From positions 1-64,000 of the forward strand of contig JAJDTU010000013.1 of NCBI GenBank assembly GCA_022826965.1: 64,000 nucleotides of DNA, in the 5' to 3' direction. Below, piece by piece: positions 1 to 64,000 of the stretch; positions within the stretch are counted from its first letter, which is position 1; each line of letters begins with the position of its first letter. A model generated the notes under the pieces. That model ran no database searches and was not told the DNA's origin. It saw only the letters and a list, made by a program, of their open reading frames with translations. The DNA is from Dehalococcoidia bacterium (GTDB lineage Bacteria > Chloroflexota > Dehalococcoidia > Bin125). Position numbers and translations under genes: made by a program.

Positions 1-188
1 CCACCAAACTTCCTAACATCAAGAACCTTTTCCCTCTGCTTCCAGGTTGAATGGTGAGGCACGGGCAGCTCGACGAGCTGTGACTGCAACTATACGTATG
101 AAGCTGCGCGCTTCACGATGAGGTTGTTCGTGGACTTGGAAGAGCCGCGCGATGGTGATGCCGACGATCGGACGAACAGCACGACACT

Positions 189-211
189 CGCTGGACCGAA
201 CGGATCCAGCG
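189..211 (-). terminator. hairpin right after the SulP stop codon
   Basis: Read on the minus strand, a 7-bp perfect inverted repeat (CGCTGGA / TCCAGCG) encloses a further CCG-TT-CGG stem with a one-base bulge. It begins one base after the stop codon of the sulfate-permease-like gene. No T-run follows, so termination is an inference from position and stem strength. The 188 bases before it hold no gene I can support. Confidence 0.45.
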
Positions 212-1912
212 TTAGTCCAGACTGAGTAGGGTCAGGCGCAGTTTCTGTTTGGCCTCATCGAGATTGGTCGCGAAGTCTCCCTTGGGAACGTCGTCGAGCA
301 AGGCCATGGAGTGGAACCTGGCATCAACGTCCTCGGGCATGCCGGAGATGATCACTCGTTTGCCGCCCTGCGACCTGGCGACGTGGATCAAGTCACTGAT
401 CATCACTGCGGCTGAGTCGTCGAGGAACCGGACTCTCGACATCTCGAAGATGGTCGCCCGGTGTTGGCTCAGGTCGATACGCAGAACTCGGCCGATCTGA
501 CGAGCAGAGGCCATGGTCACGCGTTCGGGCAGGACGACCAGCCCGCTGCGGGCGGCGAAGCGATCGGCCTCCCCGATTTCGTCTCCGTTGAGCACGGTCG
601 CGTCGAGCAGAGGAACAGAGGCGAGGGAACGCATTTCGAGCTCCTCGAGTCGGCGTGCATTGAGCAACCAGGCCACGACGAGACCAACCAGGAGCGCGGC
701 GGCGAGGGTGGTGAAGACGGACAGGATGACCGTGACGACCATCACGATCGAGAACGAAGCGGGAATCCGATGCAACCGGCGCACGAACCGCCAGTCGATC
801 AGGTTCCAGCCTGCTGCAATCAGGATGGCGGCCAATACGGCAAGCGGGATGTGTTCAACCACCGGTCCGGCAAAGACGAGCACGACGAGCAGAAACGCGG
901 CGACGGTCAGCCCGGCGATGACCGTTCGACCGCCGCTGAAGATGTTGACGAATGTCGCGGAACTGGCCGCGCCGGACAATCCGCCGAACAGCGCGGCGAC
1001 GATGTTGCCCAGCCCGAGCCCGAAGACGGTTCGATTCGACTGGTGCTGATCGCCGGTGATCATATCCATGTTCAACGAGACGACCAGGATGGAGATCGAG
1101 CTGAGCAAGGCGAGCATGAAGGCTGGCTCGATCGCGCGCACGACGAAGTCAGTCGAGAGCGCCGACACGTCGATGGCCGGGAGGCCGAGCGGGATCTCAT
1201 CGATCACGGGCGCCGAATCGAGCCAGAGTGCGCCGGCAGCGGTACCGAGGAGCAGGACCGCGAAGGATCCGGGAAGCAGCCTCGACAGGCGTCCGCGCCA
1301 GAGCACACCGAGGAGCAGGCACAACAGAGCCAGGGTCAGCGCATCGGCGTTGCGGTCGCGGATTGCCTCGGGCAGCGCGTTGACGTTGTCGATCAGGCCC
1401 ACGCCGCCCGTGGCGACACCCAGTGCGGGGAAGGCCTGGCTGGCGATGACGAGGATGCCGAACGCAGTGAAGAACCCCGAGATCAGAGACTGCGGCACGT
1501 AGGTGATGTAGCGACCGAGCCGGAGCACGGCGAAGACGAGTTGGATGGCGCCGGCGATGATCCCGATGGTCGCGGCCTCAGCCAGACTGGACGCGTAATC
1601 GGTCACGACCACGGCAACCACCGTGGCGACGACCACGTTGGGACCGGCGATCACGCCCCTGGCCCCACCGACGATGGCCGAAACCAGCGCCGTTGCGAAC
1701 GCACCGTAGAGGCCGGCGGCCGGACCGAGACCGGAGAGGATCCCGTAGCCCATGGCAATCGGCAGGGAGACGACGCCAGCGGTGATTCCGCCGAGCAGGT
1801 CTCCCCGGAAATCGTCGATGCCGTAGCTCGGACGCCGAGCGCTGAGAGCGAGACTGCCCGACGCCGTCGTCAGTTGCTCCGATATCTGCGTTCGCAGCGT
1901 GTTCCAGGGCAT
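212..1912 (-). CDS. SulP/SLC26 family anion transporter with STAS domain
   Basis: A 566-residue inner-membrane permease. Residues from about 35 to 430 form repeated hydrophobic segments; the N-terminal part carries the SulP-like run LGGITAGVVSLPIAMGYGIL, the conserved first transport helix. The last ~120 residues are a soluble STAS domain (LPERVTMASARQIGRV... FLDDSAAVMISDLI). The length is usual for the family. Known members move sulfate, bicarbonate or other anions; the substrate cannot be read from the sequence. It lies 18 bases downstream of the small unknown gene at 1931-2557 and is probably co-transcribed with it. Confidence 0.93.
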   Translation of the reverse strand: MPWNTLRTQISEQLTTASGSLALSARRPSYGIDDFRGDLLGGITAGVVSLPIAMGYGILSGLGPAAGLYGAFATALVSAIVGGARGVIAGPNVVVATVVAVVVTDYASSLAEAATIGIIAGAIQLVFAVLRLGRYITYVPQSLISGFFTAFGILVIASQAFPALGVATGGVGLIDNVNALPEAIRDRNADALTLALLCLLLGVLWRGRLSRLLPGSFAVLLLGTAAGALWLDSAPVIDEIPLGLPAIDVSALSTDFVVRAIEPAFMLALLSSISILVVSLNMDMITGDQHQSNRTVFGLGLGNIVAALFGGLSGAASSATFVNIFSGGRTVIAGLTVAAFLLVVLVFAGPVVEHIPLAVLAAILIAAGWNLIDWRFVRRLHRIPASFSIVMVVTVILSVFTTLAAALLVGLVVAWLLNARRLEELEMRSLASVPLLDATVLNGDEIGEADRFAARSGLVVLPERVTMASARQIGRVLRIDLSQHRATIFEMSRVRFLDDSAAVMISDLIHVARSQGGKRVIISGMPEDVDARFHSMALLDDVPKGDFATNLDEAKQKLRLTLLSLD

Positions 1913-1930
1913 GGGATGCAGCGCCGGCGG

Positions 1931-2557
1931 TCAGGCGTGAGCGGGGAGTTCGGCGATTCGCTGTTTGACCGCTGCCACGTCGTCCGGCGTTGCGCCGCGA
2001 GCGAGGAGCATGCAGCCGAGCCCGGCATCCCGCAGGACCTTGAGATCGCTGGAGGACACGTCGATCGGGCAGAGGATTGCCAACGGAACGCCTGTCAACG
2101 TGCCGAGCCGGTGCAGGTTGGCGGCATCGCGCAAGCTCAACGGAAACTGCGGCGCCGGCGAGATGGCGGCAGGCTCGAACCGGGCCAACCCGCGCAGATT
2201 GGCTTCGTCCATGTCGGTGTCCAGCAACCGCACGACGGTGTCGAAATCCGGGTCGAGCGCGACCTCGGCTTGCACCTCGTCGAGGGTGCAGGAGGCGTAC
2301 GAGGCGCCTCGCGATTTCGCCATCTGCACCCGGTCCGGAGTCAGCACGGTAAAGCGGATGCCCCACAGCGGAACGTCCGCCTGCTCAATCTCGGCCAGGT
2401 CGGTGTCATTGAAGGCGATGCAATGATCGGCGCCCGGGACGAAACCGATTGTGCCGACCAGCACCTCGGGTTCTCGCTCTCGCTCGTCGGCGCCAGCAAT
2501 GCGCCCTAGCCGACTCCGTTCGCGCCGCGCGCTGATCGCGTCAGACAAGTTGCCCAT
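1931..2557 (-). CDS. hypothetical protein, 208 aa, upstream of SulP gene
   Basis: I do not recognise a family. The start is well supported: AAGGAGG stands 6 bases before the ATG. The product is soluble, with no signal peptide or membrane segment. A stretch near residues 40-190 alternates hydrophobic strands and helices (VLVGTIGFVPG..., LWGIRFTVLTPD..., LAILCPIDVSSSDLKVLRDAGLGCMLLARGA), which recalls part of an alpha/beta barrel. The gap to the SulP gene is only 18 bases, so the two probably form an operon. A dyad at 2613-2628 lies just upstream. Confidence 0.75.
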   Translation of the reverse strand: MGNLSDAISARRERSRLGRIAGADEREREPEVLVGTIGFVPGADHCIAFNDTDLAEIEQADVPLWGIRFTVLTPDRVQMAKSRGASYASCTLDEVQAEVALDPDFDTVVRLLDTDMDEANLRGLARFEPAAISPAPQFPLSLRDAANLHRLGTLTGVPLAILCPIDVSSSDLKVLRDAGLGCMLLARGATPDDVAAVKQRIAELPAHA

Positions 2558-2612
2558 TGCCGTCCTCCTTCAATCCAGTGCTGCCGACTGGACATACAAG
2601 AGCACCAACTGT

Positions 2613-2628
2613 GTTCTAAAGATAGAAC
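2613..2628. promoter_or_regulatory. possible operator: GTTCTA-AAGA-TAGAAC dyad
   Basis: A perfect 6-bp inverted repeat with a 4-base spacer sits in an AT-rich patch 56 bases upstream of the minus-strand 208-aa gene, in an otherwise GC-rich region. Position and symmetry fit a dimeric repressor site or promoter region. No regulator gene lies beside it. Confidence 0.35.
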
Positions 2629-3228
2629 GAACTACCCGGGACATAGCACGGGAGGTGCCGATCATTGAGCGGTCCGGACAGCATGCCGGCGAAGGGGGGT
2701 GCGCGAACCTCAATGAGCGAACCGTGGGGAGAAGTGCTACAACGCGGCCGAGAGGGTGTTCCCTTACCGAGACTGGACTGCGAGGACAACGGCTCGCAGT
2801 ACGGACTCGCTACGCTCGGGAAGTCTGGACCGCCTGGGCGTTCGCCCTGGTCGTGTCACCCGGGGCAGGCGTCGGACGGGATAGTCCAATGGACCTACTT
2901 GTCATCTAGCGGTTCAACAGAGAATCGGTGCAACCTAGACGAAGTCGCCGTTGGCGTCCGTGCGCACAATCAGACACTCCCACTGCCTGTGCACGCATCG
3001 AACCGCAAGAACGGTCGCGGCTCGCCGTGTTCATCGGTAACGTGGCCCGATACCCGGTAACGGTAGGCATCCGGGTGATTCCCCCCGTGATCGTTGCTTT
3101 GCCCGCTGCAGGCACTGAGACACACTGTCCGTCGCCGGGCGGGTCGAGGAAGCGCGGGCCGCCTCTTCCACCAGCGGCACCTATCTGGCGCTGGTGATCG
3201 ATCTCTCGCCCGGATCCCGCCTACGCTG
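2629..3228. other. gene-poor stretch with degraded coding traces
   Basis: There is no intact gene in these 600 bases. On the minus strand, about 3105 to 2929, two frames together read like the C-terminus of a protein: one frame gives YRYRVSGHVTDEHGEPRPFL, and another gives QWECLIVRTDANGDFV followed by a stop. This suggests a frameshifted remnant of unknown identity. A direct repeat of CGGTAAC occurs near 3037 and 3055. I see no RNA gene here. Confidence 0.35.
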
Positions 3229-3569
3229 CGCCGGCGGCAGGTGCGCGAGCCGAGTGAGCCCCATGTCCGCGGCGGACTGGTCACCGAATGTGCGCAGCGT
3301 CGGGTGACACTCGACGGCCAGCGCGTCGATCTCACCCCGATCGAGTACGGGCAGCTCGTCGACTTCTCTGCGCACGCCGGGGAGATCGTCACGTTGGATG
3401 AAGTCCTGACTCGGGTCCGGCCGTGGATGACACCAAGGATCGGCGGTCGCTGTGCACCGCGATCAAGAGCCGGCGGCGCAAGCTCCCGGACCAGGCCCGC
3501 CAGCCTCGGGTCATCTTCACCGAGAACCGGATCGACCACCGCATGCCGGAACCGCAAATCGACAACTGA
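3229..3569 (+). pseudogene. frameshifted OmpR/PhoB-type winged-helix domain remnant
   Basis: One frame reads RRVTLDGQRVDLTPIEYGQL then AGEIVTLDEVL, the start of a response-regulator DNA-binding (Trans_reg_C) domain. At about 3420 the reading continues in another frame: DDTKDRRSLCTAIKSRRRKL, then QARQPRVIFTENRIDHRMPEPQIDN and a stop at 3567-3569. This matches the usual recognition helix plus wing pattern (RRLRRKL...NPRYI.TVRGVGYR). No receiver domain and no good start are visible. I read it as a decayed regulator; a sequencing frameshift is the alternative. Confidence 0.6.
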
Positions 3570-3632
3570 GCCGAGATCGGCCAGGACCTCAGCACGGCAC
3601 AACGCAACGCGACTGGATAGCCTTGCCCTGCT

Positions 3633-4373
3633 ATGAACGCCTGGCTCGAATCCCTCAGACGCACTGCTCGGGACGACCGCAGGCGCGGCGTCTGGGAGCG
3701 CCGTTCCGAACCGCTGCTGATCGTCCTCGCGATCGCCATGATTCCGCTATTGGTGGGGCCGTTGTTGTTCGATCTGAGCGAAGAAGAAGAGCGCTGGTTG
3801 TTCGTCGGCGACATGGTGATCTGGGCCGTCTTTGCGCTCGACTACGGCGTCCGCCTCTGGCTCGCGGAACAGCGGCTCAACTTCGTACGTTCGCACTGGA
3901 TCGAGGCGCTTATCGTCGTCATTCCGTTCCTACGGCCGCTGCGCCTGTTGCGGCTGGTCGTCATCCTGCTCCGCGTATCCCAGCTGGCCCGCCGCCGGGC
4001 GATCACCGGTTCACTGCTCGCGGCCGTGCTCGGCATCGTCCTGGCGACGAACATCGTCATGATCGCAGAGCGCGGCGCCGGCGGCTCGATCGACGACTGG
4101 GGCACGGCGCTTTGGTGGGCGCTCGCCACGATCACGAGCGTCGGCTACGGCGATGTGGTGCCAATCACGACCGCCGGCCGTCTGGTTGGCGGCGGACTGA
4201 TGGTGATTGGGATCGGCGTCTTCGGCGTCATTACGGCCAACGTGGCCGCCTGGTTCGTGATGCGGGACCGCGAGTCGGAGGAGGACGAATTGAGTGAACT
4301 GCGCGCCGAAGTGCGTGAGTTGCGTGCGAAGCTGACCGAGTCGCAACAGGAGGAACGCGACGATGACGAGTGA
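3633..4373 (+). CDS. voltage-gated-like potassium channel
   Basis: A 246-residue membrane protein laid out like one Kv-type subunit. Hydrophobic segments S1-S4 come first, with an arginine-rich S4 (RPLRLLRLVVILLRVSQLARRR, about residues 111-132). The pore helix and selectivity filter TSVGYGD are at residues 168-174, followed by S6 and an acidic, heptad-like C-terminal coiled coil (about 214-240) likely to assist tetramer assembly. The canonical filter predicts K+ selectivity. It stands alone on the plus strand, facing the sixA-like gene. Confidence 0.9.
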   Translation: MNAWLESLRRTARDDRRRGVWERRSEPLLIVLAIAMIPLLVGPLLFDLSEEEERWLFVGDMVIWAVFALDYGVRLWLAEQRLNFVRSHWIEALIVVIPFLRPLRLLRLVVILLRVSQLARRRAITGSLLAAVLGIVLATNIVMIAERGAGGSIDDWGTALWWALATITSVGYGDVVPITTAGRLVGGGLMVIGIGVFGVITANVAAWFVMRDRESEEDELSELRAEVRELRAKLTESQQEERDDDE

Positions 4374-4444
4374 CCCGAGCCGGCGCCGTCGGCGGTTGCT
4401 CGCCCGATGGTCCGAAAGGTTCTTTATCGAGGTGCCGACGCCTG

Positions 4445-4936
4445 CTAGCGGCCGATTGCCGCCAGCTGCTTCGGCGTCAGCAGCCACTCCAGCTGGGCGC
4501 AGGGGCCGGGTTGGAGTGCCGGCGCGTTCAGCCTCGCGATGCTGCCCGGCCGCAGGCGGATCAACGCCTCGCGACCGCCGATCAGCTGAGCGATCAGCTC
4601 GCTCAGCGTCGGTTCATGACCCACTAGCAGGACCGACTCTACGTCTGCCCTGGACGCGTCCGCGATGATGCTGGACAGCCGCCAGCCGGCCAGCGAGTCG
4701 ACGAACTCGATGGAGCGCTCCAGCTTGAGGCACTCGTGGACGAGCTCCGCTGTCTGGCGAGCGCGGACGAGCGGGCTACAGAGCGTCCGCTGGGGCTGGA
4801 CGCCCAGACGCCGCAGGCCGACCGCGCCGTCTCGCGTGCGCTGGCGGCCCACCCGCGAGAGCGGGCGCAGCTCGTCCACGGGCCATTCGACGCCCCGCGC
4901 CTCCGCCTTGCCGTGACGCATGACGTACAGCTTCAC
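4445..4936 (-). CDS. sixA: SixA-type histidine phosphatase
   Basis: 163 residues of the short branch of the histidine phosphatase superfamily. The catalytic RHG is at residues 7-9 (LYVMRHGKAEA). The substrate-side arginine block LCSPLVRARQTAE and the second catalytic histidine in LLVGHEPTLSE are present. SixA dephosphorylates phosphohistidine on signalling proteins. Assignment to SixA rather than another small phosphoglycerate-mutase-like phosphatase rests on the length and the GHEP block. Confidence 0.85.
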   Translation of the reverse strand: MKLYVMRHGKAEARGVEWPVDELRPLSRVGRQRTRDGAVGLRRLGVQPQRTLCSPLVRARQTAELVHECLKLERSIEFVDSLAGWRLSSIIADASRADVESVLLVGHEPTLSELIAQLIGGREALIRLRPGSIARLNAPALQPGPCAQLEWLLTPKQLAAIGR

Positions 4937-5017
4937 GCGCGCAGACTACGCCCACCAGATGCATATGCGGGTCGGACTGCAGCGGCAGCGTACGTGGGAT
5001 CGTTGGGTCGGTTGTCG

Positions 5018-5401
5018 TCAGGTTTGCATTAGCTGGATCAGGTTGCCGCAGGTGTCGTCGAAGACGGCAATGGTGACGTTGGCCATTTCTGTCGGCTCCA
5101 TGGCAAACGCGACGCCCAGTGACTTCAGCTTCTCAAACTCTGCATGGATGTCGGTCACGGCAAAGGACGCCGCTGGGATGCCCTGCTCAAAGATTCCGCG
5201 TTGATATGCCTGTGCTACCGGGTTTTCGTTTGGTTCAAGCAGAAGCTCGGTGCCATCCGGGTAATCGGGCGAGACGACGGTCAGCCACTTGAATTCGCCG
5301 ACAGGCACGTCTTGTTTCTTCACAAAACCGAGGGTCTCCGTGTAGAACCTCAGCGCCTGGTCCTGGTCACTTACGAACACGCCGGTAAGGGTGATGCGCA
5401 T
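5018..5401 (-). CDS. VOC (glyoxalase/bleomycin-resistance) family protein
   Basis: 127 residues, a single vicinal-oxygen-chelate unit of two beta-alpha-beta-beta-beta modules. The opening ITLTGVFVSDQDQALRFYTETLGF and the end VTIAVFDDTCGNLIQLMQT are characteristic. The substrate is unknown; members include lyases, dioxygenases and resistance proteins. It lies downstream of the proline dehydrogenase gene on the same strand, with a 118-base gap containing an inverted repeat, so it may have its own promoter. Confidence 0.88.
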   Translation of the reverse strand: MRITLTGVFVSDQDQALRFYTETLGFVKKQDVPVGEFKWLTVVSPDYPDGTELLLEPNENPVAQAYQRGIFEQGIPAASFAVTDIHAEFEKLKSLGVAFAMEPTEMANVTIAVFDDTCGNLIQLMQT

Positions 5402-5444
5402 ATCCGGGCCTCCCCTTCTTTTCGTGGTGTCACTTGAGCCATCG

Positions 5445-5475
5445 ATCCATGACAGGCCTGAGGGGGTTCATGGAT
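5445..5475. repeat. inverted repeat with nested palindrome
   Basis: ATCCATGA and TCATGGAT form a perfect 8-bp inverted repeat around a 15-base loop, and the loop itself begins with the palindrome CAGGCCTG. It lies between the proline dehydrogenase stop and the VOC gene start, both on the minus strand, so it could be a terminator for the first or an operator for the second. Confidence 0.4.
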
Positions 5476-5519
5476 GAAGACCGGCCTCCAGCTGATTTGA
5501 ACGTTGAAGAGCCGCCCTG

Positions 5520-6458
5520 CTAGCGGCCGACGATGGCGCGCAGCGCGAACAGGGCATTGGCGGGGCGCTCGGCTATGCGGCGCATGAGATAGGGAAACCA
5601 GCGTTCTCCGTAGGGAATGCTCATGCGCAGCCGCTCGCCATTGGCGCGCATCCGGAGGCCCAATTCGGGGCGCACGCCGTAGAGCATCTGGAACTCCCAG
5701 TAGCCGATGGTCGGCAAGTCGCGAGCCAGGCGCCGGGCGTTGCGATGCAGAACCGGGTCGTGCGTGGCCACGCCGACATCCGCTCCGGCCGCCCAGAGCT
5801 GCTCGAGGAGTGCGGTATAGGCGCGCCGGATTGGACCGGTCCCGCTATAGGCGATCCGAGCGGGCTCGCTGTACGCACCCTTGACCAGGCGGACGCGCGC
5901 GATTCCCTCATCGATCAGCGCCTGCGCGTCGTCCGGTGTGCGGCGCAGATAGGACTGCAGCGCCACACCAGTCCACTCCGACCGCGCTGCCGCAGCGCGG
6001 TACAGCTCGAGCGTCGCGTCGACGGTGTCCGATGCTTCCATATCGAGCTCGACTCGCACGCCGTGTTCGGCCGCTGTCTCGACGATGGTCAGCAACCCAT
6101 GCTCGGCCGTCTGGTAGGAGATGCCGAGGCCAAGCAGGGTCGGCTTGACTCCCATCCGGGCGTCGAGCTCGGGCGCGTCGCCGATGGCGGCGGCCAGTGC
6201 GCAGTACTCGGCGACCGCTTGTTCGGCCTCGGCCGGGTCGGTCACGGCTTCGCCCAGGAATGAGAACTTCGCATTCGCTCCGAGAACGTCGTCGGCGGTT
6301 TGCGACAAGCCCGCAGCGACCGACAGCGCGTCGGCCCTGGTGTCGCCGGCGACAAAGCGGCGCACCAGCAGACGCTCCACCCCGGCTGCGCGGGCGCCCT
6401 GCTCGGCCCAATCCTGTTTCGAGAGCCAGATCAACCCCGGCCGCAGCATGGGCGTCAC
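5520..6458 (-). CDS. proline dehydrogenase
   Basis: 312 residues, the length of monofunctional bacterial PRODH, an FAD enzyme oxidising L-proline to pyrroline-5-carboxylate. Family blocks seen: VRLVKGAYSEP, IGYWEFQMLYGVRPELGLRM, and the substrate-binding end YGERWFPYLMRRIAERPANA with its two conserved arginines. No pyrroline-5-carboxylate dehydrogenase gene is nearby, so the second step must be encoded elsewhere. Confidence 0.93.
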   Translation of the reverse strand: MTPMLRPGLIWLSKQDWAEQGARAAGVERLLVRRFVAGDTRADALSVAAGLSQTADDVLGANAKFSFLGEAVTDPAEAEQAVAEYCALAAAIGDAPELDARMGVKPTLLGLGISYQTAEHGLLTIVETAAEHGVRVELDMEASDTVDATLELYRAAAARSEWTGVALQSYLRRTPDDAQALIDEGIARVRLVKGAYSEPARIAYSGTGPIRRAYTALLEQLWAAGADVGVATHDPVLHRNARRLARDLPTIGYWEFQMLYGVRPELGLRMRANGERLRMSIPYGERWFPYLMRRIAERPANALFALRAIVGR

Positions 6459-6565
6459 CTTTCGCGGACGCGCAGGCTAACAGCGATCTCTCCGGCGCAG
6501 CTGCGTCGGTGCGGGCCTGGGTGATCTATCTTCCCTGCGAACATGATCGGAGACGGGGTGGTTTC

Positions 6566-7654
6566 ATGGATTACGGCATCGCTTTTCCTTCGTACATCGA
6601 TGCGTGGCGCGAGGCGGCTGCGGCCGAGGCGGCCGGCTTCACGCACGCGTGGTTCTTTGACTCGCAACTGATCTACAGCGACGTCTATGCCAGCATGGCG
6701 CTGGCGGCGGAGCACACGAGCCGGATTACGCTGGGCACCCTGGTGTCGATCCCGAGCAACCGCCTCTCGGCGGTGACCGCGTCAGCGATCGGGACGATCA
6801 ACTACCTGGCGCCGGGGCGGGTCGTGCTGGGACTGGGCACGGGCTACACCGGTCGCAACACGATGGGTCTGCCGGCGGTGCCGGTGAAGGAGTTCCGCGA
6901 GTACACGCAGCAGGTACGCGGTCTGCTGCAGGGCGAAGAGGTCTTGATCCGCGAAGGCGAGCGCGAGCGCTGGATCCGGCTGCTACACCCGGATCGCGGG
7001 GGCTTCGTCAACATCGAGGACGAGATCCCGATTTTCCTGGCCGCGAACGGGCCCAGGGCGCTGGCGGCCACTGGTGAACTCGCCGACGGCTGGGTGACGG
7101 GGGCGCTGACGCCCAACCTCGCAGAGGGGTTCGACGCGATTCGCGCTGCCGCCGCCGCTGCCGGTCGGTCAACCGAGAAGCCCTACACGGTCGGGTTGAC
7201 AAGCGGATGTGTACTGCGCGAGGGCGAGTCGCTGATGTCGCCGCGGGTGATCGAACGGGTCGGCCCGAATGCGCTGCCCGGCCTCCATGCGATGTGGGAG
7301 TCGCACTATGGTCCTGGCGCGAACCTCGGCATTGAAGATCCCGACGCCGCGGCCGCCTTCCATCGGTACATCGTGGAGTACGGCGACGCGCGCGGGAGCG
7401 AGGCGGATCGACGTTACCTCGATGTGCACACGGGTCACATGGTTTTCCTCAAGCCGGGCGAGGAGCAGTTCATCAGCGCGGACTCGATCGGCGCGACGCT
7501 GACCGGAACGCCGGCACAGATCATCGAGCGGTTAGAGGAGATGGAGGCGGCTGGCATCGACAACGTCGCGATTGCCTGCACGGATGCGGCCGGGGCGCGC
7601 GACCTGATCGCCGACTTCGGTCGCGAGGTGATTGCCAAGCGATCTACCGCTTAG
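6566..7654 (+). CDS. LLM-class flavin-dependent oxidoreductase
   Basis: 362 residues of the bacterial-luciferase-like (LLM) superfamily, using FMN or F420. I chose the ATG at 6566 because MDYGIAFPSYIDAW matches the starts of the two paralogues at 60712-61803 and 61824-62912, and a GGAG lies upstream; the open frame runs further upstream by chance. Shared blocks are HAWFFDSQLIYSDVYASMAL, LGTLVSIPSNR and LGTGYTGRNTMGLPA. The substrate is unknown; methylene-tetrahydromethanopterin-reductase-like or monooxygenase roles are both possible. Confidence 0.92.
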   Translation: MDYGIAFPSYIDAWREAAAAEAAGFTHAWFFDSQLIYSDVYASMALAAEHTSRITLGTLVSIPSNRLSAVTASAIGTINYLAPGRVVLGLGTGYTGRNTMGLPAVPVKEFREYTQQVRGLLQGEEVLIREGERERWIRLLHPDRGGFVNIEDEIPIFLAANGPRALAATGELADGWVTGALTPNLAEGFDAIRAAAAAAGRSTEKPYTVGLTSGCVLREGESLMSPRVIERVGPNALPGLHAMWESHYGPGANLGIEDPDAAAAFHRYIVEYGDARGSEADRRYLDVHTGHMVFLKPGEEQFISADSIGATLTGTPAQIIERLEEMEAAGIDNVAIACTDAAGARDLIADFGREVIAKRSTA

Positions 7655-7748
7655 CAGGACGTGGTCGGCCCGTCGACGCAGGGGAGATGCGTCGGATGGT
7701 CGAGGTCTGGGCCCCGTGTCAAGCACGGGGCATCGGGACAGTAGGGGC

Positions 7749-9038
7749 TTAGACGAGCGCCTGGTACGTCATTTTCATGAAGCGGCGGGTGAGGTCGGCC
7801 ATGCCGCCGGGTCGGTTGCCGTAGAGGAAGACGTGGTTGAAGAAGAGGCCGGCGAGGTCTTCGCGCGGGTCGACGAAGAACCAGGTTCCTGCCGCGCCGC
7901 CCCAGCCGAAGGTCCCGGCTGAGCCGGGGTAGAACGATCGCTCGATCGACTTGCGCACCGAGTAGCCGAGGCCGAAGCCGTAGTTGGGGATGGGCAACAG
8001 ATCGATCTCACGATCTCCTAGGTGGTCGGAGGTCATGAGTTCGACCGTCTTGCGGCCGAGGATGCGGACGCCGTCGAGTTCGCCGCCGTTGAGCAGCATC
8101 TGGGCGAAGCGTGCGTAGTCTGGGGGACTGCAGAGCATGCCGCCGAAGAGTCCGTTGCCGGAGCGCAGGTCTCGCGAGCGGGAGCGCACCTTTTCAGCCG
8201 TTTCGGGACGGTCGCGCGGGATGAGATTGCCTTCGGCGTCCCAGGTGTGGTCGGTGACGAGACGTCCTTCATCTGCGTCATCGCAGTAGAAGCCGGAGTC
8301 GTCCATGCCGAGCGGATCGAAGAGGCGCTCGCGGAAGAGTTCATCGAGGTTCTTGCCGGTCAGACGTGTGAGGAAAAGCGAGAGCACGTCGAAGTCGGAG
8401 CCGTAGTTCCAACGGTCGCCGGGATGGGCGTAGAGGGGCATGTCGGCGATGGCGAGGATCATCTCGTCGTAGCTGCGGGGCGGATCGTTGATCAACGTGT
8501 CGCCGGGCATGAATCCGGTGCCCTGCGAGGATCGCACGAGCAGCGGATAGTAGGCGGCCGGCAGCTTGCCGATGGCCGGCAGCCCCGAGGTCATGGTCAT
8601 CAGGTCCATGATCATGATGTCGCGCCGGGCGGGCTCGACGTTCATGGGTGGGAAGGCGCCGCGCAGTCGATCGTGGGGCGGCGTCTCGATCGCGACGAGG
8701 CGGTTGCCGAACTCGGGGAGCCAGCGGGAAATTGGGTCGTTGAGTTCGAAGGCGCTTTCCTCGAACAGGCTCATCAGGACGACCGCCGCGACCGGCTTGG
8801 TCTGCGAGTACATGCGGAACAGGCTGTCCATGCCGAGCGGCGCATCTCGCTCGATGTCGAGACGGCCCGCTGCGTGGGCATGGACCACCTGGCCGTGGCG
8901 CAGGATGATAGTGACGGCGCCAGGGAGATCGCGTGCCGCGACCGCGTCATCGACCATGTTTTCGATCAGGGTGAGGCGATCGGGGTCGAAGCCGACGGCT
9001 TGCGGCTCGGCAGTGGGGAGTGCGTCGAGTGAACTCAC
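7749..9038 (-). CDS. serine hydrolase, class C beta-lactamase family
   Basis: 429 residues of the beta-lactamase/esterase fold. The nucleophile motif SxxK is S78-Q-T-K81 (RMYSQTKPVA), the second motif is the Tyr of WNYGSDFD, and the third block is in FGWGGAAGTWFF. It lacks a signal peptide, so a cytoplasmic esterase or peptidase acting on small esters or amides is more likely than an antibiotic-resistance enzyme. It faces the LLM gene tail to tail. Confidence 0.9.
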   Translation of the reverse strand: MSSLDALPTAEPQAVGFDPDRLTLIENMVDDAVAARDLPGAVTIILRHGQVVHAHAAGRLDIERDAPLGMDSLFRMYSQTKPVAAVVLMSLFEESAFELNDPISRWLPEFGNRLVAIETPPHDRLRGAFPPMNVEPARRDIMIMDLMTMTSGLPAIGKLPAAYYPLLVRSSQGTGFMPGDTLINDPPRSYDEMILAIADMPLYAHPGDRWNYGSDFDVLSLFLTRLTGKNLDELFRERLFDPLGMDDSGFYCDDADEGRLVTDHTWDAEGNLIPRDRPETAEKVRSRSRDLRSGNGLFGGMLCSPPDYARFAQMLLNGGELDGVRILGRKTVELMTSDHLGDREIDLLPIPNYGFGLGYSVRKSIERSFYPGSAGTFGWGGAAGTWFFVDPREDLAGLFFNHVFLYGNRPGGMADLTRRFMKMTYQALV

Positions 9039-9063
9039 AGCGTGTTCCTAGTCAGCGGCGCCG

Positions 9064-9102
9064 GCCCTCACCCTAGCCCTCTCCCTCAGGGAGAGGGGAC
9101 CG
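9064..9102. repeat. dispersed palindromic repeat, family A
   Basis: GCCCTCACCCTAGCCCTC leads into a 9-bp stem CCCTCTCCC-TCA-GGGAGAGGG. Similar copies are at 11251-11285, 15864-15901 and, inverted and diverged, 53897-53934. This copy lies between the serine hydrolase start and the binding-protein stop, where it could act as a terminator-like element. Confidence 0.7.
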
Positions 9103-9167
9103 GAGAGAGAGGGGGAGGGCAGGCGCGCATCGGTGCGGGGGCCTCGCCCTCGCGGAGAGGGCAGGTG

Positions 9168-11129
9168 CTAGGCCTTGAGCTTTTGGACGGCGAAGAGTTG
9201 TTCGTTGCCTCTGGGCTGGACGGCTCCGGCGGGCCAGCGGACACCTGAACGAACGACGCCGGCGGTCTGGATCTCCACCAGAGGGAGCATGTAGTAGCCG
9301 AGGGTGTGTTCGATGAACAGCTGGCTGATCAACTCGCTCCGCTTGGCCGGGTCGAGCTCCAGCCGTTGGGCCCGCGCGAGCTCCGTGACCTCTTCGCTGC
9401 TGCCGAGGGTGTAGACGCCCTCCGGCAGGACGGAGATGTTGACGGTTGTCTGGATGTCGGTGCGCTGGCCGTCGATGAACCACCAGATCCCGGGCGCCCC
9501 GTCGGTTCTGCCGGCTCCGGCCTGTCGAATGCCGGCGTCGGTGAAGTACTCCGAGGCGGGATACTCCTTGATCGTCAGCCGGATGCCGATCGCCCCGAGG
9601 TCCTGCTGGACCTGGAGCGCCATCTCGGGGATACCCGGTGAGAAGCCGATGACGATGTGGAACGTGGTGTCGAAGCCGTCGGCGTAGCCCGCCTCGGCCA
9701 TGAGCTCCCTGGCCCGCTCGGGATTGTGTTCGAACATCAGCCCAGCGGCCTCGATCTCATCCTCGGTGGGATATCCGAAGGCGCTGCGGCCGGTGAACAG
9801 GGGCTGCTTCTCGGTGCCGGTCAGCAGGCCGTCGATGATCGCCTGGCGGTTGACGGCGATGTTGGCTGCCTCCCGCACGCGAATGTCGAGGAACGGATTG
9901 GGCGAGCCGTCCTCGAACACCGGGTTGTTGAGGTTGAACCTGGGCAGCATCGTGGTCGCGCCCTGGTAGTGGATCTCATAACCGGGGTCGTCGATGAACC
10001 CCTCAACGTCCTTGGTCGCCAGGCCGTACAGGACGTCCAGTTCTCCGGCCTCGAGCCCCGCGATCTGCGACAGCACCTCAGGCCGGATCAAGACCTTGAG
10101 GTCCTTGTGGAAGGGCACGTGTTTGACGTTGACCGGGTGGTCGAGCGGCTTGAGGTGGTCGTCGAAGCGGGTCATGACGAAGTCGGTGTCGTCGGTGTGG
10201 CTGACGAAGCGGTAGGGACCCGTGCCCATCGGCTCGCGGTCCATGACCGCGTCGCCGACGGTCTCCACATATGCCTTGGAGAAGATCGCCCCGACCGTCG
10301 AGGCGTTCGGCATCTGGTTGGAGACCCAGGCGGCATCGGGAGCGTTCAGCTCCACCTTCCAGGTGCGCTCGTCGACGGCTTGACTGCTGACCCAGTTCTG
10401 CGAGCCGAAGGAGACGCGCGCGCTGGTCCAGCCGGCCGGGTGATCGGTCGTTTCGCCGCCCTGGTGGTACTCGGCGATGTTGCCCATCCGCTCGTAGGTG
10501 AAGACCAGATCCTCCGCCGTGAGGGTCGACCCGTCATGGAAGAGAGCGGGCATGACCTGGGCCACCATCGTCACGTCGTCGACGAATTCGGGCACGATCA
10601 TGTGCGGTCGGATCGAGTTGTCGTCCGGATCGAAGACGATGCCGGCGTCGTACACATTGCCGTGGGAGATGTAGTTGACGTGACTGCCGGAGCGGATCGG
10701 GTCGAGCCCGCCGCCGTCGCGGGGGACTGCGGTCGTGATCGTGGCGTCCAGGTCCAGGTCGGCGAAGGGGGCGGGAGCGACGGCCTGCTGTTCGGCCTGT
10801 TGCTGCGCCTGTTCCTGGGCGGTCTGTTCTTGCTGTTCGACCTGCTGGGCCTGCTGCTGGGCTTGCTGCTGTTGTTGCTCCTGCATCGCCTGCTGCTGAG
10901 CCTGCTCTTGCATGGCCTGCTCTTGCTGCTGCTGTTGCATGGCCTGCTGCTGTTGCTGGTCCTGCTGCTGGGCCTGCGTGACGGCCGGCTGGGCGTCGTC
11001 ATCGTCGTCGCCGCAGCCGACCAGGGCCAGGCCGGCGGCGCCGACGCCGGCGCGAGCGCTGCTGCGCAGCAGGGCTCGGCGCGTCAGGTGCTTGCGGGAC
11101 ATTCGGGTCCAGTAGTTTCGCTCGCTCAT
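9168..11129 (-). CDS. ABC transporter substrate-binding protein, family 5, Tat/lipoprotein type
   Basis: 653 residues. The N-terminus carries a twin-arginine signal (TRRALLRSSARAGVGAAG) and a lipobox LVGC with the lipidated Cys at 39, then five Asp and a Gln-rich tether from about 51 to 116. The remaining ~530 residues are a peptide/nickel-type (SBP_bac_5) binding domain, with blocks such as LTAEDLVFTYERM, MGTGPYRFVSHT and FLDIRVREAANIAVNRQAII. It is divergent to the permease pair at 11365-13190, its likely partner. Twelve consecutive G lie immediately upstream of the start on the coding strand. The ligand, probably an oligopeptide or similar small organic compound, is unknown. Confidence 0.92.
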   Translation of the reverse strand: MSERNYWTRMSRKHLTRRALLRSSARAGVGAAGLALVGCGDDDDDAQPAVTQAQQQDQQQQQAMQQQQQEQAMQEQAQQQAMQEQQQQQAQQQAQQVEQQEQTAQEQAQQQAEQQAVAPAPFADLDLDATITTAVPRDGGGLDPIRSGSHVNYISHGNVYDAGIVFDPDDNSIRPHMIVPEFVDDVTMVAQVMPALFHDGSTLTAEDLVFTYERMGNIAEYHQGGETTDHPAGWTSARVSFGSQNWVSSQAVDERTWKVELNAPDAAWVSNQMPNASTVGAIFSKAYVETVGDAVMDREPMGTGPYRFVSHTDDTDFVMTRFDDHLKPLDHPVNVKHVPFHKDLKVLIRPEVLSQIAGLEAGELDVLYGLATKDVEGFIDDPGYEIHYQGATTMLPRFNLNNPVFEDGSPNPFLDIRVREAANIAVNRQAIIDGLLTGTEKQPLFTGRSAFGYPTEDEIEAAGLMFEHNPERARELMAEAGYADGFDTTFHIVIGFSPGIPEMALQVQQDLGAIGIRLTIKEYPASEYFTDAGIRQAGAGRTDGAPGIWWFIDGQRTDIQTTVNISVLPEGVYTLGSSEEVTELARAQRLELDPAKRSELISQLFIEHTLGYYMLPLVEIQTAGVVRSGVRWPAGAVQPRGNEQLFAVQKLKA

Positions 11130-11133
11130 GTCA

Positions 11134-11145
11134 CCCCCCCCCCCC
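11134..11145 (-). promoter_or_regulatory. poly-G(12) tract in the ribosome-binding region
   Basis: Twelve C on the plus strand (G on the coding strand) end 4 bases before the ATG of the substrate-binding protein, where the Shine-Dalgarno sequence should be. Tracts of this length are prone to slippage, so the spacing and strength of the binding site could vary between cells. An assembly error in length is possible. Confidence 0.5.
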
Positions 11146-11250
11146 GCATCCGAGCAGCGTGATTGTTCGCTGCCTCGAAACAGGTCGGTTCTCGGAGAGT
11201 ATGGCCGATGCGCGGTGGGGTTTCAACGTGTCGGGGCCTTGCGGCGGAAG

Positions 11251-11285
11251 ACCCTCACCCCAACCCTCTCCCTCGGGGAGAGGGC
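11251..11285. repeat. dispersed palindromic repeat, family A
   Basis: ACCCTCACCCCAACCCTC followed by the stem CCCTCTCCC-TCG-GGGAGAGGG. It lies in the divergent gap between the binding-protein gene and the permease genes. Confidence 0.7.
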
Positions 11286-11364
11286 GCCGGAGGAGGTGGC
11301 GCTTTGACTAGCATGCGGCCAGTGGTTCGGGTTTGAGTGAGCCGGACCTGGCTCGGGGCGCGCC

Positions 11365-12297
11365 TTGCAGTTCTGGAACTACCTCATCGTCCGTCTGCTG
11401 CAGGCGATCGTGGTCGTGTTCGTGGTAGTGAGCATCGTCTTTTTCGTTGCCCGGCTGGTGGGCAATCCGGAATCGTTTCTGCTGCCGTACGAGGCGACCG
11501 ACGCGGAAATCGAGACGATCCGCGATCGTCTGGGCCTGAACGACACGCTGATCGTGCAGTACGGCGACTTCCTCTGGGATCTCGTGAATCTGGACTTCGG
11601 GACGTCGTACCGCGGCGCGGGGACGTCGACGATTGCCGCGATTGGCGAACGGGCGGTGAACACGCTGAAGTTGACGGTCGCGGGGATGGTCTTCGCGGTC
11701 GGTCTGTCGATTCCGCTGGGCATTACGGCGGCGCTGCGCCGGGGCAAGGTGACCGACTGGATCGCCAGATTTCTCGCCGTGTTTGGACAGGCGACGCCGA
11801 GTTTCTGGCTGGGGCTAATGGTGATCTTTTTCTTCGCCGTGGAACTGGGCTGGTTCCCAACCGGCGGAGCGGAGGGGTTCAGATCATTGATCCTGCCTGC
11901 GCTGTCGTTGGGGCTGCTTGAGATGGCGGCGATCATGCGCCTGACCCGTTCCGGGATGATCGACGTGATGGGTTCTGATTTCATCACCACGGCGCGGGCC
12001 AAGGGACTGCGGGAATCCACCGTCGTTACCCGGCACGCGTTGCGCCACGCGCTGCTGCCGGTGGTGACGATTCTCGGCCTCGGGCTGGGGCGCTTGATTG
12101 CGGGAGCGGTGATCATCGAGGTCGTGTTCGCCTGGCCGGGAATCGGGCGGCTGATCATCGACTCGATCGTGCAGTCCGACTATCCGATGGTGCAAACGGC
12201 GATCATCGTGCTGGCCGCCTCGATTGCGCTGGCCAACGCGCTGGTTGACGTCTCGTACCGGTTGATCGATCCGCGAATCCGCGCGGGAGCGATCTGA
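11365..12297 (+). CDS. ABC transporter permease, DppB/OppB type
   Basis: 310 residues with six predicted membrane helices, an inner-membrane permease of the peptide/nickel importer family. The cytoplasmic EAA loop that docks the ATPase is visible as ARAKGLRESTVVTRHALRHA, followed by LLPVVTILGLGLG and VVFAWPGIGRL. The start is a TTG at 11365 (LQFWNYLIVRLLQAI); no better upstream start is seen. Its stop overlaps the next permease start (ATGA), so the two are translated together. No ATPase gene follows. Confidence 0.92.
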   Translation: MQFWNYLIVRLLQAIVVVFVVVSIVFFVARLVGNPESFLLPYEATDAEIETIRDRLGLNDTLIVQYGDFLWDLVNLDFGTSYRGAGTSTIAAIGERAVNTLKLTVAGMVFAVGLSIPLGITAALRRGKVTDWIARFLAVFGQATPSFWLGLMVIFFFAVELGWFPTGGAEGFRSLILPALSLGLLEMAAIMRLTRSGMIDVMGSDFITTARAKGLRESTVVTRHALRHALLPVVTILGLGLGRLIAGAVIIEVVFAWPGIGRLIIDSIVQSDYPMVQTAIIVLAASIALANALVDVSYRLIDPRIRAGAI

Positions 12298-13190
12298 TGA
12301 CCGAGCGCGCAGCGGCACCGGTCGAGGTCGACTTTTCCGAGCCGCGCCGTCCGATCCGCTGGCGGCGTTGGCTGGGGTTGTCGGTGCCGCTGGCGATTGC
12401 GCTGGTCTTTGTGCTGGCGGGCGCCCTGGCGGACGTGCTGGCTCCGCACGATCCGAGTTTCGTCAATCTGGGCGCGCGGCTGTCGCCGCCGGTCTTCGAC
12501 AGCGGTACCTGGGAGCACCCGCTGGGGACGGACGACGTGGGCCGCGACATCCTGAGCCGGCTGATGCACGGCGCGCGGCTCTCGCTGATCGTGGTGGGGA
12601 TCGTGGTGCCGGGCTCGGCCCTGTTTGGCACGCTGGTGGGGATGACCTCGGGATGGCTCGGTGGCGTCACGGGCCAGGTCTTGATGCGGATCGTGGACAT
12701 CCAGCTCGCGTTGCCGGGGATCCTGTTCGCACTGCTGCTGGGCAGCATCTTCGGGCCGAGCCTGCGCAATGTGATCGTCATCCTGCTGGTCTGGACGTGG
12801 TCGGGCTACGCGCGGCTGGTGCGGGCGGAGGTGCTGTCGCTGCGCGAACGCGATTTCACGACGGCGTCGCGAGCATTGGGCGCCGGCGGCTGGTGGATCA
12901 TGCGCAAGCACCTGTTCCCCAACGTGGTGAACACGGTGGTGATCATCATGACGCTGGAGGTCGCGATCGTGATCCAGGTGGAGGCGGCGCTGAGTTTCCT
13001 CGGAGTGGGAGTGCCGGCGGGGACGGCGTCGTGGGGTCGGATGATCACGGAGGGTCGGGAAGTGATGATCGTGGCCTGGTGGCCGATCTGGCTACCGGGG
13101 TTGGCTCTGTTGATCATCTCGCTGACGGGGAATCTGATGGGGGACTGGTTGCGGGATCGGCTGGATCCGCGGCTGCGGCATCTGCACTGA
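12297..13190 (+). CDS. ABC transporter permease, DppC/OppC type
   Basis: 297 residues, the second membrane half of the importer. A long cytoplasmic N-terminus precedes the first helix (about residues 28-45). The family block HPLGTDDVGRDILSRLMHGARLSL and the EAA loop ASRALGAGGWWIMRKHLFPN are clear, as is the end GDWLRDRLDPRLR. The start ATG overlaps the stop of the DppB-type gene. It probably forms a heterodimer with that protein. Confidence 0.93.
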   Translation: MTERAAAPVEVDFSEPRRPIRWRRWLGLSVPLAIALVFVLAGALADVLAPHDPSFVNLGARLSPPVFDSGTWEHPLGTDDVGRDILSRLMHGARLSLIVVGIVVPGSALFGTLVGMTSGWLGGVTGQVLMRIVDIQLALPGILFALLLGSIFGPSLRNVIVILLVWTWSGYARLVRAEVLSLRERDFTTASRALGAGGWWIMRKHLFPNVVNTVVIIMTLEVAIVIQVEAALSFLGVGVPAGTASWGRMITEGREVMIVAWWPIWLPGLALLIISLTGNLMGDWLRDRLDPRLRHLH

Positions 13191-13210
13191 GGCGCGCTGA
13201 TTGCCGTGAC

Positions 13211-13257
13211 GGCCCCCCTCTGCCTGCGGCATCTCCCCCCCTCCGCGGGGGGAGAAA
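13211..13257. repeat. dispersed palindromic repeat, family B
   Basis: A short hairpin TGCC-TGC-GGCA is followed by a strong stem of C and G runs (CTCCCCCC / GGGGGGAG). Related copies are at 19661-19704 and 32541-32590. It lies just after the permease operon stop and may terminate it. Confidence 0.65.
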
Positions 13258-13317
13258 GGGGATGGGGTTCGCGGAGCTGCGCGGGGGACGCGCACACTTC
13301 AAGGGTGTGCCTATGCT

Positions 13318-14556
13318 GTGACCACTATGCCTCCCGATCTGCCGCTTCCGCTTGATGGAATCCGGGTGACGGATTTTTCGTGGATTGTTGCGGGTCCTCA
13401 GGCGACTCGGATTCTGGCGGACCTCGGGGCGGATGTAGTGAAGGTGGAGAATGAGTCGTACCTGGATTCGATGCGGATTGGTCTGCGTCAGGATCCGAAG
13501 AATCCTTCTCTAAACCGATCGGGCTTTCATTCGAATCTGAGCCGGAACAAGCGGTCCATCACGGCGAACCTGTTTCATCCGAAGGGGCGCGAGGCGGTGG
13601 AGCGGTTGCTGGCGGCGTCGGACGTGGTGATTGAGAACTTCAGCGCCGGCGCGTTTGGGCGGATGGGGTTCTCCTGGGAGCGGTTGCAGGAGATCAATCC
13701 GTCGTTGATCTATGTGTCGGTGTCGGGTTTTGGCCATGTGGGACGCGACGCGTCGTACACGACGTGGGGACCCAGCGCGCAGGCGATATCCGGGGCGACG
13801 GCGATGTCGGGGCTGGCGGATCAACCTCCGGCCGGTTGGGGGTTCTCCTATCTGGACCACAGCGCGGGCTACTACGCCGCGATTGCGGCGCTGATGGCGC
13901 TTCATCATCGGGCGCGGACCGGCGAGGCGCAGCATGTCGACATGTCGCAGATCGAGTGCGGCATGGTCGTGAGCGCGGTGCCGATGCTCGATTACCAGAT
14001 CAACGGGCGTAGCTACGAATGCGTCGGGAACCGCTCGCGATATCCGGCGACGGCGCCGCACAACACGTATCCGTGCGCGGGCGATGATCGCTGGATCGCG
14101 ATCGCGGTTGACGATGAGGCGCAGTGGGCCGCGCTGTGCGAAGTGCTGGGCCTGGCCGCGCTGTGCGACGATTCCCGTTTCACCGATATGGCTAGTCGGA
14201 AGGCGCATGAAGACGCGCTGGACGAGGCGCTCGCCGCCGTCACCTGCGAGCGTGAACCGTTCGAGCTGATGCTCGAGCTGCAGGAACGAGGCGTTCCGAC
14301 GGGCGTCTGCCAGCGGACGGACGATAAGCAGGAGCGCGATCCTCAGCTGGCCGAGCGCGGGTTCTATCCGACGGCTCCGCACGAGGAGTTGGGCGAGCAT
14401 CGTTACGAGGGTCTGCCGATGCAGTTCTCGAAGGCGCGCTGGCGCATGGACCGGGGCGCGCCGCTGCTCGGCGAGCACAACCATGCGGTGCTGACCGAGT
14501 TGCTGGGCTACAGCGATGAGGAGTTTGCCAACATGCTCGGGGAGCTGGCGATCTGA
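13318..14556 (+). CDS. CaiB/BaiF class III CoA-transferase
   Basis: 412 residues, typical length. The N-terminal block LPLDGIRVTDFSWIVAGPQA and LADLGADVVKVENES, and the interior VIENFSAGAFGRMGFSWE, are diagnostic. By eye the catalytic Asp (Asp169 of formyl-CoA transferase) corresponds to the Asp of FSYLDHSAGYYAA. The family moves CoA between carboxylic acids. GTG at 13318 or ATG at 13327 could be the start. The stop overlaps the start of the next CaiB gene, so the two may form a heteromeric enzyme. Confidence 0.93.
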   Translation: MTTMPPDLPLPLDGIRVTDFSWIVAGPQATRILADLGADVVKVENESYLDSMRIGLRQDPKNPSLNRSGFHSNLSRNKRSITANLFHPKGREAVERLLAASDVVIENFSAGAFGRMGFSWERLQEINPSLIYVSVSGFGHVGRDASYTTWGPSAQAISGATAMSGLADQPPAGWGFSYLDHSAGYYAAIAALMALHHRARTGEAQHVDMSQIECGMVVSAVPMLDYQINGRSYECVGNRSRYPATAPHNTYPCAGDDRWIAIAVDDEAQWAALCEVLGLAALCDDSRFTDMASRKAHEDALDEALAAVTCEREPFELMLELQERGVPTGVCQRTDDKQERDPQLAERGFYPTAPHEELGEHRYEGLPMQFSKARWRMDRGAPLLGEHNHAVLTELLGYSDEEFANMLGELAI

Positions 14557-15839
14557 TGTCCGGCACTGACGAGTCTCAAGGCGACGCGCTTCCGGGCCCG
14601 CTTGAGGGTCTGCGGGTGATTGAGATCGGCGACCTCGGCGAGGTGGCGGGGAAGTTGCTGGCCGACGCGGGCGCCGACGTGATCCGGGTTGAGCCGCCAG
14701 GGGGCGGCCGGAGCCGGCGCGTGGGGCCGTTCATCGATGACGATCCGGGTCAGCCGTCGTTGCTGCATGCCAGCCGGAATACGAGCAAACGGGCGGTGAC
14801 GCTGGATGTGAGGCAGGCGCCAGGGCTTGAGCTCTGGCGCCGGCTGGTCGGACGGGTCGATGTCGTAATCGATGCGACCGCTCCGACCTTCCTGGACGAG
14901 CTCGGCGGGGGCTGGGAGTGGGCCGAGTCCCAGCCGGAGTTGAGCGGCTGCGTCTGGTGCAGCATTAGTCCGTTCGGACGGACGGGTCCCCGGCGGGACT
15001 GGGCGGCGAGCGACCTGGTTCAGCTTGCGCTGGGCGGGCCGATGATGAGCAACGGCTACGACGACCACAGTCTGCCGCCGATCCGGCCGGAGGGCGAACA
15101 TAGCATCGCGGTGAGCAATGAGTATGCGGTCTCCGGGGTGCTCGCCGCGCTGTGGATGCGGAATGCCGGCCACTCTGGGCAGCTGGTGGACGTGTCGATC
15201 CACGAGGCAGTCTCGGCGACGACCGAGGGCGCGTTTCCGAACTGGGAGTACTTCGGCCGGCTCGTGCAGCGTCAGACCGGTCGCCACGCTGCTCCGGATC
15301 CGACGGCTGCCTGGCAGTATCTGGCGTCCGACGGTCAGTATGTCTGCCTGATCAACGGCGGCCTGCCGCGGGGGAACTCCGCCTGGGATGGGCTGCTGGA
15401 CTGGATGGATGAGCATGATGCGGCCGGCGACCTGCGCGACGGGCAATACCAGGAATTGCTGTTCAGCGACCCGCGGGCGAACCCGGAGGGCCGCCGGCAT
15501 GTCGCCAACACGATTGGCGACTTCGTCCAGAGTCGGCCTGCGGAGGAGGTCTATCGTCGCAGCCAGGCACTTCATTTCGCCTGGGGCATCGTGCGCCGGC
15601 CCGAGCAGAACCTGGACGATCCGCACTGGGAGGATCGGGGATTCTTCTGGCAGGGCGAGGTGCCCGGGGTTGAGGGGACTGTGCGCTATCCGGGGGCTCC
15701 ATATCGGTTTACCAAGTCGCCGGTTCGGCTGCGGCGTCGGCCTCCGTTGGTTGGGGAGCACAACCATGAGGTGTATGTCGGCGAGCTTGGGTTGACGTCC
15801 GGGGAGTTGCGCGGGCTGCTGGAGTCGGGGGTTGTGTAG
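14556..15839 (+). CDS. CaiB/BaiF-family protein lacking the catalytic Asp
   Basis: 427 residues, same fold as its upstream partner (GPLEGLRVIEIGDLGEVAGK, ADAGADVIRVEPPGGG, SGQLVDVSIHEAV). Counting back from the shared GQ motif, the residue at the catalytic Asp position is Ile in a stretch reading HSIAVSNEYAVSG, so this copy is probably not catalytic alone. Heteromeric class III transferases are known (for example BbsEF), and I infer a structural or substrate-binding role. The start overlaps the previous stop by one base (TGATG). Confidence 0.9.
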   Translation: MSGTDESQGDALPGPLEGLRVIEIGDLGEVAGKLLADAGADVIRVEPPGGGRSRRVGPFIDDDPGQPSLLHASRNTSKRAVTLDVRQAPGLELWRRLVGRVDVVIDATAPTFLDELGGGWEWAESQPELSGCVWCSISPFGRTGPRRDWAASDLVQLALGGPMMSNGYDDHSLPPIRPEGEHSIAVSNEYAVSGVLAALWMRNAGHSGQLVDVSIHEAVSATTEGAFPNWEYFGRLVQRQTGRHAAPDPTAAWQYLASDGQYVCLINGGLPRGNSAWDGLLDWMDEHDAAGDLRDGQYQELLFSDPRANPEGRRHVANTIGDFVQSRPAEEVYRRSQALHFAWGIVRRPEQNLDDPHWEDRGFFWQGEVPGVEGTVRYPGAPYRFTKSPVRLRRRPPLVGEHNHEVYVGELGLTSGELRGLLESGVV

Positions 15840-15863
15840 GTCTGTGGGTAGTTGGCGCTGAGG

Positions 15864-15901
15864 GCCCTCACCCTAACCCTCTCCCTCAGGGAGAGGGGAC
15901 C
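15864..15901. repeat. dispersed palindromic repeat, family A, overlapping a gene end
   Basis: GCCCTCACCCTAACCCTC followed by CCCTCTCCC-TCA-GGGAGAGGG. On the minus strand it supplies the last codons (Val-Pro-Ser-Pro) and the TGA stop of the gene at 15886-16962, so the element has become part of that coding sequence. Confidence 0.75.
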
Positions 15902-16962
15902 AGAGGGCCCGGCAGTTCGCAGGAGAAGTCGAAGTCGATGGGGGCGTGGACCGGGTGGGTTGAGCCGGCGAGGCCTCCGCTGAAGACCGCGGAGTACATG
16001 CCTCCGCCTCCGGCGACGATGAGGACAATGTCTTCGGGGCCTCGCAAGGCGGGTAGGTGGGCGTCGTCGTTGCGGAAGGCTCGCTTTGTAGCCCAGCCCC
16101 GCATTGTTGAGTTCGGGGTCACGGCCAGCTTCACGAGGCGCTCAATGACGTCATCGCGGGTGAGTCCCGCTGAGGCGAGGACGCCGGCGTGTACCGGATT
16201 GAGAACGACGATCACCGGACCGTTGCCGATCTGCGTGTTGTTGGCTCCGGGAATCGCGATGGCCCCGGCGACGACGCGGAGGATGCGTTCGTGGGCTTCG
16301 GGATCGTCGTCGTTGGTCTGCATCATGACGGAGTGGGGCGCGTCGACGCCGACGAGGGTGACGGCGGACTGGTCGGCGTCGTAGCCGAAGCTGGTGTGCA
16401 GTGGTGAGAAGGGGCTGCCCTCTTCGTCTTCGGCGAGGCAGCAGGTGAACTTGCCCGGCTGACCGAGGGCGGCCATGTCACCGTGGCCGGGTCGGGCGCC
16501 GCCGATGTTCATCAGGCAGAGTCGCAGGGCTCGACCGATGCTGGCGTTGGCGCGATGTCCGGGTCCGAGCGCGCCCCAGCCGGAGGCGATCGGACCGCAG
16601 ACCTCGCGGGCGGGACCGTTGACGATGATCACCGGTCCGAGGCCATGGGTCGTGGACTGCATGTTGTCGATGTCGAACTCGGGATCGCCGACCGCGCGCA
16701 CGGCGGCCAGCACGACGGGGAAATGCTCCGGTCGGCAGCCGGCCATGACGGCGTTGATCGCGACCTTCTCGACGGTCGCCTGGCCGGGACCGATCTCGCC
16801 GATGACGACATCCGGTTCGAGTTCGACACCCGCGAGCAGGGCTTCGACGCGCTCTTCAGTGGGGATGACGACGGGCAAACCGTCGGTCCACTCACGCAGA
16901 TGGAACAGTTCGAGCGCCGTTGCCTCGTCCGAGGCCTGGTGGCGCGTAGAGCGCAGGTTCAC
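15886..16962 (-). CDS. unknown protein coupled to a UGSC-type selenoprotein, 358 aa
   Basis: I cannot name a family. The start is a GTG that overlaps the TGA stop of the selenoprotein gene upstream (GTGA), so translation is coupled. It is soluble and glycine-rich, with two similar-looking halves containing GLGPVIIVNGPAREVCGP and TQIGNGPVIVVLNPVHAGVL. A block around residues 150-180 reads MNIGGARPGHGDMAALGQPG and then KFTCCLAEDEE, with a vicinal Cys pair. The coupling suggests that it works with the selenoprotein as partner or second subunit. The last codons come from a family A repeat. Confidence 0.85.
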   Translation of the reverse strand: MNLRSTRHQASDEATALELFHLREWTDGLPVVIPTEERVEALLAGVELEPDVVIGEIGPGQATVEKVAINAVMAGCRPEHFPVVLAAVRAVGDPEFDIDNMQSTTHGLGPVIIVNGPAREVCGPIASGWGALGPGHRANASIGRALRLCLMNIGGARPGHGDMAALGQPGKFTCCLAEDEEGSPFSPLHTSFGYDADQSAVTLVGVDAPHSVMMQTNDDDPEAHERILRVVAGAIAIPGANNTQIGNGPVIVVLNPVHAGVLASAGLTRDDVIERLVKLAVTPNSTMRGWATKRAFRNDDAHLPALRGPEDIVLIVAGGGGMYSAVFSGGLAGSTHPVHAPIDFDFSCELPGPLVPSP

Positions 16963-17489
16963 CGGGTGCGCCCCTCGAGCAGGTCGATGATGCCGGGCGC
17001 GGCCTCGTGGGCGACGCGGGCGAGGTTTTCGTCGCCCGTGCCGGAACAGGGATGAGGCAGGACGCAGCGAGGCACGGCGGGCATGCCGACGGCCTCGGCG
17101 GTGAACGCGGCCAGCTCGACGAACGCCTCGGTGACGATTGCGATGGATGGAAGGCCGGCCTTGGCGAAGATTGCTCCGTCACGCACGGTGCCGGATGTGC
17201 AGCCGCCTCAATGCCCCCAGGCGGCGAGCACGGCATCGCACTCTTGGCTGATGACATCAACCTGCTCGTCGGTCACGGCCGCGACGTTGGGCTTCTGGTA
17301 GTGACGGAAGGTGGCCTGCGGCATGATGGCGGCCAGTTCCGACTCCAACTTGTGCATGAACTCCGTGCCGTCGGGGAAGGCGTTTGAGATCAGGCCGACC
17401 GTGATCGGGCCGCTGGTGTCGATGAAGAGCTCGTAGGGTTCAAGGTCGATGCCGCGCTCGGCCGTGGGTTCGAGGAAGGTGACGGGCAT
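16959..17489 (-). CDS. UGSC-type selenoprotein, TGA at 17208-17210 read as Sec
   Basis: Read through one in-frame TGA this gives 176 residues; otherwise it would break into 93- and ~75-residue ORFs in the same frame. AGGAG lies 7 bases before the ATG. Around the TGA the protein reads DAVLAAWGH-U-GGCTSGTVRDGAIF, with Sec at 94 and Cys at 97, then KAGLPSIAIVTEAFV. This is the arrangement of the UGSC family, known from marine metagenomes to use Sec or Cys in U/C-G-S-C. Here the third residue is Gly, giving UGGC. A redox role through a selenenylsulfide is inferred. It lies 21 bases after the AhpD-like selenoprotein gene and overlaps the next gene. Confidence 0.85.
17183..17200 (-). promoter_or_regulatory. 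possible bSECIS element of the UGSC-type gene (weak)
   Basis: From 8 bases after the TGA, GCAC pairs with GTGC around a 10-base loop containing GG at +16/+17. An alternative fold pairs TCCG with CGGA slightly further on. Both are short, so this element is far less convincing than the one in the neighbouring AhpD-like gene. Confidence 0.3.
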
Positions 17490-17510
17490 GGTGGGTCTCC
17501 TGGGAGAACG

Positions 17511-17996
17511 CTAGGGGATCTCGGTCGGGCATTCGCGACGAATGCCAAGCACGGCGAGCTGGCGGCCGCCGCCCACAAAGCAGGCGACGCAGGTGGAGAG
17601 GTCGAGGATCTCGTCGTCTGAGAACAGGGCTCGCAGGCCAACCCAGTAGTCGTCGTCCATCGACGAGTGGTCGTAGCTGAAGCGCTCGGCGAAGTCGATC
17701 GCGGCGCGTTCCCGATCGGTGTAGAGCGAGCTCTCGCGATAGTTCGAGACCTCTGCGTAGGCCGCTTCAGTCAGACCGTTCTGCATCGCCGATGCAGAGC
17801 GTGTGTCCAGTCAAACGGAACATTGGTTGATCTCAGCGATGCGCATGCGCACGAGTTCGCGTTCGCGCGCCGGCAACTGGCTGTGCTCGATGACGGCGCG
17901 CGAGAGCGCGCTCATCGCCACGCCCAGTTCGGGGCGCGCCTGGAAGAGACGGGTGCTCTCTTCGCCTTCACCCGGGGCGATGTCGATCCGTGCCAT
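17511..17996 (-). CDS. AhpD-like (carboxymuconolactone decarboxylase fold) selenoprotein, CxxU
   Basis: Read through the TGA at 17811-17813, this is a 161-residue AhpD/CMD-family protein. The ATG at 17996 has AGGAG 7 bases upstream. The catalytic block reads LVRMRIAEINQCSV-U-LDTRSASAM, with Cys59 and Sec62 exactly where the family has CxxC, followed by the usual DRERAAIDFAERF. Without readthrough both halves are short in-frame ORFs, each lacking part of the active site. Relatives are alkylhydroperoxidase partners or peroxidases. A good stem-loop follows the TGA. It is the first gene of a three-gene operon with the UGSC-type protein. Confidence 0.9.
17780..17798 (-). promoter_or_regulatory. 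bSECIS stem-loop of the AhpD-like gene
   Basis: Starting 13 bases after the TGA, TCTGCATC and GATGCAGA form a perfect 8-bp stem around the loop GGC. The loop begins 21 bases after the TGA with GG, which fits the known rule for bacterial SECIS elements: a stem-loop inside the coding region, loop about 16-37 bases downstream, with a conserved G at its start. This would recruit SelB. Confidence 0.8.
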
Positions 17997-18106
17997 GGCT
18001 AGCTCCTGCCGTCGAATTGATGCTAGCGGTGGTGGATCGGCGTCACAATGCAGCGCCGCGTCGGTCGGCGAGGATTGGAGGCAGGGATCTTCCACGCCAG
18101 GCTGTT

Positions 18107-18766
18107 TCAGCTGGGTCGGCGATCGGTCGATGTGGGCTGTGGTTGTGCGGCATCGATGCGTCGGCGGACAATCGCGCTTCTGAACAGCACGAGGCCGGCC
18201 ATCGCCGTCAACCCGGCGACGAGTTCGATTTCGGCATCGGCGGAGACGGTGGGCTCAATGTTGAAGGCCAGGCCCAGGCCCAGCATGAGCAGGTATCCGG
18301 TGCAGATGCCCCAGGCGGAGCGGAGCCGACGTTTGCGCAAGAGCAGCACGGTGGCGACGCCGACGACGGCCGCGAGCAGGGTCAGGACCGGGACCAGGGC
18401 GAGGCTCACGCCGATCAGCGGCGTCATACCGTCGCCGCCGCGGAGCGAGGCGAAGATCGAGGCCCAATGACCAACGATGGCAGCCGCGGCAGCGACCAGG
18501 GTTAGCGGTGCGTCCACGCCGAGTGCCCATGCCACGACCACGGCGACCGATCCCTTGCCGACGTCGCCGGCGAAGACGAGCAGTCCGCTGCGACGTCCGA
18601 CGTTCCAGAACACGTTGGCCGTTCCGCCCAGCGTGGAGCCGGTGCTGAACACGTCGACTCCCTCGACGTAGCGGCTCACCCAGAGCGCGAACGGCAACGC
18701 GCCGAGCAGATAGCCGATGACGCCGGAAGCGACGAGCTGCAGTATGTCCAACGGGCTATCGAGCAT
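18107..18766 (-). CDS. PlsY-like glycerol-3-phosphate acyltransferase family protein
   Basis: 219 residues with five or so membrane helices. The PlsY plan is visible: GYLLGALPFALWVSR at residues ~18-32, then GSTLGGTANVFWNVGRR with FAGDVGKG, then GHWASIFASLRGGDGMTP. In true PlsY these loops read close to GSGNPGATN and FKGGKG, which bind the acyl phosphate and glycerol phosphate; here both are altered (TLGGTAN, LRGGDG). It may be a paralogue with another acyl acceptor rather than the housekeeping enzyme. Confidence 0.8.
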   Translation of the reverse strand: MLDSPLDILQLVASGVIGYLLGALPFALWVSRYVEGVDVFSTGSTLGGTANVFWNVGRRSGLLVFAGDVGKGSVAVVVAWALGVDAPLTLVAAAAAIVGHWASIFASLRGGDGMTPLIGVSLALVPVLTLLAAVVGVATVLLLRKRRLRSAWGICTGYLLMLGLGLAFNIEPTVSADAEIELVAGLTAMAGLVLFRSAIVRRRIDAAQPQPTSTDRRPS

Positions 18767-18990
18767 GACGCGCGATCAGTTGTGGCGAGTCCGAGCGGCG
18801 GCTCGGGTGGTCACGACGACCTTGCCCTCCAATCGATCCGACATCGAAATCCCGTTCCTCGTTCCGCTTGCGGCGCCCGCCGCGCTAGCCGCCGGGCTCA
18901 GTGTATGAAGTACGGATCGAGGCATTCAGCTCCGGACCGCGCTCTAGAATGGGCACTCCGAACGCCCTGTGGTTGGAGCGGTGCTTGAGG

Positions 18991-19203
18991 ATGGGCTTCT
19001 CCACGCACCCGCAGTTTGTCAAGGACCACCAGCCCGACGAGGGCTGTGTGGGCTGTCTGCGACCGTTCCCGCGCCTGTGTCGATGCGGCGGTCAGATCCA
19101 CGCAGAGCGCGGCGACGAGAACGAGGCCGGAGATATCTGGCTCAGGCGCTGGTGTTCGGAGTGCGGGATCGATTGGGACGAGCCGATTCGGGCGAAGTCG
19201 TAG
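18991..19203 (+). CDS. small Cys-rich (zinc-ribbon-like) protein
   Basis: About 70 residues, 100 if the in-frame GTG at 18901 is used; ATG at 18949 is another option. Three Cys groups, CVGC, CRCGG and CSECG, with a conserved-looking GQIHAE between, could bind one or two zinc ions. Codon choice is strongly GC-ending, as in neighbouring genes, which supports coding. The family is not recognised. A strong hairpin at 19252-19271 follows. Confidence 0.55.
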   Translation: MGFSTHPQFVKDHQPDEGCVGCLRPFPRLCRCGGQIHAERGDENEAGDIWLRRWCSECGIDWDEPIRAKS

Positions 19204-19251
19204 CCCACGAGGATTCCACGTCCTCAGTCTCAACCTTTGGAAGAGTGGGCG

Positions 19252-19271
19252 GCCCCCGCCTGCGCGGGGGC
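19252..19271. terminator. bidirectional terminator-like hairpin
   Basis: GCCCCCGC-CTGC-GCGGGGGC, a perfect 8-bp GC stem, lies between the ends of two convergent genes (the Cys-rich gene on plus and the HAD gene on minus). No T-run follows on either side. Confidence 0.55.
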
Positions 19272-19303
19272 GACTTTGGGTGGAGGGACGGCGGAAGCAG
19301 GAA

Positions 19304-19657
19304 TCAGGGTTGCGGCTGGAAGTGGGGATGGGCGACGGCCTCGTCGGGCCAGAGGAAGTCGAACCCGGCTTTGAGCGCGTACTGGCGGTCGAGGTCTTCG
19401 CGGTCGCCGATGTGCAGGTAGACGTCGGCGTCGAACTTCGCCTTGACATCGGGCAGCATGTGCTTGCCGACGACGAAATCGACCTCGATGTCGTGGTCGG
19501 CCCAGATCGCTCGTTGGCTGCTGAGCGTGCGATCGGAACAGCTGCCGATCAGAAAGTTCTTGTCGCGGACCAGACGGACCATGTCCATGGTCAGCGGGCC
19601 CGGCGGGTCGCCGACCTCCAGGGTGCCGTCAATGTCGAAGCTGATCAGAACCGTCAC
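19304..19657 (-). CDS. HAD-superfamily hydrolase-like protein
   Basis: 117 residues starting with GTG. Motif I is ISFDIDGTLE near the N-terminus, a serine motif II lies in IGSCSDRTLSS, and the acidic motif IV is in YLHIGDREDLDRQYALKAGF. It lacks a cap domain and is short for the superfamily, so it is a minimal HAD phosphatase of unknown substrate. A family B repeat lies just upstream of the start and may carry part of the leader. Confidence 0.8.
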   Translation of the reverse strand: MTVLISFDIDGTLEVGDPPGPLTMDMVRLVRDKNFLIGSCSDRTLSSQRAIWADHDIEVDFVVGKHMLPDVKAKFDADVYLHIGDREDLDRQYALKAGFDFLWPDEAVAHPHFQPQP

Positions 19658-19660
19658 AAT

Positions 19661-19704
19661 GCCCCCCTTCAGCCTTCGGCAGCTTCCCCCTACGGGGGGA
19701 AGCG
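19661..19704. repeat. dispersed palindromic repeat, family B
   Basis: GCCCCCCTTCA, then GCC-TTC-GGC, then CTTCCCCC-TA-CGGGGGGAAG. It fills the gap between the thiolase-like gene stop and the HAD gene start, both on the minus strand. Confidence 0.7.
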
Positions 19705-19714
19705 AAGCAGCGTT

Positions 19715-21049
19715 CTAGTCGGGGCTGGCGCTCCAGACGGTGTAGTTTCCTCCGAGCGGCATGGGTCCGCCGGAGACTCCGACCTCCGGTTTGACGCCGG
19801 TGACCTGTCGCGCGCCGGCGCGGCCCTGGAGCTGCTGGATGCAGTCGGTGTGCATCCACACCCGGCTGCGGCCGCTACCGACGTTGCCGCCGCTGGGCGA
19901 GACCGGGTTGGGGCCCTCGATGCTGATGTCGGTCTGGTAGAAGTCGAGCGCTTCGCCGAACTTGATCCCGCGATAGCCCAGGCCCTCCAGATGGAACTGG
20001 TGGAAGAGCGAGAAACCGTCGTACATGTTCTCGAAGGAGAGGTCATCGGCGCTGATGCCGGCGCCCTCGTAGATCTTGCGGCCGGTGCGTGCGGTGTCCG
20101 CTTCCACCTCGTCGAGGGTGGGCAGCAGGCTGCGAGGTCGGGTGTTGCTGGACGCGTGATTGAGGATGTAGACGGGCTTCTGCTTCATGTCCTGCGCGCG
20201 TTCGGCCGTGGAGAAGAGGTAGGCCCCGGACATCATGATCGGGATGTCGTTGTCGAACAGGTTGGCCGGCTTGGCGATCCAGCGGGAAGCCAGGTAGTCC
20301 TCGGGGATTAGCTCCTCGGGTCGGTGCTGCGCCCAGTAGCCCTCGGGGAATCTGAGCCCGTTGCGGCGCGAGTTCTCCATGAAGGGGGCCATCATCTCGT
20401 GCGTCTTGCCGTACCTGCGGCAGTACTCGGCGAACTGCAGGGCCGTGCTGTAGGAGGCGGGACCGCCCCAGAGCTGGGTGATCGCCGGGGTGCCGGGGAT
20501 GGCGTTGCCGGCGTTGGCGCCGCCCTGGTAGTAGCGGCCCTCGAAGTTGTGCCAGCTCTTGACGACGAGGCAGGTGTGGGTCAGTCCGTCTCCGACGGCC
20601 TGGGCGGTCACGTTGAGGGCATTCGACATGCAGCCGGGACCGTACATCGTGAACTGAACGTTGGTCAGCTCGGGCATGTTAGCCAGCAGCCACTCGGCGC
20701 TGAGCTTGGCGATGCCGTCGAGCGGGTCATCGGTCTGATTGAAGCTCTGGATCACGTCCATCGGCAGCGGCTTGCCCGCCTCCCAGAACGCGCCGGTCGT
20801 GGTCACGGGGACAACGACCAGACCGTCGATCTGATCGGGCGCGACGCCGGCGTCGTCGATCGCCTTGCGCAGCGCGTCGATGGTGATCGCACCGACGCAG
20901 GTCTCGGCCCGGCCGTCCCAGCGACGGGATGTCGGCCCATGGCCAACGCCGACGGCGGCGACCTTGCCGCGGTGTTCCCAGATGCCGAGCCCTTCGTCGT
21001 TGCGGTACATCGAGTCGGGAGCGGTTGGTGTCGTCATGTCGTGCTCCAA
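19715..21049 (-). CDS. thiolase-like protein (SCP-x/lipid-transfer type)
   Basis: 444 residues of the thiolase fold, of the kind paired with DUF35 proteins. Visible blocks: VAAVGVGHGPTSR, CVGAITIDALRKAIDDAGV, the nucleophile region MYGPGCMSNALNVTAQAV with the probable catalytic Cys, and the end VSPSGGNVGSGRSRVWMHTD in place of the canonical NPSGG. The related steroid and fatty-acid enzymes carry out retro-thiolase or aldol cleavage. It follows the DUF35 gene by 29 bases; the two probably form a complex. Confidence 0.87.
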   Translation of the reverse strand: MEHDMTTPTAPDSMYRNDEGLGIWEHRGKVAAVGVGHGPTSRRWDGRAETCVGAITIDALRKAIDDAGVAPDQIDGLVVVPVTTTGAFWEAGKPLPMDVIQSFNQTDDPLDGIAKLSAEWLLANMPELTNVQFTMYGPGCMSNALNVTAQAVGDGLTHTCLVVKSWHNFEGRYYQGGANAGNAIPGTPAITQLWGGPASYSTALQFAEYCRRYGKTHEMMAPFMENSRRNGLRFPEGYWAQHRPEELIPEDYLASRWIAKPANLFDNDIPIMMSGAYLFSTAERAQDMKQKPVYILNHASSNTRPRSLLPTLDEVEADTARTGRKIYEGAGISADDLSFENMYDGFSLFHQFHLEGLGYRGIKFGEALDFYQTDISIEGPNPVSPSGGNVGSGRSRVWMHTDCIQQLQGRAGARQVTGVKPEVGVSGGPMPLGGNYTVWSASPD

Positions 21050-21078
21050 GCCAAACAGGGTTGTCAGATCAGCTACGG

Positions 21079-21492
21079 TCAGTCTTCAATCACGCGCCAC
21101 TCGGGGACGAGTTGACCGTTGGCCGAGGGCTCGAAGATCACCTCGACGGCCGCGCCGACGGGCACTTCGTCGACCGGTACGCCGGGCAGGTGCGAATACA
21201 TCTGGATGCCGGGATCGTCATCGAGCATGATCACGGCGAGGTTGAACGGCTGATCCTCCTGGAGCAGCCGTACGGGACAGTCATGCACGACGCCGTAGTT
21301 GTAGATCGTGCCGCGACCGCTGACCTGCTTCCACTCGAGTTCCGCACCCTCGTCGCAGTCGCGGCAGCTGTCGGACGGCGGATGCTGCAGCCGATCGCAG
21401 TCGACGCAGTTCTGGATCACCAGGCGTTTTTCGTTCGCGGCGTCCCAGAAGGGTTGACTGAGGCTGTCCGGCTCGACGCCTTGCTTGGTCAT
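21079..21492 (-). CDS. OB-fold/zinc-ribbon DUF35 (ChsH2-like) protein
   Basis: 137 residues from the ATG at 21492; the longer open frame upstream runs into the divergent intergenic region and is not used. The four-Cys ribbon is CVDCDRLQHPPSDSCRDCD (rubredoxin-like), followed by the OB domain VSGRGTIYNYGVVHDCPV. Such proteins are partners of SCP-x-like thiolases, where they contribute to acyl-CoA binding. Head-to-head with the carboxyltransferase gene at 21697. Confidence 0.88.
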   Translation of the reverse strand: MTKQGVEPDSLSQPFWDAANEKRLVIQNCVDCDRLQHPPSDSCRDCDEGAELEWKQVSGRGTIYNYGVVHDCPVRLLQEDQPFNLAVIMLDDDPGIQMYSHLPGVPVDEVPVGAAVEVIFEPSANGQLVPEWRVIED

Positions 21493-21696
21493 CGGTTCCC
21501 CCTGTGAACTGGCAGCGCCGCCCGAACGCTGGCGGCGTTGATGCAGAATACAGTCAGCAGCGGACCGATGCGCGGGTCCGACTCGCGGACAGTCCGCCGC
21601 GGGCGGCGGTCTCCGAGCGTTTGCCCCGCTTAGCCTGTGGGAGGGTCGGCGCGCGAGCGCGCAACGGCATGACCGAGGGAACCGAGGGAGTGATCC

Positions 21697-23256
21697 ATGA
21701 GCTGGCAACAGGAGATCGAGGAGCTGGCGCGCCGCCATGCGCTGAAGGAGGCGATGGGCGGTCCGAGCGGGATCGAGCGGCAGCATTCGCAGGGCAAGCT
21801 CACGGTGCGCGAACGGATCGAGCTGCTGGCCGATCCGGGCAGTTTCGACGAGATGGGCAAGCTGCAGGGCACATCAACCTACGACGAGCGGGGCGAGCAG
21901 GTCTCGTTCACACCGGTCAGCAGTGTGCGCGGGCTGGCCAGGGTGAACGGTCGTCGCGTATTCGTGCGCGGTCAGGACTTCACGATTCGCGGCGGGTCGG
22001 CTCGGACCGACGACGGCGGCGTGGACATCGGTCACGGACATCCCGATGCGCTGGAGCTGCAACTGCCGATGGTCAACCTGATCGACGGGGCGGGCGGCAG
22101 CGTGACCGAGTTCTCCGACCTCGGCCGCACCTATATTCCCGACGGCGGGCAGTTCGAGGACTTCTGCAAGATCCTCAGCATCGCCCCGGTGGTCTCGGCC
22201 GTGCTCGGTCCGGCGGCCGGCGGTCTGGCCCCCGTGCCGTGTCTGAGCCACTTCAGCGTGATCGCCAAGGGAACGGGCCAGGTCTTTCCCGGCGGGCCGC
22301 CGGTGGTCAAGGCCGCGCTGGGCCTGGAGATCGACAAGGAAGACCTCGGTGGTCACGCGATCCACACGCGGATCAGCGGCGTCGTCGACAACGTGGCCGA
22401 GGATGAGGCGGCGGCGATCGAGCAGGTCAAGCAGTTCCTCAGCTACCTGCCCGATAACGTCTGGGAGATGCCGCCCCGCGGCGACACGTCTGACGATCCC
22501 AACCGCCGCGACGAGCGCCTGCTCACCCTGATTCCGCGCAACAAGCGCCGACCGTACGACGTTCGTGTGATCCTGGAAGGCGTGCTGGACCAGGACTCGT
22601 TCTTCGAGATCGCGCCCGACTACGGCACGTCGCGCATCGTCGGACTGGGGCGGGCACACGGCTATCCCGTCGGGGTGATGACCAACAATCCCTTCCAACG
22701 GGGCGGATCGATGGATGTGGCGGCGGCGGAGAAGTCGACGCGGCTGGTGCAGCTCTGCGACACGTTCCATATACCCATGGTCGTGCTGATGGACGATCCC
22801 GGCTTTCTCGTCGGTCCTGCTTCCGAAGAGCAGGGGATTGAGCGGGCCGGCTCGCGCCTGGTGCACGCGATAGTGCACAGCCGGATGCCGTGGATCTCGT
22901 TCATCTGCCGACAGTCGTTCGGGTTGGCCGGCAGCCTCCAGTACCGGCCGGGACCGCATCTGTATCGGCGCTTCGCCTGGGTCTCGGGTCACTGGGGCTC
23001 GATGCACATCGAGGGCGGCACAAGCGCGGCGTTCCGGCGGATCATCGAGTCCTCGCCGGATCCCGAGGCGAAGCGGCAGGAGTTGGAAGAGACGTTCCAG
23101 CGAATCTCATCGCCGTTCCGCACGGCCGAGGCGAGCGGGCTCGACCTGATCGACCCGCGCGACACCCGCGCCCGATTGTGCGACTTCGTCGAACTGGCCC
23201 AGGGGGTGATCAAGACGCAGCTCGGGCCCGGTTCAGGCCCGACGTTCCGACCCTAG
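21697..23256 (+). CDS. acyl-CoA carboxylase, carboxyltransferase beta subunit
   Basis: 519 residues, the usual length for propionyl/acetyl-CoA carboxylase beta chains. It starts with the typical helix then GPSGIERQHSQGKLTVRERIELL; later blocks are the oxyanion region LIDGAGGSV and, in the biotin half, GVMTNNPFQRGGSMDVAAAE and MVVLMDDPGFLVG. It transfers CO2 from carboxybiotin to an acyl-CoA. No biotin carboxylase or biotin carrier gene is in the window. Confidence 0.9.
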   Translation: MSWQQEIEELARRHALKEAMGGPSGIERQHSQGKLTVRERIELLADPGSFDEMGKLQGTSTYDERGEQVSFTPVSSVRGLARVNGRRVFVRGQDFTIRGGSARTDDGGVDIGHGHPDALELQLPMVNLIDGAGGSVTEFSDLGRTYIPDGGQFEDFCKILSIAPVVSAVLGPAAGGLAPVPCLSHFSVIAKGTGQVFPGGPPVVKAALGLEIDKEDLGGHAIHTRISGVVDNVAEDEAAAIEQVKQFLSYLPDNVWEMPPRGDTSDDPNRRDERLLTLIPRNKRRPYDVRVILEGVLDQDSFFEIAPDYGTSRIVGLGRAHGYPVGVMTNNPFQRGGSMDVAAAEKSTRLVQLCDTFHIPMVVLMDDPGFLVGPASEEQGIERAGSRLVHAIVHSRMPWISFICRQSFGLAGSLQYRPGPHLYRRFAWVSGHWGSMHIEGGTSAAFRRIIESSPDPEAKRQELEETFQRISSPFRTAEASGLDLIDPRDTRARLCDFVELAQGVIKTQLGPGSGPTFRP

Positions 23257-23269
23257 AAGGCAACAGGTT

Positions 23270-23291
23270 CCCGATCTGGTCGGGGATCGGG
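23270..23291. terminator. hairpin after the carboxyltransferase gene
   Basis: CCCGATC and GATCGGG pair around an 8-base loop, 13 bases after the stop codon. A short palindrome AACGCA-A-TGCGTT follows at 23323-23335, just before the next gene, and might be an operator. Confidence 0.4.
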
Positions 23292-23350
23292 TAGCTTCGA
23301 GTGGCAGACCCGAGCGACGACTAACGCAATGCGTTGGCGAGGAGGCGATC

Positions 23351-23653
23351 GTGAAGACCTTGATTCTGGAACTGATCACCCTGGTGGTGTTCTTCCCCCT
23401 GCGGATTGTCTCGCGTCTGTTCGGGCGTCGGGCGAATGCCAAGGTGCGGAACTGGCAGGACGGCATGTGGACGTGGGTGCTGGGGGCAGCCGCGGTGGGC
23501 TACATGGTCGGTGATCACCACGCGGGCGACGCAGGACAAGCCGCGACCGGCTACGACCCGGGTCACTTCGATGGCGGCCATCACGGCGGTGGTCACGACG
23601 TCGGCGGCGGCTTCGATGGCGGTGGCTTCGGCGGAGACGTCGGCAGCTTCTAG
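23351..23653 (+). CDS. small membrane protein with Gly/His-rich tail
   Basis: 100 residues from a GTG with GGAGG 6 bases upstream. An N-terminal hydrophobic stretch (LILELITLVVFFPLRIV) and a second one (WVLGAAAVGYMVG) flank a basic loop. The last ~45 residues are rich in Gly, His and Asp (HFDGGHHGGGHDVGGGF), which could bind metal ions. No family is recognised. It converges on the gamma-glutamyltransferase gene and overlaps its stop by 4 bases. Confidence 0.65.
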   Translation: MKTLILELITLVVFFPLRIVSRLFGRRANAKVRNWQDGMWTWVLGAAAVGYMVGDHHAGDAGQAATGYDPGHFDGGHHGGGHDVGGGFDGGGFGGDVGSF

Positions 23654-25284
23654 AGCGGGACGGCGCAGCCGTCGGCGCGTGGGTCCGAGCCACCCCAGAG
23701 CACGCCTCGTTCGGGGTCTCGGACGATGATTTGCCCCTTGCCCACGACTCCGGTGCGCATCGCTCCGCTGGCGGGAACGACCGGGTGGCCGCGCAGGGCG
23801 AGGGCTGAGAGCACTTCAATGCCGAAGGTGTCCTCGACGTATATGGGGCCGTTGGGCGGTTCCTCGTACATCGAGACGCGGGGTGCGTCGATGGCGGTCT
23901 GGGCGTCCATGCCGCGGTCGATCAGGTTGAGCACAACCTGGGTCTGTCCCTGGGGCTGGTTCCAGCCGCCCATGACGCCATAGCTGGCGAACAGGCTGCC
24001 GTCGTGGCGGGTGATCATCGAGGGCATGATCGTGTGGTAGGGCCGCTTGCCGCCGGCGAGGGCGTTGGGATGTTCGGGATCGTCAACCTCGAATCCCGCT
24101 CCGCGATTCTGCAGGCTGAAACCGCACTCGCGGGGGACGATGCAGCTACCGAAGCCCTCGTAGTTGGAGTTGATGAACGAGCAGGCGTTGCCGTCGCCAT
24201 CGGCGGCCGAGAGATACACCGTGTCGGACCTGCCGGGCAGGAATCCCGAGGAGGCAAGTTCGATCGCCTGGTCGTCGCAGATCAGTTGTCGCCGTTTCGC
24301 CGCGTACTTCTTGCTCAGCATCTCATCGACCGGGACCTCCGACCTGGCAGGATCGGCAACCAGGGCGCGCGCGTCGGCAAAGGCGAGGCGCAAGGCCTCG
24401 ATGATGATGTGCAGAACTTCCGGGGAACGAGCTTCGTACTCGCCGATTTCGAAGCCTTCGAGGATGTTGAGCGCCATCAGCGTCGTGATGCCCTGGCCGT
24501 TGGGCGGGCATTCCCAGACGCGGTGGCGGCGGTAGGTGGTCGAAATGGCGTCGTCGAATGTGGAGCAGTGGTTGGCGAGATCGCTGAGCGCCATCACGCC
24601 GCCGTTCTCGTCCATGGCATCGACGATCCGCTCAGCCGGGCGGCCTCGGTAGAAGGCGTCGGGTCCGCCCTCTGCGACCTCACGCATCACCCGCGCGATG
24701 TGCCGGTTGGTCCAGACTTCGCCGGCCCGGGGCGCCTTGCCGTTGAGCAGCAGATCGCTCCCCGCCGGTCCTTTCTCCGCCAACAGAGCGGCCTGGAAGT
24801 CCCAGCCGCGCGCGATGGCGGGGGTCATGGCGAAGCCCTGCTCGGCGTGCTCGATTGCGGGTTGGAGCACGTCGGCCAGCGACATCCGACCGAAGCGGGT
24901 GACAGTGTCGTGCCAGCCCATGATCGAACCGGGCACGGTCACGGCGTGCGGGCCCTGGCGCTCCCAGCCGCCGCACTTCTCGACGACATCGAGGCCGAGC
25001 GCGACGGGCGATCGGCCGCTGCCGTTGAGTGCGGAGACCGACTGGTCGTCGGCGTTGTAGAACAGAGCGAAGCAGTCGCCGCCGATGCCGGTCGAAGTCG
25101 GCTCGACGACGGCGAGCGTCGCGGCGGCCGCGACTGCGGCGTCGGCGGCGTTACCGCCTTCGCTGAGGATGCGCAGACCGGCCATCGATGCGAGCGGCTG
25201 ACTGGTGGCGACGATGCCCTTGGTGGAGAGAACGGGGGAACGCCGTGATTCGAAGCGGAAGTGGTGTTTCGGTAGGTCGGTCAT
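23650..25284 (-). CDS. gamma-glutamyltransferase family protein
   Basis: 544 residues from the ATG at 25284, chosen because residue 2 onward resembles GGT starts and no signal peptide is lost by excluding the short upstream extension. The heterodimer-forming autocleavage site is the Thr of LPGRSDTVYLSAADGDGN, preceding the small subunit. GGNAADAAVAAAATLAVVEP and TGIGGDCFALFY mark the large subunit. With no signal peptide seen, it may be a cytoplasmic acylase or GGT that degrades gamma-glutamyl compounds. Confidence 0.92.
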   Translation of the reverse strand: MTDLPKHHFRFESRRSPVLSTKGIVATSQPLASMAGLRILSEGGNAADAAVAAAATLAVVEPTSTGIGGDCFALFYNADDQSVSALNGSGRSPVALGLDVVEKCGGWERQGPHAVTVPGSIMGWHDTVTRFGRMSLADVLQPAIEHAEQGFAMTPAIARGWDFQAALLAEKGPAGSDLLLNGKAPRAGEVWTNRHIARVMREVAEGGPDAFYRGRPAERIVDAMDENGGVMALSDLANHCSTFDDAISTTYRRHRVWECPPNGQGITTLMALNILEGFEIGEYEARSPEVLHIIIEALRLAFADARALVADPARSEVPVDEMLSKKYAAKRRQLICDDQAIELASSGFLPGRSDTVYLSAADGDGNACSFINSNYEGFGSCIVPRECGFSLQNRGAGFEVDDPEHPNALAGGKRPYHTIMPSMITRHDGSLFASYGVMGGWNQPQGQTQVVLNLIDRGMDAQTAIDAPRVSMYEEPPNGPIYVEDTFGIEVLSALALRGHPVVPASGAMRTGVVGKGQIIVRDPERGVLWGGSDPRADGCAVPL

Positions 25285-25367
25285 GCGGCACAGTCTACGC
25301 ACAGTCAAGGAAGGGCCTAAACTGGCAAGCGAATATTCCTACCTACGCGACAACGCGAGGAGTTGCC

Positions 25368-26282
25368 ATGACCACCGCCGCCGCACCGACCGTTACCCAG
25401 GAGCAGGTCGACTTCTATCACGAGAACGGCTTCCTGCTGATGCCCAAGTTGCTGCCCGACGACGTGCTGCAGGCGCTGCGCGACGAAACCGACCGGATCG
25501 TCGCCGAGGCGGCAGGGCTGACCGACCATAACGCTCAGTACGACCTCGAGGACTCGCACACGGCCGAGGAGCCACGGGTACGGCGGCTGAAGTCGCCATC
25601 CACGCATTGGCCCTTCTTCCGCGAGTTGGCCCAGCATCCGGTGCTGATGGAGGTCGTGACTGCGTTGATCGGTCCCAACGTCCGCTTGCAGAACGACAAG
25701 CTGAACATGAAGGCGGCCGAGTACGGCGCACCGGTCGAGTGGCACCAGGACTGGCCGTTCTACCCGCACACCAACGACGACCTCGTGGCGGCCGGCATCC
25801 TGCTTGACGACTGCTTCGCGATTAATGGTCCGCTGCTGGTTGTGCCGGGATCGCACAAGCGCAAGATCTACGACCACCATCACCCAGAGGGTCGCTACTT
25901 CACCGGCGCCGTGGAGCCCGACGAGTTCGACTGGGACATGGAGAAGGACCTGGTCGCGCTTGAGGGTCCGGCCGGGTCGGTTTCGTTCCATCACGTGCGA
26001 ACGATGCACGGCTCAGCTCTGAACCGCTCCGAGATCCAGCGCCGACTGCTGCTCTTCGGCTACGCCGCCGCTGATTCCTGGCCGATCATGGGTCTGGGGC
26101 CGCAGACACTGGAGCAGTACTGGAGCTTCATGTGCGCCGGCGAACCGGTCGAGCAGCCGCGCCAGACCGAAGTTCCCGCCTACCTGCCGCTGCCGGCCTC
26201 GCCGAAGCAGGGTTCGATTTACGAGAACCAGAAGACGGTCAAGAACCGCTTCTTCGACACGTACGAGGATCGGAAGGGGTAG
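25368..26282 (+). CDS. phytanoyl-CoA dioxygenase (PhyH) family protein
   Basis: 304 residues from the ATG at 25368, with GGAG just upstream. The Fe(II) facial triad is visible: His126 and Asp128 in EWHQDWPFYP and His214 in RTMHGSALNRS, with a following Arg for 2-oxoglutarate. The start VDFYHENGFLLMPKLLPDDVL is typical. The family hydroxylates diverse acyl, amino or natural-product substrates; the substrate here is unknown. A strong hairpin follows the stop. Confidence 0.93.
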   Translation: MTTAAAPTVTQEQVDFYHENGFLLMPKLLPDDVLQALRDETDRIVAEAAGLTDHNAQYDLEDSHTAEEPRVRRLKSPSTHWPFFRELAQHPVLMEVVTALIGPNVRLQNDKLNMKAAEYGAPVEWHQDWPFYPHTNDDLVAAGILLDDCFAINGPLLVVPGSHKRKIYDHHHPEGRYFTGAVEPDEFDWDMEKDLVALEGPAGSVSFHHVRTMHGSALNRSEIQRRLLLFGYAAADSWPIMGLGPQTLEQYWSFMCAGEPVEQPRQTEVPAYLPLPASPKQGSIYENQKTVKNRFFDTYEDRKG

Positions 26283-26309
26283 CTCCCGGCTTCGATCTGC
26301 TGTTCTACA

Positions 26310-26329
26310 GCGCCGCCTCCGGGCGGCGC
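26310..26329 (+). terminator. GC-rich terminator hairpin
   Basis: GCGCCGCC-TCCG-GGCGGCGC, a perfect 8-bp stem, 27 bases after the PhyH stop, followed by a moderately T-rich stretch. Confidence 0.6.
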
Positions 26330-26480
26330 CGTCGTGTTCGCTTGCCGGAGAAACCTGCGGCCGCCCCTATTCGTTCGTCCAGGCCAAATGGTTCCGATCG
26401 CTGTAGCATCTCTTGCGCACATCGCTGAAGTGTGCTTTTTGAATTCGGTAGCCTCCGTTCACTTGGGACGGAGGAACCTG

Positions 26481-28340
26481 ATGACCCACTCGAACTACTG
26501 GAGGCGAATGCGAAACCGGCGGCTGTCTCGCCGGGCGGTGCTGCGTTCGGCGGCGACGGCGGGAGTCGGTGCGGCCGGAATTGCGTTGGTCGGCTGCGGC
26601 GACGACGATGACGACGACGCAGCGCAGACCGTCGCGCAACAGCAACAGCAGCAGGACCAGCCCCAGCCGGCCGCTCAGCAACAGCAAGAAGAGCAGCAGC
26701 AACAGGCGGCTGCTCAGGCGGCTCAACAGGCTGAGCAGCAAGAACAGCAGATGCAGCAACAGCAGCAACAACAGGCTGCTGTCGCCCAGGCTCAACAGGA
26801 AGACGAGACGCCACCGTTTGGCGGCGAGCTGCGGATCTCGGACGGGGCCGACCTGGCATCGTTCGACGGTTTCCTGACCTTCGGCTACAAGGCGTTCCTG
26901 CACGGGCACAACTGCTACCCGATGCTGACGCAGTTCTCGAACAATCCGGGCCAGTCGTCGATCGACTTCCAGCCTGAGCTCTGGCTGGCGGAGTCCTATG
27001 AGCAGCCCGACGACTCGACCTGGTTGTTCACGATCAAGGAGAACGCCGTCTGGGAAGACCGCGCGCCGGTCAACGGTCGCAACGTGACCGCCGAGGATGT
27101 CGCATTCTCGTTCGCCGGCGATCGCTACGCCGGCTATCCCAACCGCGGCGCGATCCTACCGAGCCTGTTGGGGGTCGATGCGACGGACGACCGCACGGTG
27201 CGCTTCGACCTGAACGGTCCACTGGCGCCATTCCTGCTCTACCTGGGCCACCACGCGGGGCCGTACGTGATGCCGCCGGAGCTGCTGGTCGACGAGATGT
27301 CGCGGCAGACGATGATCAGCGCGGGGCCGTTCGTGATTGACGAGTATGAGCCCGGTTCGCGGGTGGTCTACCGGCGGAATCCGAACTATTTCGACGCACC
27401 GAAGCCGTATGCGGAGACGCTGGTGATCAACTTCATCAGCGACAACTCGGCGATCGCGGCCGCGTTCCTGAGCGGAGAGTTGAACACGACCTGGTTCGGC
27501 GTCGCTCCGCCGATTGTCGAGGAACTGGAAGAGGGCATCCCGGGCGCGACCTGGGAGTTCCAGCCCAGCCTCGTGATCGGCGGAGTGTTCCCCGACCTCG
27601 GTCTGGAGCCGTTCAACGACCCGCGCGTGCGTCAGGCGATGTCGGTGGCGATCGACCGCGACTCGATCCTGACCGTGGGCGGGGCGCTGGAGCGCGGGCA
27701 GTGGTCAACGGCCCTGCCGCCGCTGGCCGGCTGGTGGGTCGATCCGAAGGAGGACGACGCGCTGGGTGAGTTCTATCGCTACAACCCCGACAAAGCGAGG
27801 CAACTGCTCGACGCGGCCGGGATCGACGAACTGAGCGGTGTGCCGTTCCACACGACGACCGCGTACGGCCCGATCTTCGCGGAGCAGTCGCAGGTCGTGC
27901 AGGCCAATCTGCTCCAGGTCGGCATCAGTGTCGACCTGGTTGTCAACGAGCCGACCGTGCACTACTCGACGATCTTCAACGGCAGCACGACCGGCGTGAT
28001 CGGTCACACGCTGTCGGTGGCATCAATTGAGCCGGACGAGGCGCTGCGCAACGTCTTCATCCCCGACAGCCCGCGCTCGCCGATTCCCAACGGGGAGTTG
28101 ATGGGCGAGGACCAGGAGATGCTGGACCTGCTCAATGCGCAACGCACCGAGGGCGATGTCGAAACACGGAAGAAGCTGCTTTACGACCTGCAGCTCCATA
28201 TCGCCAACCAGATGTACTCGGTGCCCTGGGTCAACCCGCCGATCTCGCAGATCGCGCGGCCGGAGCTGTCGGGTGTGCAGTTCATCCAGACCTTCGCCCC
28301 GTCACCGTCGCTGGAGGACATGTGGTTCAACAATCTGTAG
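26481..28340 (+). CDS. ABC transporter substrate-binding protein, family 5, Tat/lipoprotein type
   Basis: 619 residues from the ATG at 26481, preceded by GGAGGA. The N-terminus nearly repeats that of the protein at 9168-11129: twin Arg (LSRRAVLRSAATAGVGAAG), lipobox LVGC with Cys39, six Asp, then a Gln-rich tether at about 52-107. The binding domain shows NVTAEDVAFSFAGDR, SAGPFVIDEYEPGSRVVYRR and FNDPRVRQAMSVAIDRDSIL. The two permease genes follow on the same strand. The ligand is unknown. Confidence 0.92.
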   Translation: MTHSNYWRRMRNRRLSRRAVLRSAATAGVGAAGIALVGCGDDDDDDAAQTVAQQQQQQDQPQPAAQQQQEEQQQQAAAQAAQQAEQQEQQMQQQQQQQAAVAQAQQEDETPPFGGELRISDGADLASFDGFLTFGYKAFLHGHNCYPMLTQFSNNPGQSSIDFQPELWLAESYEQPDDSTWLFTIKENAVWEDRAPVNGRNVTAEDVAFSFAGDRYAGYPNRGAILPSLLGVDATDDRTVRFDLNGPLAPFLLYLGHHAGPYVMPPELLVDEMSRQTMISAGPFVIDEYEPGSRVVYRRNPNYFDAPKPYAETLVINFISDNSAIAAAFLSGELNTTWFGVAPPIVEELEEGIPGATWEFQPSLVIGGVFPDLGLEPFNDPRVRQAMSVAIDRDSILTVGGALERGQWSTALPPLAGWWVDPKEDDALGEFYRYNPDKARQLLDAAGIDELSGVPFHTTTAYGPIFAEQSQVVQANLLQVGISVDLVVNEPTVHYSTIFNGSTTGVIGHTLSVASIEPDEALRNVFIPDSPRSPIPNGELMGEDQEMLDLLNAQRTEGDVETRKKLLYDLQLHIANQMYSVPWVNPPISQIARPELSGVQFIQTFAPSPSLEDMWFNNL

Positions 28341-28385
28341 GAACACGGACCTGAGTTCGAGAGCGGCGGGCGAGGAGGCGGCGAC

Positions 28386-29336
28386 GTGCGCGGCTATCTC
28401 GTCCGTCGCTTGCTGCTCGCGGTTCTGACGCTCTTCGGGATCAGCCTGATCGTTGCCGGCGTGATGCGAACCCTGCCCGGCGACGTGGTTGACGTGCTCG
28501 CGGCAGAAGCCTTCTACGACGACCGGGAGAAGGAGCGGTTGCGGGAGGAACTGGGTCTGGAAGCGCCGTTCTTTGAGTATTTCGGGAAGTGGCTGGCCGA
28601 CGCCGTACAGGGGGACTTCGGCAAGGCGTTGCGGACCCAGCGCAGCGTGGGCAGCGACCTGGTCAACCGGATCGATGTCACGATCGAGTTGGCCTTCCTG
28701 GGCATCCTGATCGCCACATTGATCTCGGTGCCGTTGGGCATCGTTGCGGCGCTGCAGCGCAGTCGGTGGCCAGACTATACGGCTCGGAGTATCGCGGTGT
28801 TCGCCCTGGCGATCCCCGGGTTCTGGCTGGCGACGCTGGCGATTGTCTTCGGTGCGAAGTGGTTCAGGTGGTCGCCACCGCTGGGCTATCAACCGATCTG
28901 GGAGGCGCCGCTGACCAATCTGCAGCAGATGTGGCTGCCGGCGCTGTTGTTTGGCCTGATTCTGGCCGGCGTGCAGACGCGCATCCTGCGCACGGCGCTG
29001 CTCGATGTGCTGCGCCAGGATTACATGCTGACCGCGAGGGCGAAGGGGTTGTCCCGGGTCATGCTGTTGCGCCGACATGCCTTGCGCAACTCGTTGATTC
29101 CGTTCATCACCGTGATTGGAGTGCAGTTCCCGGTGGTGCTCGGCGGCTCGGTCGTGTTTGAGCTGATTTTCGCCCTGCCGGGGATCGGCATCTACCTGCT
29201 CGACGGGATCGCGAATCGCGATTACATCGTCGTGCAGGCGGTGAACGTCTGGATCGCCGCGGCGGTGATCCTGACGAATCTGATCGTGGACGTGTCATAT
29301 GGCTTCCTCGACCCACGCATCCGCGTCAGTAGCTGA
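28386..29336 (+). CDS. ABC transporter permease, DppB/OppB type
   Basis: 316 residues from a GTG. Membrane permease with the EAA loop TARAKGLSRVMLLRRHALRN, followed by SLIPFITVIGVQFPVVLGGS and FALPGIGIYLLDGI. It lies 45 bases after the binding-protein gene and its 3' end overlaps the next permease by 38 bases, so the three genes form an operon. No ATPase gene is present. Confidence 0.93.
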   Translation: MRGYLVRRLLLAVLTLFGISLIVAGVMRTLPGDVVDVLAAEAFYDDREKERLREELGLEAPFFEYFGKWLADAVQGDFGKALRTQRSVGSDLVNRIDVTIELAFLGILIATLISVPLGIVAALQRSRWPDYTARSIAVFALAIPGFWLATLAIVFGAKWFRWSPPLGYQPIWEAPLTNLQQMWLPALLFGLILAGVQTRILRTALLDVLRQDYMLTARAKGLSRVMLLRRHALRNSLIPFITVIGVQFPVVLGGSVVFELIFALPGIGIYLLDGIANRDYIVVQAVNVWIAAAVILTNLIVDVSYGFLDPRIRVSS

Positions 29337-30204
29337 ATCGCCTGCCCTGAGCGCTCGGCGGGCCGGCGCTGTGCTCGTGCGTGTCGTGCGGCGCTATCCG
29401 TTCCCATGCCTGGTTACGTTGGTGCTCGTCCTGATCGGCGCAGGTTCGGGTCTGGCCGACTTCATCGCCCCCTATGACCCCAATGCGATCAATCCCACCG
29501 ACCGCCTGCAGGGCCCCAACTCCACCTACTGGATGGGCACGGACGCGCTCGGTCGCGACGTGTTTACTCGCGTCCTCTACGGCGGCCGAGCCTCGCTGGG
29601 CGTGAGCGTCACGTCGGTCGCACTCGGCGTGGTCGTCGCAACGGCCATCGGGTTGGTCAGCGGCGCGCTGAGCGGCTGGTTCGACGTGCTCGTCCAGCGG
29701 ATCGTCGACATGCTGATGGCGTTCCCCGGTCTGATCATCGTGATTTCCCTGACCGCGTTCTTCGGCACGAGCGTTTCGCTGCTGGTGGTCGTGATCGCGA
29801 TCGCGCTGCTGGGCGGCGGGATCCGCATCTCGCGGGCAGCGGCGATCCAGGTCAGTTCGCAACCGTACATCGAAGCAGCGCGGACGATCGGCGCAACCAC
29901 GCCGCGGATCATCGTGCGTCACATCCTGCCCAATGCGCTGCCGCCGATCATGGTGATCGCGACGGCCTACCTCGGAGTTGCGATCCTGATCGAGGCGTCG
30001 GTGTCGTTCCTTGGCTATGGGATCCAGCCGCCCGCTGCGTCGTGGGGGTTCATGCTTGGGGCGGAGGCGCGGATTCACATGATCGAGCAGCCCTGGTTGT
30101 CGGTCTGGCCGGGCCTGGCGATCTTCCTCACGGTGTTCTCGTTCAACATCATCGGCGACGCGCTGCGGGACGCGTTTGATCCCCGCCTGCGTGGGTCCAG
30201 CTAA
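29299..30204 (+). CDS. ABC transporter permease, DppC/OppC type
   Basis: 301 residues. A Ser/Ala-rich cytoplasmic N-terminus is followed by a helix, then TYWMGTDALGRDVFTRVLYGGRASL, the EAA loop AARTIGATTPRIIVRHILPN and the end GDALRDAFDPRLRG. It pairs with the DppB-type protein. The 38-base overlap with the upstream gene is long but the start is supported by the length of the family's N-terminus; a GTG or later start is possible. Confidence 0.92.
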   Translation: MASSTHASASVAESPALSARRAGAVLVRVVRRYPFPCLVTLVLVLIGAGSGLADFIAPYDPNAINPTDRLQGPNSTYWMGTDALGRDVFTRVLYGGRASLGVSVTSVALGVVVATAIGLVSGALSGWFDVLVQRIVDMLMAFPGLIIVISLTAFFGTSVSLLVVVIAIALLGGGIRISRAAAIQVSSQPYIEAARTIGATTPRIIVRHILPNALPPIMVIATAYLGVAILIEASVSFLGYGIQPPAASWGFMLGAEARIHMIEQPWLSVWPGLAIFLTVFSFNIIGDALRDAFDPRLRGSS

Positions 30205-30278
30205 CGCTCTTCACACCGACTCGGGTGTTACGAAATGCCTAGAATTCCAGCACCTGGAGTCTGGAGAGGAGCGCGATC

Positions 30279-31388
30279 ATGGCGACCGGACGAGTTGTCG
30301 TTGTCAAGGAGTACCAAGAGCCGTTTGTGATTGAGGAGTATCCGGTTCCCGACCCGGAACCGGGCGCGATCGTGCTCCGTATCACCCAGGCCGGCGTCTG
30401 TGGCTCGGACCTGCACACCTGGCGCGGAGACATGGTCGAGACTCCGCTGCCGGCCAACGGCCGGGTGATGGGACATGAAGGCACGGGCGTCGTCCACGCC
30501 ATGGGCGATGGCGTATCGACCGACTCGCTGGGCCGCGACATCGAGGTCGGCGATCGTTTGATGTACTCAGCGATCACTCCATGCGGCCGCTGCTACCAGT
30601 GTTCGCGCGGCGAGCCCAACTGGTGCTCCGACCGCGGCGCGTGGTCTCGGGAGGCCGGCGTCGAGCCGTACTTCACGGGGACCTACGCCGACTACTACTA
30701 CCTGAAGCCGAATCACCCGGTCTTCAAGGTGCCGGACGAGCTGCCGGACGAGGTGCTCGGCTTCGTCAACTGCGCAATGGGCACGACGACCGAGGGTCTG
30801 ATGCGGGCCGGCTGCAAGGAGAACGACTTCGTCGTGATCCAGGGTGCGGGCGGCCTGGGACTGAATGCGACGGCGATGGCCAAGGACATGGGCGCGCACA
30901 AGGTGATCGTGCTCGACCGTCTGCCGCAGCGACTAGCGCTGGCCGAGGAGTTCGGCGCCGACCACACGATCAACATCGAGGAGTTCAACACGCCCGAGAC
31001 GCGTCGGCGCGCGGTCTGGGATCTGACCGAGGGCCGCGGCGCGAACATCGTGATGGAGCTGGTCGGCCGCGCCGAGCTACTGGCCGAGGGGCTGACCTAC
31101 CTGGCCAATGGCGGCACGTTCGTCGAGATCGGCGACATCGTTCGCGGGCAGACGGTGGAGATCGACCCCAGCACGATGCTCAGCGGCAAGAAGATCATGG
31201 GCTCGGTCATGTATCGACCGCATCTGCTGCCCCTGATGATGGACATGCTGCTCAAGAACCAACGCGACATTCCCTACGACAAGATCGTCTCGCACACCTA
31301 CCCGCTGGCCGACGTCAACCAGGCCTTCGAGGACAGCGAGTGGCACGAGCGTGACACGAACGTGTCACGCTCGATGCTGGTGCCGTAG
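30279..31388 (+). CDS. zinc-binding alcohol dehydrogenase family protein
   Basis: 369 residues of the medium-chain dehydrogenase/reductase family. The catalytic zinc site starts in AGVCGSDLHTWRG; the structural zinc lobe has CGRCYQCSRGEPNWCSD. The nucleotide-binding block is VIQGAGGLGLNATAMAKDMGA, with Asp after the second strand (VIVLDRL), suggesting NAD rather than NADP. It reversibly oxidises an alcohol or polyol of unknown identity. GGAG is upstream of the ATG. Confidence 0.92.
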   Translation: MATGRVVVVKEYQEPFVIEEYPVPDPEPGAIVLRITQAGVCGSDLHTWRGDMVETPLPANGRVMGHEGTGVVHAMGDGVSTDSLGRDIEVGDRLMYSAITPCGRCYQCSRGEPNWCSDRGAWSREAGVEPYFTGTYADYYYLKPNHPVFKVPDELPDEVLGFVNCAMGTTTEGLMRAGCKENDFVVIQGAGGLGLNATAMAKDMGAHKVIVLDRLPQRLALAEEFGADHTINIEEFNTPETRRRAVWDLTEGRGANIVMELVGRAELLAEGLTYLANGGTFVEIGDIVRGQTVEIDPSTMLSGKKIMGSVMYRPHLLPLMMDMLLKNQRDIPYDKIVSHTYPLADVNQAFEDSEWHERDTNVSRSMLVP

Positions 31389-31391
31389 GGC

Positions 31392-32024
31392 TCAATCGAC
31401 CCAGTCAGGCGTGGCGCCCCAGGCGTCCTCCGAGACGATGTCCCTCAGCGGCTTGCGGTTGAGCGGGCCGAAGCGGCCTCGGGGATAGCCGAGCGGAACG
31501 CAGTAGACGATCTGGGCTTCGTCGGGGATATCGAACAGGGCTTTGGCCCGTTCGTCGACCACTGGGTGCAGCGTCGTGATCGTCCCGCCGATGCCGAGGC
31601 CTCGTGCGGCGAGCAGCATGTTCTGAACGGAGGGAATCACTGACTGCGCCGTGCCGGCTCCGGGCGCGGTGGCGCAGAGCAGAACCATCGCGGGAACGTC
31701 GCCGATCTCGTCGGCGAGCCGCATGGCGGAACGGCGGACGGGATTCTCGAAGGCGGGATGGTCCGGACCTTCGATGCCCTCGTCGGCGCGCTTGGCCCAC
31801 CAGGCCTCGTGATAGAGCGTGCCCAACTCCGATTTCTTCGCTTCGTCACGGACGACGAGGAAGTGCCAGGGCTGCGCGTTGCCGCCGTTTGGGGCCTGAC
31901 GGGCCGCGTCGAGAATGATCTCGAGGTCTTCGTCGGCGATCGGGTCGGGACGTATGCGGCGGATGGCGCGCATGGAGTAGATCGCTTCGTAGAGCGGGAG
32001 GCCGAGTCGTCCGTAGCGGGGCAT
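31392..32024 (-). CDS. nitroreductase family protein
   Basis: 210 residues from the ATG at 32024 (AGAGGA upstream). FMN-binding blocks are MRAIRRIRPDPIADEDLEII, ARQAPNGGNAQPWHFLVV and, near the end, ARGLGIGGTITTLHP. A dimeric NAD(P)H-dependent FMN enzyme; the natural substrate is unknown. It converges on the alcohol dehydrogenase gene with 3 bases between. Confidence 0.9.
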   Translation of the reverse strand: MPRYGRLGLPLYEAIYSMRAIRRIRPDPIADEDLEIILDAARQAPNGGNAQPWHFLVVRDEAKKSELGTLYHEAWWAKRADEGIEGPDHPAFENPVRRSAMRLADEIGDVPAMVLLCATAPGAGTAQSVIPSVQNMLLAARGLGIGGTITTLHPVVDERAKALFDIPDEAQIVYCVPLGYPRGRFGPLNRKPLRDIVSEDAWGATPDWVD

Positions 32025-32126
32025 GAGCGGGATCCTCTCTGATCGAGTCGGCGGATGGCCGTGTTCGACGCTATCGTAAGCCTCCGATGGGACCGACAAG
32101 CGCACTGAACAGGACTGGAGCGATCA

Positions 32127-32525
32127 ATGGCCCTTGAACACATCCATCCCGAGGGGCTGCTCAACTTGCGGACGTACACGCAGGTCGTGGCGGCTAGCGG
32201 GAGCAAGACGATCTACATCTCGGGTCAGGTTGCCTGGGACAACAATGGCGAAACTGTGGGAGCCGGCGACTTCGCCGCCCAGGCGAAGCGCGCGTACCAG
32301 AATCTCGGCGTGGCGCTTGAGGCGGCCGGCGCGAGGCCGGCGGATGTGGCCAAGACCAACGTCTACATCGTCAACTACGACCCCTCGATGGCACGAGACT
32401 GGAACAACGGGCGCAGGACCATCTTCGAAGGCGTGACGGCGCCTGCGACCACACTGATCAGCGTGCAGGCACTGGCCACGCCGGAACTGATGATCGAGGT
32501 CGAGGCGATCGCGGTGCTGGACTAA
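32127..32525 (+). CDS. RidA/YjgF/Rid-family protein
   Basis: 132 residues, the usual trimer-forming length. Rid blocks are TIYISGQVAWDNNG, QAKRAYQNLGVALEAAGA and VAKTNVYIVNYDP. In RidA proper, an Arg in the R-N-hydrophobic motif near the C-terminus deaminates enamines; here the region reads PATTLISVQALATPELMIEVEAIA, without that Arg, so it belongs to another Rid subgroup. Confidence 0.88.
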   Translation: MALEHIHPEGLLNLRTYTQVVAASGSKTIYISGQVAWDNNGETVGAGDFAAQAKRAYQNLGVALEAAGARPADVAKTNVYIVNYDPSMARDWNNGRRTIFEGVTAPATTLISVQALATPELMIEVEAIAVLD

Positions 32526-32540
32526 CGCTTCGAGGTCTGG

Positions 32541-32590
32541 CGCCCCCCTGCCCTCGGCGTCTCCCCCGCTGAGCCGGGGGGAGACAGAAA
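32541..32590. repeat. dispersed palindromic repeat, family B
   Basis: CGCCCCCCTG, then GCC-CTC-GGC, then TCTCCCCC paired with GGGGGAGA around a loop with its own GC-TGA-GC stem. It lies between the RidA-like and SnoaL-like genes. Confidence 0.7.
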
Positions 32591-32619
32591 ACGCGATGGG
32601 GAAGGAACAGGAGAGAACA

Positions 32620-33036
32620 ATGGGCAAGATTTCGCTCGAGGATCGATTTGCGATTATCGACCTCTGTTCGGTGTACAACTACACGGTCGATCAGGCTGAC
32701 GGTGAGGGTTGGGCGGCCACATTCACCGAAGACGGCATCTTCAACGGACCGGCTGGGCAGGCTGAGGGTCGCGAGGCGTTGGTCGCGTTCTGCGGTCAGC
32801 TCGCCGAGGCGTTCCCTGGTGGGATGCACTTCACCGACAACCACCTGTTTGAGGTCAAGGGTGACACCTGCCATCACAAGTGCTTCCTCGACTTCAAGGT
32901 GCCGTCGTCCGATGGCTCGGTGGCCTCGGTCCTGCTTGGTTACGAGGACGTCGTGGTCAAGGTTGACGGCGAATGGCTGTTCCAGCGGCGCGATGTGGTG
33001 TCGGTAACCGGATACGAGCAGTCGCTGCCGGATTAG
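32620..33036 (+). CDS. SnoaL/NTF2-like protein
   Basis: 138 residues from the ATG at 32620, which has AGGAGA 5 bases upstream; an ATG at 32596 in the same frame is less well placed. The alpha+beta cone fold is indicated by DRFAIIDLCSVYNYTVDQAD, WAATFTEDGIFNGPAGQAEG and GEWLFQRRDVVSVTG. Members are small hydrolases, isomerases or scaffolds; the function is unknown. A divergent family B repeat lies upstream. Confidence 0.85.
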   Translation: MGKISLEDRFAIIDLCSVYNYTVDQADGEGWAATFTEDGIFNGPAGQAEGREALVAFCGQLAEAFPGGMHFTDNHLFEVKGDTCHHKCFLDFKVPSSDGSVASVLLGYEDVVVKVDGEWLFQRRDVVSVTGYEQSLPD

Positions 33037-33048
33037 CGAGCCTCGGGC

Positions 33049-35553
33049 CTAGTTCCCGCCGACATCGGTAACGCTCGTGTCCCAGAACTGCGCGGGCGGC
33101 CGGCTCATCACCGCGGCGAGGATTTCGTCGGTATAGAGCTGCCGACCCAGCGCGTTGAGATGCGTGCCGTCCCAGGTGATCTCGTCCTCGCGGCCGTTGG
33201 TGATTTCATTCCAGTCCACGAGCGTGACCCAGTCGTGCTTGGCCGCCTGTTCGCGCAGCATCTTGTTGGTATCTCGCTCGTAGCTCAGCAGCGGCTCTCG
33301 CGGCGGGAACTGTCGCGTGAGGACGATCAGGTGTCGGACGCCCTCGGCCGCATCAAGCAGGTTCTGGAAGCCCCGGGCGTCGAGGAACCCCGACCCGACG
33401 GCGTGGAAGATCACCGTATCGCGAGCGCCATTGCGTCGGATCTGATCACGCAGGATGTCGATGCTGGTGTGTGCCTGCCTGCTGACTTCGGCGTCGACTT
33501 CGATGCCGACGGCCTCCAGCCTGCTGCGGGCGCCGACCATGACCGAATCGCCGATCGCCAGGGGCGGCAGCCCGAAGCGCAGCTTCAGCGTCAATGCGTC
33601 GTCCGCCGTCTGCTGCAAATGTTCGAGCAGCAGGACGAAGTCCATCCCATCGACCGTGGAGCCATTCCACGTCCACGAGGGCGAGTCGTCAAGCGGGCCG
33701 CGCGGCTCGGCGGTGAAGCGGATCGGCAGGTCGACGAACATGGTCGCGGGTTCGCACAGCCGGCCGAAATCAACGTGGTTCTCCCAGGTCACGCAGCCGC
33801 GGCCCACGTGTTCCAGTCTGAGGAACGCACAGGGGGCGGAGCCGGGACAGGGCACCGTGAGGACATCACCGGGATGAATGATCTGCATCATCCGCTCGCC
33901 GTTCAGTTCGGTGAGCTGGTCCCTGGTCATGTTGAAACGACGCATGATGCCGTAAGGCGAATCACCCGGACGCACGACGTAGCTGACGAAGTACTCGCCT
34001 GGGGGGTACGCGACCAGCGGTTCCGGTTCAGCGACCCTCGTCGCCGGCTTGGCCGCCGGTTGGTCGGCGACCGGGCTCGAGCGGACGCCGGTGACCACTT
34101 GCCCCTCAGGCGGCTTCCTGGTGATGTCCGTCTCAGCGTCTGACGTAATGCCAGGCTCGCTACCCGTCAACGCTTCGGGATTGGCAGCCGTCGGCGAGGT
34201 CGAAACGTCGGAACCGCGCGCCGCCGCCGCTTGCGCGGCCTCTGCTTCCGCATCCCGTTGTTCAACCCGGGTTTCGCCATCGCTCGCTTGCTCAGCCGAG
34301 ACTGAGAACAGGAGTTGCGATGGCGAGCGTCCCGGCAGGATCGTGAAGCCGATAACGAGGGCCAGCAGGACGGCCACGGAGATCGAGGCGGCAATCGCGG
34401 CCACGGTTCGCGGGTTGGCGATCCGGCTGCGATAGCGTCGCGGATTCCAGAACTGAGGCTTGCGCATTGGCGATTCGACGAGGTGGTAGCTGACCTCGGA
34501 GAGGAGCAGGGTGGCTACGACTCCGGCGACGACGATGCCGACCGTGTTGGGCGCCAAGCCGAACTCCCACTGCAACGCCAGCAGGACGGGCCAGTGCCAG
34601 AGATAGATGCTGTAGCTGCGCCGGCCGAGCCAGCGAAGCGGCCGCAGATCGAGCGCACGACCGATGAGCGATCCCGGTCGCACCGCGAACGCGACCAGGA
34701 CGATGGCTGCGAACGAGGTCAGCAGCAGGCCCCAGGGGTACATCCAGTCGTGCCAGTGCCGGCCGACGACCATGATTATGCCGATACCGACCAGGCCGGC
34801 GAAGGCCAGCACGTCCATCAGGTGGCCCGCAGGGACGCTCCAGCGCCGACGCCACGGTTTCCAGTAGAGCCCGACGGCGACGCCGATCAGGATTGTGAAG
34901 GCGCGCGCGTCGCTGCCGAAGTACACGCGCGACGGCTCGTCGCCGGGCGTGAAGAGCATGATCATCCAGATCACCGACAACACGCCGAGGGCGGCGACGA
35001 TGCACCACAGCCAGCGCAGATTCAGCAATCGCAGCACCACCGTGAACACGACCGGCCAGATGATGTAGAACTGTTCCTCGACGGCGAGCGACCAGAGGTG
35101 CCGAAGCTGCGACGGCCGCTCGAACATCTCGAAGTAGGAGACTCCGCGGATGATCTGATCCCAGTTCGTCACGTAGAGCGCGGCCATCAACACCTCGTGC
35201 AGGTGCTGCGAGAGTGTCTCCTGGAGGACGAGCACGGCGTAGACCGTCGTCACAATCAACACCAGCGCCAACACCGGCAGCAGCCGCCGTGCGCGTCGCA
35301 GCCAGAACTGGGCGAGGTCGGTGTTGCCGCTGCGTTCCCTCTCGGAGATCAGCAGCGACGTGATCAGGAATCCGGAGACGACAAAGAAGACATCAACGCC
35401 GAGGAAGCCGGCCGGCAGCCACCAGACGCCGGCGTGGAACAGCACGACCGCCAGCGCCGCGAGTCCGCGGATTCCATCCAGGCCGCTGAGATGCGGGAGG
35501 CCGCGCTGGCCTGCCACGCGATCTGGTTCGCGGATGTGTCCAGGCGCCCGCAT
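33049..35553 (-). CDS. membrane O-acyltransferase with LysM and SGNH domains
   Basis: 834 residues. Residues from ~20 to ~385 are an acyltransferase-3 (OafA/YrhL) domain of about ten helices: HLSGLDGIRGLAALAVVLFH and FLGVDVFFVVSGFLI. A hydrophilic linker follows, then a LysM unit at about 510-560 (YVVRPGDSPYGIMRRFNMTRDQL... HPGDVLTVP) and an SGNH-type end with the nucleophile in LAIGDSVMVGARSRL and the Asp/His pair in TWDGTHLNALG. OafA proteins acetylate extracellular glycans. LysM would anchor the periplasmic half to a glycan. The LysM insertion is unusual. Confidence 0.88.
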   Translation of the reverse strand: MRAPGHIREPDRVAGQRGLPHLSGLDGIRGLAALAVVLFHAGVWWLPAGFLGVDVFFVVSGFLITSLLISERERSGNTDLAQFWLRRARRLLPVLALVLIVTTVYAVLVLQETLSQHLHEVLMAALYVTNWDQIIRGVSYFEMFERPSQLRHLWSLAVEEQFYIIWPVVFTVVLRLLNLRWLWCIVAALGVLSVIWMIMLFTPGDEPSRVYFGSDARAFTILIGVAVGLYWKPWRRRWSVPAGHLMDVLAFAGLVGIGIIMVVGRHWHDWMYPWGLLLTSFAAIVLVAFAVRPGSLIGRALDLRPLRWLGRRSYSIYLWHWPVLLALQWEFGLAPNTVGIVVAGVVATLLLSEVSYHLVESPMRKPQFWNPRRYRSRIANPRTVAAIAASISVAVLLALVIGFTILPGRSPSQLLFSVSAEQASDGETRVEQRDAEAEAAQAAAARGSDVSTSPTAANPEALTGSEPGITSDAETDITRKPPEGQVVTGVRSSPVADQPAAKPATRVAEPEPLVAYPPGEYFVSYVVRPGDSPYGIMRRFNMTRDQLTELNGERMMQIIHPGDVLTVPCPGSAPCAFLRLEHVGRGCVTWENHVDFGRLCEPATMFVDLPIRFTAEPRGPLDDSPSWTWNGSTVDGMDFVLLLEHLQQTADDALTLKLRFGLPPLAIGDSVMVGARSRLEAVGIEVDAEVSRQAHTSIDILRDQIRRNGARDTVIFHAVGSGFLDARGFQNLLDAAEGVRHLIVLTRQFPPREPLLSYERDTNKMLREQAAKHDWVTLVDWNEITNGREDEITWDGTHLNALGRQLYTDEILAAVMSRPPAQFWDTSVTDVGGN

Positions 35554-35559
35554 CGATCG

Positions 35560-37224
35560 CTACATCCGGAAGACGCCGAAGTTGGACGCCGGAATCGGCG
35601 CGTTGCGCGCCGCGGCGAGTCCAACCGCGAGAGCTTGTCGCGTGTCGATTGGGTCGAGAATGCCGTCGTCCCAGATCCGGGCCGAGCCGTAGTAGGCCGC
35701 GCCTTCTTCCTCGTACTTTTCCAAGGTCGGCGCCATGAACTCGCGCTGTTCGTCGGAGGACATTTCCTGCCCCTGCCGAGCCAGCGCATCCTGACGGATG
35801 GTCAGCAGCACATTGGCGGCCTGCTCGCCGCCCATCACGGAGACCCGGGCGTTGGGCCAGGTCCAGAGCAGTCGCGGTGAGTAGGCGCGCCCGCACATGG
35901 CATAGTTGCCGGCGCCGAACGAGCCGCCCAGCACGATTGAGAACTTGGGCACCTCGGCGCAGGCGACGGCGGTGACCATCTTTGCGCCGTGCTTGGCGAT
36001 GCCTTCGTGTTCGTAACGGCGTCCGACCATGAATCCGGTGATGTTCTGCAAGAACAACAGCGGCGTCCCACGTTTCGCGCAGAGTTGGATGAAATGAGCG
36101 CCCTTGAGCGCCGACTCGGAAAACAGGATCCCGTTGTTCGCCACAATTCCGACCGGATGACCCATCACCCTCGCGAACCCACAGACGAGCGTACTCCCGT
36201 AGGAGGGTTTGAACTCATGCAGTCGCGATCCATCCACGATTCGCGCGATCACTTCGCGAACGTCATATGACTTGCGTGTCGATTGGGGAACGATGCCGTA
36301 GATCTCGTCAGGGTCGTACAGGGGCGGTTCGATCTGATCGGGCGCGGAGACCGGCCAGTCCGCCGCGGCCTCGCTGCCCAGATTCGCGACAGCGGCGCGG
36401 ACGAGATCGAGTGCGTGCTCGTCGTCTTCGGCCAAGTGGTCGGCGACCCCTGAAATCTGGGTGTGGACGAGTCCGCCGCCGAGCTCCTCGGCGGAAATCT
36501 CCTCGCCGGTGGCCGCACGGACCAGGGGCGGGCCGCCGAGGAAGATGGTGCCGACGCCGTCGACGATGATCGCTTCGTCGGACATGGCCGGAACGTACGC
36601 GCCACCGGCCGTGCAGGAGCCCATCACGGCGGCGATCTGCGGGATGCCGGCAGCCGACATCGTGGCCTGGTTGTAGAAGATCCGGCCGAAATGCTCCCGG
36701 TCGGGGAAAACATCGGCTTGCATCGGCAGGAAGGCCCCGCCGGAGTCGACGAGATAGACGCAGGGCAGGCGGTTCTGGGCTGCGATCTCTTGCGCGCGCA
36801 GGTGCTTCTTGACCGTGACCGGGTAGTAGCTGCCGCCCTTCACCGTCGCGTCGTTCGCCACGACCATGATCTCGCGTCCCGACACGCGGCCGATCCCGGT
36901 CACGATGCCGGCGCCCGGCGCTTCGTCGCCGTACATGCCGTTGGCGGCGAGCGGTGAGAGTTCGAGGAACGGCGAGTCGGGGTCGAGCATGCGCTCGATT
37001 CGCTCTCGCGCGAGCAGCTTGCCGCGCGAGTGGTGTCGGTCGACGCTGCGCGGACCGCCGCCGGCTCGGACGACGGACTCGCGCGCTCTCAGCTCTTCGA
37101 CCAGTCCCCGCATCCAGGCGGCGTTCTCCTGGAATTCGGCTGACGCGGTGTCGACGACCGACTGAATCGGCGCCGACGCCTCAACCTGATACGAGAGTTC
37201 GCTGGGTCCGCCGTTGTCCGTCAT
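35560..37224 (-). CDS. carboxyltransferase beta subunit, methylcrotonyl-CoA carboxylase-like
   Basis: 554 residues from the ATG at 37224; the open frame upstream is not homologous. The MCC-type pattern includes [60 protein letters not shown] and [19 protein letters not shown]. It would carboxylate methylcrotonyl-, geranyl- or a related acyl-CoA, as in leucine or isoprenoid breakdown. The biotin-bearing alpha subunit is not in the window. It converges with no gap on the acyltransferase gene. Confidence 0.9.
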
Positions 37225-37343
37225 CCGATGCCCCGGAGAACACGCCTCGTGGCGCACCATGTGGTCAGAATATTGCGGGGTTAGACTCGTCCGCAGGCGA
37301 GCGATGAGAAATCGCGTAAAGCACTTCGGCAGAGCGGAGCATA

Positions 37344-38291
37344 ATGATGCCAGCACAACTTTCTGACGGAAACTACTCCTACAGCGCACTCGACATATGG
37401 GAGCAGATGCCGGACGGCGTCACGCTCGTCGAGTGTCCCGGCGTGGCCGTCGATGCGAATGACACCGTCTACGTGTTGACCCGAAACACCGAGCATCCGG
37501 TTATGGTGTTCGATTCCGACGGCTCGTGGCGAGGCAGCTGGGGCCAGGGCAACTTTACGGAACGCTCGCACGGCATCTGGGTCGGCCCGGAGGGCGACGT
37601 CTGGGGGGCGGACGACGGGACGCACACGATCACCCGCTGGTCGCCCGAGGGAGAACTGCTGCAAACGCTCGGCGACCCATACAATCCCGCGCCTGCCTGG
37701 GGCGGGAAGCCGTTCAATCGGCCGACGCACGCGGCGGTCAGCCCCAAGTCCGGCGACATCTTCGTCACCGACGGCTACGGCAACAGCTGCGTCCATCGCT
37801 TCGACGCCGACGGCAACCACAAGCAGACCTGGGGCACGCCCGGCATCGACGCCGGACAGTTCATCCGCCCGCACAACATCGCAATCGACGAGGACGGGCT
37901 GCTCTACATCGCCGACCGCGAGTGCCATCGGGTGCAGATCTTCTCGGAGTCCGGCCAGTTCGTCACGATGTGGAACAACATTCACCGTCCCGACGGTCTC
38001 ACGCTGGCGCCTGACGGCAACATCTACATCGGCGAGCTCAACGAAATGGGCGGTATGCAGGACGCGCCCGGGTTGGGCCATCGGGTCAGCATCTACGACC
38101 GCTCGGGCAACCGGCTGGCGCTGCTCGGCCATCCCGACGAGGGCGATGAGGCGGGCAAGTTCATCGCGCCGCACGGGATCGCCGTCGATTCAAAGGGCGA
38201 TGTCTACGTCGGCGAGGTCTGCAACACGATCCGGGGCAAAGCCCTCGGCGTCGAGCTCCACTCGCTGAGCAAGCTAGTGCGGGAGAGCTAG
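37344..38291 (+). CDS. NHL-repeat six-bladed beta-propeller protein
   Basis: 315 residues, no signal peptide. Repeated NHL units are visible: [76 protein letters not shown] and [15 protein letters not shown]. The propeller resembles the catalytic part of peptidyl-hydroxyglycine alpha-amidating lyase, but most bacterial members have unknown ligands. The start may be at 37344 or three bases later. It overlaps the next gene's stop by 4 bases. Confidence 0.88.
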
Positions 38292-39040
38292 GCCCCGGAC
38301 CGCTCGACGCTGTAACGCAGGAAGACCTCGCCGGTCTCAGCGGTCTTCGCATGGAGCAGTTTGAGTTGCCTGATACCTGATGCGGTGGGAGCTCCGGGCC
38401 ACAGAACCGCTGGATACGCCGTGTCACCGCCCGCGATTCTGGGGGCGAGCGTGAGGAAGAACTCGTCGACCAGACCTTGACGGATGAGTTCGCCGTTGAG
38501 CATCGCGCCTCCCTCGACCAGCACCCGTCTGGCGACGAGTCCCTTGCGCAGGTGGGTCAGCGCTGCTTCAGCTGCGTCCTCTTCCGGCACGACGATCACC
38601 GGCCGCCCTCTGGATTCCAGCTCGCGGCGGACCGCGCCGGGCGCCGCGCTGGAGAGATAGATCACGGCATAGAAGCTGTGGTCGGTGAAGAATCGACGCT
38701 CTGGTGGAAGATCGCCGCTGCGAGTCAACACTGCGGCGATCGGCGCCGGAGTCATCCCGCGCTCGACCCGCCATCGCTCCAAGTCCGGATCGTTGAGGCG
38801 GGCTGAGGTGCCGGACGCGCGAAACGTCGCGCCGCCATTCATCACCACGTCGAAGTGAACTCGCAGCTCTCGCATCAGGCGTTGGTCGAGCTTCGAGCCG
38901 AGGCCGCGTTCGGTTCCGTCGACGACCGTGCGGCCATCGGCGGACATGACCATGTTGATCGCGACGAAGGGCCGGTCCGCAGGCGGCTCGGGGAAGCTCA
39001 GCGTCGTGTAATCGATCTCAACCCAATCCGATTGGCTCAT
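38288..39040 (-). CDS. RibD C-terminal-domain reductase
   Basis: 250 residues with the dihydrofolate-reductase-like fold of RibD/RibG C-termini. Blocks: FVAINMVMSADGRTVVDGTE, FDVVMNGGATFRA, AVLTRSGDLPP and RRVLVEGGAMLNGELIRQGLVDEFFLTLAP. NADPH-dependent reduction of a pyrimidine is the family role; without a deaminase domain it may act on other substrates. It starts 22 bases from the divergent small ORF at 39063. Confidence 0.9.
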   Translation of the reverse strand: MSQSDWVEIDYTTLSFPEPPADRPFVAINMVMSADGRTVVDGTERGLGSKLDQRLMRELRVHFDVVMNGGATFRASGTSARLNDPDLERWRVERGMTPAPIAAVLTRSGDLPPERRFFTDHSFYAVIYLSSAAPGAVRRELESRGRPVIVVPEEDAAEAALTHLRKGLVARRVLVEGGAMLNGELIRQGLVDEFFLTLAPRIAGGDTAYPAVLWPGAPTASGIRQLKLLHAKTAETGEVFLRYSVERSGA

Positions 39041-39062
39041 GGGCTCATGCTAGGTTGCGGGC

Positions 39063-39305
39063 ATGTCGGACCGTGAGCAGGACGTTCCAGCGGACGAAGA
39101 TGCAGAGTCGGAAGAGCCGGACCGGGACTTTCCGATCTCGGAGAACGCGCGGTTCACGATTGGCGGGAAGCCGGTCGTGCTGGATGACTTCATCGACATC
39201 ACAACCGGCGATCTAGCCAGTCGGCCAAGAGTGGAACCGCAGCCTCAGCCTGAGCCGTTGCCGAAGCAGGTGATCTGGAACGCGCGGCGTCCGGCGCAGG
39301 ACTAG
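39063..39305 (+). CDS. small acidic hypothetical protein
   Basis: 80 residues, divergent from the RibD-like gene. An acidic N-terminus (REQDVPADEDAESEEPDRDF) is followed by NARFTIGGKPVVLDDFIDIT and a proline-rich end. No family is recognised. Its end overlaps the OsmC-type selenoprotein stop on the other strand. Confidence 0.55.
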   Translation: MSDREQDVPADEDAESEEPDRDFPISENARFTIGGKPVVLDDFIDITTGDLASRPRVEPQPQPEPLPKQVIWNARRPAQD

Positions 39306-39772
39306 TTGTCGCCGTAGTCGGCTTCCCAGGTGATATCGATCGCGTCCTTGACGCTCTCGTGCGCGGGACAGCCCGGGGCGTGGAACTTGACCGCTCGATC
39401 GGCGGCCGCTCGTTGTTCCTCGGGAATGCCCGGGATCTGGAAGACGACGTGGATCTTCGTGATCCGGATCGTCTGGTTGTCCTCGCCCTCGATCGTGCCC
39501 AGGACGTCGGCCTTGTAGGTGTTGGGGTCGAACTCGACCTTGCGCGCGGACATCGCCCGCGCCAGCGTGCCGTACATTCAACCGCCGACGGCGGCGACGA
39601 TATGGTCGAGCGTCGCCGTCATCGGCGGCGCCTCCTCGGGCACGCCGTAGTGCTCCTTCAGCTTGCCCTGGACGCCGTAGACAATCTGTCCAGGCACATC
39701 GCCGAGCGTGGCGTGGCGGAAGCCGTTCTTGAGTTCGAGCTTATTGCGGGAGATGTATTCAAAGCGGGCCAT
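39302..39772 (-). CDS. OsmC-like selenoprotein, TGA at 39578-39580 read as Sec
   Basis: 156 residues if the in-frame TGA is translated; GAGGAG stands 7 bases before the ATG. The sequence around it is DHIVAAVGG-U-MYGTLARAM: Sec65 takes the place of the first catalytic Cys of OsmC/Ohr proteins (usually GG-C-x-x-x-T). The second Cys is Cys135 in HAPGCPAHESVKDA. OsmC proteins reduce organic hydroperoxides with this thiol pair. A 6-bp GC stem follows the TGA. It lies 18 bases after the aminotransferase gene, so the two are probably co-transcribed. Confidence 0.87.
39544..39562 (-). promoter_or_regulatory. bSECIS-like stem-loop of the OsmC-like gene
   Basis: Starting 16 bases after the TGA, GCGCGG and CCGCGC pair around the 7-base loop GCGATGT, which begins at +22 with G. 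Distance and loop position fit bacterial SECIS rules. Confidence 0.65.
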
Positions 39773-39790
39773 CGTCGGCTCCTCAATCCC

Positions 39791-40963
39791 TTAGCTGTTG
39801 GCCAACAGGGTACGCATTCTGTCGACGCCCTCGACGATCTCCTCGAGCGAGGCGGCGTAGCTGAAGCGCAGGTAGCCCTCGCCGAGATGCCCGAAGCTGG
39901 TTCCGGCGATCACGGCCAGACCGGCCTCCTCGAGCAGCCGCTCTTGCAGGGTGCGCGCGTCGATCCCGGTGTCGGAGATGTTGGGGAAGGCGTAAAACGC
40001 GCCGAGCGGAGTCACGCAACTCACGCCGGGCACATCGTTGAGTTCCTTGACGATCACCTGGCGGCGCTCGTCGAATGCCGTCGTCATGATGTCGACCGCC
40101 TCCTGCGGTCCATCCAGCGCCTCGATCGCTGCGTACTGCGTGGCGGCATTGGGACACGAATAGCTGTTGATCGCGAGCCGTTCGGCGAACGGGAAGAGGT
40201 CCGGCGGGAACACGCCGAATCCCAGCCGCCAACCGGTCATCGCATACGTCTTGCTCCAGCCGTCGAGCACAATCAGGCGGTCGCGGAGTTGCGGGTAGTT
40301 GAGCCAGGAGGTGTGCTCAAGCCCCTCGTAGAGGATGCGCGAGTAGATCTCATCGCTGAGGATCGCGACGTCGGGCCACTGCTCCAGGCCGTCGACCAGC
40401 CGCTCGACCTGCTCGCGCGAGTACACGCCGCCGGTCGGATTGGCGGGACTGTTGAGGATGATCAGCCGGGTGCGCTCGTTGATCTGGCTGAGGACCTGGT
40501 CGGGATCGAAGGTGAAGCCGTCGGATTCGTGCAGCTCGATCGGCACCGGCGTCGCGCCGGAGAAGCGAATCACGGATTCATAGATTGGGAACCCGGGATT
40601 CGGGTACATGACCTCTGCGCCGGGCTCGCCCATCAGCAGCGCGGCGAAAAACATGACCGGCTTCGCGCCGGGCGTGATCAGGACCGACTCGGGGTCAACC
40701 TCGGCGCCGTGCCGGCGCTCCAGGTCGCGCGCCACCGCCTCGCGCAGCTCGGGGATGCCGGCGCCGGGCGTGTAGCCGTGCTTGCCCTCGGCCAGAGCTC
40801 TCGATCCGGCGTCGACGATGTTGTCAGGTGTAGCGAAATCGGGCTGTCCGATGCCCAGGTTGATGATCGAGTGTCCCTCGGCCGCCAGCTTGTTGGCTCG
40901 CGCCAGCACTTCAAACGCCGTCTCCGTCCCGAGGTTCCGCGCCGCTTCCGTCGGTAGCACCAT
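39791..40963 (-). CDS. pyridoxal-phosphate aminotransferase, class I/II
   Basis: 390 residues from the ATG at 40963 (GGAGG upstream). Fold-type I PLP enzyme: INLGIGQPDFATPDNI, YTPGAGIPELREAVARDLER, NSPANPTGGVYS, and the Schiff-base Lys in VLDGWSKTYAMTGWRLGF. This is the aspartate aminotransferase-like subfamily; the amino donor is not clear. It is followed by the OsmC-like gene on the same strand. Confidence 0.93.
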   Translation of the reverse strand: MVLPTEAARNLGTETAFEVLARANKLAAEGHSIINLGIGQPDFATPDNIVDAGSRALAEGKHGYTPGAGIPELREAVARDLERRHGAEVDPESVLITPGAKPVMFFAALLMGEPGAEVMYPNPGFPIYESVIRFSGATPVPIELHESDGFTFDPDQVLSQINERTRLIILNSPANPTGGVYSREQVERLVDGLEQWPDVAILSDEIYSRILYEGLEHTSWLNYPQLRDRLIVLDGWSKTYAMTGWRLGFGVFPPDLFPFAERLAINSYSCPNAATQYAAIEALDGPQEAVDIMTTAFDERRQVIVKELNDVPGVSCVTPLGAFYAFPNISDTGIDARTLQERLLEEAGLAVIAGTSFGHLGEGYLRFSYAASLEEIVEGVDRMRTLLANS

Positions 40964-41047
40964 GATCGTCCTCCGATCTCGCCTACTTGTGCATCGAGGG
41001 TACTTGCCCACTGCCGTTCAGCCACTGGATACCATTGGCCCACGGAG

Positions 41048-41551
41048 GTGGTGGTGAGGCGCTGGTTTCAGACCTCGCTCGTCGTGGCCGCGTTGGTCAC
41101 CTTGACCGCCCTGACCGCTGCCTGCGGCGAGCCCGAACCGGTCGCTCTACCGTCCGCGGAACGGTCAGATGCCGCCGACGGCCCACGAACCGGCTCGCAG
41201 ATCTTCGCCTCGACCTGCGCTGCCTGTCATGGCGCCGCCGGCGAGGGTACGGAGAACTGGATGATCCGCGACGAGGACGGACGCCTGCCGCCGCCACCTC
41301 TCAACGGTGAGGGACACACCTGGCACCACTCCGACGGCGTGCTCTACGGAATCGTCAGCGAGGGTGGACTCGGGCTCGGCTTCGGCAGCAACATGCCGGG
41401 ATTCAAGGAAGAGCTGAGCCGCGACGAGATCATCGCGGTGATCGAGTACGTGAAGACGTGGTGGGAAGGCAAGGAGATCGACGGAGTTGCGATCACCGAG
41501 CATCAAGCGGAGTTCAGCACCGCGGATCCGTATCCGCAGACTGAGAACTGA
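41048..41551 (+). CDS. lipoprotein cytochrome c
   Basis: 167 residues from a GTG at 41048; GTG at 41051 or 41054 are equally plausible, the latter being well spaced from GGAGG. An N-terminal hydrophobic signal ends in the lipobox TAAC. One heme c site, CAACH, is followed by GAAGEGTENW; the axial Met is in GSNMPGFKEELS. A membrane-tethered electron carrier is likely. No oxidase or dehydrogenase partner is adjacent. Confidence 0.9.
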   Translation: MVVRRWFQTSLVVAALVTLTALTAACGEPEPVALPSAERSDAADGPRTGSQIFASTCAACHGAAGEGTENWMIRDEDGRLPPPPLNGEGHTWHHSDGVLYGIVSEGGLGLGFGSNMPGFKEELSRDEIIAVIEYVKTWWEGKEIDGVAITEHQAEFSTADPYPQTEN

Positions 41552-41602
41552 ACTCCGGCTACGCTGCCCTCTCCAACTGGCAATACCCGCGGGCTCATCC
41601 AG

Positions 41603-42733
41603 ATGTCAGACCCACTGACGGTTGGCCCGGTTGACGAGACCGGGCGAATCACCAACCTCGACGCGCTACGCGGTGTCGCGGTGTTCGGCATTCTGCTGAT
41701 GAACGCCGTGTCCTACGGCCTCGAGCCGGCGGCCTACTTCAATATCAGCCTGGCGAACGACACGCCGCTCGACTGGATCATTGGCGTCTTCGGCGAGGTC
41801 TTCGTCGATCAGCGGTTCATGGGCGTGTTCTCACTGCTCTTCGGGGCGGGCATTGTGCTGTTCGCCGATCGCGCCGACGCCAAGGGCAACCGCGGCGGCT
41901 GGCTCAGCCTCTGGCGCAACCTGCTCCTGCTGGGCATCGGCGCGCTGCACATGTGGCTCTGGGAGGGCGACATCCTGGTCGCCTACGCGATTGCCTCGCC
42001 CTTCCTGCTGATGGCGCGTCGGCTGTCGGATCGGGCGCTGCTTGGTCTCGGAGCGGCGCTGGTATTGCTCTCGGCCGTTGTGTTCGCACTGGCGCAGAGC
42101 GGAGTCGACGGCACAGGCAGGCAGCTCGGCGAGCTCTGGCTGGAAACCGGCGGCGAACCAGACGACGTGGTCGGATCGCTCGTGCTTCTCACGTTCTTCA
42201 TGCGCGCGTTGGGGATGATGCTGATCGGCGTGGCGCTCTTCCGGTCGGGCGTGCTCAGCGGCGACCGGCCGCGCGAGTACTACCGCAGGATGGCCGCGAT
42301 CGGCCTCGGCGTTGGACTCCCGCTGGCCGCCCTCGGCGTGATCATCGCCGCGCTCGACGACTTCGCGCCCGGCTCCGCCCTGCTCTCGATGATCCCAACC
42401 ACTGTCGGCACCATCCCGGCCACGCTTGGCTTCACCGCGCTGATCATTCTCTGGAACATGCGGCCCGAGACCGCGCTGCATCGTCGCGTGCGAGCGGCCG
42501 GACGCATGGCGCTGACCAACTACCTGACGCAAACGATCCTCGGCATCGTCATCCTGCGCAGGTTGTTCGAGCCCGACGAACTGAATCGCGCGTGGGTGCT
42601 GTTGTTCGTTCTCGCGGTCTGGCTGCTGCAGATCGCCTGGTCTCAGTGGTGGCTCTCGCGGTTCCGCTTCGGACCCTTCGAGTGGGCCTGGCGGGTCGCG
42701 ACCTATCGGGGTCTCCAGCCGCTGCGCCGCTAG
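41603..42733 (+). CDS. DUF418 family membrane protein
   Basis: 376 residues with about ten helices. Family blocks are RITNLDALRGVAVFGILLMNAV, FMGVFSLLFGAGIVLF and, in the C-terminal DUF418 part, GRMALTNYLTQTILGIVI and WLLQIAWSQWWLSRFRFGPFE. It is related to the acyltransferase-3 superfamily; the role is unknown. It lies 51 bases after the cytochrome gene and may be co-transcribed. It overlaps the convergent CaiB gene by 4 bases. Confidence 0.9.
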   Translation: MSDPLTVGPVDETGRITNLDALRGVAVFGILLMNAVSYGLEPAAYFNISLANDTPLDWIIGVFGEVFVDQRFMGVFSLLFGAGIVLFADRADAKGNRGGWLSLWRNLLLLGIGALHMWLWEGDILVAYAIASPFLLMARRLSDRALLGLGAALVLLSAVVFALAQSGVDGTGRQLGELWLETGGEPDDVVGSLVLLTFFMRALGMMLIGVALFRSGVLSGDRPREYYRRMAAIGLGVGLPLAALGVIIAALDDFAPGSALLSMIPTTVGTIPATLGFTALIILWNMRPETALHRRVRAAGRMALTNYLTQTILGIVILRRLFEPDELNRAWVLLFVLAVWLLQIAWSQWWLSRFRFGPFEWAWRVATYRGLQPLRR

Positions 42734-44031
42734 TCGGCACTGCGCACACCCACGGCGCCCGACGCCCTCAGACCCTCGATCTCGTCATCGCCAAAGCCGT
42801 GCTCGCGCAGGATGTCGTCGGTGTCTCCGTCGAAGATCGGTGACGGGCCAACGGCCTCAGGCGGCGAGTCCGACATCCGATACACCGGTCCAACCATCTG
42901 CTCCGGACCGGTGAGTGGATGCTCGATCTCGGCTATCACGCCGATCGCCTGAACCTGCGGATCGTCGATCATGTCCTCAGGCAGATTGACCTGCGAGGCG
43001 GGCGCGCCGGCGGCGTCGAGTTTCTCAATCCAGTTGGCGGTCGTGTCGCTGCGGAATCTGGCCGCGATGGTGCCTCGCGTTTCCTCGACAATGTCGAGTG
43101 ATGCCGGATCGAGAGGATTGAAGCTGTCTGAGTCGGTCGTGTCGTCGTCCGCTGTCAACCCAATCGCCCGACGCACTTGCTGCCGATTGAGCTGGGTGAG
43201 GCAACCGAGCATGATCGCGCCGTCGGCGGTCTGGTAACTGCCGTAGTAGAGCGCGAACGCAGCGCCGATCATCGAGCGCACGCCGGTGCGCGCCTCGAGG
43301 ATTTCGCTGTACGTGCCGCCCCGTTCACGAACCGCGCGCACTTCGTCGAGTGAGGGTTGGAGGAACGTCGCGTCGCTGACCGGCAACCGGGCGACGGCGA
43401 AGTTCTGCAGCTGCAGCGCGGCGCCCAGCAATGACGTTTCGATCCGCTGTCCCCGGCCCGTCCGTTCGCGATGAAACAGCGCGGCGCAGATGGCCATGGC
43501 GCTGGTCCAGGCGGCACCGTAGTCGGCCGGTGTGGTCGCCGAGATCTGCAGCGGTCCACCGTGTTCGTTGACCTTCTCCTCAGCCGCCATCAGACCCGAG
43601 TACGCCTGCGCAATGATGTCCGCCCCCGCTCGACCGGCCGAAGGGCCTTCGGATCCGAAGGCCGTGTTTTCGAGGTAGATCAGTCGCGGATTCCGTTCAC
43701 TGAGGCTCTCGTAGTCGACTTGCAGCCGCTCCGCGACTCCGGGGCGCGCGTTGATCAGGAAGACATCGAAGCCCCGAATCAGGCGCTCGACGACCGCGCG
43801 AGCCTCCGGCGTCTGCAGATTCAGGACGATGCCGCGCTTGCCTCGGTTGAAGACGTGGAAGACCTTCGACTCATTGGGCAGGAACTGTCCCACGTCGCGC
43901 GTGGCGTCGCCCTGCGGCGATTCGATCTTGACCACCTCCGCACCGAGGTCGGAGAGCATCACGCCGCACATTGGTCCGGCGACGATCTGCGTCAGTTCGA
44001 GAACCTTGATCCCGTCTAGTGGTCCGGGCAT
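42730..44031 (-). CDS. CaiB/BaiF class III CoA-transferase (paralogue 3 of 3)
   Basis: 433 residues. GPLDGIKVLELTQIVAGPMC, MLSDLGAEVVKIESPQGDA and LINARPGVAERLQVDYE are shared with the two genes upstream. The catalytic Asp is kept in TTPADYGAAWTSA. The residue after GQRI in the helix block is Glu (GQRIETSLL) where the family commonly has Asp. It lies 8 bases after the next paralogue and is part of one operon. Confidence 0.93.
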   Translation of the reverse strand: MPGPLDGIKVLELTQIVAGPMCGVMLSDLGAEVVKIESPQGDATRDVGQFLPNESKVFHVFNRGKRGIVLNLQTPEARAVVERLIRGFDVFLINARPGVAERLQVDYESLSERNPRLIYLENTAFGSEGPSAGRAGADIIAQAYSGLMAAEEKVNEHGGPLQISATTPADYGAAWTSAMAICAALFHRERTGRGQRIETSLLGAALQLQNFAVARLPVSDATFLQPSLDEVRAVRERGGTYSEILEARTGVRSMIGAAFALYYGSYQTADGAIMLGCLTQLNRQQVRRAIGLTADDDTTDSDSFNPLDPASLDIVEETRGTIAARFRSDTTANWIEKLDAAGAPASQVNLPEDMIDDPQVQAIGVIAEIEHPLTGPEQMVGPVYRMSDSPPEAVGPSPIFDGDTDDILREHGFGDDEIEGLRASGAVGVRSAD

Positions 44032-44039
44032 TGGCGCTC

Positions 44040-45341
44040 CTAGTCCTCGGACGGGAGGCCGACCGCGCCTGACGAGCGTAGGGCAGCGACTTCCTCTTCC
44101 GTGTAGCCGTACTCGATCAGCACGTCGTCGGTGTCGCCGTCGAGCGGCGGCGATGCTCCCTCGGCTACGGGCGGAGTGAGCGACATGTTGAACGGCGGCC
44201 CGACCATCGTCTCCGGACCGGTCAACCGGTGCTCGAGGTCGACCATGATGCCGAGCGCCTGGACCTGGGGATCGTCGATCATCTCCTCGGGGATGTTGAC
44301 CTGCGAGGCAGGCGCGCCGGCGGCGTCGAGCTTGGCGATCCAGTTCTCCGTGGTGTCCGAGGCAAAGCGTTCAGAGATCGTTGCGCGGATGCGAGCAACA
44401 ATCTCCTCAGAGCCGTCTGCAAGCGGATTAAAGTCGCCGTCGTCGGTCGGATCGTCGCCCGGTTCCAGCCCCAGCGCGTTGCGCACCTGCTGGCGATTCG
44501 GCGGCGTCACGCAGCCCAACATCAGCGCACCGTCGGAGGTCTGGTAGCCGCCGTAGTAGAGGAAGAACGCTCCGCCGACCAGGGCGCGCAGTCCGCCGCG
44601 GGCTCCGAGCAGTTCCGCGTAACTTCCGCCTCGCTCCCGCACGGCGGCCAGACCGCTCAGGATCGGATCGAGCAGCACAGCGTCGGAGACCGGCATCCTC
44701 GAAGCGAACGCATTCTGCAGCACCATCGCGCCGGCGAGCAGCGACGTGTCGATCTTTTGACCCTCTCCGGTGCGTTCCCTGTGGAAGAGCGCCGCGCAGA
44801 CCGCGATCGTGCTGGTGAACGCGGCGACGAAGTCGGCTGGCGTCGTGGCCGTGATCAGGTCCGGACCGCCGTGCTCGTCGACCTTTTCGTCACCTGCCAT
44901 CAGCCCTGAGTACGCCTGGGCGATGATGTCCGCGCCGGCCCGGTGGGCGGACGGCCCGGTTGGACCGTAAGCCGTGTTCTCCAGATAGATCAGGTCAGAC
45001 TTGTGCGCGCGCAGGCTCTCGTAGTCGATGCCCAGACGTTCAGGCACACCGGGACGGGCATTGATCAGGAAGACATCCATCTCCGAGATCAGCCGCTGGA
45101 CGATGGCTTGGCCGTCGGGATCCTGCAGGTTGAGCACCATCCCGCGCTTGCCGCGGTTGAAGACGTGAAAGCCCTTGCTTTCGCCGGGCGAGATCTGACC
45201 AAGCAAGCGCATGCCGTCCCCTGCGGCGGATTCGATCTTGATCACGTCCGCGCCGAGATCGGAGAGCATCACGCCGCACATCGGACCGGCGATGATCTGC
45301 GTTACCTCGAGAACTTTGATTCCATCAAGCGCACCAGGCAT
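44040..45341 (-). CDS. CaiB/BaiF class III CoA-transferase (paralogue 2 of 3)
   Basis: 433 residues, closest to paralogue 3 (GALDGIKVLEVTQIIAGPMC, LINARPGVPERLGIDYES, ATTPADFVAAFTS, GQKIDTSLLAGAMVLQ). The catalytic Asp is present. The paralogues differ mainly in the middle third, which forms the substrate pocket, so different acyl acceptors are plausible. Confidence 0.93.
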   Translation of the reverse strand: MPGALDGIKVLEVTQIIAGPMCGVMLSDLGADVIKIESAAGDGMRLLGQISPGESKGFHVFNRGKRGMVLNLQDPDGQAIVQRLISEMDVFLINARPGVPERLGIDYESLRAHKSDLIYLENTAYGPTGPSAHRAGADIIAQAYSGLMAGDEKVDEHGGPDLITATTPADFVAAFTSTIAVCAALFHRERTGEGQKIDTSLLAGAMVLQNAFASRMPVSDAVLLDPILSGLAAVRERGGSYAELLGARGGLRALVGGAFFLYYGGYQTSDGALMLGCVTPPNRQQVRNALGLEPGDDPTDDGDFNPLADGSEEIVARIRATISERFASDTTENWIAKLDAAGAPASQVNIPEEMIDDPQVQALGIMVDLEHRLTGPETMVGPPFNMSLTPPVAEGASPPLDGDTDDVLIEYGYTEEEVAALRSSGAVGLPSED

Positions 45342-45387
45342 GGGAACCTCCTCACTTCCGACGGTTGACTTGGACGAGGATAGGCAA

Positions 45388-46680
45388 CTAGCCGCCTGCG
45401 GATACGCCGATGGCGCCGGACGCCCTAAGCTGGGCGATCTGCTCCTCTGGGAAGCCGTGTTCCTGCAGGATGTCGTCGGTGTCGGCGTCGAGCGGCGGGG
45501 CCGAGCGGGTCGTTCCGGTTTCGGTCTTCGACATTTCGATCAACGGCCCGACGTGGCGTTCGCTTCCGGTCAGCGGATGCTCGATCGAAGGCATCAGGTT
45601 CAGCGCCGCGACCTGCGGGTCGTCGGCCATGTCCTCGAGCCAGTTGACCGGTGAGGCCGGCGCGCCCGCGGCGTCCAGCCTGGCCATCCATTCAGCCAAG
45701 GTGCCGCCGGCCAGTTTCGACCGGATCTGCTCTTCAACACGGTCGGCGACCCGATCGGCATTCGGACCGATCGCGTTGAAATCAGGACTGTCGATTGGAT
45801 CGTCCGTGATTTCGAGAGCCTCGCGGATCTGGTCGCGATTCTGCGGCGTCAGCGCCCCCAGGATGATCGCGCCGTCCTGGACCGGGTAGCCGGAGTAGTA
45901 CAGCCGGAACGCCTTGCCCTGGTTCGGGCGACTGCGCCGAGCCTCGATCATCTCGGCGTAGGAAGCGCCGGCCTCGCGCATTTCGGACATCATCTGCCGC
46001 AGCGGCTCGATCAGGATCGAGTCGGAGACGGGAACGTCGCCAGCCCAGGGCGTCTGCAAGGCGAGGCCGGCGCCCAGGAGCGAGGTGGAGATCCGCTGAC
46101 CCTCGCCCGTCTTCTCGCGGTGATAGAGCGCGGCACAGACCCCCATTGCCCCACCGAGCGCTGCAATGTAATCGGACGGCGCGGTCGCCGTGATCTGTTC
46201 AGGCGCTCCGTTGGGAGCGATCTTCAGATCGCCCGCCACCAGACCCGAGTACGCCTGAACCATCGCATCGGAACCGGCGCGATGCGCGCTCGGTCCGCGC
46301 TGGCCAAAGCCTGTGACGTCGAAGTAAATCAGGTCTGGCCGAAACTGCCGCAGCGTGTCGTAATCCATCCCAATTCGCTCAGCCACACCCGGACGAACGT
46401 TGGTCACGAACACGTCGAACTGCGGGATCAGCCGGTGCGCGACGGCACGACCCTGAGGCTTGCCCAGATCGATCACGAGCCCACGCTTGCCGCGGTTCAG
46501 ACCGTGGTAGGCCTTGCTCTCGCCCGGCGCGAACTGCCCGATCTTGCGCGATGCGTCGCCTTGAGGCGACTCAAGCTTCACGACCTCCGCGCCAAGATCC
46601 GCCAGCGCGATGCCGCAATACGGCCCGGCGATGATCTGCGTCAGCTCCAACACCTTGATCCCGTCGAGCGGTCCCGGCAT
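45388..46680 (-). CDS. CaiB/BaiF class III CoA-transferase (paralogue 1 of 3)
   Basis: 430 residues from the ATG at 46680, with GAGGAG 6 bases upstream; the open frame continues upstream but that part is the shadow of the enoyl-CoA hydratase gene. It opens with GPLDGIKVLELTQIIAGPYC. The catalytic Asp is in TAPSDYIAALGGA; GQRISTSLLGAGLALQ has Ser in place of Asp after GQ. First gene of the minus-strand operon, divergent from the hydratase gene. Confidence 0.92.
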   Translation of the reverse strand: MPGPLDGIKVLELTQIIAGPYCGIALADLGAEVVKLESPQGDASRKIGQFAPGESKAYHGLNRGKRGLVIDLGKPQGRAVAHRLIPQFDVFVTNVRPGVAERIGMDYDTLRQFRPDLIYFDVTGFGQRGPSAHRAGSDAMVQAYSGLVAGDLKIAPNGAPEQITATAPSDYIAALGGAMGVCAALYHREKTGEGQRISTSLLGAGLALQTPWAGDVPVSDSILIEPLRQMMSEMREAGASYAEMIEARRSRPNQGKAFRLYYSGYPVQDGAIILGALTPQNRDQIREALEITDDPIDSPDFNAIGPNADRVADRVEEQIRSKLAGGTLAEWMARLDAAGAPASPVNWLEDMADDPQVAALNLMPSIEHPLTGSERHVGPLIEMSKTETGTTRSAPPLDADTDDILQEHGFPEEQIAQLRASGAIGVSAGG

Positions 46681-46764
46681 GAGCGACTCCTCAATCGCGC
46701 AGGTTACGCGAGGGCGGCGCGTAGACTCTGCAAGAGCGGCCAACGCTGATGAAACGAGCTGACA

Positions 46765-47631
46765 ATGCCCGACTACGAGAACATCCTGTACGAACAGGAC
46801 GGCCCGGTCGTCACCATCACCTGGAACAACCCCGAGACGCTCAACGCGATCACGCCGGCGCTTGAGCGCGAGTTCCACCACGCGCTCGACGTGGCCAATG
46901 CCGATCCGTCGGCGCGCTCGATCATCTTCACCGGCGCCGGACGCGCCTTCTCGTCCGGCTACAACATCGCCGGGGGGATCGACAGCGAGGTTGGCGGTCC
47001 GACCCAGCCGGTCTCCGAACACCTCGAGCGCTGGTTCAAGTTCTCGTCCAAGAATCCCGACATGATGATGCACCTGATGACGCTGGAGACGCCGATCATC
47101 GCGGCGGTCAACGGCTGGTGCATCGGCGGCGGATTCTGGTACTCGCTGGCCGCCGACATCACGATCGCCTCCGAGCGGGCCGTCTTTGCACAGCCGGAAG
47201 TGCGCATGATCTCCAACAGCTCCGTGCTCTTCGCCGCGCTCGTCGGTTGGAAGACTGCGCATCGCTACGCGCTGACCGGAGACCACTTCGATGCGCAGGA
47301 GGCCCTGCGGATCGGCGTGATCAACGAGGTCGTGCCGACCGAGGATCTCATGGAGAAGGCCGACGCGCTGGCCCGACGCCTGGCGCAAGTGCCCTCCCAC
47401 TCGATTCGCTACAACAAGCTGATCACGGCGCGGGGCCTCGAGGCCATGGGTTTGCGTAACGCGCTCAACGTCGGTTCGATGTTGTCGACGATGGTCGAAG
47501 CCTCGGCCGACGGGCCCGAGGTCGCTCACCTCGACGCGGCGCGCGAAGCCGGCGGCTTCGGAGCGTTCCTGAGAGCTCGAGACGAACCGTTCATCCCCGA
47601 ACCGTTCGGTCCGCGCAGCGACGAGAGCTAG
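46765..47631 (+). CDS. enoyl-CoA hydratase/isomerase family protein
   Basis: 288 residues of the crotonase fold. The CoA-binding and oxyanion regions are ITWNNPETLNAITPALEREF, FTGAGRAFSSGYNIAGG and, in the active site, PIIAAVNGWCIGGGFWYSLAADI. In place of the usual catalytic Glu of hydratases the block reads FAQPEVRMISNSSVLFAALVG, so the exact reaction (hydration, isomerisation or hydrolysis) is open. It begins the plus-strand module with the MaoC genes. Confidence 0.9.
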   Translation: MPDYENILYEQDGPVVTITWNNPETLNAITPALEREFHHALDVANADPSARSIIFTGAGRAFSSGYNIAGGIDSEVGGPTQPVSEHLERWFKFSSKNPDMMMHLMTLETPIIAAVNGWCIGGGFWYSLAADITIASERAVFAQPEVRMISNSSVLFAALVGWKTAHRYALTGDHFDAQEALRIGVINEVVPTEDLMEKADALARRLAQVPSHSIRYNKLITARGLEAMGLRNALNVGSMLSTMVEASADGPEVAHLDAAREAGGFGAFLRARDEPFIPEPFGPRSDES

Positions 47632-47702
47632 GGAAGCCAGCGTCCGAGCGTCTGGTAGCCTCTGCCCAGCCTCCGAGCCTCACGCCAAAGGGGGGTCTGT
47701 CA

Positions 47703-48251
47703 ATGGCTCGCGTCGAAGGACCCTACGACCTTGACGCCGTACGCAGCGAGTGGATCGGCCGTCAGACGGACATCGTTCCCGGACGCTACCCGGTCGAGTA
47801 CGACAGTATCCGACGCCACTGCCACATGGTCGAGGACACGAACCCGCTCTTCCTCGATCCCGAGTACGGCCGCTCATCCGAGCATGGCGCGGTGATCGCG
47901 CCGCCGGTGATGACCCGCTACTTCGCCGGCGCCGGCGTCTGGCCGCCATCTTCCGACAACCAGGTCAGTTTGCTCCTCTCGGTCCCGACTCGCGGAGAGC
48001 GAAACATCAACCTGAACACCGAGTGGGAATACCTGCTGCCCGCGAAAGTTGGCGACCACCTCGCCTCGCAGACCGAGGTCACCGACATCTACGAGAAGTC
48101 GATCAAGCTCGACCCACGCTCCGTCTGGATCGTGACCGAGACGCGCATCACCAACCAGGACGGCGAACTGGTCGCCGTCGGCACCAACACGCTTTGCACG
48201 CACCGGACTCCCGAACAAGTCGAAGCAGAAGAAGGCGAGCGCCCGCTATGA
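47703..48251 (+). CDS. MaoC-like dehydratase, N-terminal-type (FAS1-DH)
   Basis: 182 residues with a hot-dog fold of the FAS1_DH type. Typical blocks: WIGRQTDIVPGRYPVEYDSI, DTNPLFLDPEYGRSSEHG, VIAPPVMTRYFA and RNINLNTEWEYLLPAKVGDH. In this family the two hot-dog halves are often on separate chains that pair, and the second half follows here with overlapping start and stop (ATGA). Confidence 0.87.
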   Translation: MARVEGPYDLDAVRSEWIGRQTDIVPGRYPVEYDSIRRHCHMVEDTNPLFLDPEYGRSSEHGAVIAPPVMTRYFAGAGVWPPSSDNQVSLLLSVPTRGERNINLNTEWEYLLPAKVGDHLASQTEVTDIYEKSIKLDPRSVWIVTETRITNQDGELVAVGTNTLCTHRTPEQVEAEEGERPL

Positions 48252-48712
48252 CTACCAGGAATGCACCGAACAGCATCGCCACCGAGCAGACCTATTGGGA
48301 GGATGTCCGCGAGGGCGATCTGATCGAGGGCTACGATCTGACCCTCGACTGGACCAAGATGGTCGAGCAGGTCTCCGGCTCGCAGGACTTCTATCCCGTC
48401 CACCACGACCCAGGGTTCGCGGCCGAGGCCGGCCACCCGGCAATCTTCTACAACACCGGCTGGACCCAGGCCGCGCTCTGCCGAGTCGTCACCGACTGGG
48501 CCGGACCGGCCGGCTGGATGTCGAAGTTCCGCTTCGAGATGCGGCGCATGAACATCCCCGACGACGAGGTCCACGCGCGCGGCAAGGTCGTCGGCAAGTC
48601 CGACCTCGACGACTCGCACGGCCTGGTCGACCTCGAGGTCTGGCTGGAGAACGACCGCCTCGGCGTCACCACGCCCGGCTGGGCCACGGTGCGACTCCCA
48701 CTTCGAAAGTAG
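48248..48712 (+). CDS. MaoC-like dehydratase, C-terminal-type
   Basis: 154 residues from the ATG at 48248, overlapping the previous stop. The hydratase 2 signature appears as SGSQDFYPVHHDPGFAAEAG, with the HD-containing active site, then IFYNTGWTQAALCRVVTDW. It probably pairs with the product of the preceding gene to hydrate enoyl-CoA. The upstream extension of the frame is a shadow. Confidence 0.87.
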   Translation: MTTRNAPNSIATEQTYWEDVREGDLIEGYDLTLDWTKMVEQVSGSQDFYPVHHDPGFAAEAGHPAIFYNTGWTQAALCRVVTDWAGPAGWMSKFRFEMRRMNIPDDEVHARGKVVGKSDLDDSHGLVDLEVWLENDRLGVTTPGWATVRLPLRK

Positions 48713-48739
48713 TGGCCGGCTAACTCAAAGGACACGGAC

Positions 48740-49771
48740 ATGACTCGAATCGGCATCATCGGAGCCGGCGCCATTGGCGGTGTCGTCGGCGGTATGCTCA
48801 CCCGCGCCGGCTACGATGTCACTCTCTTCGACCACTGGGTCGAGCACGTCGATGCCATGAAGCGGGACGGCCTCCGCCTCAGCGGCCCGTTGATCGGTGA
48901 CATCCGAGTCCCGGTCAACGCCAGGCATCTCTACGAAGCGCAGGAGATCTCCGAGCCCTTCGATCTCGGCTTCGTCGCCGTCAAGAGCTACGACACCGAG
49001 TGGGCTTCGGCCTTCATCTCGCCGCTGGTCAGGGAGGACGGCGCAATTGTCGACTTCCAGAACGGGATCAACGACGAGCGAGTCGCAGCCGTGGTTGGCC
49101 GCAAACGGACGTTGGGCTGCGTGATCACGATCGGTTGCGGGATGTACGACCCGGGCCACTGCATCCGCACCGACACCCGGACGCTGGGCTTCAAGGTCGG
49201 CGAACTGGACGGCTCCGACTCCGACCGCGCCCGCGACATCGCCGCGATCGTCAACCACGTTGCCGGCGCCGAGTCGACCACGAATCTCTGGGGCGAGCGC
49301 TGGGGCAAACTGGCCGTCAACTGCATGGCCAACCCGATCGCCGGCCTCTCCGGCTACGGCTCGGGTGAGGTCCGCGCCCGCGACGACACCCGCTGGCTTT
49401 GCACCAGAATCGCCGCCGAGGTCATCCAGGTCGGCCGCGCCTACGGACACAACATCGACGGCGTCTGGGGAATCGACGCCCAGAAGTTCGTCGATGTCGC
49501 CAACGGAGCCGACTCAACCGAACTCGACGCCGAACTCATCGCCGGAGCCCAGGCCCTCGGCGCCGGCCGCCCCAGCTTCCTCCAGGACGTCATCCGAGGC
49601 CGCCGCGTCGAGATCGACGCCCTCAACGGCTGGGTCGTCGACCAGGGCAAAGCCGTCGAAGTCGCCACCCCAATCAACCAGGCCGTGTCAGAAGTCGTCC
49701 GCTCATTCCCCGTCGGAGAGCTCCGCTCGGACCCAGCCAACATCGCCCGGATCATGGATCGGCTGGCCTAG
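48740..49771 (+). CDS. ketopantoate reductase-like (ApbA/PanE) dehydrogenase
   Basis: 343 residues. NADPH-binding IGIIGAGAIGGVVGGML starts the Rossmann domain; the catalytic region includes FVAVKSYDTEWA, VDFQNGINDERVAA and the helical domain WGKLAVNCMANPIAGL. It is 27 bases after the MaoC pair and probably co-transcribed. Within a CoA-linked degradation module, a hydroxyacid dehydrogenase role on another 2-oxo acid is as likely as pantothenate synthesis. Confidence 0.88.
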   Translation: MTRIGIIGAGAIGGVVGGMLTRAGYDVTLFDHWVEHVDAMKRDGLRLSGPLIGDIRVPVNARHLYEAQEISEPFDLGFVAVKSYDTEWASAFISPLVREDGAIVDFQNGINDERVAAVVGRKRTLGCVITIGCGMYDPGHCIRTDTRTLGFKVGELDGSDSDRARDIAAIVNHVAGAESTTNLWGERWGKLAVNCMANPIAGLSGYGSGEVRARDDTRWLCTRIAAEVIQVGRAYGHNIDGVWGIDAQKFVDVANGADSTELDAELIAGAQALGAGRPSFLQDVIRGRRVEIDALNGWVVDQGKAVEVATPINQAVSEVVRSFPVGELRSDPANIARIMDRLA

Positions 49772-49922
49772 ACCAGGCTGATGCCTGAGACGCCAGACGC
49801 AATGCCGTCGAATGCGTCCTTCTGTCTGACCGCGTTGCGTCACAGATGTGATCGCAGCCCTAGAGTCCCTGAAGCTAACGCGGTTGACACCTAGATGCCG
49901 CGCGCGCACTCGGGTTTACCGA

Positions 49923-51065
49923 TTACCGAGACGACCCTGCAATGGCTTTCAGGTCCTCCGCACCTATAAGTGCTCTCTGCAACCTTCCAGCCACTGTCGC
50001 GACTTTCGTGTCGAAGGTCGAGAACAGGACGTTGATGTCTGAGTCTCGACTGTACTCCTCAGTACGTGACAGGCTGTGCCGAACAATCGTTGTTGCGAGA
50101 ACCTCTGCCAACATTGCCTGAAAGGCCGAAGAATGCTGTCCAGGCCAGCCTTCATCTCTGCTGCCCAGTATGCGAGAAAGGGCCTGATGTCCAGCATTCA
50201 CCCGAAGGACACCGGTGGACTCTTCGAACCACGCCCTGCGTGGAATGTCGTGAATGTCTAAGTCTATCTCAAGCCCTCCTGATCTTGCCTGGCTGAACCG
50301 CAGGTCTGCCGTCGCCCGCTGATCCCCTAAGGTCGCCTCGATCGTGCCAGTGCCGTCCTGTTGGTCGCTGATCAAGTCGACCACGCAGACGCCAGCATTC
50401 AGTTCGTAATCATACTGAAAGATGTGCTCATCCGCCGTGATCTGAATCACGCCCGCGGGGCTTACTTGTATTGTCAATTCGTCGTCATTTGCCACTATCT
50501 CCCACGGCGCGTACAAGAGGGCTCTTCGTACTTTGCTGGTCTGCAATGTGTACGACCGCCGTTGCCACTGCAACTCTTCGATCACCGGGGCCTCACGTGT
50601 TCGCCACCTGATGCTTGCTTCGGCACGGTGAGATCTATAGCGAGCGAATACATTTGCAATCTCTCCGTCTTGCTCACCTCGTATGCGAATCCCTTTACTG
50701 AAGTAGCCCTTGCGAGGTTTGAGGGTCTCCGCGAAGGCGTAGGTCTCACCGCTCAGCAGAGACACCTGCACGTGTACGAGCGGTGCGTCTCCGCCTGGGA
50801 CGGTTGCATCCCTCTCTCGGTACCGCAGTGTCAGCCTTCCTGCCATTGAAGGATCCAGGGTCGACGAAGATGGAACGATAGAAAGGCCAACTTGGTGTGT
50901 TTGGGTAGAACCTCCACCGGGGCCATCTGCCGCCAACTCTTCCTCTTGGAGGTAGTCACCGAGAATTCGACCGGCGTCACGGAATTTTCTTCTGTTCTCG
51001 TCGGACACCTTTCCAGTCCGCTCGGCCTGTGCCAGCTTTTGCAAACGTTCGATGTGAGGAGCCAA
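49923..51065 (-). CDS. unknown beta-rich protein of a GHKL-ATPase operon
   Basis: 380 residues, no family recognised. The N-terminal ~50 residues are helical and charged; the middle is beta-rich, with alternating strands (GRLTLRYRER, VHVQVSLLSGETYAFAETL, CVVDLISDQQDG), resembling Ig-like or related folds; the last ~70 residues are helical (FQAMLAEVLATTIVRHSLSR). It follows the GHKL gene by 6 bases, so it is probably its partner or effector. Base composition is clearly less GC-rich than most of the window. Confidence 0.75.
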   Translation of the reverse strand: MAPHIERLQKLAQAERTGKVSDENRRKFRDAGRILGDYLQEEELAADGPGGGSTQTHQVGLSIVPSSSTLDPSMAGRLTLRYRERDATVPGGDAPLVHVQVSLLSGETYAFAETLKPRKGYFSKGIRIRGEQDGEIANVFARYRSHRAEASIRWRTREAPVIEELQWQRRSYTLQTSKVRRALLYAPWEIVANDDELTIQVSPAGVIQITADEHIFQYDYELNAGVCVVDLISDQQDGTGTIEATLGDQRATADLRFSQARSGGLEIDLDIHDIPRRAWFEESTGVLRVNAGHQALSRILGSRDEGWPGQHSSAFQAMLAEVLATTIVRHSLSRTEEYSRDSDINVLFSTFDTKVATVAGRLQRALIGAEDLKAIAGSSR

Positions 51066-51071
51066 GAGGCC

Positions 51072-52112
51072 CTATAGCGCTGCCTGCAACGCCTTCACAA
51101 AGGGATGTTCGCGCACCAGTCCTTCACGGTCCCGCCTGACTAACCGTGTCGGGTTGCGCTCTTCAGGTCGTAGACCCTTGCTCTCGCGCAGGTCCAAATC
51201 TTGAATCAGAATTGCGAGTCCTGGGATGTCCACAGAACCGTACAGCCGACCGAGATGAGTAGCTTCAGGTTCTCTGGAGAACCGACCTCCGGAGAAGACG
51301 TCGTATGCAGCGCCACGAGAGGTGATTGTCAGGGAATGCTTCCAGTACGTTCGTTCCTTGCCGTCAATGAGCGATGTAGGTGACTCATGCAGAACGTATG
51401 AGGCTGCAGCATCAGGATAGCCCTGAATTGCCAGCTCACCTTCCTCTAACAGATTGCCCTTCGGGTCCGGGTAGGCCAGCTCTACGGAACGAATCTTGCC
51501 GCTCTCCCTCAAGAAGATTCTCGAACGGCTCCGCCCCGTGATAATCGGGCGCAAGGCGTAGTGCCTGCTCAGATCCTCCAGCAAGGTCGAATGCCTCGGA
51601 ACTCGAAATCGATCCTGTACTTCAAGACGGACATCTGTGCCTCGGCGATCTCGCGATTTAGATGGCAACCTCCTTACGCGATATTCGCGGGTCGCCGTGT
51701 GGCGGTGCTCGATTGAGAACTCATGGTGTTCGCCATCCTTCCAAGTCGTCCAGGAAACTGGACCAAAATGGACGACATCGCGACCCCCACGTCCAAAGAA
51801 GCCTCTCACGCTCGTGCCATCGTCAAACCCGCTAGTCTCATCTCCCATCACTGCCAGTCGGCTGTCGATATCCGCCCTGGACATGCCTTCCGCTTCGTCG
51901 CTCACTCGAATGACCTTCGGCCGGCTACGCCGGTGTTCAACTTCAATGACGATTTCGCCGGGCTGGCCGAGCCTTACGTACGAATCGTCTGCGTTGGTCA
52001 CCAGTTCAATCAAGGCACGGCGGACATCGTTCCCCATAGCAAGTTCAATGTCTTCCCTGAATCCACGATCAGAGAGTCGGAGTTCACCGCTCGCTACGGT
52101 TTCGTCAGCCAC
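51072..52112 (-). CDS. GHKL-type ATPase (MORC/MutL/Hsp90-like)
   Basis: 346 residues. The Bergerat ATP fold is visible: the N-box ALIELVTNADDSY with Glu36 and Asn40, the G1 box VSDEAEGMS (D72 to M77; the middle Gly of the usual DxGxG is Ala here) and the G2 lid RGFFGRGGRDVVHFG at 103-117. It lacks a histidine-kinase phosphoacceptor domain. After ~140 residues the sequence is a beta-rich transducer-like domain. In bacteria such stand-alone GHKL ATPases are often part of DNA-processing or phage-defence systems. The overlap with the upstream gene is 19 bases. Confidence 0.85.
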   Translation of the reverse strand: MADETVASGELRLSDRGFREDIELAMGNDVRRALIELVTNADDSYVRLGQPGEIVIEVEHRRSRPKVIRVSDEAEGMSRADIDSRLAVMGDETSGFDDGTSVRGFFGRGGRDVVHFGPVSWTTWKDGEHHEFSIEHRHTATREYRVRRLPSKSRDRRGTDVRLEVQDRFRVPRHSTLLEDLSRHYALRPIITGRSRSRIFLRESGKIRSVELAYPDPKGNLLEEGELAIQGYPDAAASYVLHESPTSLIDGKERTYWKHSLTITSRGAAYDVFSGGRFSREPEATHLGRLYGSVDIPGLAILIQDLDLRESKGLRPEERNPTRLVRRDREGLVREHPFVKALQAAL

Positions 52113-52660
52113 GCCAAAAACCTCTCAACCTCGCGAAAGCCCGCTGTGCGGGCCGCGGTGGTCATGTCTTGGATGCGCCTAGCTACTGCATTCGGCGGTG
52201 CATCAGGAAGAAGCCCTACGGTGTCGGCCGCCGCGGCGGACTCAGGAGGATCCTCTCCATTGAGCCATCGATCGTATTGGGGGTGCTCCGTCAGCATCTG
52301 CAGTGAACGATGATCCGAGAGCCTGAGCTTGTTGGCACCCGCGGCCGGTGTGTCCGAAGGTTCTGTTGCCAAGTACTCCTCACACCACGAAACGCCGTCA
52401 GGAGTGAGAATCCAATTCGTCCTCTCGCTACCAGCAACAAGTTGCCCGTTCTTCGCCTTTCTTGCATCAGTAAGCGCAACCCTCGCGGTGTCTTGCTTGG
52501 GGTATTGCGGATACTTGTGCCACGAGAATCGACTTGGAGCCAGTTCGAAGCACTTGACAGCAATGTCTTCGGTGTGATGCCTTGCAGTTGCCCCACCGAC
52601 GGCGTAAAGCGCAAGCACGGCGATCTGAGGATTGGAGAGCCTCTCTACCGTTTCGTACAT
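52094..52660 (-). CDS. winged-helix-like protein, first gene of the GHKL operon
   Basis: 188 residues from the ATG at 52660, chosen over a TTG nine bases earlier because its GGGA is properly spaced. Residues 1-100 (NPQIAVLALYAVGGATARHH, DTARVALTDARKAKNGQLV and NWILTPDGVSWCEEYL) look like a winged helix ending in a wing with the LT..G pattern common in restriction-type proteins. The rest is helical. No exact family is recognised. It could be a DNA-binding or sensing component. Its 3' end overlaps the GHKL start by 19 bases. Confidence 0.75.
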   Translation of the reverse strand: MYETVERLSNPQIAVLALYAVGGATARHHTEDIAVKCFELAPSRFSWHKYPQYPKQDTARVALTDARKAKNGQLVAGSERTNWILTPDGVSWCEEYLATEPSDTPAAGANKLRLSDHRSLQMLTEHPQYDRWLNGEDPPESAAAADTVGLLPDAPPNAVARRIQDMTTAARTAGFREVERFLAWLTKP

Positions 52661-52684
52661 GCGCGGCAATCCCGTGTATCAAAT

Positions 52685-53878
52685 CTAGCCTCCACCATTA
52701 CCCCCAAACTCCGGCAGGACCTTCTCCGAGAAATCCTCGATTGTCCTCAGGATTTCGCCCTGGCTCAGCAGACCGTTGTACTGCCACATGAAGATCCACG
52801 ACACCGGCGTCACGTCGAGCATCGACTGCACCTGACGCTTCACCGAGTCCAGCGTCCCCGCGAACAGCAGGCCGTTCTCGAGCTGCTGCTCGGGGGTCAT
52901 GATCTCGCCGTTCGGCGGACGCAGCGCCTCGGCGAAGCCGAACGGTGCGAACCAGGCGCCGCCCGCAAACGCGGCTGAGTGACGCCAGAGTTCCATCGCC
53001 TCCTCGTCCGTGTCGGTGATGATCACATCTCTGAGCACACCCAGCCCCTCGCCCGGCTTGAGATCCCGGCCGACTGACGCCGCCTCTTCCTGGTAGACCT
53101 CGTACAGCCGATTCTGCAGCTCCGGGTACATCGGCGGCAGGATCGCCGTGATCCCCTCGCGCGCGCACCAGCGGATCGTGCGCTCCGACGACGCGAACGG
53201 CTGGAACAGCGGTGGGTGCGGCTTCTGCAGCGGCTTGGGCACGACGCCGATCTGGCGGACGATGTTGCTCTCGTCCACGCCCTTGCCGTACATCCGCGTC
53301 GCCTCGATATCCCAGGGCGTGCCCTCGGGCGGGATCTGCCAGGCGTGACCCTTGTACTCGACCATCTCCTCGGTCCAGCACTTGCGGATGATGTTGAAGT
53401 GCTCCTCGAAGGCGGCCCGGTTGGCGGCATCGATCGCGTCGTGATTGCCCGGGTGCGCCGCGTGGACGCCGTGGATCTGTTGGGCCAGCGTGTCGACCCA
53501 GCGCCGCTGGTAGCCGCGCGCGAATCCGGCCAGCGCCCGACCGCCGGTCATGTGGTCGAGCATCGCGATATCTTCGGCCACCCGGATCGGGTTCTGCGCC
53601 GGCAGGACCAGTCCGAGCTGGCCGACCCGGATCCGCTCCGTCTGCATCGCCAGGTAGAGGTCCAGCATGATCGGATTGGGCGAGACCTCGAAGCCTTCGA
53701 TGTGGAAGTGGTGCTCGGTGAACCCGATCGAGTCATAGCCCAGCGCGTCGCCCGCTTTGGCGAACGCCGACAGGTCCTCGAGCATGTCCTGGTACAGCTC
53801 GGGACGATTCCCGGCCATGCCGGCCTCAATATCCTCGCGCGTACCGACCGAAGGAAGGAAAAAAAGACTGACTTGCAT
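52685..53878 (-). CDS. LLM-class flavin-dependent oxidoreductase (luciferase-like)
   Basis: 397 residues from the ATG at 53878. It is closer to the LuxA-like subgroup than the other three LLM proteins in this window: GYDSIGFTEHHFHIEGFEVS, RIRVGQLGLVLPAQNPIRVAE, and MLDHMTGGRALAGFARGYQ. It probably uses reduced FMN for oxygenation of an unknown substrate. Codon use is GC-rich as in most of the window, in contrast to the neighbours on its upstream side. Confidence 0.92.
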   Translation of the reverse strand: MQVSLFFLPSVGTREDIEAGMAGNRPELYQDMLEDLSAFAKAGDALGYDSIGFTEHHFHIEGFEVSPNPIMLDLYLAMQTERIRVGQLGLVLPAQNPIRVAEDIAMLDHMTGGRALAGFARGYQRRWVDTLAQQIHGVHAAHPGNHDAIDAANRAAFEEHFNIIRKCWTEEMVEYKGHAWQIPPEGTPWDIEATRMYGKGVDESNIVRQIGVVPKPLQKPHPPLFQPFASSERTIRWCAREGITAILPPMYPELQNRLYEVYQEEAASVGRDLKPGEGLGVLRDVIITDTDEEAMELWRHSAAFAGGAWFAPFGFAEALRPPNGEIMTPEQQLENGLLFAGTLDSVKRQVQSMLDVTPVSWIFMWQYNGLLSQGEILRTIEDFSEKVLPEFGGNGGG

Positions 53879-53896
53879 CGGAGATCCTTTATCTGA

Positions 53897-53934
53897 CACC
53901 CTCTCCCTCTGGGAGCGGGTTGGGGTGAGGGTTC
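53897..53934. repeat. dispersed palindromic repeat, family A, inverted and diverged
   Basis: CCCTCTCCC-TCT-GGGAGCGGG followed by TTGGGGTGAGGG, the reverse orientation of the copies at 9064, 11251 and 15864. It fills the gap between the LLM and alpha/beta hydrolase genes. Confidence 0.6.
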
Positions 53935-54696
53935 CTAGTGGAGGGACGACAGAAACGACGACACCGCGTCGTTGAAGTCCGCCGGGTTGTCAATGTTGGC
54001 CGCGTGTCCCGCATTCGGGATGACCGCCTTGGTACTCCCGGGAATCTTGTTCACCATGTAGTCCGTACCGGCGAGAAACGGTTCGTCGTGCTCGCCGACC
54101 AGCACCAGCGTCGGCTTGTCGATGCTGGACAGCGACTGGATGATCCGGTTGTCGAACTGAGCCAGCATCCCCCGAGCCGCCCTGGCCAGTCCGGCCGCCG
54201 AGCGGTGCGTCGAGACCCGAACCTCCTCCGAGCCGCCCAGCGCCGCCAGCCCGTCGCGCTCGAGCGCTTCCGCCCGAGGAATCGCCATGCCCGTGTTCCA
54301 GCCTTCGCGAGCCTTCGGATTGTTGTACCCGGGACCCGTATCGAACAGCATCAGCGCCTCCGTCCGCTCGGGATAGGCGACATTGAACGCCAGCGACATG
54401 TACCCGCCCAGCGACAACCCCCCGATCACCGCGCTCTCCACGCCCTCGGCGTCCAGGATCGCGGCCATGTCGTCCACCGTCTCGGCCTCGCTGTAGCAGG
54501 ACGGGTCCTCCGGCGAGTCCGTCAGCCCATGCCCGCGCATGTCCCAGACAATCAGCCTGTGAACCCGGGAAAGCAGGTCGAGCTGCCCCGCCCACATCTG
54601 CGAGGTCGCGCCGTAACCGTGCGAGAGCAGGATCGTCGGCCCCGAACCCCGTGCCTCGTAGTGGATGCCGACGCCGTCACGGTCAATGCTGGGCAT
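53935..54696 (-). CDS. alpha/beta-fold hydrolase
   Basis: 253 residues from the ATG at 54696, preceded by GGGAGG. The oxyanion loop is ILLSHGYGATSQMW, the nucleophile elbow is GLSLGGYMS (Ser), the acid is in LVLVGEHDEPF and the His is in VIPNAGHAANID. Small ester or enol-lactone hydrolysis is typical. It is followed by the LLM gene, and the pair may act on the same substrate. Confidence 0.92.
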   Translation of the reverse strand: MPSIDRDGVGIHYEARGSGPTILLSHGYGATSQMWAGQLDLLSRVHRLIVWDMRGHGLTDSPEDPSCYSEAETVDDMAAILDAEGVESAVIGGLSLGGYMSLAFNVAYPERTEALMLFDTGPGYNNPKAREGWNTGMAIPRAEALERDGLAALGGSEEVRVSTHRSAAGLARAARGMLAQFDNRIIQSLSSIDKPTLVLVGEHDEPFLAGTDYMVNKIPGSTKAVIPNAGHAANIDNPADFNDAVSSFLSSLH

Positions 54697-54826
54697 GTTT
54701 TCGCCTCCCGTTTCGCAATAGGATAGGGTGACCTCTTCGTTGGACCGACTAGCGAATCGTGCTGGATGCAAGGAGCGGGTCATCCGCCCCGCGCCAAGAG
54801 GCCAGAGGACACGTTAAAGGCGCACG

Positions 54827-56155
54827 ATGCCAAGGCGATTCCACCGCAGAACCGTCTTGCGCGCCGGCATCGGAGCAGCTACCGCGGCTGTTGCAGCATT
54901 GATCGGCGGGAGATCAAGCGCTGGATTAAGCGCGCCTCACGTTGCCCCTTCTGAGAAGGGCGCGATCCGGACTGCGCGCAGTCTGCTTTTCGCATTCAAT
55001 CCAGAGAGTCGCAAACTCAGTGACCTGGACGGTGCATATTCAGTCGCCATCTTTCGTCACCAAGCAAGCGGCTGGATGCTTCTCCACCCGAACATCCCTG
55101 GAGCCGACAGCACCGAATTCACGATCGGCCCGTACGTCCTCGCTGGGTCCAAAGCCAATCTGATCAACTTCGCTGAGCGGAACCAGATAGCCGTTGAGGT
55201 AAACCAGCAGCGCATCCCCAGGCCGATTACGCCGAGGAAACTCCTTTGGCACCCACCTAGGAGCTGGGCCCTAGGTACTTGGACGAGTGATCAAGAAGTA
55301 CCAGCAAGCGAGTTTATGCAATGGCATGGGGCGGCAGATCTCCGAGCGTACGATTCAGAGGCACAGACGTACTACAGCCCGGAGCTCATCGAGCCGGGCC
55401 AATCGTTGTGGGTGCGTGCGCATGAAACAGCTCCTATAGCGCCGTCCCACTTCTACACCAGTGACAACTACGGTCCAGCACAACCGGCGAAAGAATGGCA
55501 GCTTCTGGATCCGCATGACGTTGTTCAGCGTTACCTTCCAGTAGTGTTTGGCGAAAGCGACGAGCGCAGAGCGAAGCTTCAACGTATCGAGAAATGGAGT
55601 TCGCTCAACCCGCCGGTCTGGTTCGTTGACGGCGGTGTGAGCGATGAAGACCTTAGCTTCGTTTCGCAGCTGTTTGAGGAACTGCGCGGCCTGACTGGGT
55701 TGGAGATTACCCAAGCTGCATCAGCAGCGATTGCGAACTTTCGCATTCACTTGCGTGTATCTAGGCACTTTCATCATCCTGAGTTTGACCGGGGGTTCGA
55801 GTTGCAGAATCTTGGCCGGTTTGCCATCTGGTGGGATGCTCGTCGAACAATTCAACGTGCCGTTGTCGTGGTGCAATCTGAAACCAACGACGGAGTCGAC
55901 CTCACCGAACGAGCATTCCGCCATCTTTGCGTCGAAGAGATTGTCCAGAGCTTCGGGCTGCGAAACGACCCACCTCAAGAACGAGAGTACGGTGCAAGCA
56001 TGTTCAATCCTCTATGGAGACATCAGCCGACCGAACTATCTCCCCACAACCGGGCAATCGTTTGGCTGCATCACCGACCGGAGATCAGACCTAACGCAAT
56101 GCAGCAGCAGGTAGAAGATGCCATTCGGAAAGAGATTGGGTTCTACGCTCAGTAG
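54827..56155 (+). CDS. Tat-exported DUF2927-type protein
   Basis: 442 residues. The N-terminus has a twin Arg and a hydrophobic helix (HRRTVLRAGIGAATAAVAALIGG), so export through Tat is likely. The region around residues 355-430 resembles DUF2927: HLCVEEIVQSFGLRND, GASMFNPLW and LSPHNRAIVWLHHRPEIRPNA, a putative metalloprotease-like family. The middle part is unassigned. Base composition is lower in GC than the adjoining genes, which hints at a foreign origin. Confidence 0.75.
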   Translation: MPRRFHRRTVLRAGIGAATAAVAALIGGRSSAGLSAPHVAPSEKGAIRTARSLLFAFNPESRKLSDLDGAYSVAIFRHQASGWMLLHPNIPGADSTEFTIGPYVLAGSKANLINFAERNQIAVEVNQQRIPRPITPRKLLWHPPRSWALGTWTSDQEVPASEFMQWHGAADLRAYDSEAQTYYSPELIEPGQSLWVRAHETAPIAPSHFYTSDNYGPAQPAKEWQLLDPHDVVQRYLPVVFGESDERRAKLQRIEKWSSLNPPVWFVDGGVSDEDLSFVSQLFEELRGLTGLEITQAASAAIANFRIHLRVSRHFHHPEFDRGFELQNLGRFAIWWDARRTIQRAVVVVQSETNDGVDLTERAFRHLCVEEIVQSFGLRNDPPQEREYGASMFNPLWRHQPTELSPHNRAIVWLHHRPEIRPNAMQQQVEDAIRKEIGFYAQ

Positions 56156-56229
56156 ATGGCTTGTGTTGCCCGCCCCGGTGTGCATTCGGCGCGTATCCTT
56201 GAGCAACGAATCGTTCCTGGAGGCATCCG

Positions 56230-58158
56230 ATGAAGACCCCGATTGGTCCGGAGATTGTCTTCGAGTTGGGTGGCGTGGGCTCTCTGGCGATCTCGCCCGA
56301 CCAATCCGTCGTTGCCTATGTCCGCGCCCAGGTCGAGGACGGCAAACGGGTCTCCTGGATTGAATGCGCCCCGTTCGCCGGAGGCGAATCGCGGCGGCTG
56401 ACCTCCGGCAAGTCGGACTCCGCGCCGTCATGGGCGCCCGACGGCTCGGCGCTCTCGTTCCTGCGCCCCGCCTCCGACGAACCGGACGCAACGCGCCACA
56501 TCTGGCTGCTGCCGGCGGACGGCGGCGAAGCAACGCGGTTGACCGACCTCCTGCACTCAATCGCGGGTTTTGACTGGTTGCCGGACGGTTCCGCCATAAT
56601 CGCCACCGTCGACATCGATCCCCATCGCGGCGAACGCGACGGCTCCAGGACCACCGTCGTCCGCGACACCTACTACCGAGGCGATGCGCTCGGCTACCGC
56701 GAGGACGCCTGGCACCAACTCTTCCGGATCGATGCATCGACCGGTGAAGTGACGCAGCTGACCACCGGAACCTACAACCACGCTCATCCGGTCGTCTCGC
56801 CCGACGGACACTGGGTCGCATTCACGGCCGACCGAACCGTCGATCGCGAGAAGCGCCGGCCGTTTGGTTCCGAGCTGTGCGTGATGTCGACCCGGGGCGG
56901 ACACATTGAGCGTCTGACTCCGGGAATCATGTCCGCAGGCAAGCCGTGTTGGTCGCCCGACGGTTCGGCGCTCGCGGTGTCCGTGACCGACATGTCGCAG
57001 CGTCACCAGGCCTACCTGGAGCGGATCAAGCGCTACAGCGGCCAGCGAACGCGCCTGACCGACGACACGGTCAATCCTCAGACCGGTTTCTTCCCCATCG
57101 CCGGCCCGCCGACCATGGTCTGGCACGGCGACGGGATCACCTTCGCCGGCGACGCGCAGGGCCGCTCGGGTGTGTATCGGGTCAAGTCGGACGGCTCAGA
57201 GCCGGTTGAGGCGCTCCGTTCCGAGGCCGAGCTGATCAACGGCTTCGACGTCTCCGCCGACGGCCGCGCGATTGCGATTGTGTCCACGACTCCGGACGCT
57301 CCGGGTGAAATCGTCGCCATCGGCGACGACACGCAGGCAGTACTGACCAACGCCGCGGAGGACTTCGTCGAGTCGCACGAAATCGGCGAGGTCGAGTTCT
57401 TCACGGTCGAGCGCGACGGCTGGGAGATCCCCTGCGGCCTGATCTATCCGCCCGGATTCGACCCGGAGCAGTCCTGGCCGCTGGTGATGGAGATCCACGG
57501 AGGCCCGAACGGCTTCTTCGGCGAGGGCTTCAACGTCCTGCACCAGGTCATCGCCGGCGCCGGCTTCCTCGTCCTCTTCGTCAATCCGCGCGGATCGTCA
57601 ACCTATGGCGCGAGGTTCACCGACGCCGTCACCGTCGATTGGGGCGGCGAGGACTCGCTCGATCTGCTCCATGCCCTCGACGTGGTCTGCGAGCGGCCGT
57701 ATGTCGACGCCGACCGACTCGGCGTCCACGGCTACTCGTACGGCGGCTACATGACGACCTGGTTGATCGGCCACGACGACCGCTTCAGGGCCGCCATCGC
57801 CGGCGCGCCGGTGGTCAACCTCTGGTCGATGTGGGGCGTCTCCGACATCGGACCGTCCTGGGGGTCGTACCAGTGGGGCGACGTGCCCGACGACAACTTC
57901 GACTGGTACCGCGAACGCTCGCCCATCACCTACGTCGACAACGTCCAGTGCCCGGTGCTCATCCTCCACGGCGAACACGACTGGAGAGTCCCCATCTCTC
58001 AGGGCGAGGAGTACTTCGCCGGCCTCCGCTATCGCGGCAAGAAGGCAGAGATGGTCCGCTTCCCCGGCTGCTCGCACCTGATGATGCGAGTCGGCGACCC
58101 GCCACTGGTCCAGGAGTACTACGAGCGCATGGTCCAGTGGTTCAAGCGCTACCTGTAG
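56230..58158 (+). CDS. S9-family prolyl oligopeptidase-like peptidase
   Basis: 642 residues. An N-terminal beta-propeller (WD/TolB-like units such as APSWAPDGSALSFLR and HPVVSPDGHWVAFTAD) precedes the hydrolase domain. The triad is Ser503 in GYSYGGYMT, Asp584 in LILHGEHDWRVP and His616 in FPGCSHLMM. This suggests an acylaminoacyl- or dipeptidyl-type peptidase that cuts short peptides, in the cytoplasm because there is no signal peptide. It converges with the MFS gene with no gap. Confidence 0.94.
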   Translation: MKTPIGPEIVFELGGVGSLAISPDQSVVAYVRAQVEDGKRVSWIECAPFAGGESRRLTSGKSDSAPSWAPDGSALSFLRPASDEPDATRHIWLLPADGGEATRLTDLLHSIAGFDWLPDGSAIIATVDIDPHRGERDGSRTTVVRDTYYRGDALGYREDAWHQLFRIDASTGEVTQLTTGTYNHAHPVVSPDGHWVAFTADRTVDREKRRPFGSELCVMSTRGGHIERLTPGIMSAGKPCWSPDGSALAVSVTDMSQRHQAYLERIKRYSGQRTRLTDDTVNPQTGFFPIAGPPTMVWHGDGITFAGDAQGRSGVYRVKSDGSEPVEALRSEAELINGFDVSADGRAIAIVSTTPDAPGEIVAIGDDTQAVLTNAAEDFVESHEIGEVEFFTVERDGWEIPCGLIYPPGFDPEQSWPLVMEIHGGPNGFFGEGFNVLHQVIAGAGFLVLFVNPRGSSTYGARFTDAVTVDWGGEDSLDLLHALDVVCERPYVDADRLGVHGYSYGGYMTTWLIGHDDRFRAAIAGAPVVNLWSMWGVSDIGPSWGSYQWGDVPDDNFDWYRERSPITYVDNVQCPVLILHGEHDWRVPISQGEEYFAGLRYRGKKAEMVRFPGCSHLMMRVGDPPLVQEYYERMVQWFKRYL

Positions 58159-59460
58159 CTATTTCTGCGGTCGCATCACGGCAGCCACGGGCCGAAGCGT
58201 TCGACGGATCACCCGCTGAGCCGCGACCTGCATCTGGATCGTGGGCGGCTTCATCCGCAGGTAGATCGTGCCCAGAATGATGCTGATGGCGATCGACGAC
58301 AGGCCCATGAGTATGAACACGTCCTGCTCGCCGATGATGTCGGCGACGTATCCAAAGCCCAACCCGGTGAACGACTGGACCCCGAACGGCAGGAACGTGA
58401 GCGCCGTCACTCGACCGTGATACTCCCGCTCCGATTGGCGGATGACCTCGGCCGTGTTGAGCGTCTGAAAGGCCGAGAACCCGGACCCAACCAGGAAGAT
58501 CACCGGCAGCATGACCAGCGCATTGGGCGTCACGCCGAGCAGCGCCACGCCGAGCCCGAACGCGCAGCTCATGACCAGCAGCACGCCGGCCGACCATCGC
58601 GTCCCCACAACCCCCGCGACCGAAAGCCCGACAATGAACGAACCCACGCCCATCGGCCAGGTCACCAGCCCGAGATTCCGCGATTCGATCCCGAACACGT
58701 TCTCGAGCAGGCCGGGCAGCACGTTCTGGTACGGACCGGCAGTGGCGGAGACCAGTAGCAACGTCGCCAGCAACACCCGCAGCCGTGGCTGTCGCCAGGC
58801 GTAGCGCAGCCCCAGCAGCAACTCGCGCGTCACCGATCCGCGCGGTACGTTGCGCGGGCTGCCGGGCGGCATCAGGTAGAGCGAAATAATGGTCACGACC
58901 AGGATGCCGGCCATGATGAAGTAGGCCCCGTCGGCGCCGATAAACGGGGCGAACAGCAACAGCGAGCCCAGAACGGGTCCGACAGACTGCGGGAATGTGA
59001 GCCCCGTCTGCAGTAGCGCCACGCCGTTGCCGACCAGGCGCGGAGGGACGATGTCGGCGATGTACGCGCGGCGCGACGGGCCCGTGAAGGCAAAGCAGGC
59101 TCCGAGAAAGAGCGTGCTCACCGTCAGCCAGATCACCTCGATCCGGCCGATCACGATCAGGAAGCCGATCAGCGCGTAGTTGATCGCAATCGCCGTCTGC
59201 GCCAGGACGATCAGCCGGCGCTTGGACAACCGGTCGGTCAGCGCGCCGGCGAACGGTCCGATGAAGAACCAGGCAATCCCATTCCCGGCCATCGCCAGGG
59301 CGACGGATGAATTGGTGCCGCCGAGGTCAAAGGCGACGATCGGCAGGACCGTGAAATTCATCGAGAAGGACATGAAGGCCATCACGGTCAGCAACCAGTG
59401 AAGCCGGAAGAGACCGACTCCGAAGGCCTCGAACGTCTGGCCGATGCCTGAGCGAATCAT
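58159..59460 (-). CDS. major facilitator superfamily transporter
   Basis: 433 residues, about 12 membrane helices. The loop between helices 2 and 3 has the MFS motif GPFAGALTDRLSKRRLIV. The N-terminal end LFRLHWLLTVMAFMSFSM and the long C-terminal basic tail fit the MFS_3/EntS-like branch of drug or siderophore exporters. The substrate is unknown. Its start overlaps the open frame of the divergent nitroreductase gene only in a non-coding extension. Confidence 0.92.
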   Translation of the reverse strand: MIRSGIGQTFEAFGVGLFRLHWLLTVMAFMSFSMNFTVLPIVAFDLGGTNSSVALAMAGNGIAWFFIGPFAGALTDRLSKRRLIVLAQTAIAINYALIGFLIVIGRIEVIWLTVSTLFLGACFAFTGPSRRAYIADIVPPRLVGNGVALLQTGLTFPQSVGPVLGSLLLFAPFIGADGAYFIMAGILVVTIISLYLMPPGSPRNVPRGSVTRELLLGLRYAWRQPRLRVLLATLLLVSATAGPYQNVLPGLLENVFGIESRNLGLVTWPMGVGSFIVGLSVAGVVGTRWSAGVLLVMSCAFGLGVALLGVTPNALVMLPVIFLVGSGFSAFQTLNTAEVIRQSEREYHGRVTALTFLPFGVQSFTGLGFGYVADIIGEQDVFILMGLSSIAISIILGTIYLRMKPPTIQMQVAAQRVIRRTLRPVAAVMRPQK

Positions 59461-59524
59461 GTTCCGTGATCGTATGATGTGGGCAGGTTTACGTCAGAAG
59501 CTGGAATCAATAAGGGTGAGGCGC

Positions 59525-60058
59525 ATGGACGTCGACACGGCAATTCGCGAGCGTCGGACGATCGGTGTGTTCTCTGACCGTCCCATATCTCAGGGCGAGG
59601 TCGAAGAACTGATCGAGGCGGCGCGCTGGGCGCCGAATCACAAGCACACTGAGCCCTGGCGATTCCAAGTGGTCTCGGGCAAGGCGCGCGAGGAGATGTG
59701 CGACGCCATCCTCGCCGCAGGCGGAGAGTTCGCCAAGGACCCGCGCGGCCAGCTGATGCGCTCGCCCCTGTTCATCGCTGTCACCCAGCAGGCCGTGCTC
59801 GACGATCCGGTCCGCGACCAGGAAGACTACGCGGCCGTTTGCTGCGCCGTGCAAAACATGATGCTGGCCGCGACCGCCCGAGGCCTGGCGTCAAAGTGGA
59901 GCACCGGCGCCCTGGCCGAGAATCCCGCCGCCAAGCGCTGGCTCGGCATCAGTGAGCAGGACCGCATCGTCGCCTATCTCTACCTCGGCTACGCCCCCGA
60001 TGAGATGCGCGAGATGCCAGCCGAGCGTCGTCCGGCCGAGGTCATCTGGCGGAGCTAG
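59525..60058 (+). CDS. nitroreductase family protein
   Basis: 177 residues from the ATG at 59525 (MDVDTAIRERRTIGVFSDRP, with AGGGTGAGG upstream); the extension of the frame further upstream is in the divergent promoter region. FMN-binding blocks: LIEAARWAPNHKHTEPWRFQVV and CCAVQNMMLAATARGLASKWS. Short nitroreductase of the NfsB-like kind; substrate unknown. It ends 4 bases into the convergent hydrolase gene. Confidence 0.92.
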   Translation: MDVDTAIRERRTIGVFSDRPISQGEVEELIEAARWAPNHKHTEPWRFQVVSGKAREEMCDAILAAGGEFAKDPRGQLMRSPLFIAVTQQAVLDDPVRDQEDYAAVCCAVQNMMLAATARGLASKWSTGALAENPAAKRWLGISEQDRIVAYLYLGYAPDEMREMPAERRPAEVIWRS

Positions 60059-60702
60059 GACTGAGCTTGGCTGCGGATGAACCCCGCGATCGCTTCCGCC
60101 GCCAGTTCGCGGTTGCCTTCTTCGGTGTGCCCTGAGCGCTTCCGCGGCACGAGTCCGTGGTTGCCGTCGGGAATCCAACTGAGTTGAACGTGAGGCGAGA
60201 GTTCGTAGCCCTCGACCTCTTCCCTGGTCCCGTACTCGTCCCGCTCGCCCTGCACGATCAGGGTTGGCGTGGCCAGTTGCTGCAGATGGATGATGATCGC
60301 GGATGACGGGTTGTTCGGCGCATGGAACGGATAACTGATACAGACCATGCCGGCCGGCTCGACGGCGTCGGCGATGTAGCTGGCGATCCGTCCACCCATG
60401 CTGCGGCCACCGAAGAACAGCTTGGAGGTTGGCACGCCCTGTTGCGCCAGTTGTCGAATCACCTGCACCCACGCCCCGGCGAGCACATCCTCCGGATCGG
60501 GCGGCCACGGTCGGCGTCCGGTTTCCATGGCCCGGCGCATGTAGGGGAAGTCGAACCGAGCGACACGGACGCCTCGTGCGGCAATCAGCTCCGCCAGCGC
60601 CGTCGTGTTGGGGTGCGTTGACGACGCGCCCGCCCCATGCGTCAGCACCAGAGTCGGCGCCGGCGGAGACGTCGGCAGATTCCAGGTCAGCGGCGTCTCC
60701 AT
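60055..60702 (-). CDS. alpha/beta hydrolase of the TEX30/KANL3-like family
   Basis: 215 residues. Opening LVLTHGAGASSTHPNTTALAE, nucleophile elbow FFGGRSMGGRIASYIAD, acid in LIVQGERDEYG and His in WIPDGNHGLVP are all visible. This small group of dienelactone-hydrolase-like proteins has few characterised members. The LLM gene's stop (60712) is 9 bases upstream, so it is probably co-transcribed after the LLM genes. Confidence 0.9.
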   Translation of the reverse strand: METPLTWNLPTSPPAPTLVLTHGAGASSTHPNTTALAELIAARGVRVARFDFPYMRRAMETGRRPWPPDPEDVLAGAWVQVIRQLAQQGVPTSKLFFGGRSMGGRIASYIADAVEPAGMVCISYPFHAPNNPSSAIIIHLQQLATPTLIVQGERDEYGTREEVEGYELSPHVQLSWIPDGNHGLVPRKRSGHTEEGNRELAAEAIAGFIRSQAQS

Positions 60703-60711
60703 CGTCGAGAC

Positions 60712-61803
60712 CTACGCAGACGTACGCGCGATGATCGGCGCCATCTCGTCGATCAACTCGTTCGCCGCCGCAGGATCGAGCGCGGTCATCGCCAGATGGT
60801 CGACGCCCCGAGATTCCGCGCGTTCCGACTTCTCGATGATCTGGTCCGCTGTCCCGATGATCATGTCCTCGAGCTGGTGCGGAGTGACGAAGCGCGCCTC
60901 GCCCTCCTTGAGATAGCTGTAGTGCCCTTCATGGACGTCGAGGTAGAGCCGATCGAGCGGCCGGCCGCGCTCCTCGGCGTAGCGGGTGATGTACTGGTTG
61001 TACTCGGCCGCGAGATCCGGATTCGCGCCCTTCAGGTTGCCGCCCCAGCCGCCGTACTCGGACTCCCACAGGGTGTGGCTTTGCACCGCCGCCACCGCTC
61101 CAGCGCGATGGATCACGCGCTCCGACATGATGTCCTCGCCGTCCTCCAGCACGCATGCGCCGACCAGGCCAACCGTGTAGGGCTTCTCGGTCGAGCGACC
61201 CGCCGCACGCGCCGCGTCCTCGATGATCGGGAAGGCCGAATCGAGCCACGGTCCGGTCCCGGCGGTCACGAATCCGTCGCCGATCTCGCCGACCACCGCC
61301 GTCGCTCGCGGGCCGTTGGCGGCGATGTAGATCGGGATGTGATCCTTGACGTTGTAGAAGTCCGGATGGTCGGGATGGATCAGCCGGATCCAGGTCTCAC
61401 GACCGGTGACGTCGTCGGTGTGCAGGATGTCGTTGCCGTCGAGCAAGTCGCGGACCTGCTGCGCGTATTCGCGGAACTTCCTTACCGGGTACGACGGCAG
61501 ACCCATCGTGTTGCGGCCGGTGTAACCCGTGCCCAATGCCAGGATCGTGCGGCCTGGGGCAAGCTTGTTGATCGTCGCGATCGCCGAAGCCGTGACCGGC
61601 GCGATCCGGTTGGAGGGAATCGAGACGTGCGTGCCGAGCTTGATCGTGGACGTGCGCTCGGCGGCCAGCGCCATTGCGGCGTAGCAGTCCGACCAGATCA
61701 ACTGCGAGTCGGGGAACCAGGCGTGGGTGAAGCCCGCCTCCTCGGCGCGCACGACTTCCTTCCACATGTCGATGTAGGTGGGAACGACCAGTCCGTATTC
61801 CAT
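60712..61803 (-). CDS. LLM-class flavin-dependent oxidoreductase
   Basis: 363 residues. Very similar to its upstream neighbour (61824-62912) and to the protein at 6566-7654: YGLVVPTYIDMWKEVVRAEE, HAWFPDSQLIWSDCYAAMAL, LGTHVSIPSNRIAPVTASAI, LGTGYTGRNTMGLP. Two recent duplicates are therefore in tandem here. The flavin (FMN or F420) and the substrate are unknown. Confidence 0.94.
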   Translation of the reverse strand: MEYGLVVPTYIDMWKEVVRAEEAGFTHAWFPDSQLIWSDCYAAMALAAERTSTIKLGTHVSIPSNRIAPVTASAIATINKLAPGRTILALGTGYTGRNTMGLPSYPVRKFREYAQQVRDLLDGNDILHTDDVTGRETWIRLIHPDHPDFYNVKDHIPIYIAANGPRATAVVGEIGDGFVTAGTGPWLDSAFPIIEDAARAAGRSTEKPYTVGLVGACVLEDGEDIMSERVIHRAGAVAAVQSHTLWESEYGGWGGNLKGANPDLAAEYNQYITRYAEERGRPLDRLYLDVHEGHYSYLKEGEARFVTPHQLEDMIIGTADQIIEKSERAESRGVDHLAMTALDPAAANELIDEMAPIIARTSA

Positions 61804-61823
61804 CTGATGCTCCTCGCTGGTTC

Positions 61824-62912
61824 CTAGCCGCGCTTCTGGATGACCTCGCGGGCGAAGTCGTCGATAATCTCTCGTGCGCCGGCGGGATCATTGGCCGTCA
61901 GCGCGATGTTGTCGACGCCGATTGACTCCAGGTGCTCGATCTTCTCGATGATCTGCGGTCCCGTGCCGACCAGGCTGCGCTCGAGCACTTGGGGGAAGAT
62001 GAACCGCTCCTCGCCCGGCTTGAGATAGACCATGTGGCCCTCGTGGACATCGAGGTAGAGCCGGTCCTCGGGCGTGCCCTTCGCGGCTGAATACTCGCGG
62101 ATGTAGCTGTGATACTCGCCGGCGAGGTCGGGGTTGTCCATGCCCAGGTTTGCGCCCGGACCGTAGGCCGCCTCCCACATCGCATGAACGCCGGGCACCA
62201 TCCCCGGACCGAGGATGCGCATGATCCGTTCCGAGTCCAGCCCTTCGCCGTCTTGCAGGACGAGTCCCGTGGTCAATCCGACCGTGTACGGCTTCTCCGT
62301 CGAGCGGCCGGCGGATTCGGCCGCCGCCGCAATCACCGGGAAGCTCTGTTGAGCATTGAGCCCCATGCCGGTCGTCACCCATCCGTCGCCGACCTGTCCC
62401 ACGACCTCCATCGCGCGCGGGCCGTTGGCGGCCACGTAGATCGGAATGAAGTCGTCGAGATTCAGGAACTCGGAGTGCTGACCGTGGATCAACCGGATCC
62501 ACCGCTCCTGGCCAGTGACGTCGTCCGTGTAAAGCACATCCTCGCCGTTGAGCAGTCCGCGCACCTGTTGCGCGTACTCGCGGTAGCGGGCAATCGGATA
62601 GGCGGGCAAACCCATCGTGTTGCGACCCGTGTAGCCGGTGCCGATACCCAGAATGATCCGTCCCGGCGCCAGCTTGTTCAACGACGCCACCGCAGACGCC
62701 GTCACCGGCGCGATCCGGTTCGACGGAATCGCCACCAGCGTGCCCAGCTTGATCGTCGAGGTGTGATGCGCCGCGAGCGCCATGGCCGCGTAGACGTCGG
62801 AGTAGATCAGCTGCGAGTCATAGAACCACGCATGGGTGAATCCGGCTGCCTCGGCCCGCTGGACCTCCTGGTACGCATTGATCCAGCTCGGGATTCCGAT
62901 TCCGTAATGCAT
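61824..62912 (-). CDS. LLM-class flavin-dependent oxidoreductase
   Basis: 362 residues, tandem paralogue of the protein at 60712-61803 (YGIGIPSWINAYQEVQRAEA, HAWFYDSQLIYSDVYAAMAL, LGTLVAIPSNRIAPVTASAV). It is 20 bases upstream of that gene in the same operon. The two share most of the flavin-binding barrel but differ near the C-terminal loops that line the active site. Confidence 0.94.
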   Translation of the reverse strand: MHYGIGIPSWINAYQEVQRAEAAGFTHAWFYDSQLIYSDVYAAMALAAHHTSTIKLGTLVAIPSNRIAPVTASAVASLNKLAPGRIILGIGTGYTGRNTMGLPAYPIARYREYAQQVRGLLNGEDVLYTDDVTGQERWIRLIHGQHSEFLNLDDFIPIYVAANGPRAMEVVGQVGDGWVTTGMGLNAQQSFPVIAAAAESAGRSTEKPYTVGLTTGLVLQDGEGLDSERIMRILGPGMVPGVHAMWEAAYGPGANLGMDNPDLAGEYHSYIREYSAAKGTPEDRLYLDVHEGHMVYLKPGEERFIFPQVLERSLVGTGPQIIEKIEHLESIGVDNIALTANDPAGAREIIDDFAREVIQKRG

Positions 62913-62931
62913 GGGGCAGTCCTTTCCCTGC

Positions 62932-63930
62932 TTATCTCAGTTGGTAGGTGGGCGGTTTCTTCCACAGGTCGGTCGGCGGATTCTCCTGTTGGGCCAGGAT
63001 CTTCGCTCGTTGCGCCTTGTCCAGCCGTTTGCCTTGCTGAATGATCTTGCGGTTGGCCTTCTCCTTGGCCTTGTTCTTGGCCACGCTCGCCGGATTCGGC
63101 CGCTTCTTCTCGCCTCGCGAGGCCCTGACCACCCCCGACTTCTGCAGGCTCTTCAGATGTGCCTGGACGTTGCCGTCCGCGGCCCGGCGCAGACGCTTGT
63201 CGATCGAGTCCCCGTAGATGTTCTCCATGATCTGCCACGACGTCTTCGGCTCGCCGTCTTGCAGTTGCTCGAGGATCTGGTCCTCGCGCATCTGCCGGTG
63301 GGCCACGTACATTTCCAGCCGGTCGCGTGCGTTGGCCTCCTCGGTGTCGGTGATCAACGGGCCATGACCCGGGCACAGCACCTTCACGTTCGGCAACTCG
63401 AGCAACCGACGCAGCGATGCCATGTATGAGTTGATGTCACCCACCACGGTGGTCGTGTTGCCCAGAATCGTGTCGCCGGTGAAGAGGATGCCCTCTTCCT
63501 CGATGTAGTAGCAGAGGGAGTCGACCGAGTGTCCCGGGCTGGTCATCACCTGGACGCGGATGCCGCCGTCGAGGTTGATCTCATCGCCATCCGAGTACGT
63601 CTTGACGCCGTCCTTGGGCAACCGCCCCCGCAGCAGGCGAACGCCGTTCTCCGGCACCGCGACCTCGGCCTTGAGATGTTCGTTGACGTGCTTCAGGTTG
63701 CCCGAGTGGTCGAAGTGGTGATGCGTGATCGCGGCCACGCCAATCTCGGAGTGGTCGATCGCCGCCAGGTAACCGCGTAGCATCCAACGGAACTTGTCAA
63801 TCGCTTCGCCCGAGTCAATCGTCAGCGTCTGACCGCCGCGCTGGCCGATGATGTAGATGTTGGTCGAAGTCGGACGCATCGGCTGGTCCTCGGGCACCGG
63901 CACCATGCGCACGTTTTCACTGATCTTCAT
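62932..63930 (-). CDS. metallo-beta-lactamase-fold hydrolase
   Basis: 332 residues. The metal-binding motif HxHxDH appears as AITHHHFDHSGNLKH; the third metal His is in VMTSPGHSVDSL and the Asp in GILFTGDTILGN. A glyoxalase-II/LACTB2-like enzyme that hydrolyses thioesters or lactones is most likely. The last ~90 residues form a winged-helix-like tail with a lysine-rich end (SVAKNKAKEKANRKIIQQGK). It begins the operon with the LLM pair and hydrolase downstream. Confidence 0.9.
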   Translation of the reverse strand: MKISENVRMVPVPEDQPMRPTSTNIYIIGQRGGQTLTIDSGEAIDKFRWMLRGYLAAIDHSEIGVAAITHHHFDHSGNLKHVNEHLKAEVAVPENGVRLLRGRLPKDGVKTYSDGDEINLDGGIRVQVMTSPGHSVDSLCYYIEEEGILFTGDTILGNTTTVVGDINSYMASLRRLLELPNVKVLCPGHGPLITDTEEANARDRLEMYVAHRQMREDQILEQLQDGEPKTSWQIMENIYGDSIDKRLRRAADGNVQAHLKSLQKSGVVRASRGEKKRPNPASVAKNKAKEKANRKIIQQGKRLDKAQRAKILAQQENPPTDLWKKPPTYQLR

Positions 63931-63942
63931 GACGACGCTCCC

Positions 63943-63999
63943 TTAGGTGTGACTGCCGATCGCAATGTTCGCGACCTGCGGTGCGACGTCTCGAGCCAG
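63943..63999 (-). CDS. partial gene at the window edge
   Basis: The last 18 codons of a minus-strand gene, ending LARDVAPQVANIAIGSHT, whose stop is 12 bases before the MBL gene start. Given the neighbours, it could be another LLM-type C-terminus (these often end in a helix of the ARDV type), but this is a guess from too little sequence. Confidence 0.5.
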   Translation of the reverse strand: MARDVAPQVANIAIGSHT

Positions 64000-64000
64000 G

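Follow-up and report, generated by a model that had tools for sequence, protein, structure and literature searches.

Selenocysteine (Sec) is very probably inserted at codon 62 of an AhpD-type oxidoreductase gene in a Dehalococcoidia bacterium, as judged from comparative analysis of the gene and its homologues. The window that we analyzed is a 64,000-nucleotide stretch of DNA (contig JAJDTU010000013.1, positions 1 to 64,000). The gene is on the minus strand, a point left out of the original prediction. It has the following features.

17511 to 17996, minus strand: predicted AhpD/CMD-family selenoprotein gene, 161 aa with Sec62, read through a TGA; start ATG at 17996-17994 and stop TAG at 17513-17511.
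18003 to 18007, minus strand: AGGAG ribosome-binding site 6 nt before the ATG, assigned from sequence.
17811 to 17813, minus strand: in-frame TGA, predicted selenocysteine 62 (CSVU), kept in all five same-genus orthologues.
17780 to 17798, minus strand: predicted bacterial SECIS hairpin with an 8-bp stem and a GGC loop at +21, based on sequence, covariation and the contrast between TGA and Cys genes.

The TGA at codon 62 is the sole interruption of the frame that runs from 17996 to 17511. The original prediction had placed it at the second Cys of a CSV-U motif, as Cys59-Sec62, and this placement was exact. The read-through product (MARIDIAPGEGEE...RIAEINQCSVULDTRSASAMQNG...PTEIP) has the active site C59-S-V-U62. 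With U read as C, the product scored 55.5 bits against PF02627 (CMD; cut-off, 23) and 28.8 bits against TIGR00778 (AhpD core; cut-off, 27.8). However, it scored below the cut-offs of TIGR01926 (peroxidase-related enzyme; 46.0 versus 81.8 bits) and NF053654 (YciW-related (seleno)protein; 56.4 versus 310 bits). Because it passes the AhpD-core and CMD cut-offs but not the other two, the protein is, by these profile scores, a new subfamily member of the AhpD/CMD selenoproteins. Its identity to other homologues of the family is about 25 to 30%. We aligned the AhpD-like profile with solved Cys-type proteins, as the original prediction had proposed. The alignments with 2gmy (Atu0492), 2o4d (PA0269) and others were gap-free across the TGA (E values of 1e-13 to 1e-11). 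By sequence, the protein belongs to the same fold family as PA0269 and Atu0492 and has a corresponding CxxC site (E of about 1e-11 or lower).

The AhpD-like gene has a SECIS element directly 3' of the UGA with a G in a small apical loop, as is required of a bacterial selenoprotein gene. The hairpin, TCTGCATC-GGC-GATGCAGA, extends from +13 to +31 after the TGA, with its loop at +21 to +23 and eight perfect pairs. The original prediction had described it correctly in every detail (8 bp, a GGC loop, a start 13 nt after the TGA and the loop at +21). Of the 1762 TGAs found when the two strands of the window are taken together, only 7 are followed at the right interval by a perfect stem of 8 bp or more with a 3- to 7-nt G-bearing loop. 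The DNA of the hairpin is unchanged across five same-genus genomes. In codons 66 to 72, which form the hairpin, none of the six degenerate codons varies, compared with 75 of 121 comparable codons elsewhere (Fisher p 0.004).

The hairpin also recurs at the class level. Of 20 distinct TGA homologues, 13 form seven or more consecutive pairs around a 3-nt loop (GTC, GGC or GGG) at exactly +21. None did so when the arm was slid by 1 to 3 nt, and at most 1 did so across 2000 shuffled sets. All seven inner pairs occur as more than one standard pair type, that is, with compensatory changes. We then compared homologues with and without the TGA. A stem of at least 6 bp with a 3-nt loop at +20/+24 was found in 32 of 47 TGA homologues but in 0 of 28 Cys (TGC/TGT) homologues (p 6e-10, a nominal value because the sequences are related). 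This contrast is the control that matters most for the Sec reading. The remaining 15 TGA homologues lack a hairpin at the exact offset, and some of them have a displaced one. An Rfam search of the window gave no matches, which carries no weight against a bacterial SECIS. "Textbook SECIS" was fair wording. Same-genus conservation, class-level covariation and the contrast between TGA and Cys genes concur.

A genome that encodes a bacterial selenoprotein is expected to contain selA, selB, selC and selD, and all four were found in the assembly containing the window (3.0 Mb, 14 contigs, 97% complete). selC scored 70.2 bits against a cut-off of 47, and ARAGORN called it as tRNA-SeC with the anticodon TCA. 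selB is a 695-aa frame that scored over the curated cut-off, and selA and selD scored 522.9 and 351.9 bits, respectively. The absence of selB or selC, which the original prediction had named as the finding that would count against it, is not the case. In this genome, selD (G000 C12, L095 1501-2442) also encodes a selenoprotein, its in-frame TGA falling in the motif CGGUGSK. A scan of codon usage across the window revealed no convincing additional Sec genes.

The AhpD-like gene is followed by a second selenoprotein gene and a third gene on the same strand.

16959 to 17489, minus strand: UGSC-family selenoprotein gene (PF24696), 176 aa with Sec94, motif UGGC, its TGA kept in five genomes.
17497 to 17501, minus strand: AGGAG of the UGSC gene.
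17208 to 17210, minus strand: in-frame TGA, Sec94 of the UGSC protein (WGHUGGCTSG).
17175 to 17195, minus strand: probable SECIS of the UGSC gene with a CGUGC loop at +21, a local prediction found in 3 of 4 orthologues.
15886 to 16962, minus strand: third gene, 358 aa, with a GTG start overlapping the UGSC stop, often paired with UGSC.

The UGSC gene starts 21 nt downstream of the AhpD-like stop. Neither this neighbour nor the replacement of the relay histidine described below was part of the original prediction. The UGSC protein matched PF24696 at 135.8 bits (gathering cut-off, 25), with UGxC present as UGGC. It therefore resembles the UGSC family NF041046/PF24696, but it has its own motif and missed the NF041046 equivalog cut-off (101.6 versus 125 bits). 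Its SECIS candidate is weak when taken alone (z about 0). The third protein matched no Pfam or NCBIfam family. Its predicted model was confident (pLDDT 89.0) and gave no match to PDB folds at an E value of <0.001. Elsewhere in the window, the minus-strand region 10598-11129 encodes what appears by eye to be an extracellular solute-binding protein, with a long Gln/Ala/Met/Glu repeat stretch at its N terminus.

The trio of AhpD, UGSC and third gene is intact and in the same order in four genomes (G000, G001, G013 and G014). G003 has the UGSC and third genes without AhpD, and a short run like the last AhpD codons (GAAATCCCCTAG) lies just upstream (L182, about 6930-6963), suggesting that the AhpD gene was deleted there. 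In G006, UGSC survives only as a remnant, and the third gene carries an in-frame TGA. Many genomes of the class have homologues of UGSC and the third gene next to each other, and most genomes examined have no AhpD-like gene adjoining the pair. Therefore, AhpD is not essential to the UGSC pair, and its gene is an add-on to this widespread pair. In a looser cluster on contig 455 of G270, an AhpD-like TGA gene and homologues of the third gene and UGSC lie within 7 kb. A natural fusion of UGSC with a domain called "Unknown_1" has been described (PMC2398784). The adjacency of UGSC and the third gene in the class agrees with that fusion, in which Unknown_1 may be the family of the third gene.

The same study suggested a thioredoxin fold for UGSC (PMC2398784). 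We did not adopt this assignment: our UGSC model (pLDDT 93.5) matched flavodoxin-like α/β folds, but only weakly (TM about 0.5), so we assigned no fold. The UGSC profile did align with GrdB/PrdB sequences extended past their TGA (hhalign probability 90.7%, E value of 1.3e-6), with Sec falling on Sec. The match is to the Sec-bearing C-terminal part of GrdB/PrdB. This homology at first seemed absent because Pfam PF07355 (GRDB) stops just before the Sec. Among class-level GrdB/PrdB-like genes extended past the TGA (L187-L211), all 23 of the 23 read had Sec. The genome containing the window has a GrdB/PrdB-like Sec gene of its own (G000 C4:595606), with weaker matches at C2:373767, C2:375154 and C14:215719.

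In Mycobacterium tuberculosis AhpD and PA0269, the proton relay consists of a Glu, the CxxC motif and a His 4 residues past the second Cys, and this relay His (PA0269 His55) has been described as invariant in known AhpD structures (PMC3141380). In the present protein, the relay Glu, which precedes the first Cys by 12 residues, is present as E47 and is invariant in four orthologues. However, the relay His position is occupied by Arg66. PA0269 and Atu0492 have Cys in place of Sec and keep the relay His, whereas the present protein has Sec together with Arg66. Because the relay His is replaced by Arg, classical peroxidase activity cannot be assumed for this protein.

We examined the residue at this position more widely. 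Among 47 distinct Sec homologues, U+4 was Arg in 30, Asn in 10 and His in 7; the equivalent residue of 28 distinct Cys homologues was His in 26, Gly in 1 and Arg in 1. The class-level tree gathers the Cys forms of the His type into a single clade and places both Cys forms without His among Sec groups, so the His changed independently only a few times. A strict rule that Sec replaces the relay His held in 30 of 30 cases within the class, but it had to be rejected, since seven Sec forms in the phylum-wide sample have the His. Therefore, His loss in Sec forms is a tendency only. One reading is that the Sec selenol, being more easily ionised, may have relaxed the need for the relay base. All four AhpD orthologues share a second CxxC motif (C136-V-A-C139) and C156 without variation. 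These residues could help to resolve a Se-S bond.

We propose that the protein is an AhpD (CMD)-fold thiol/selenol oxidoreductase containing Sec. SelB and the Sec-tRNA would decode the UGA at codon 62, aided by the hairpin that begins 13 nt downstream. By analogy with AhpD chemistry, Sec62, at the position of the reactive second Cys of CxxC, would attack a peroxide or disulfide first, and the resulting Se-S bond between Sec62 and Cys59 would then be reduced by a dithiol partner. Gene order suggests that the protein may support the UGSC-pair reaction by reduction or by oxidant clearing. Because the gene forms one apparent operon with UGSC and the third gene, support of whatever reaction the UGSC pair performs is its most likely role, but this is much less sure than the Sec insertion. 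One possibility is that the UGSC pair is a reductase that is re-reduced by the AhpD-like protein.

In a variant of this explanation that is compatible with Sec insertion, the protein would not be a peroxidase, and its Sec/Cys pair would be the dedicated reductant of the UGSC protein or its substrate. The adjacent UGSC gene in the apparent operon fits this variant, and so does the change of the relay His to Arg, as in most Sec forms of the class. In addition, profile comparison relates UGSC to the Sec domain of GrdB/PrdB, and the GrdB/PrdB enzymes need a dithiol reductant. However, the UGSC pair mostly occurs without an AhpD-like gene, and the seven Sec forms elsewhere that keep the His mean that His loss is no simple consequence of Sec. 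We regard such a dedicated role as possible but somewhat doubtful.

Whatever its role, Sec insertion at codon 62 explains the gene far better than the readings that do without Sec. The gene might be a pseudogene, namely, an ordinary Cys AhpD gene with a nonsense mutation. The TGA is in frame, and the copy in G008 (L050 5077-5373) is truly decayed, with a frameshifted start region and a lost 3' end; its TGA and hairpin are intact. However, the same TGA is present in five genomes. Among the four intact same-genus orthologues, dN/dS was 0.04-0.06 before the TGA and 0.06-0.16 after it, which indicates purifying selection on both sides, and strong selection past the TGA. Tens of divergent homologues from across the phylum also have a TGA in this column, and otherwise similar genes of the phylum have Cys there, e.g., CYYCMASH beside CAYUMSSH. 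The gene thus has a UGA conserved in orthologues and a Cys in aligned homologues, the pattern expected of a bacterial selenoprotein. With the conserved hairpin and the complete Sec machinery also against it, a pseudogene is very improbable.

We give just as little credence to two separate short genes without read-through, which a gene caller would put at 94 and 91 codons. Both halves are open frames, but the second half has its first ATG (17786) within the 3' arm of the hairpin, with no ribosome-binding site, and the split would cut one AhpD domain in the middle of its active site. Intact short half-genes in close homologues, which the original prediction had named as a finding that would count against it, were not found among the AhpD-like homologues; these are either read-through TGA genes or continuous Cys genes. 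The last alternative, that the UGA is read as another amino acid through a reassigned code or general suppression, would likewise keep the frame open but is hardly credible, since UGA also serves as a normal stop here (it ends the UGSC gene, for example), a tRNA-Sec with anticodon UCA is present along with selA, selB and selD, and the hairpin depends on the TGA.

Two other arrangements were seen among the homologues. In several genomes (L170, L173 and L159), a TGA AhpD-like gene directly adjoins a homologue without any CxxC/CxxU, as tandem paralogues. On G202 C59 (L084), a Cys-type AhpD frame starts with a MoaD/ThiS-like stretch (...EISIVPAVAGG), by eye an apparent natural fusion.

AhpD-like selenoproteins with a CxxU motif were reported from the Sargasso Sea in 2005 (27 sequences; PMC1088965) and from the GOS data in 2008 (AhpD-like 1, 299 sequences; AhpD-like 2, 70 sequences; PMC2398784), so the novelty that the original prediction implied for such a protein is not supported. 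A 2026 review lists them as TIGR01926, NF041047 and PF02627 types (PMC13188914). Like these proteins, the present one is bacterial and has an AhpD/CMD domain, a Sec second in CxxU and a SECIS just downstream. However, they are metagenome sequences, whereas the present gene belongs to a distinct subfamily and is intact in four genomes of one genus. Going by the published descriptions, its UGSC neighbour and the Arg at the relay position also set it apart. In the Prx-like/AhpD-like gene pairs of GOS, an AhpD-like selenoprotein gene likewise adjoins a second selenoprotein gene (PMC2398784; PMC13188914), but the partner there is peroxiredoxin-like and here it is UGSC. Operons with at least two selenoproteins are already known. 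The operon section of the 2026 review (PMC13188914) does not include the AhpD-UGSC pairing, nor did the literature surveyed, mostly outside subscription journals, describe this AhpD-like member or its combination with UGSC.

The AhpD-like gene would be mis-annotated as two fragments. Its recognition places a family described mostly from metagenome reads in a genome-level context, with an intact operon, a named phylum and the complete Sec machinery. It also links AhpD-like selenoproteins to the abundant UGSC selenoproteins. Furthermore, it yields a testable statement on how Sec alters what the AhpD active site requires: Sec forms usually lack the relay His, and Cys forms nearly always have it. 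The AhpD-like, UGSC and third proteins might even form one enzyme system, in which a His-less Sec-AhpD would recycle a GrdB/PrdB-like Sec enzyme. We consider this rather unlikely, but if true, it would mean that these Chloroflexota have a pathway built on two selenoproteins.
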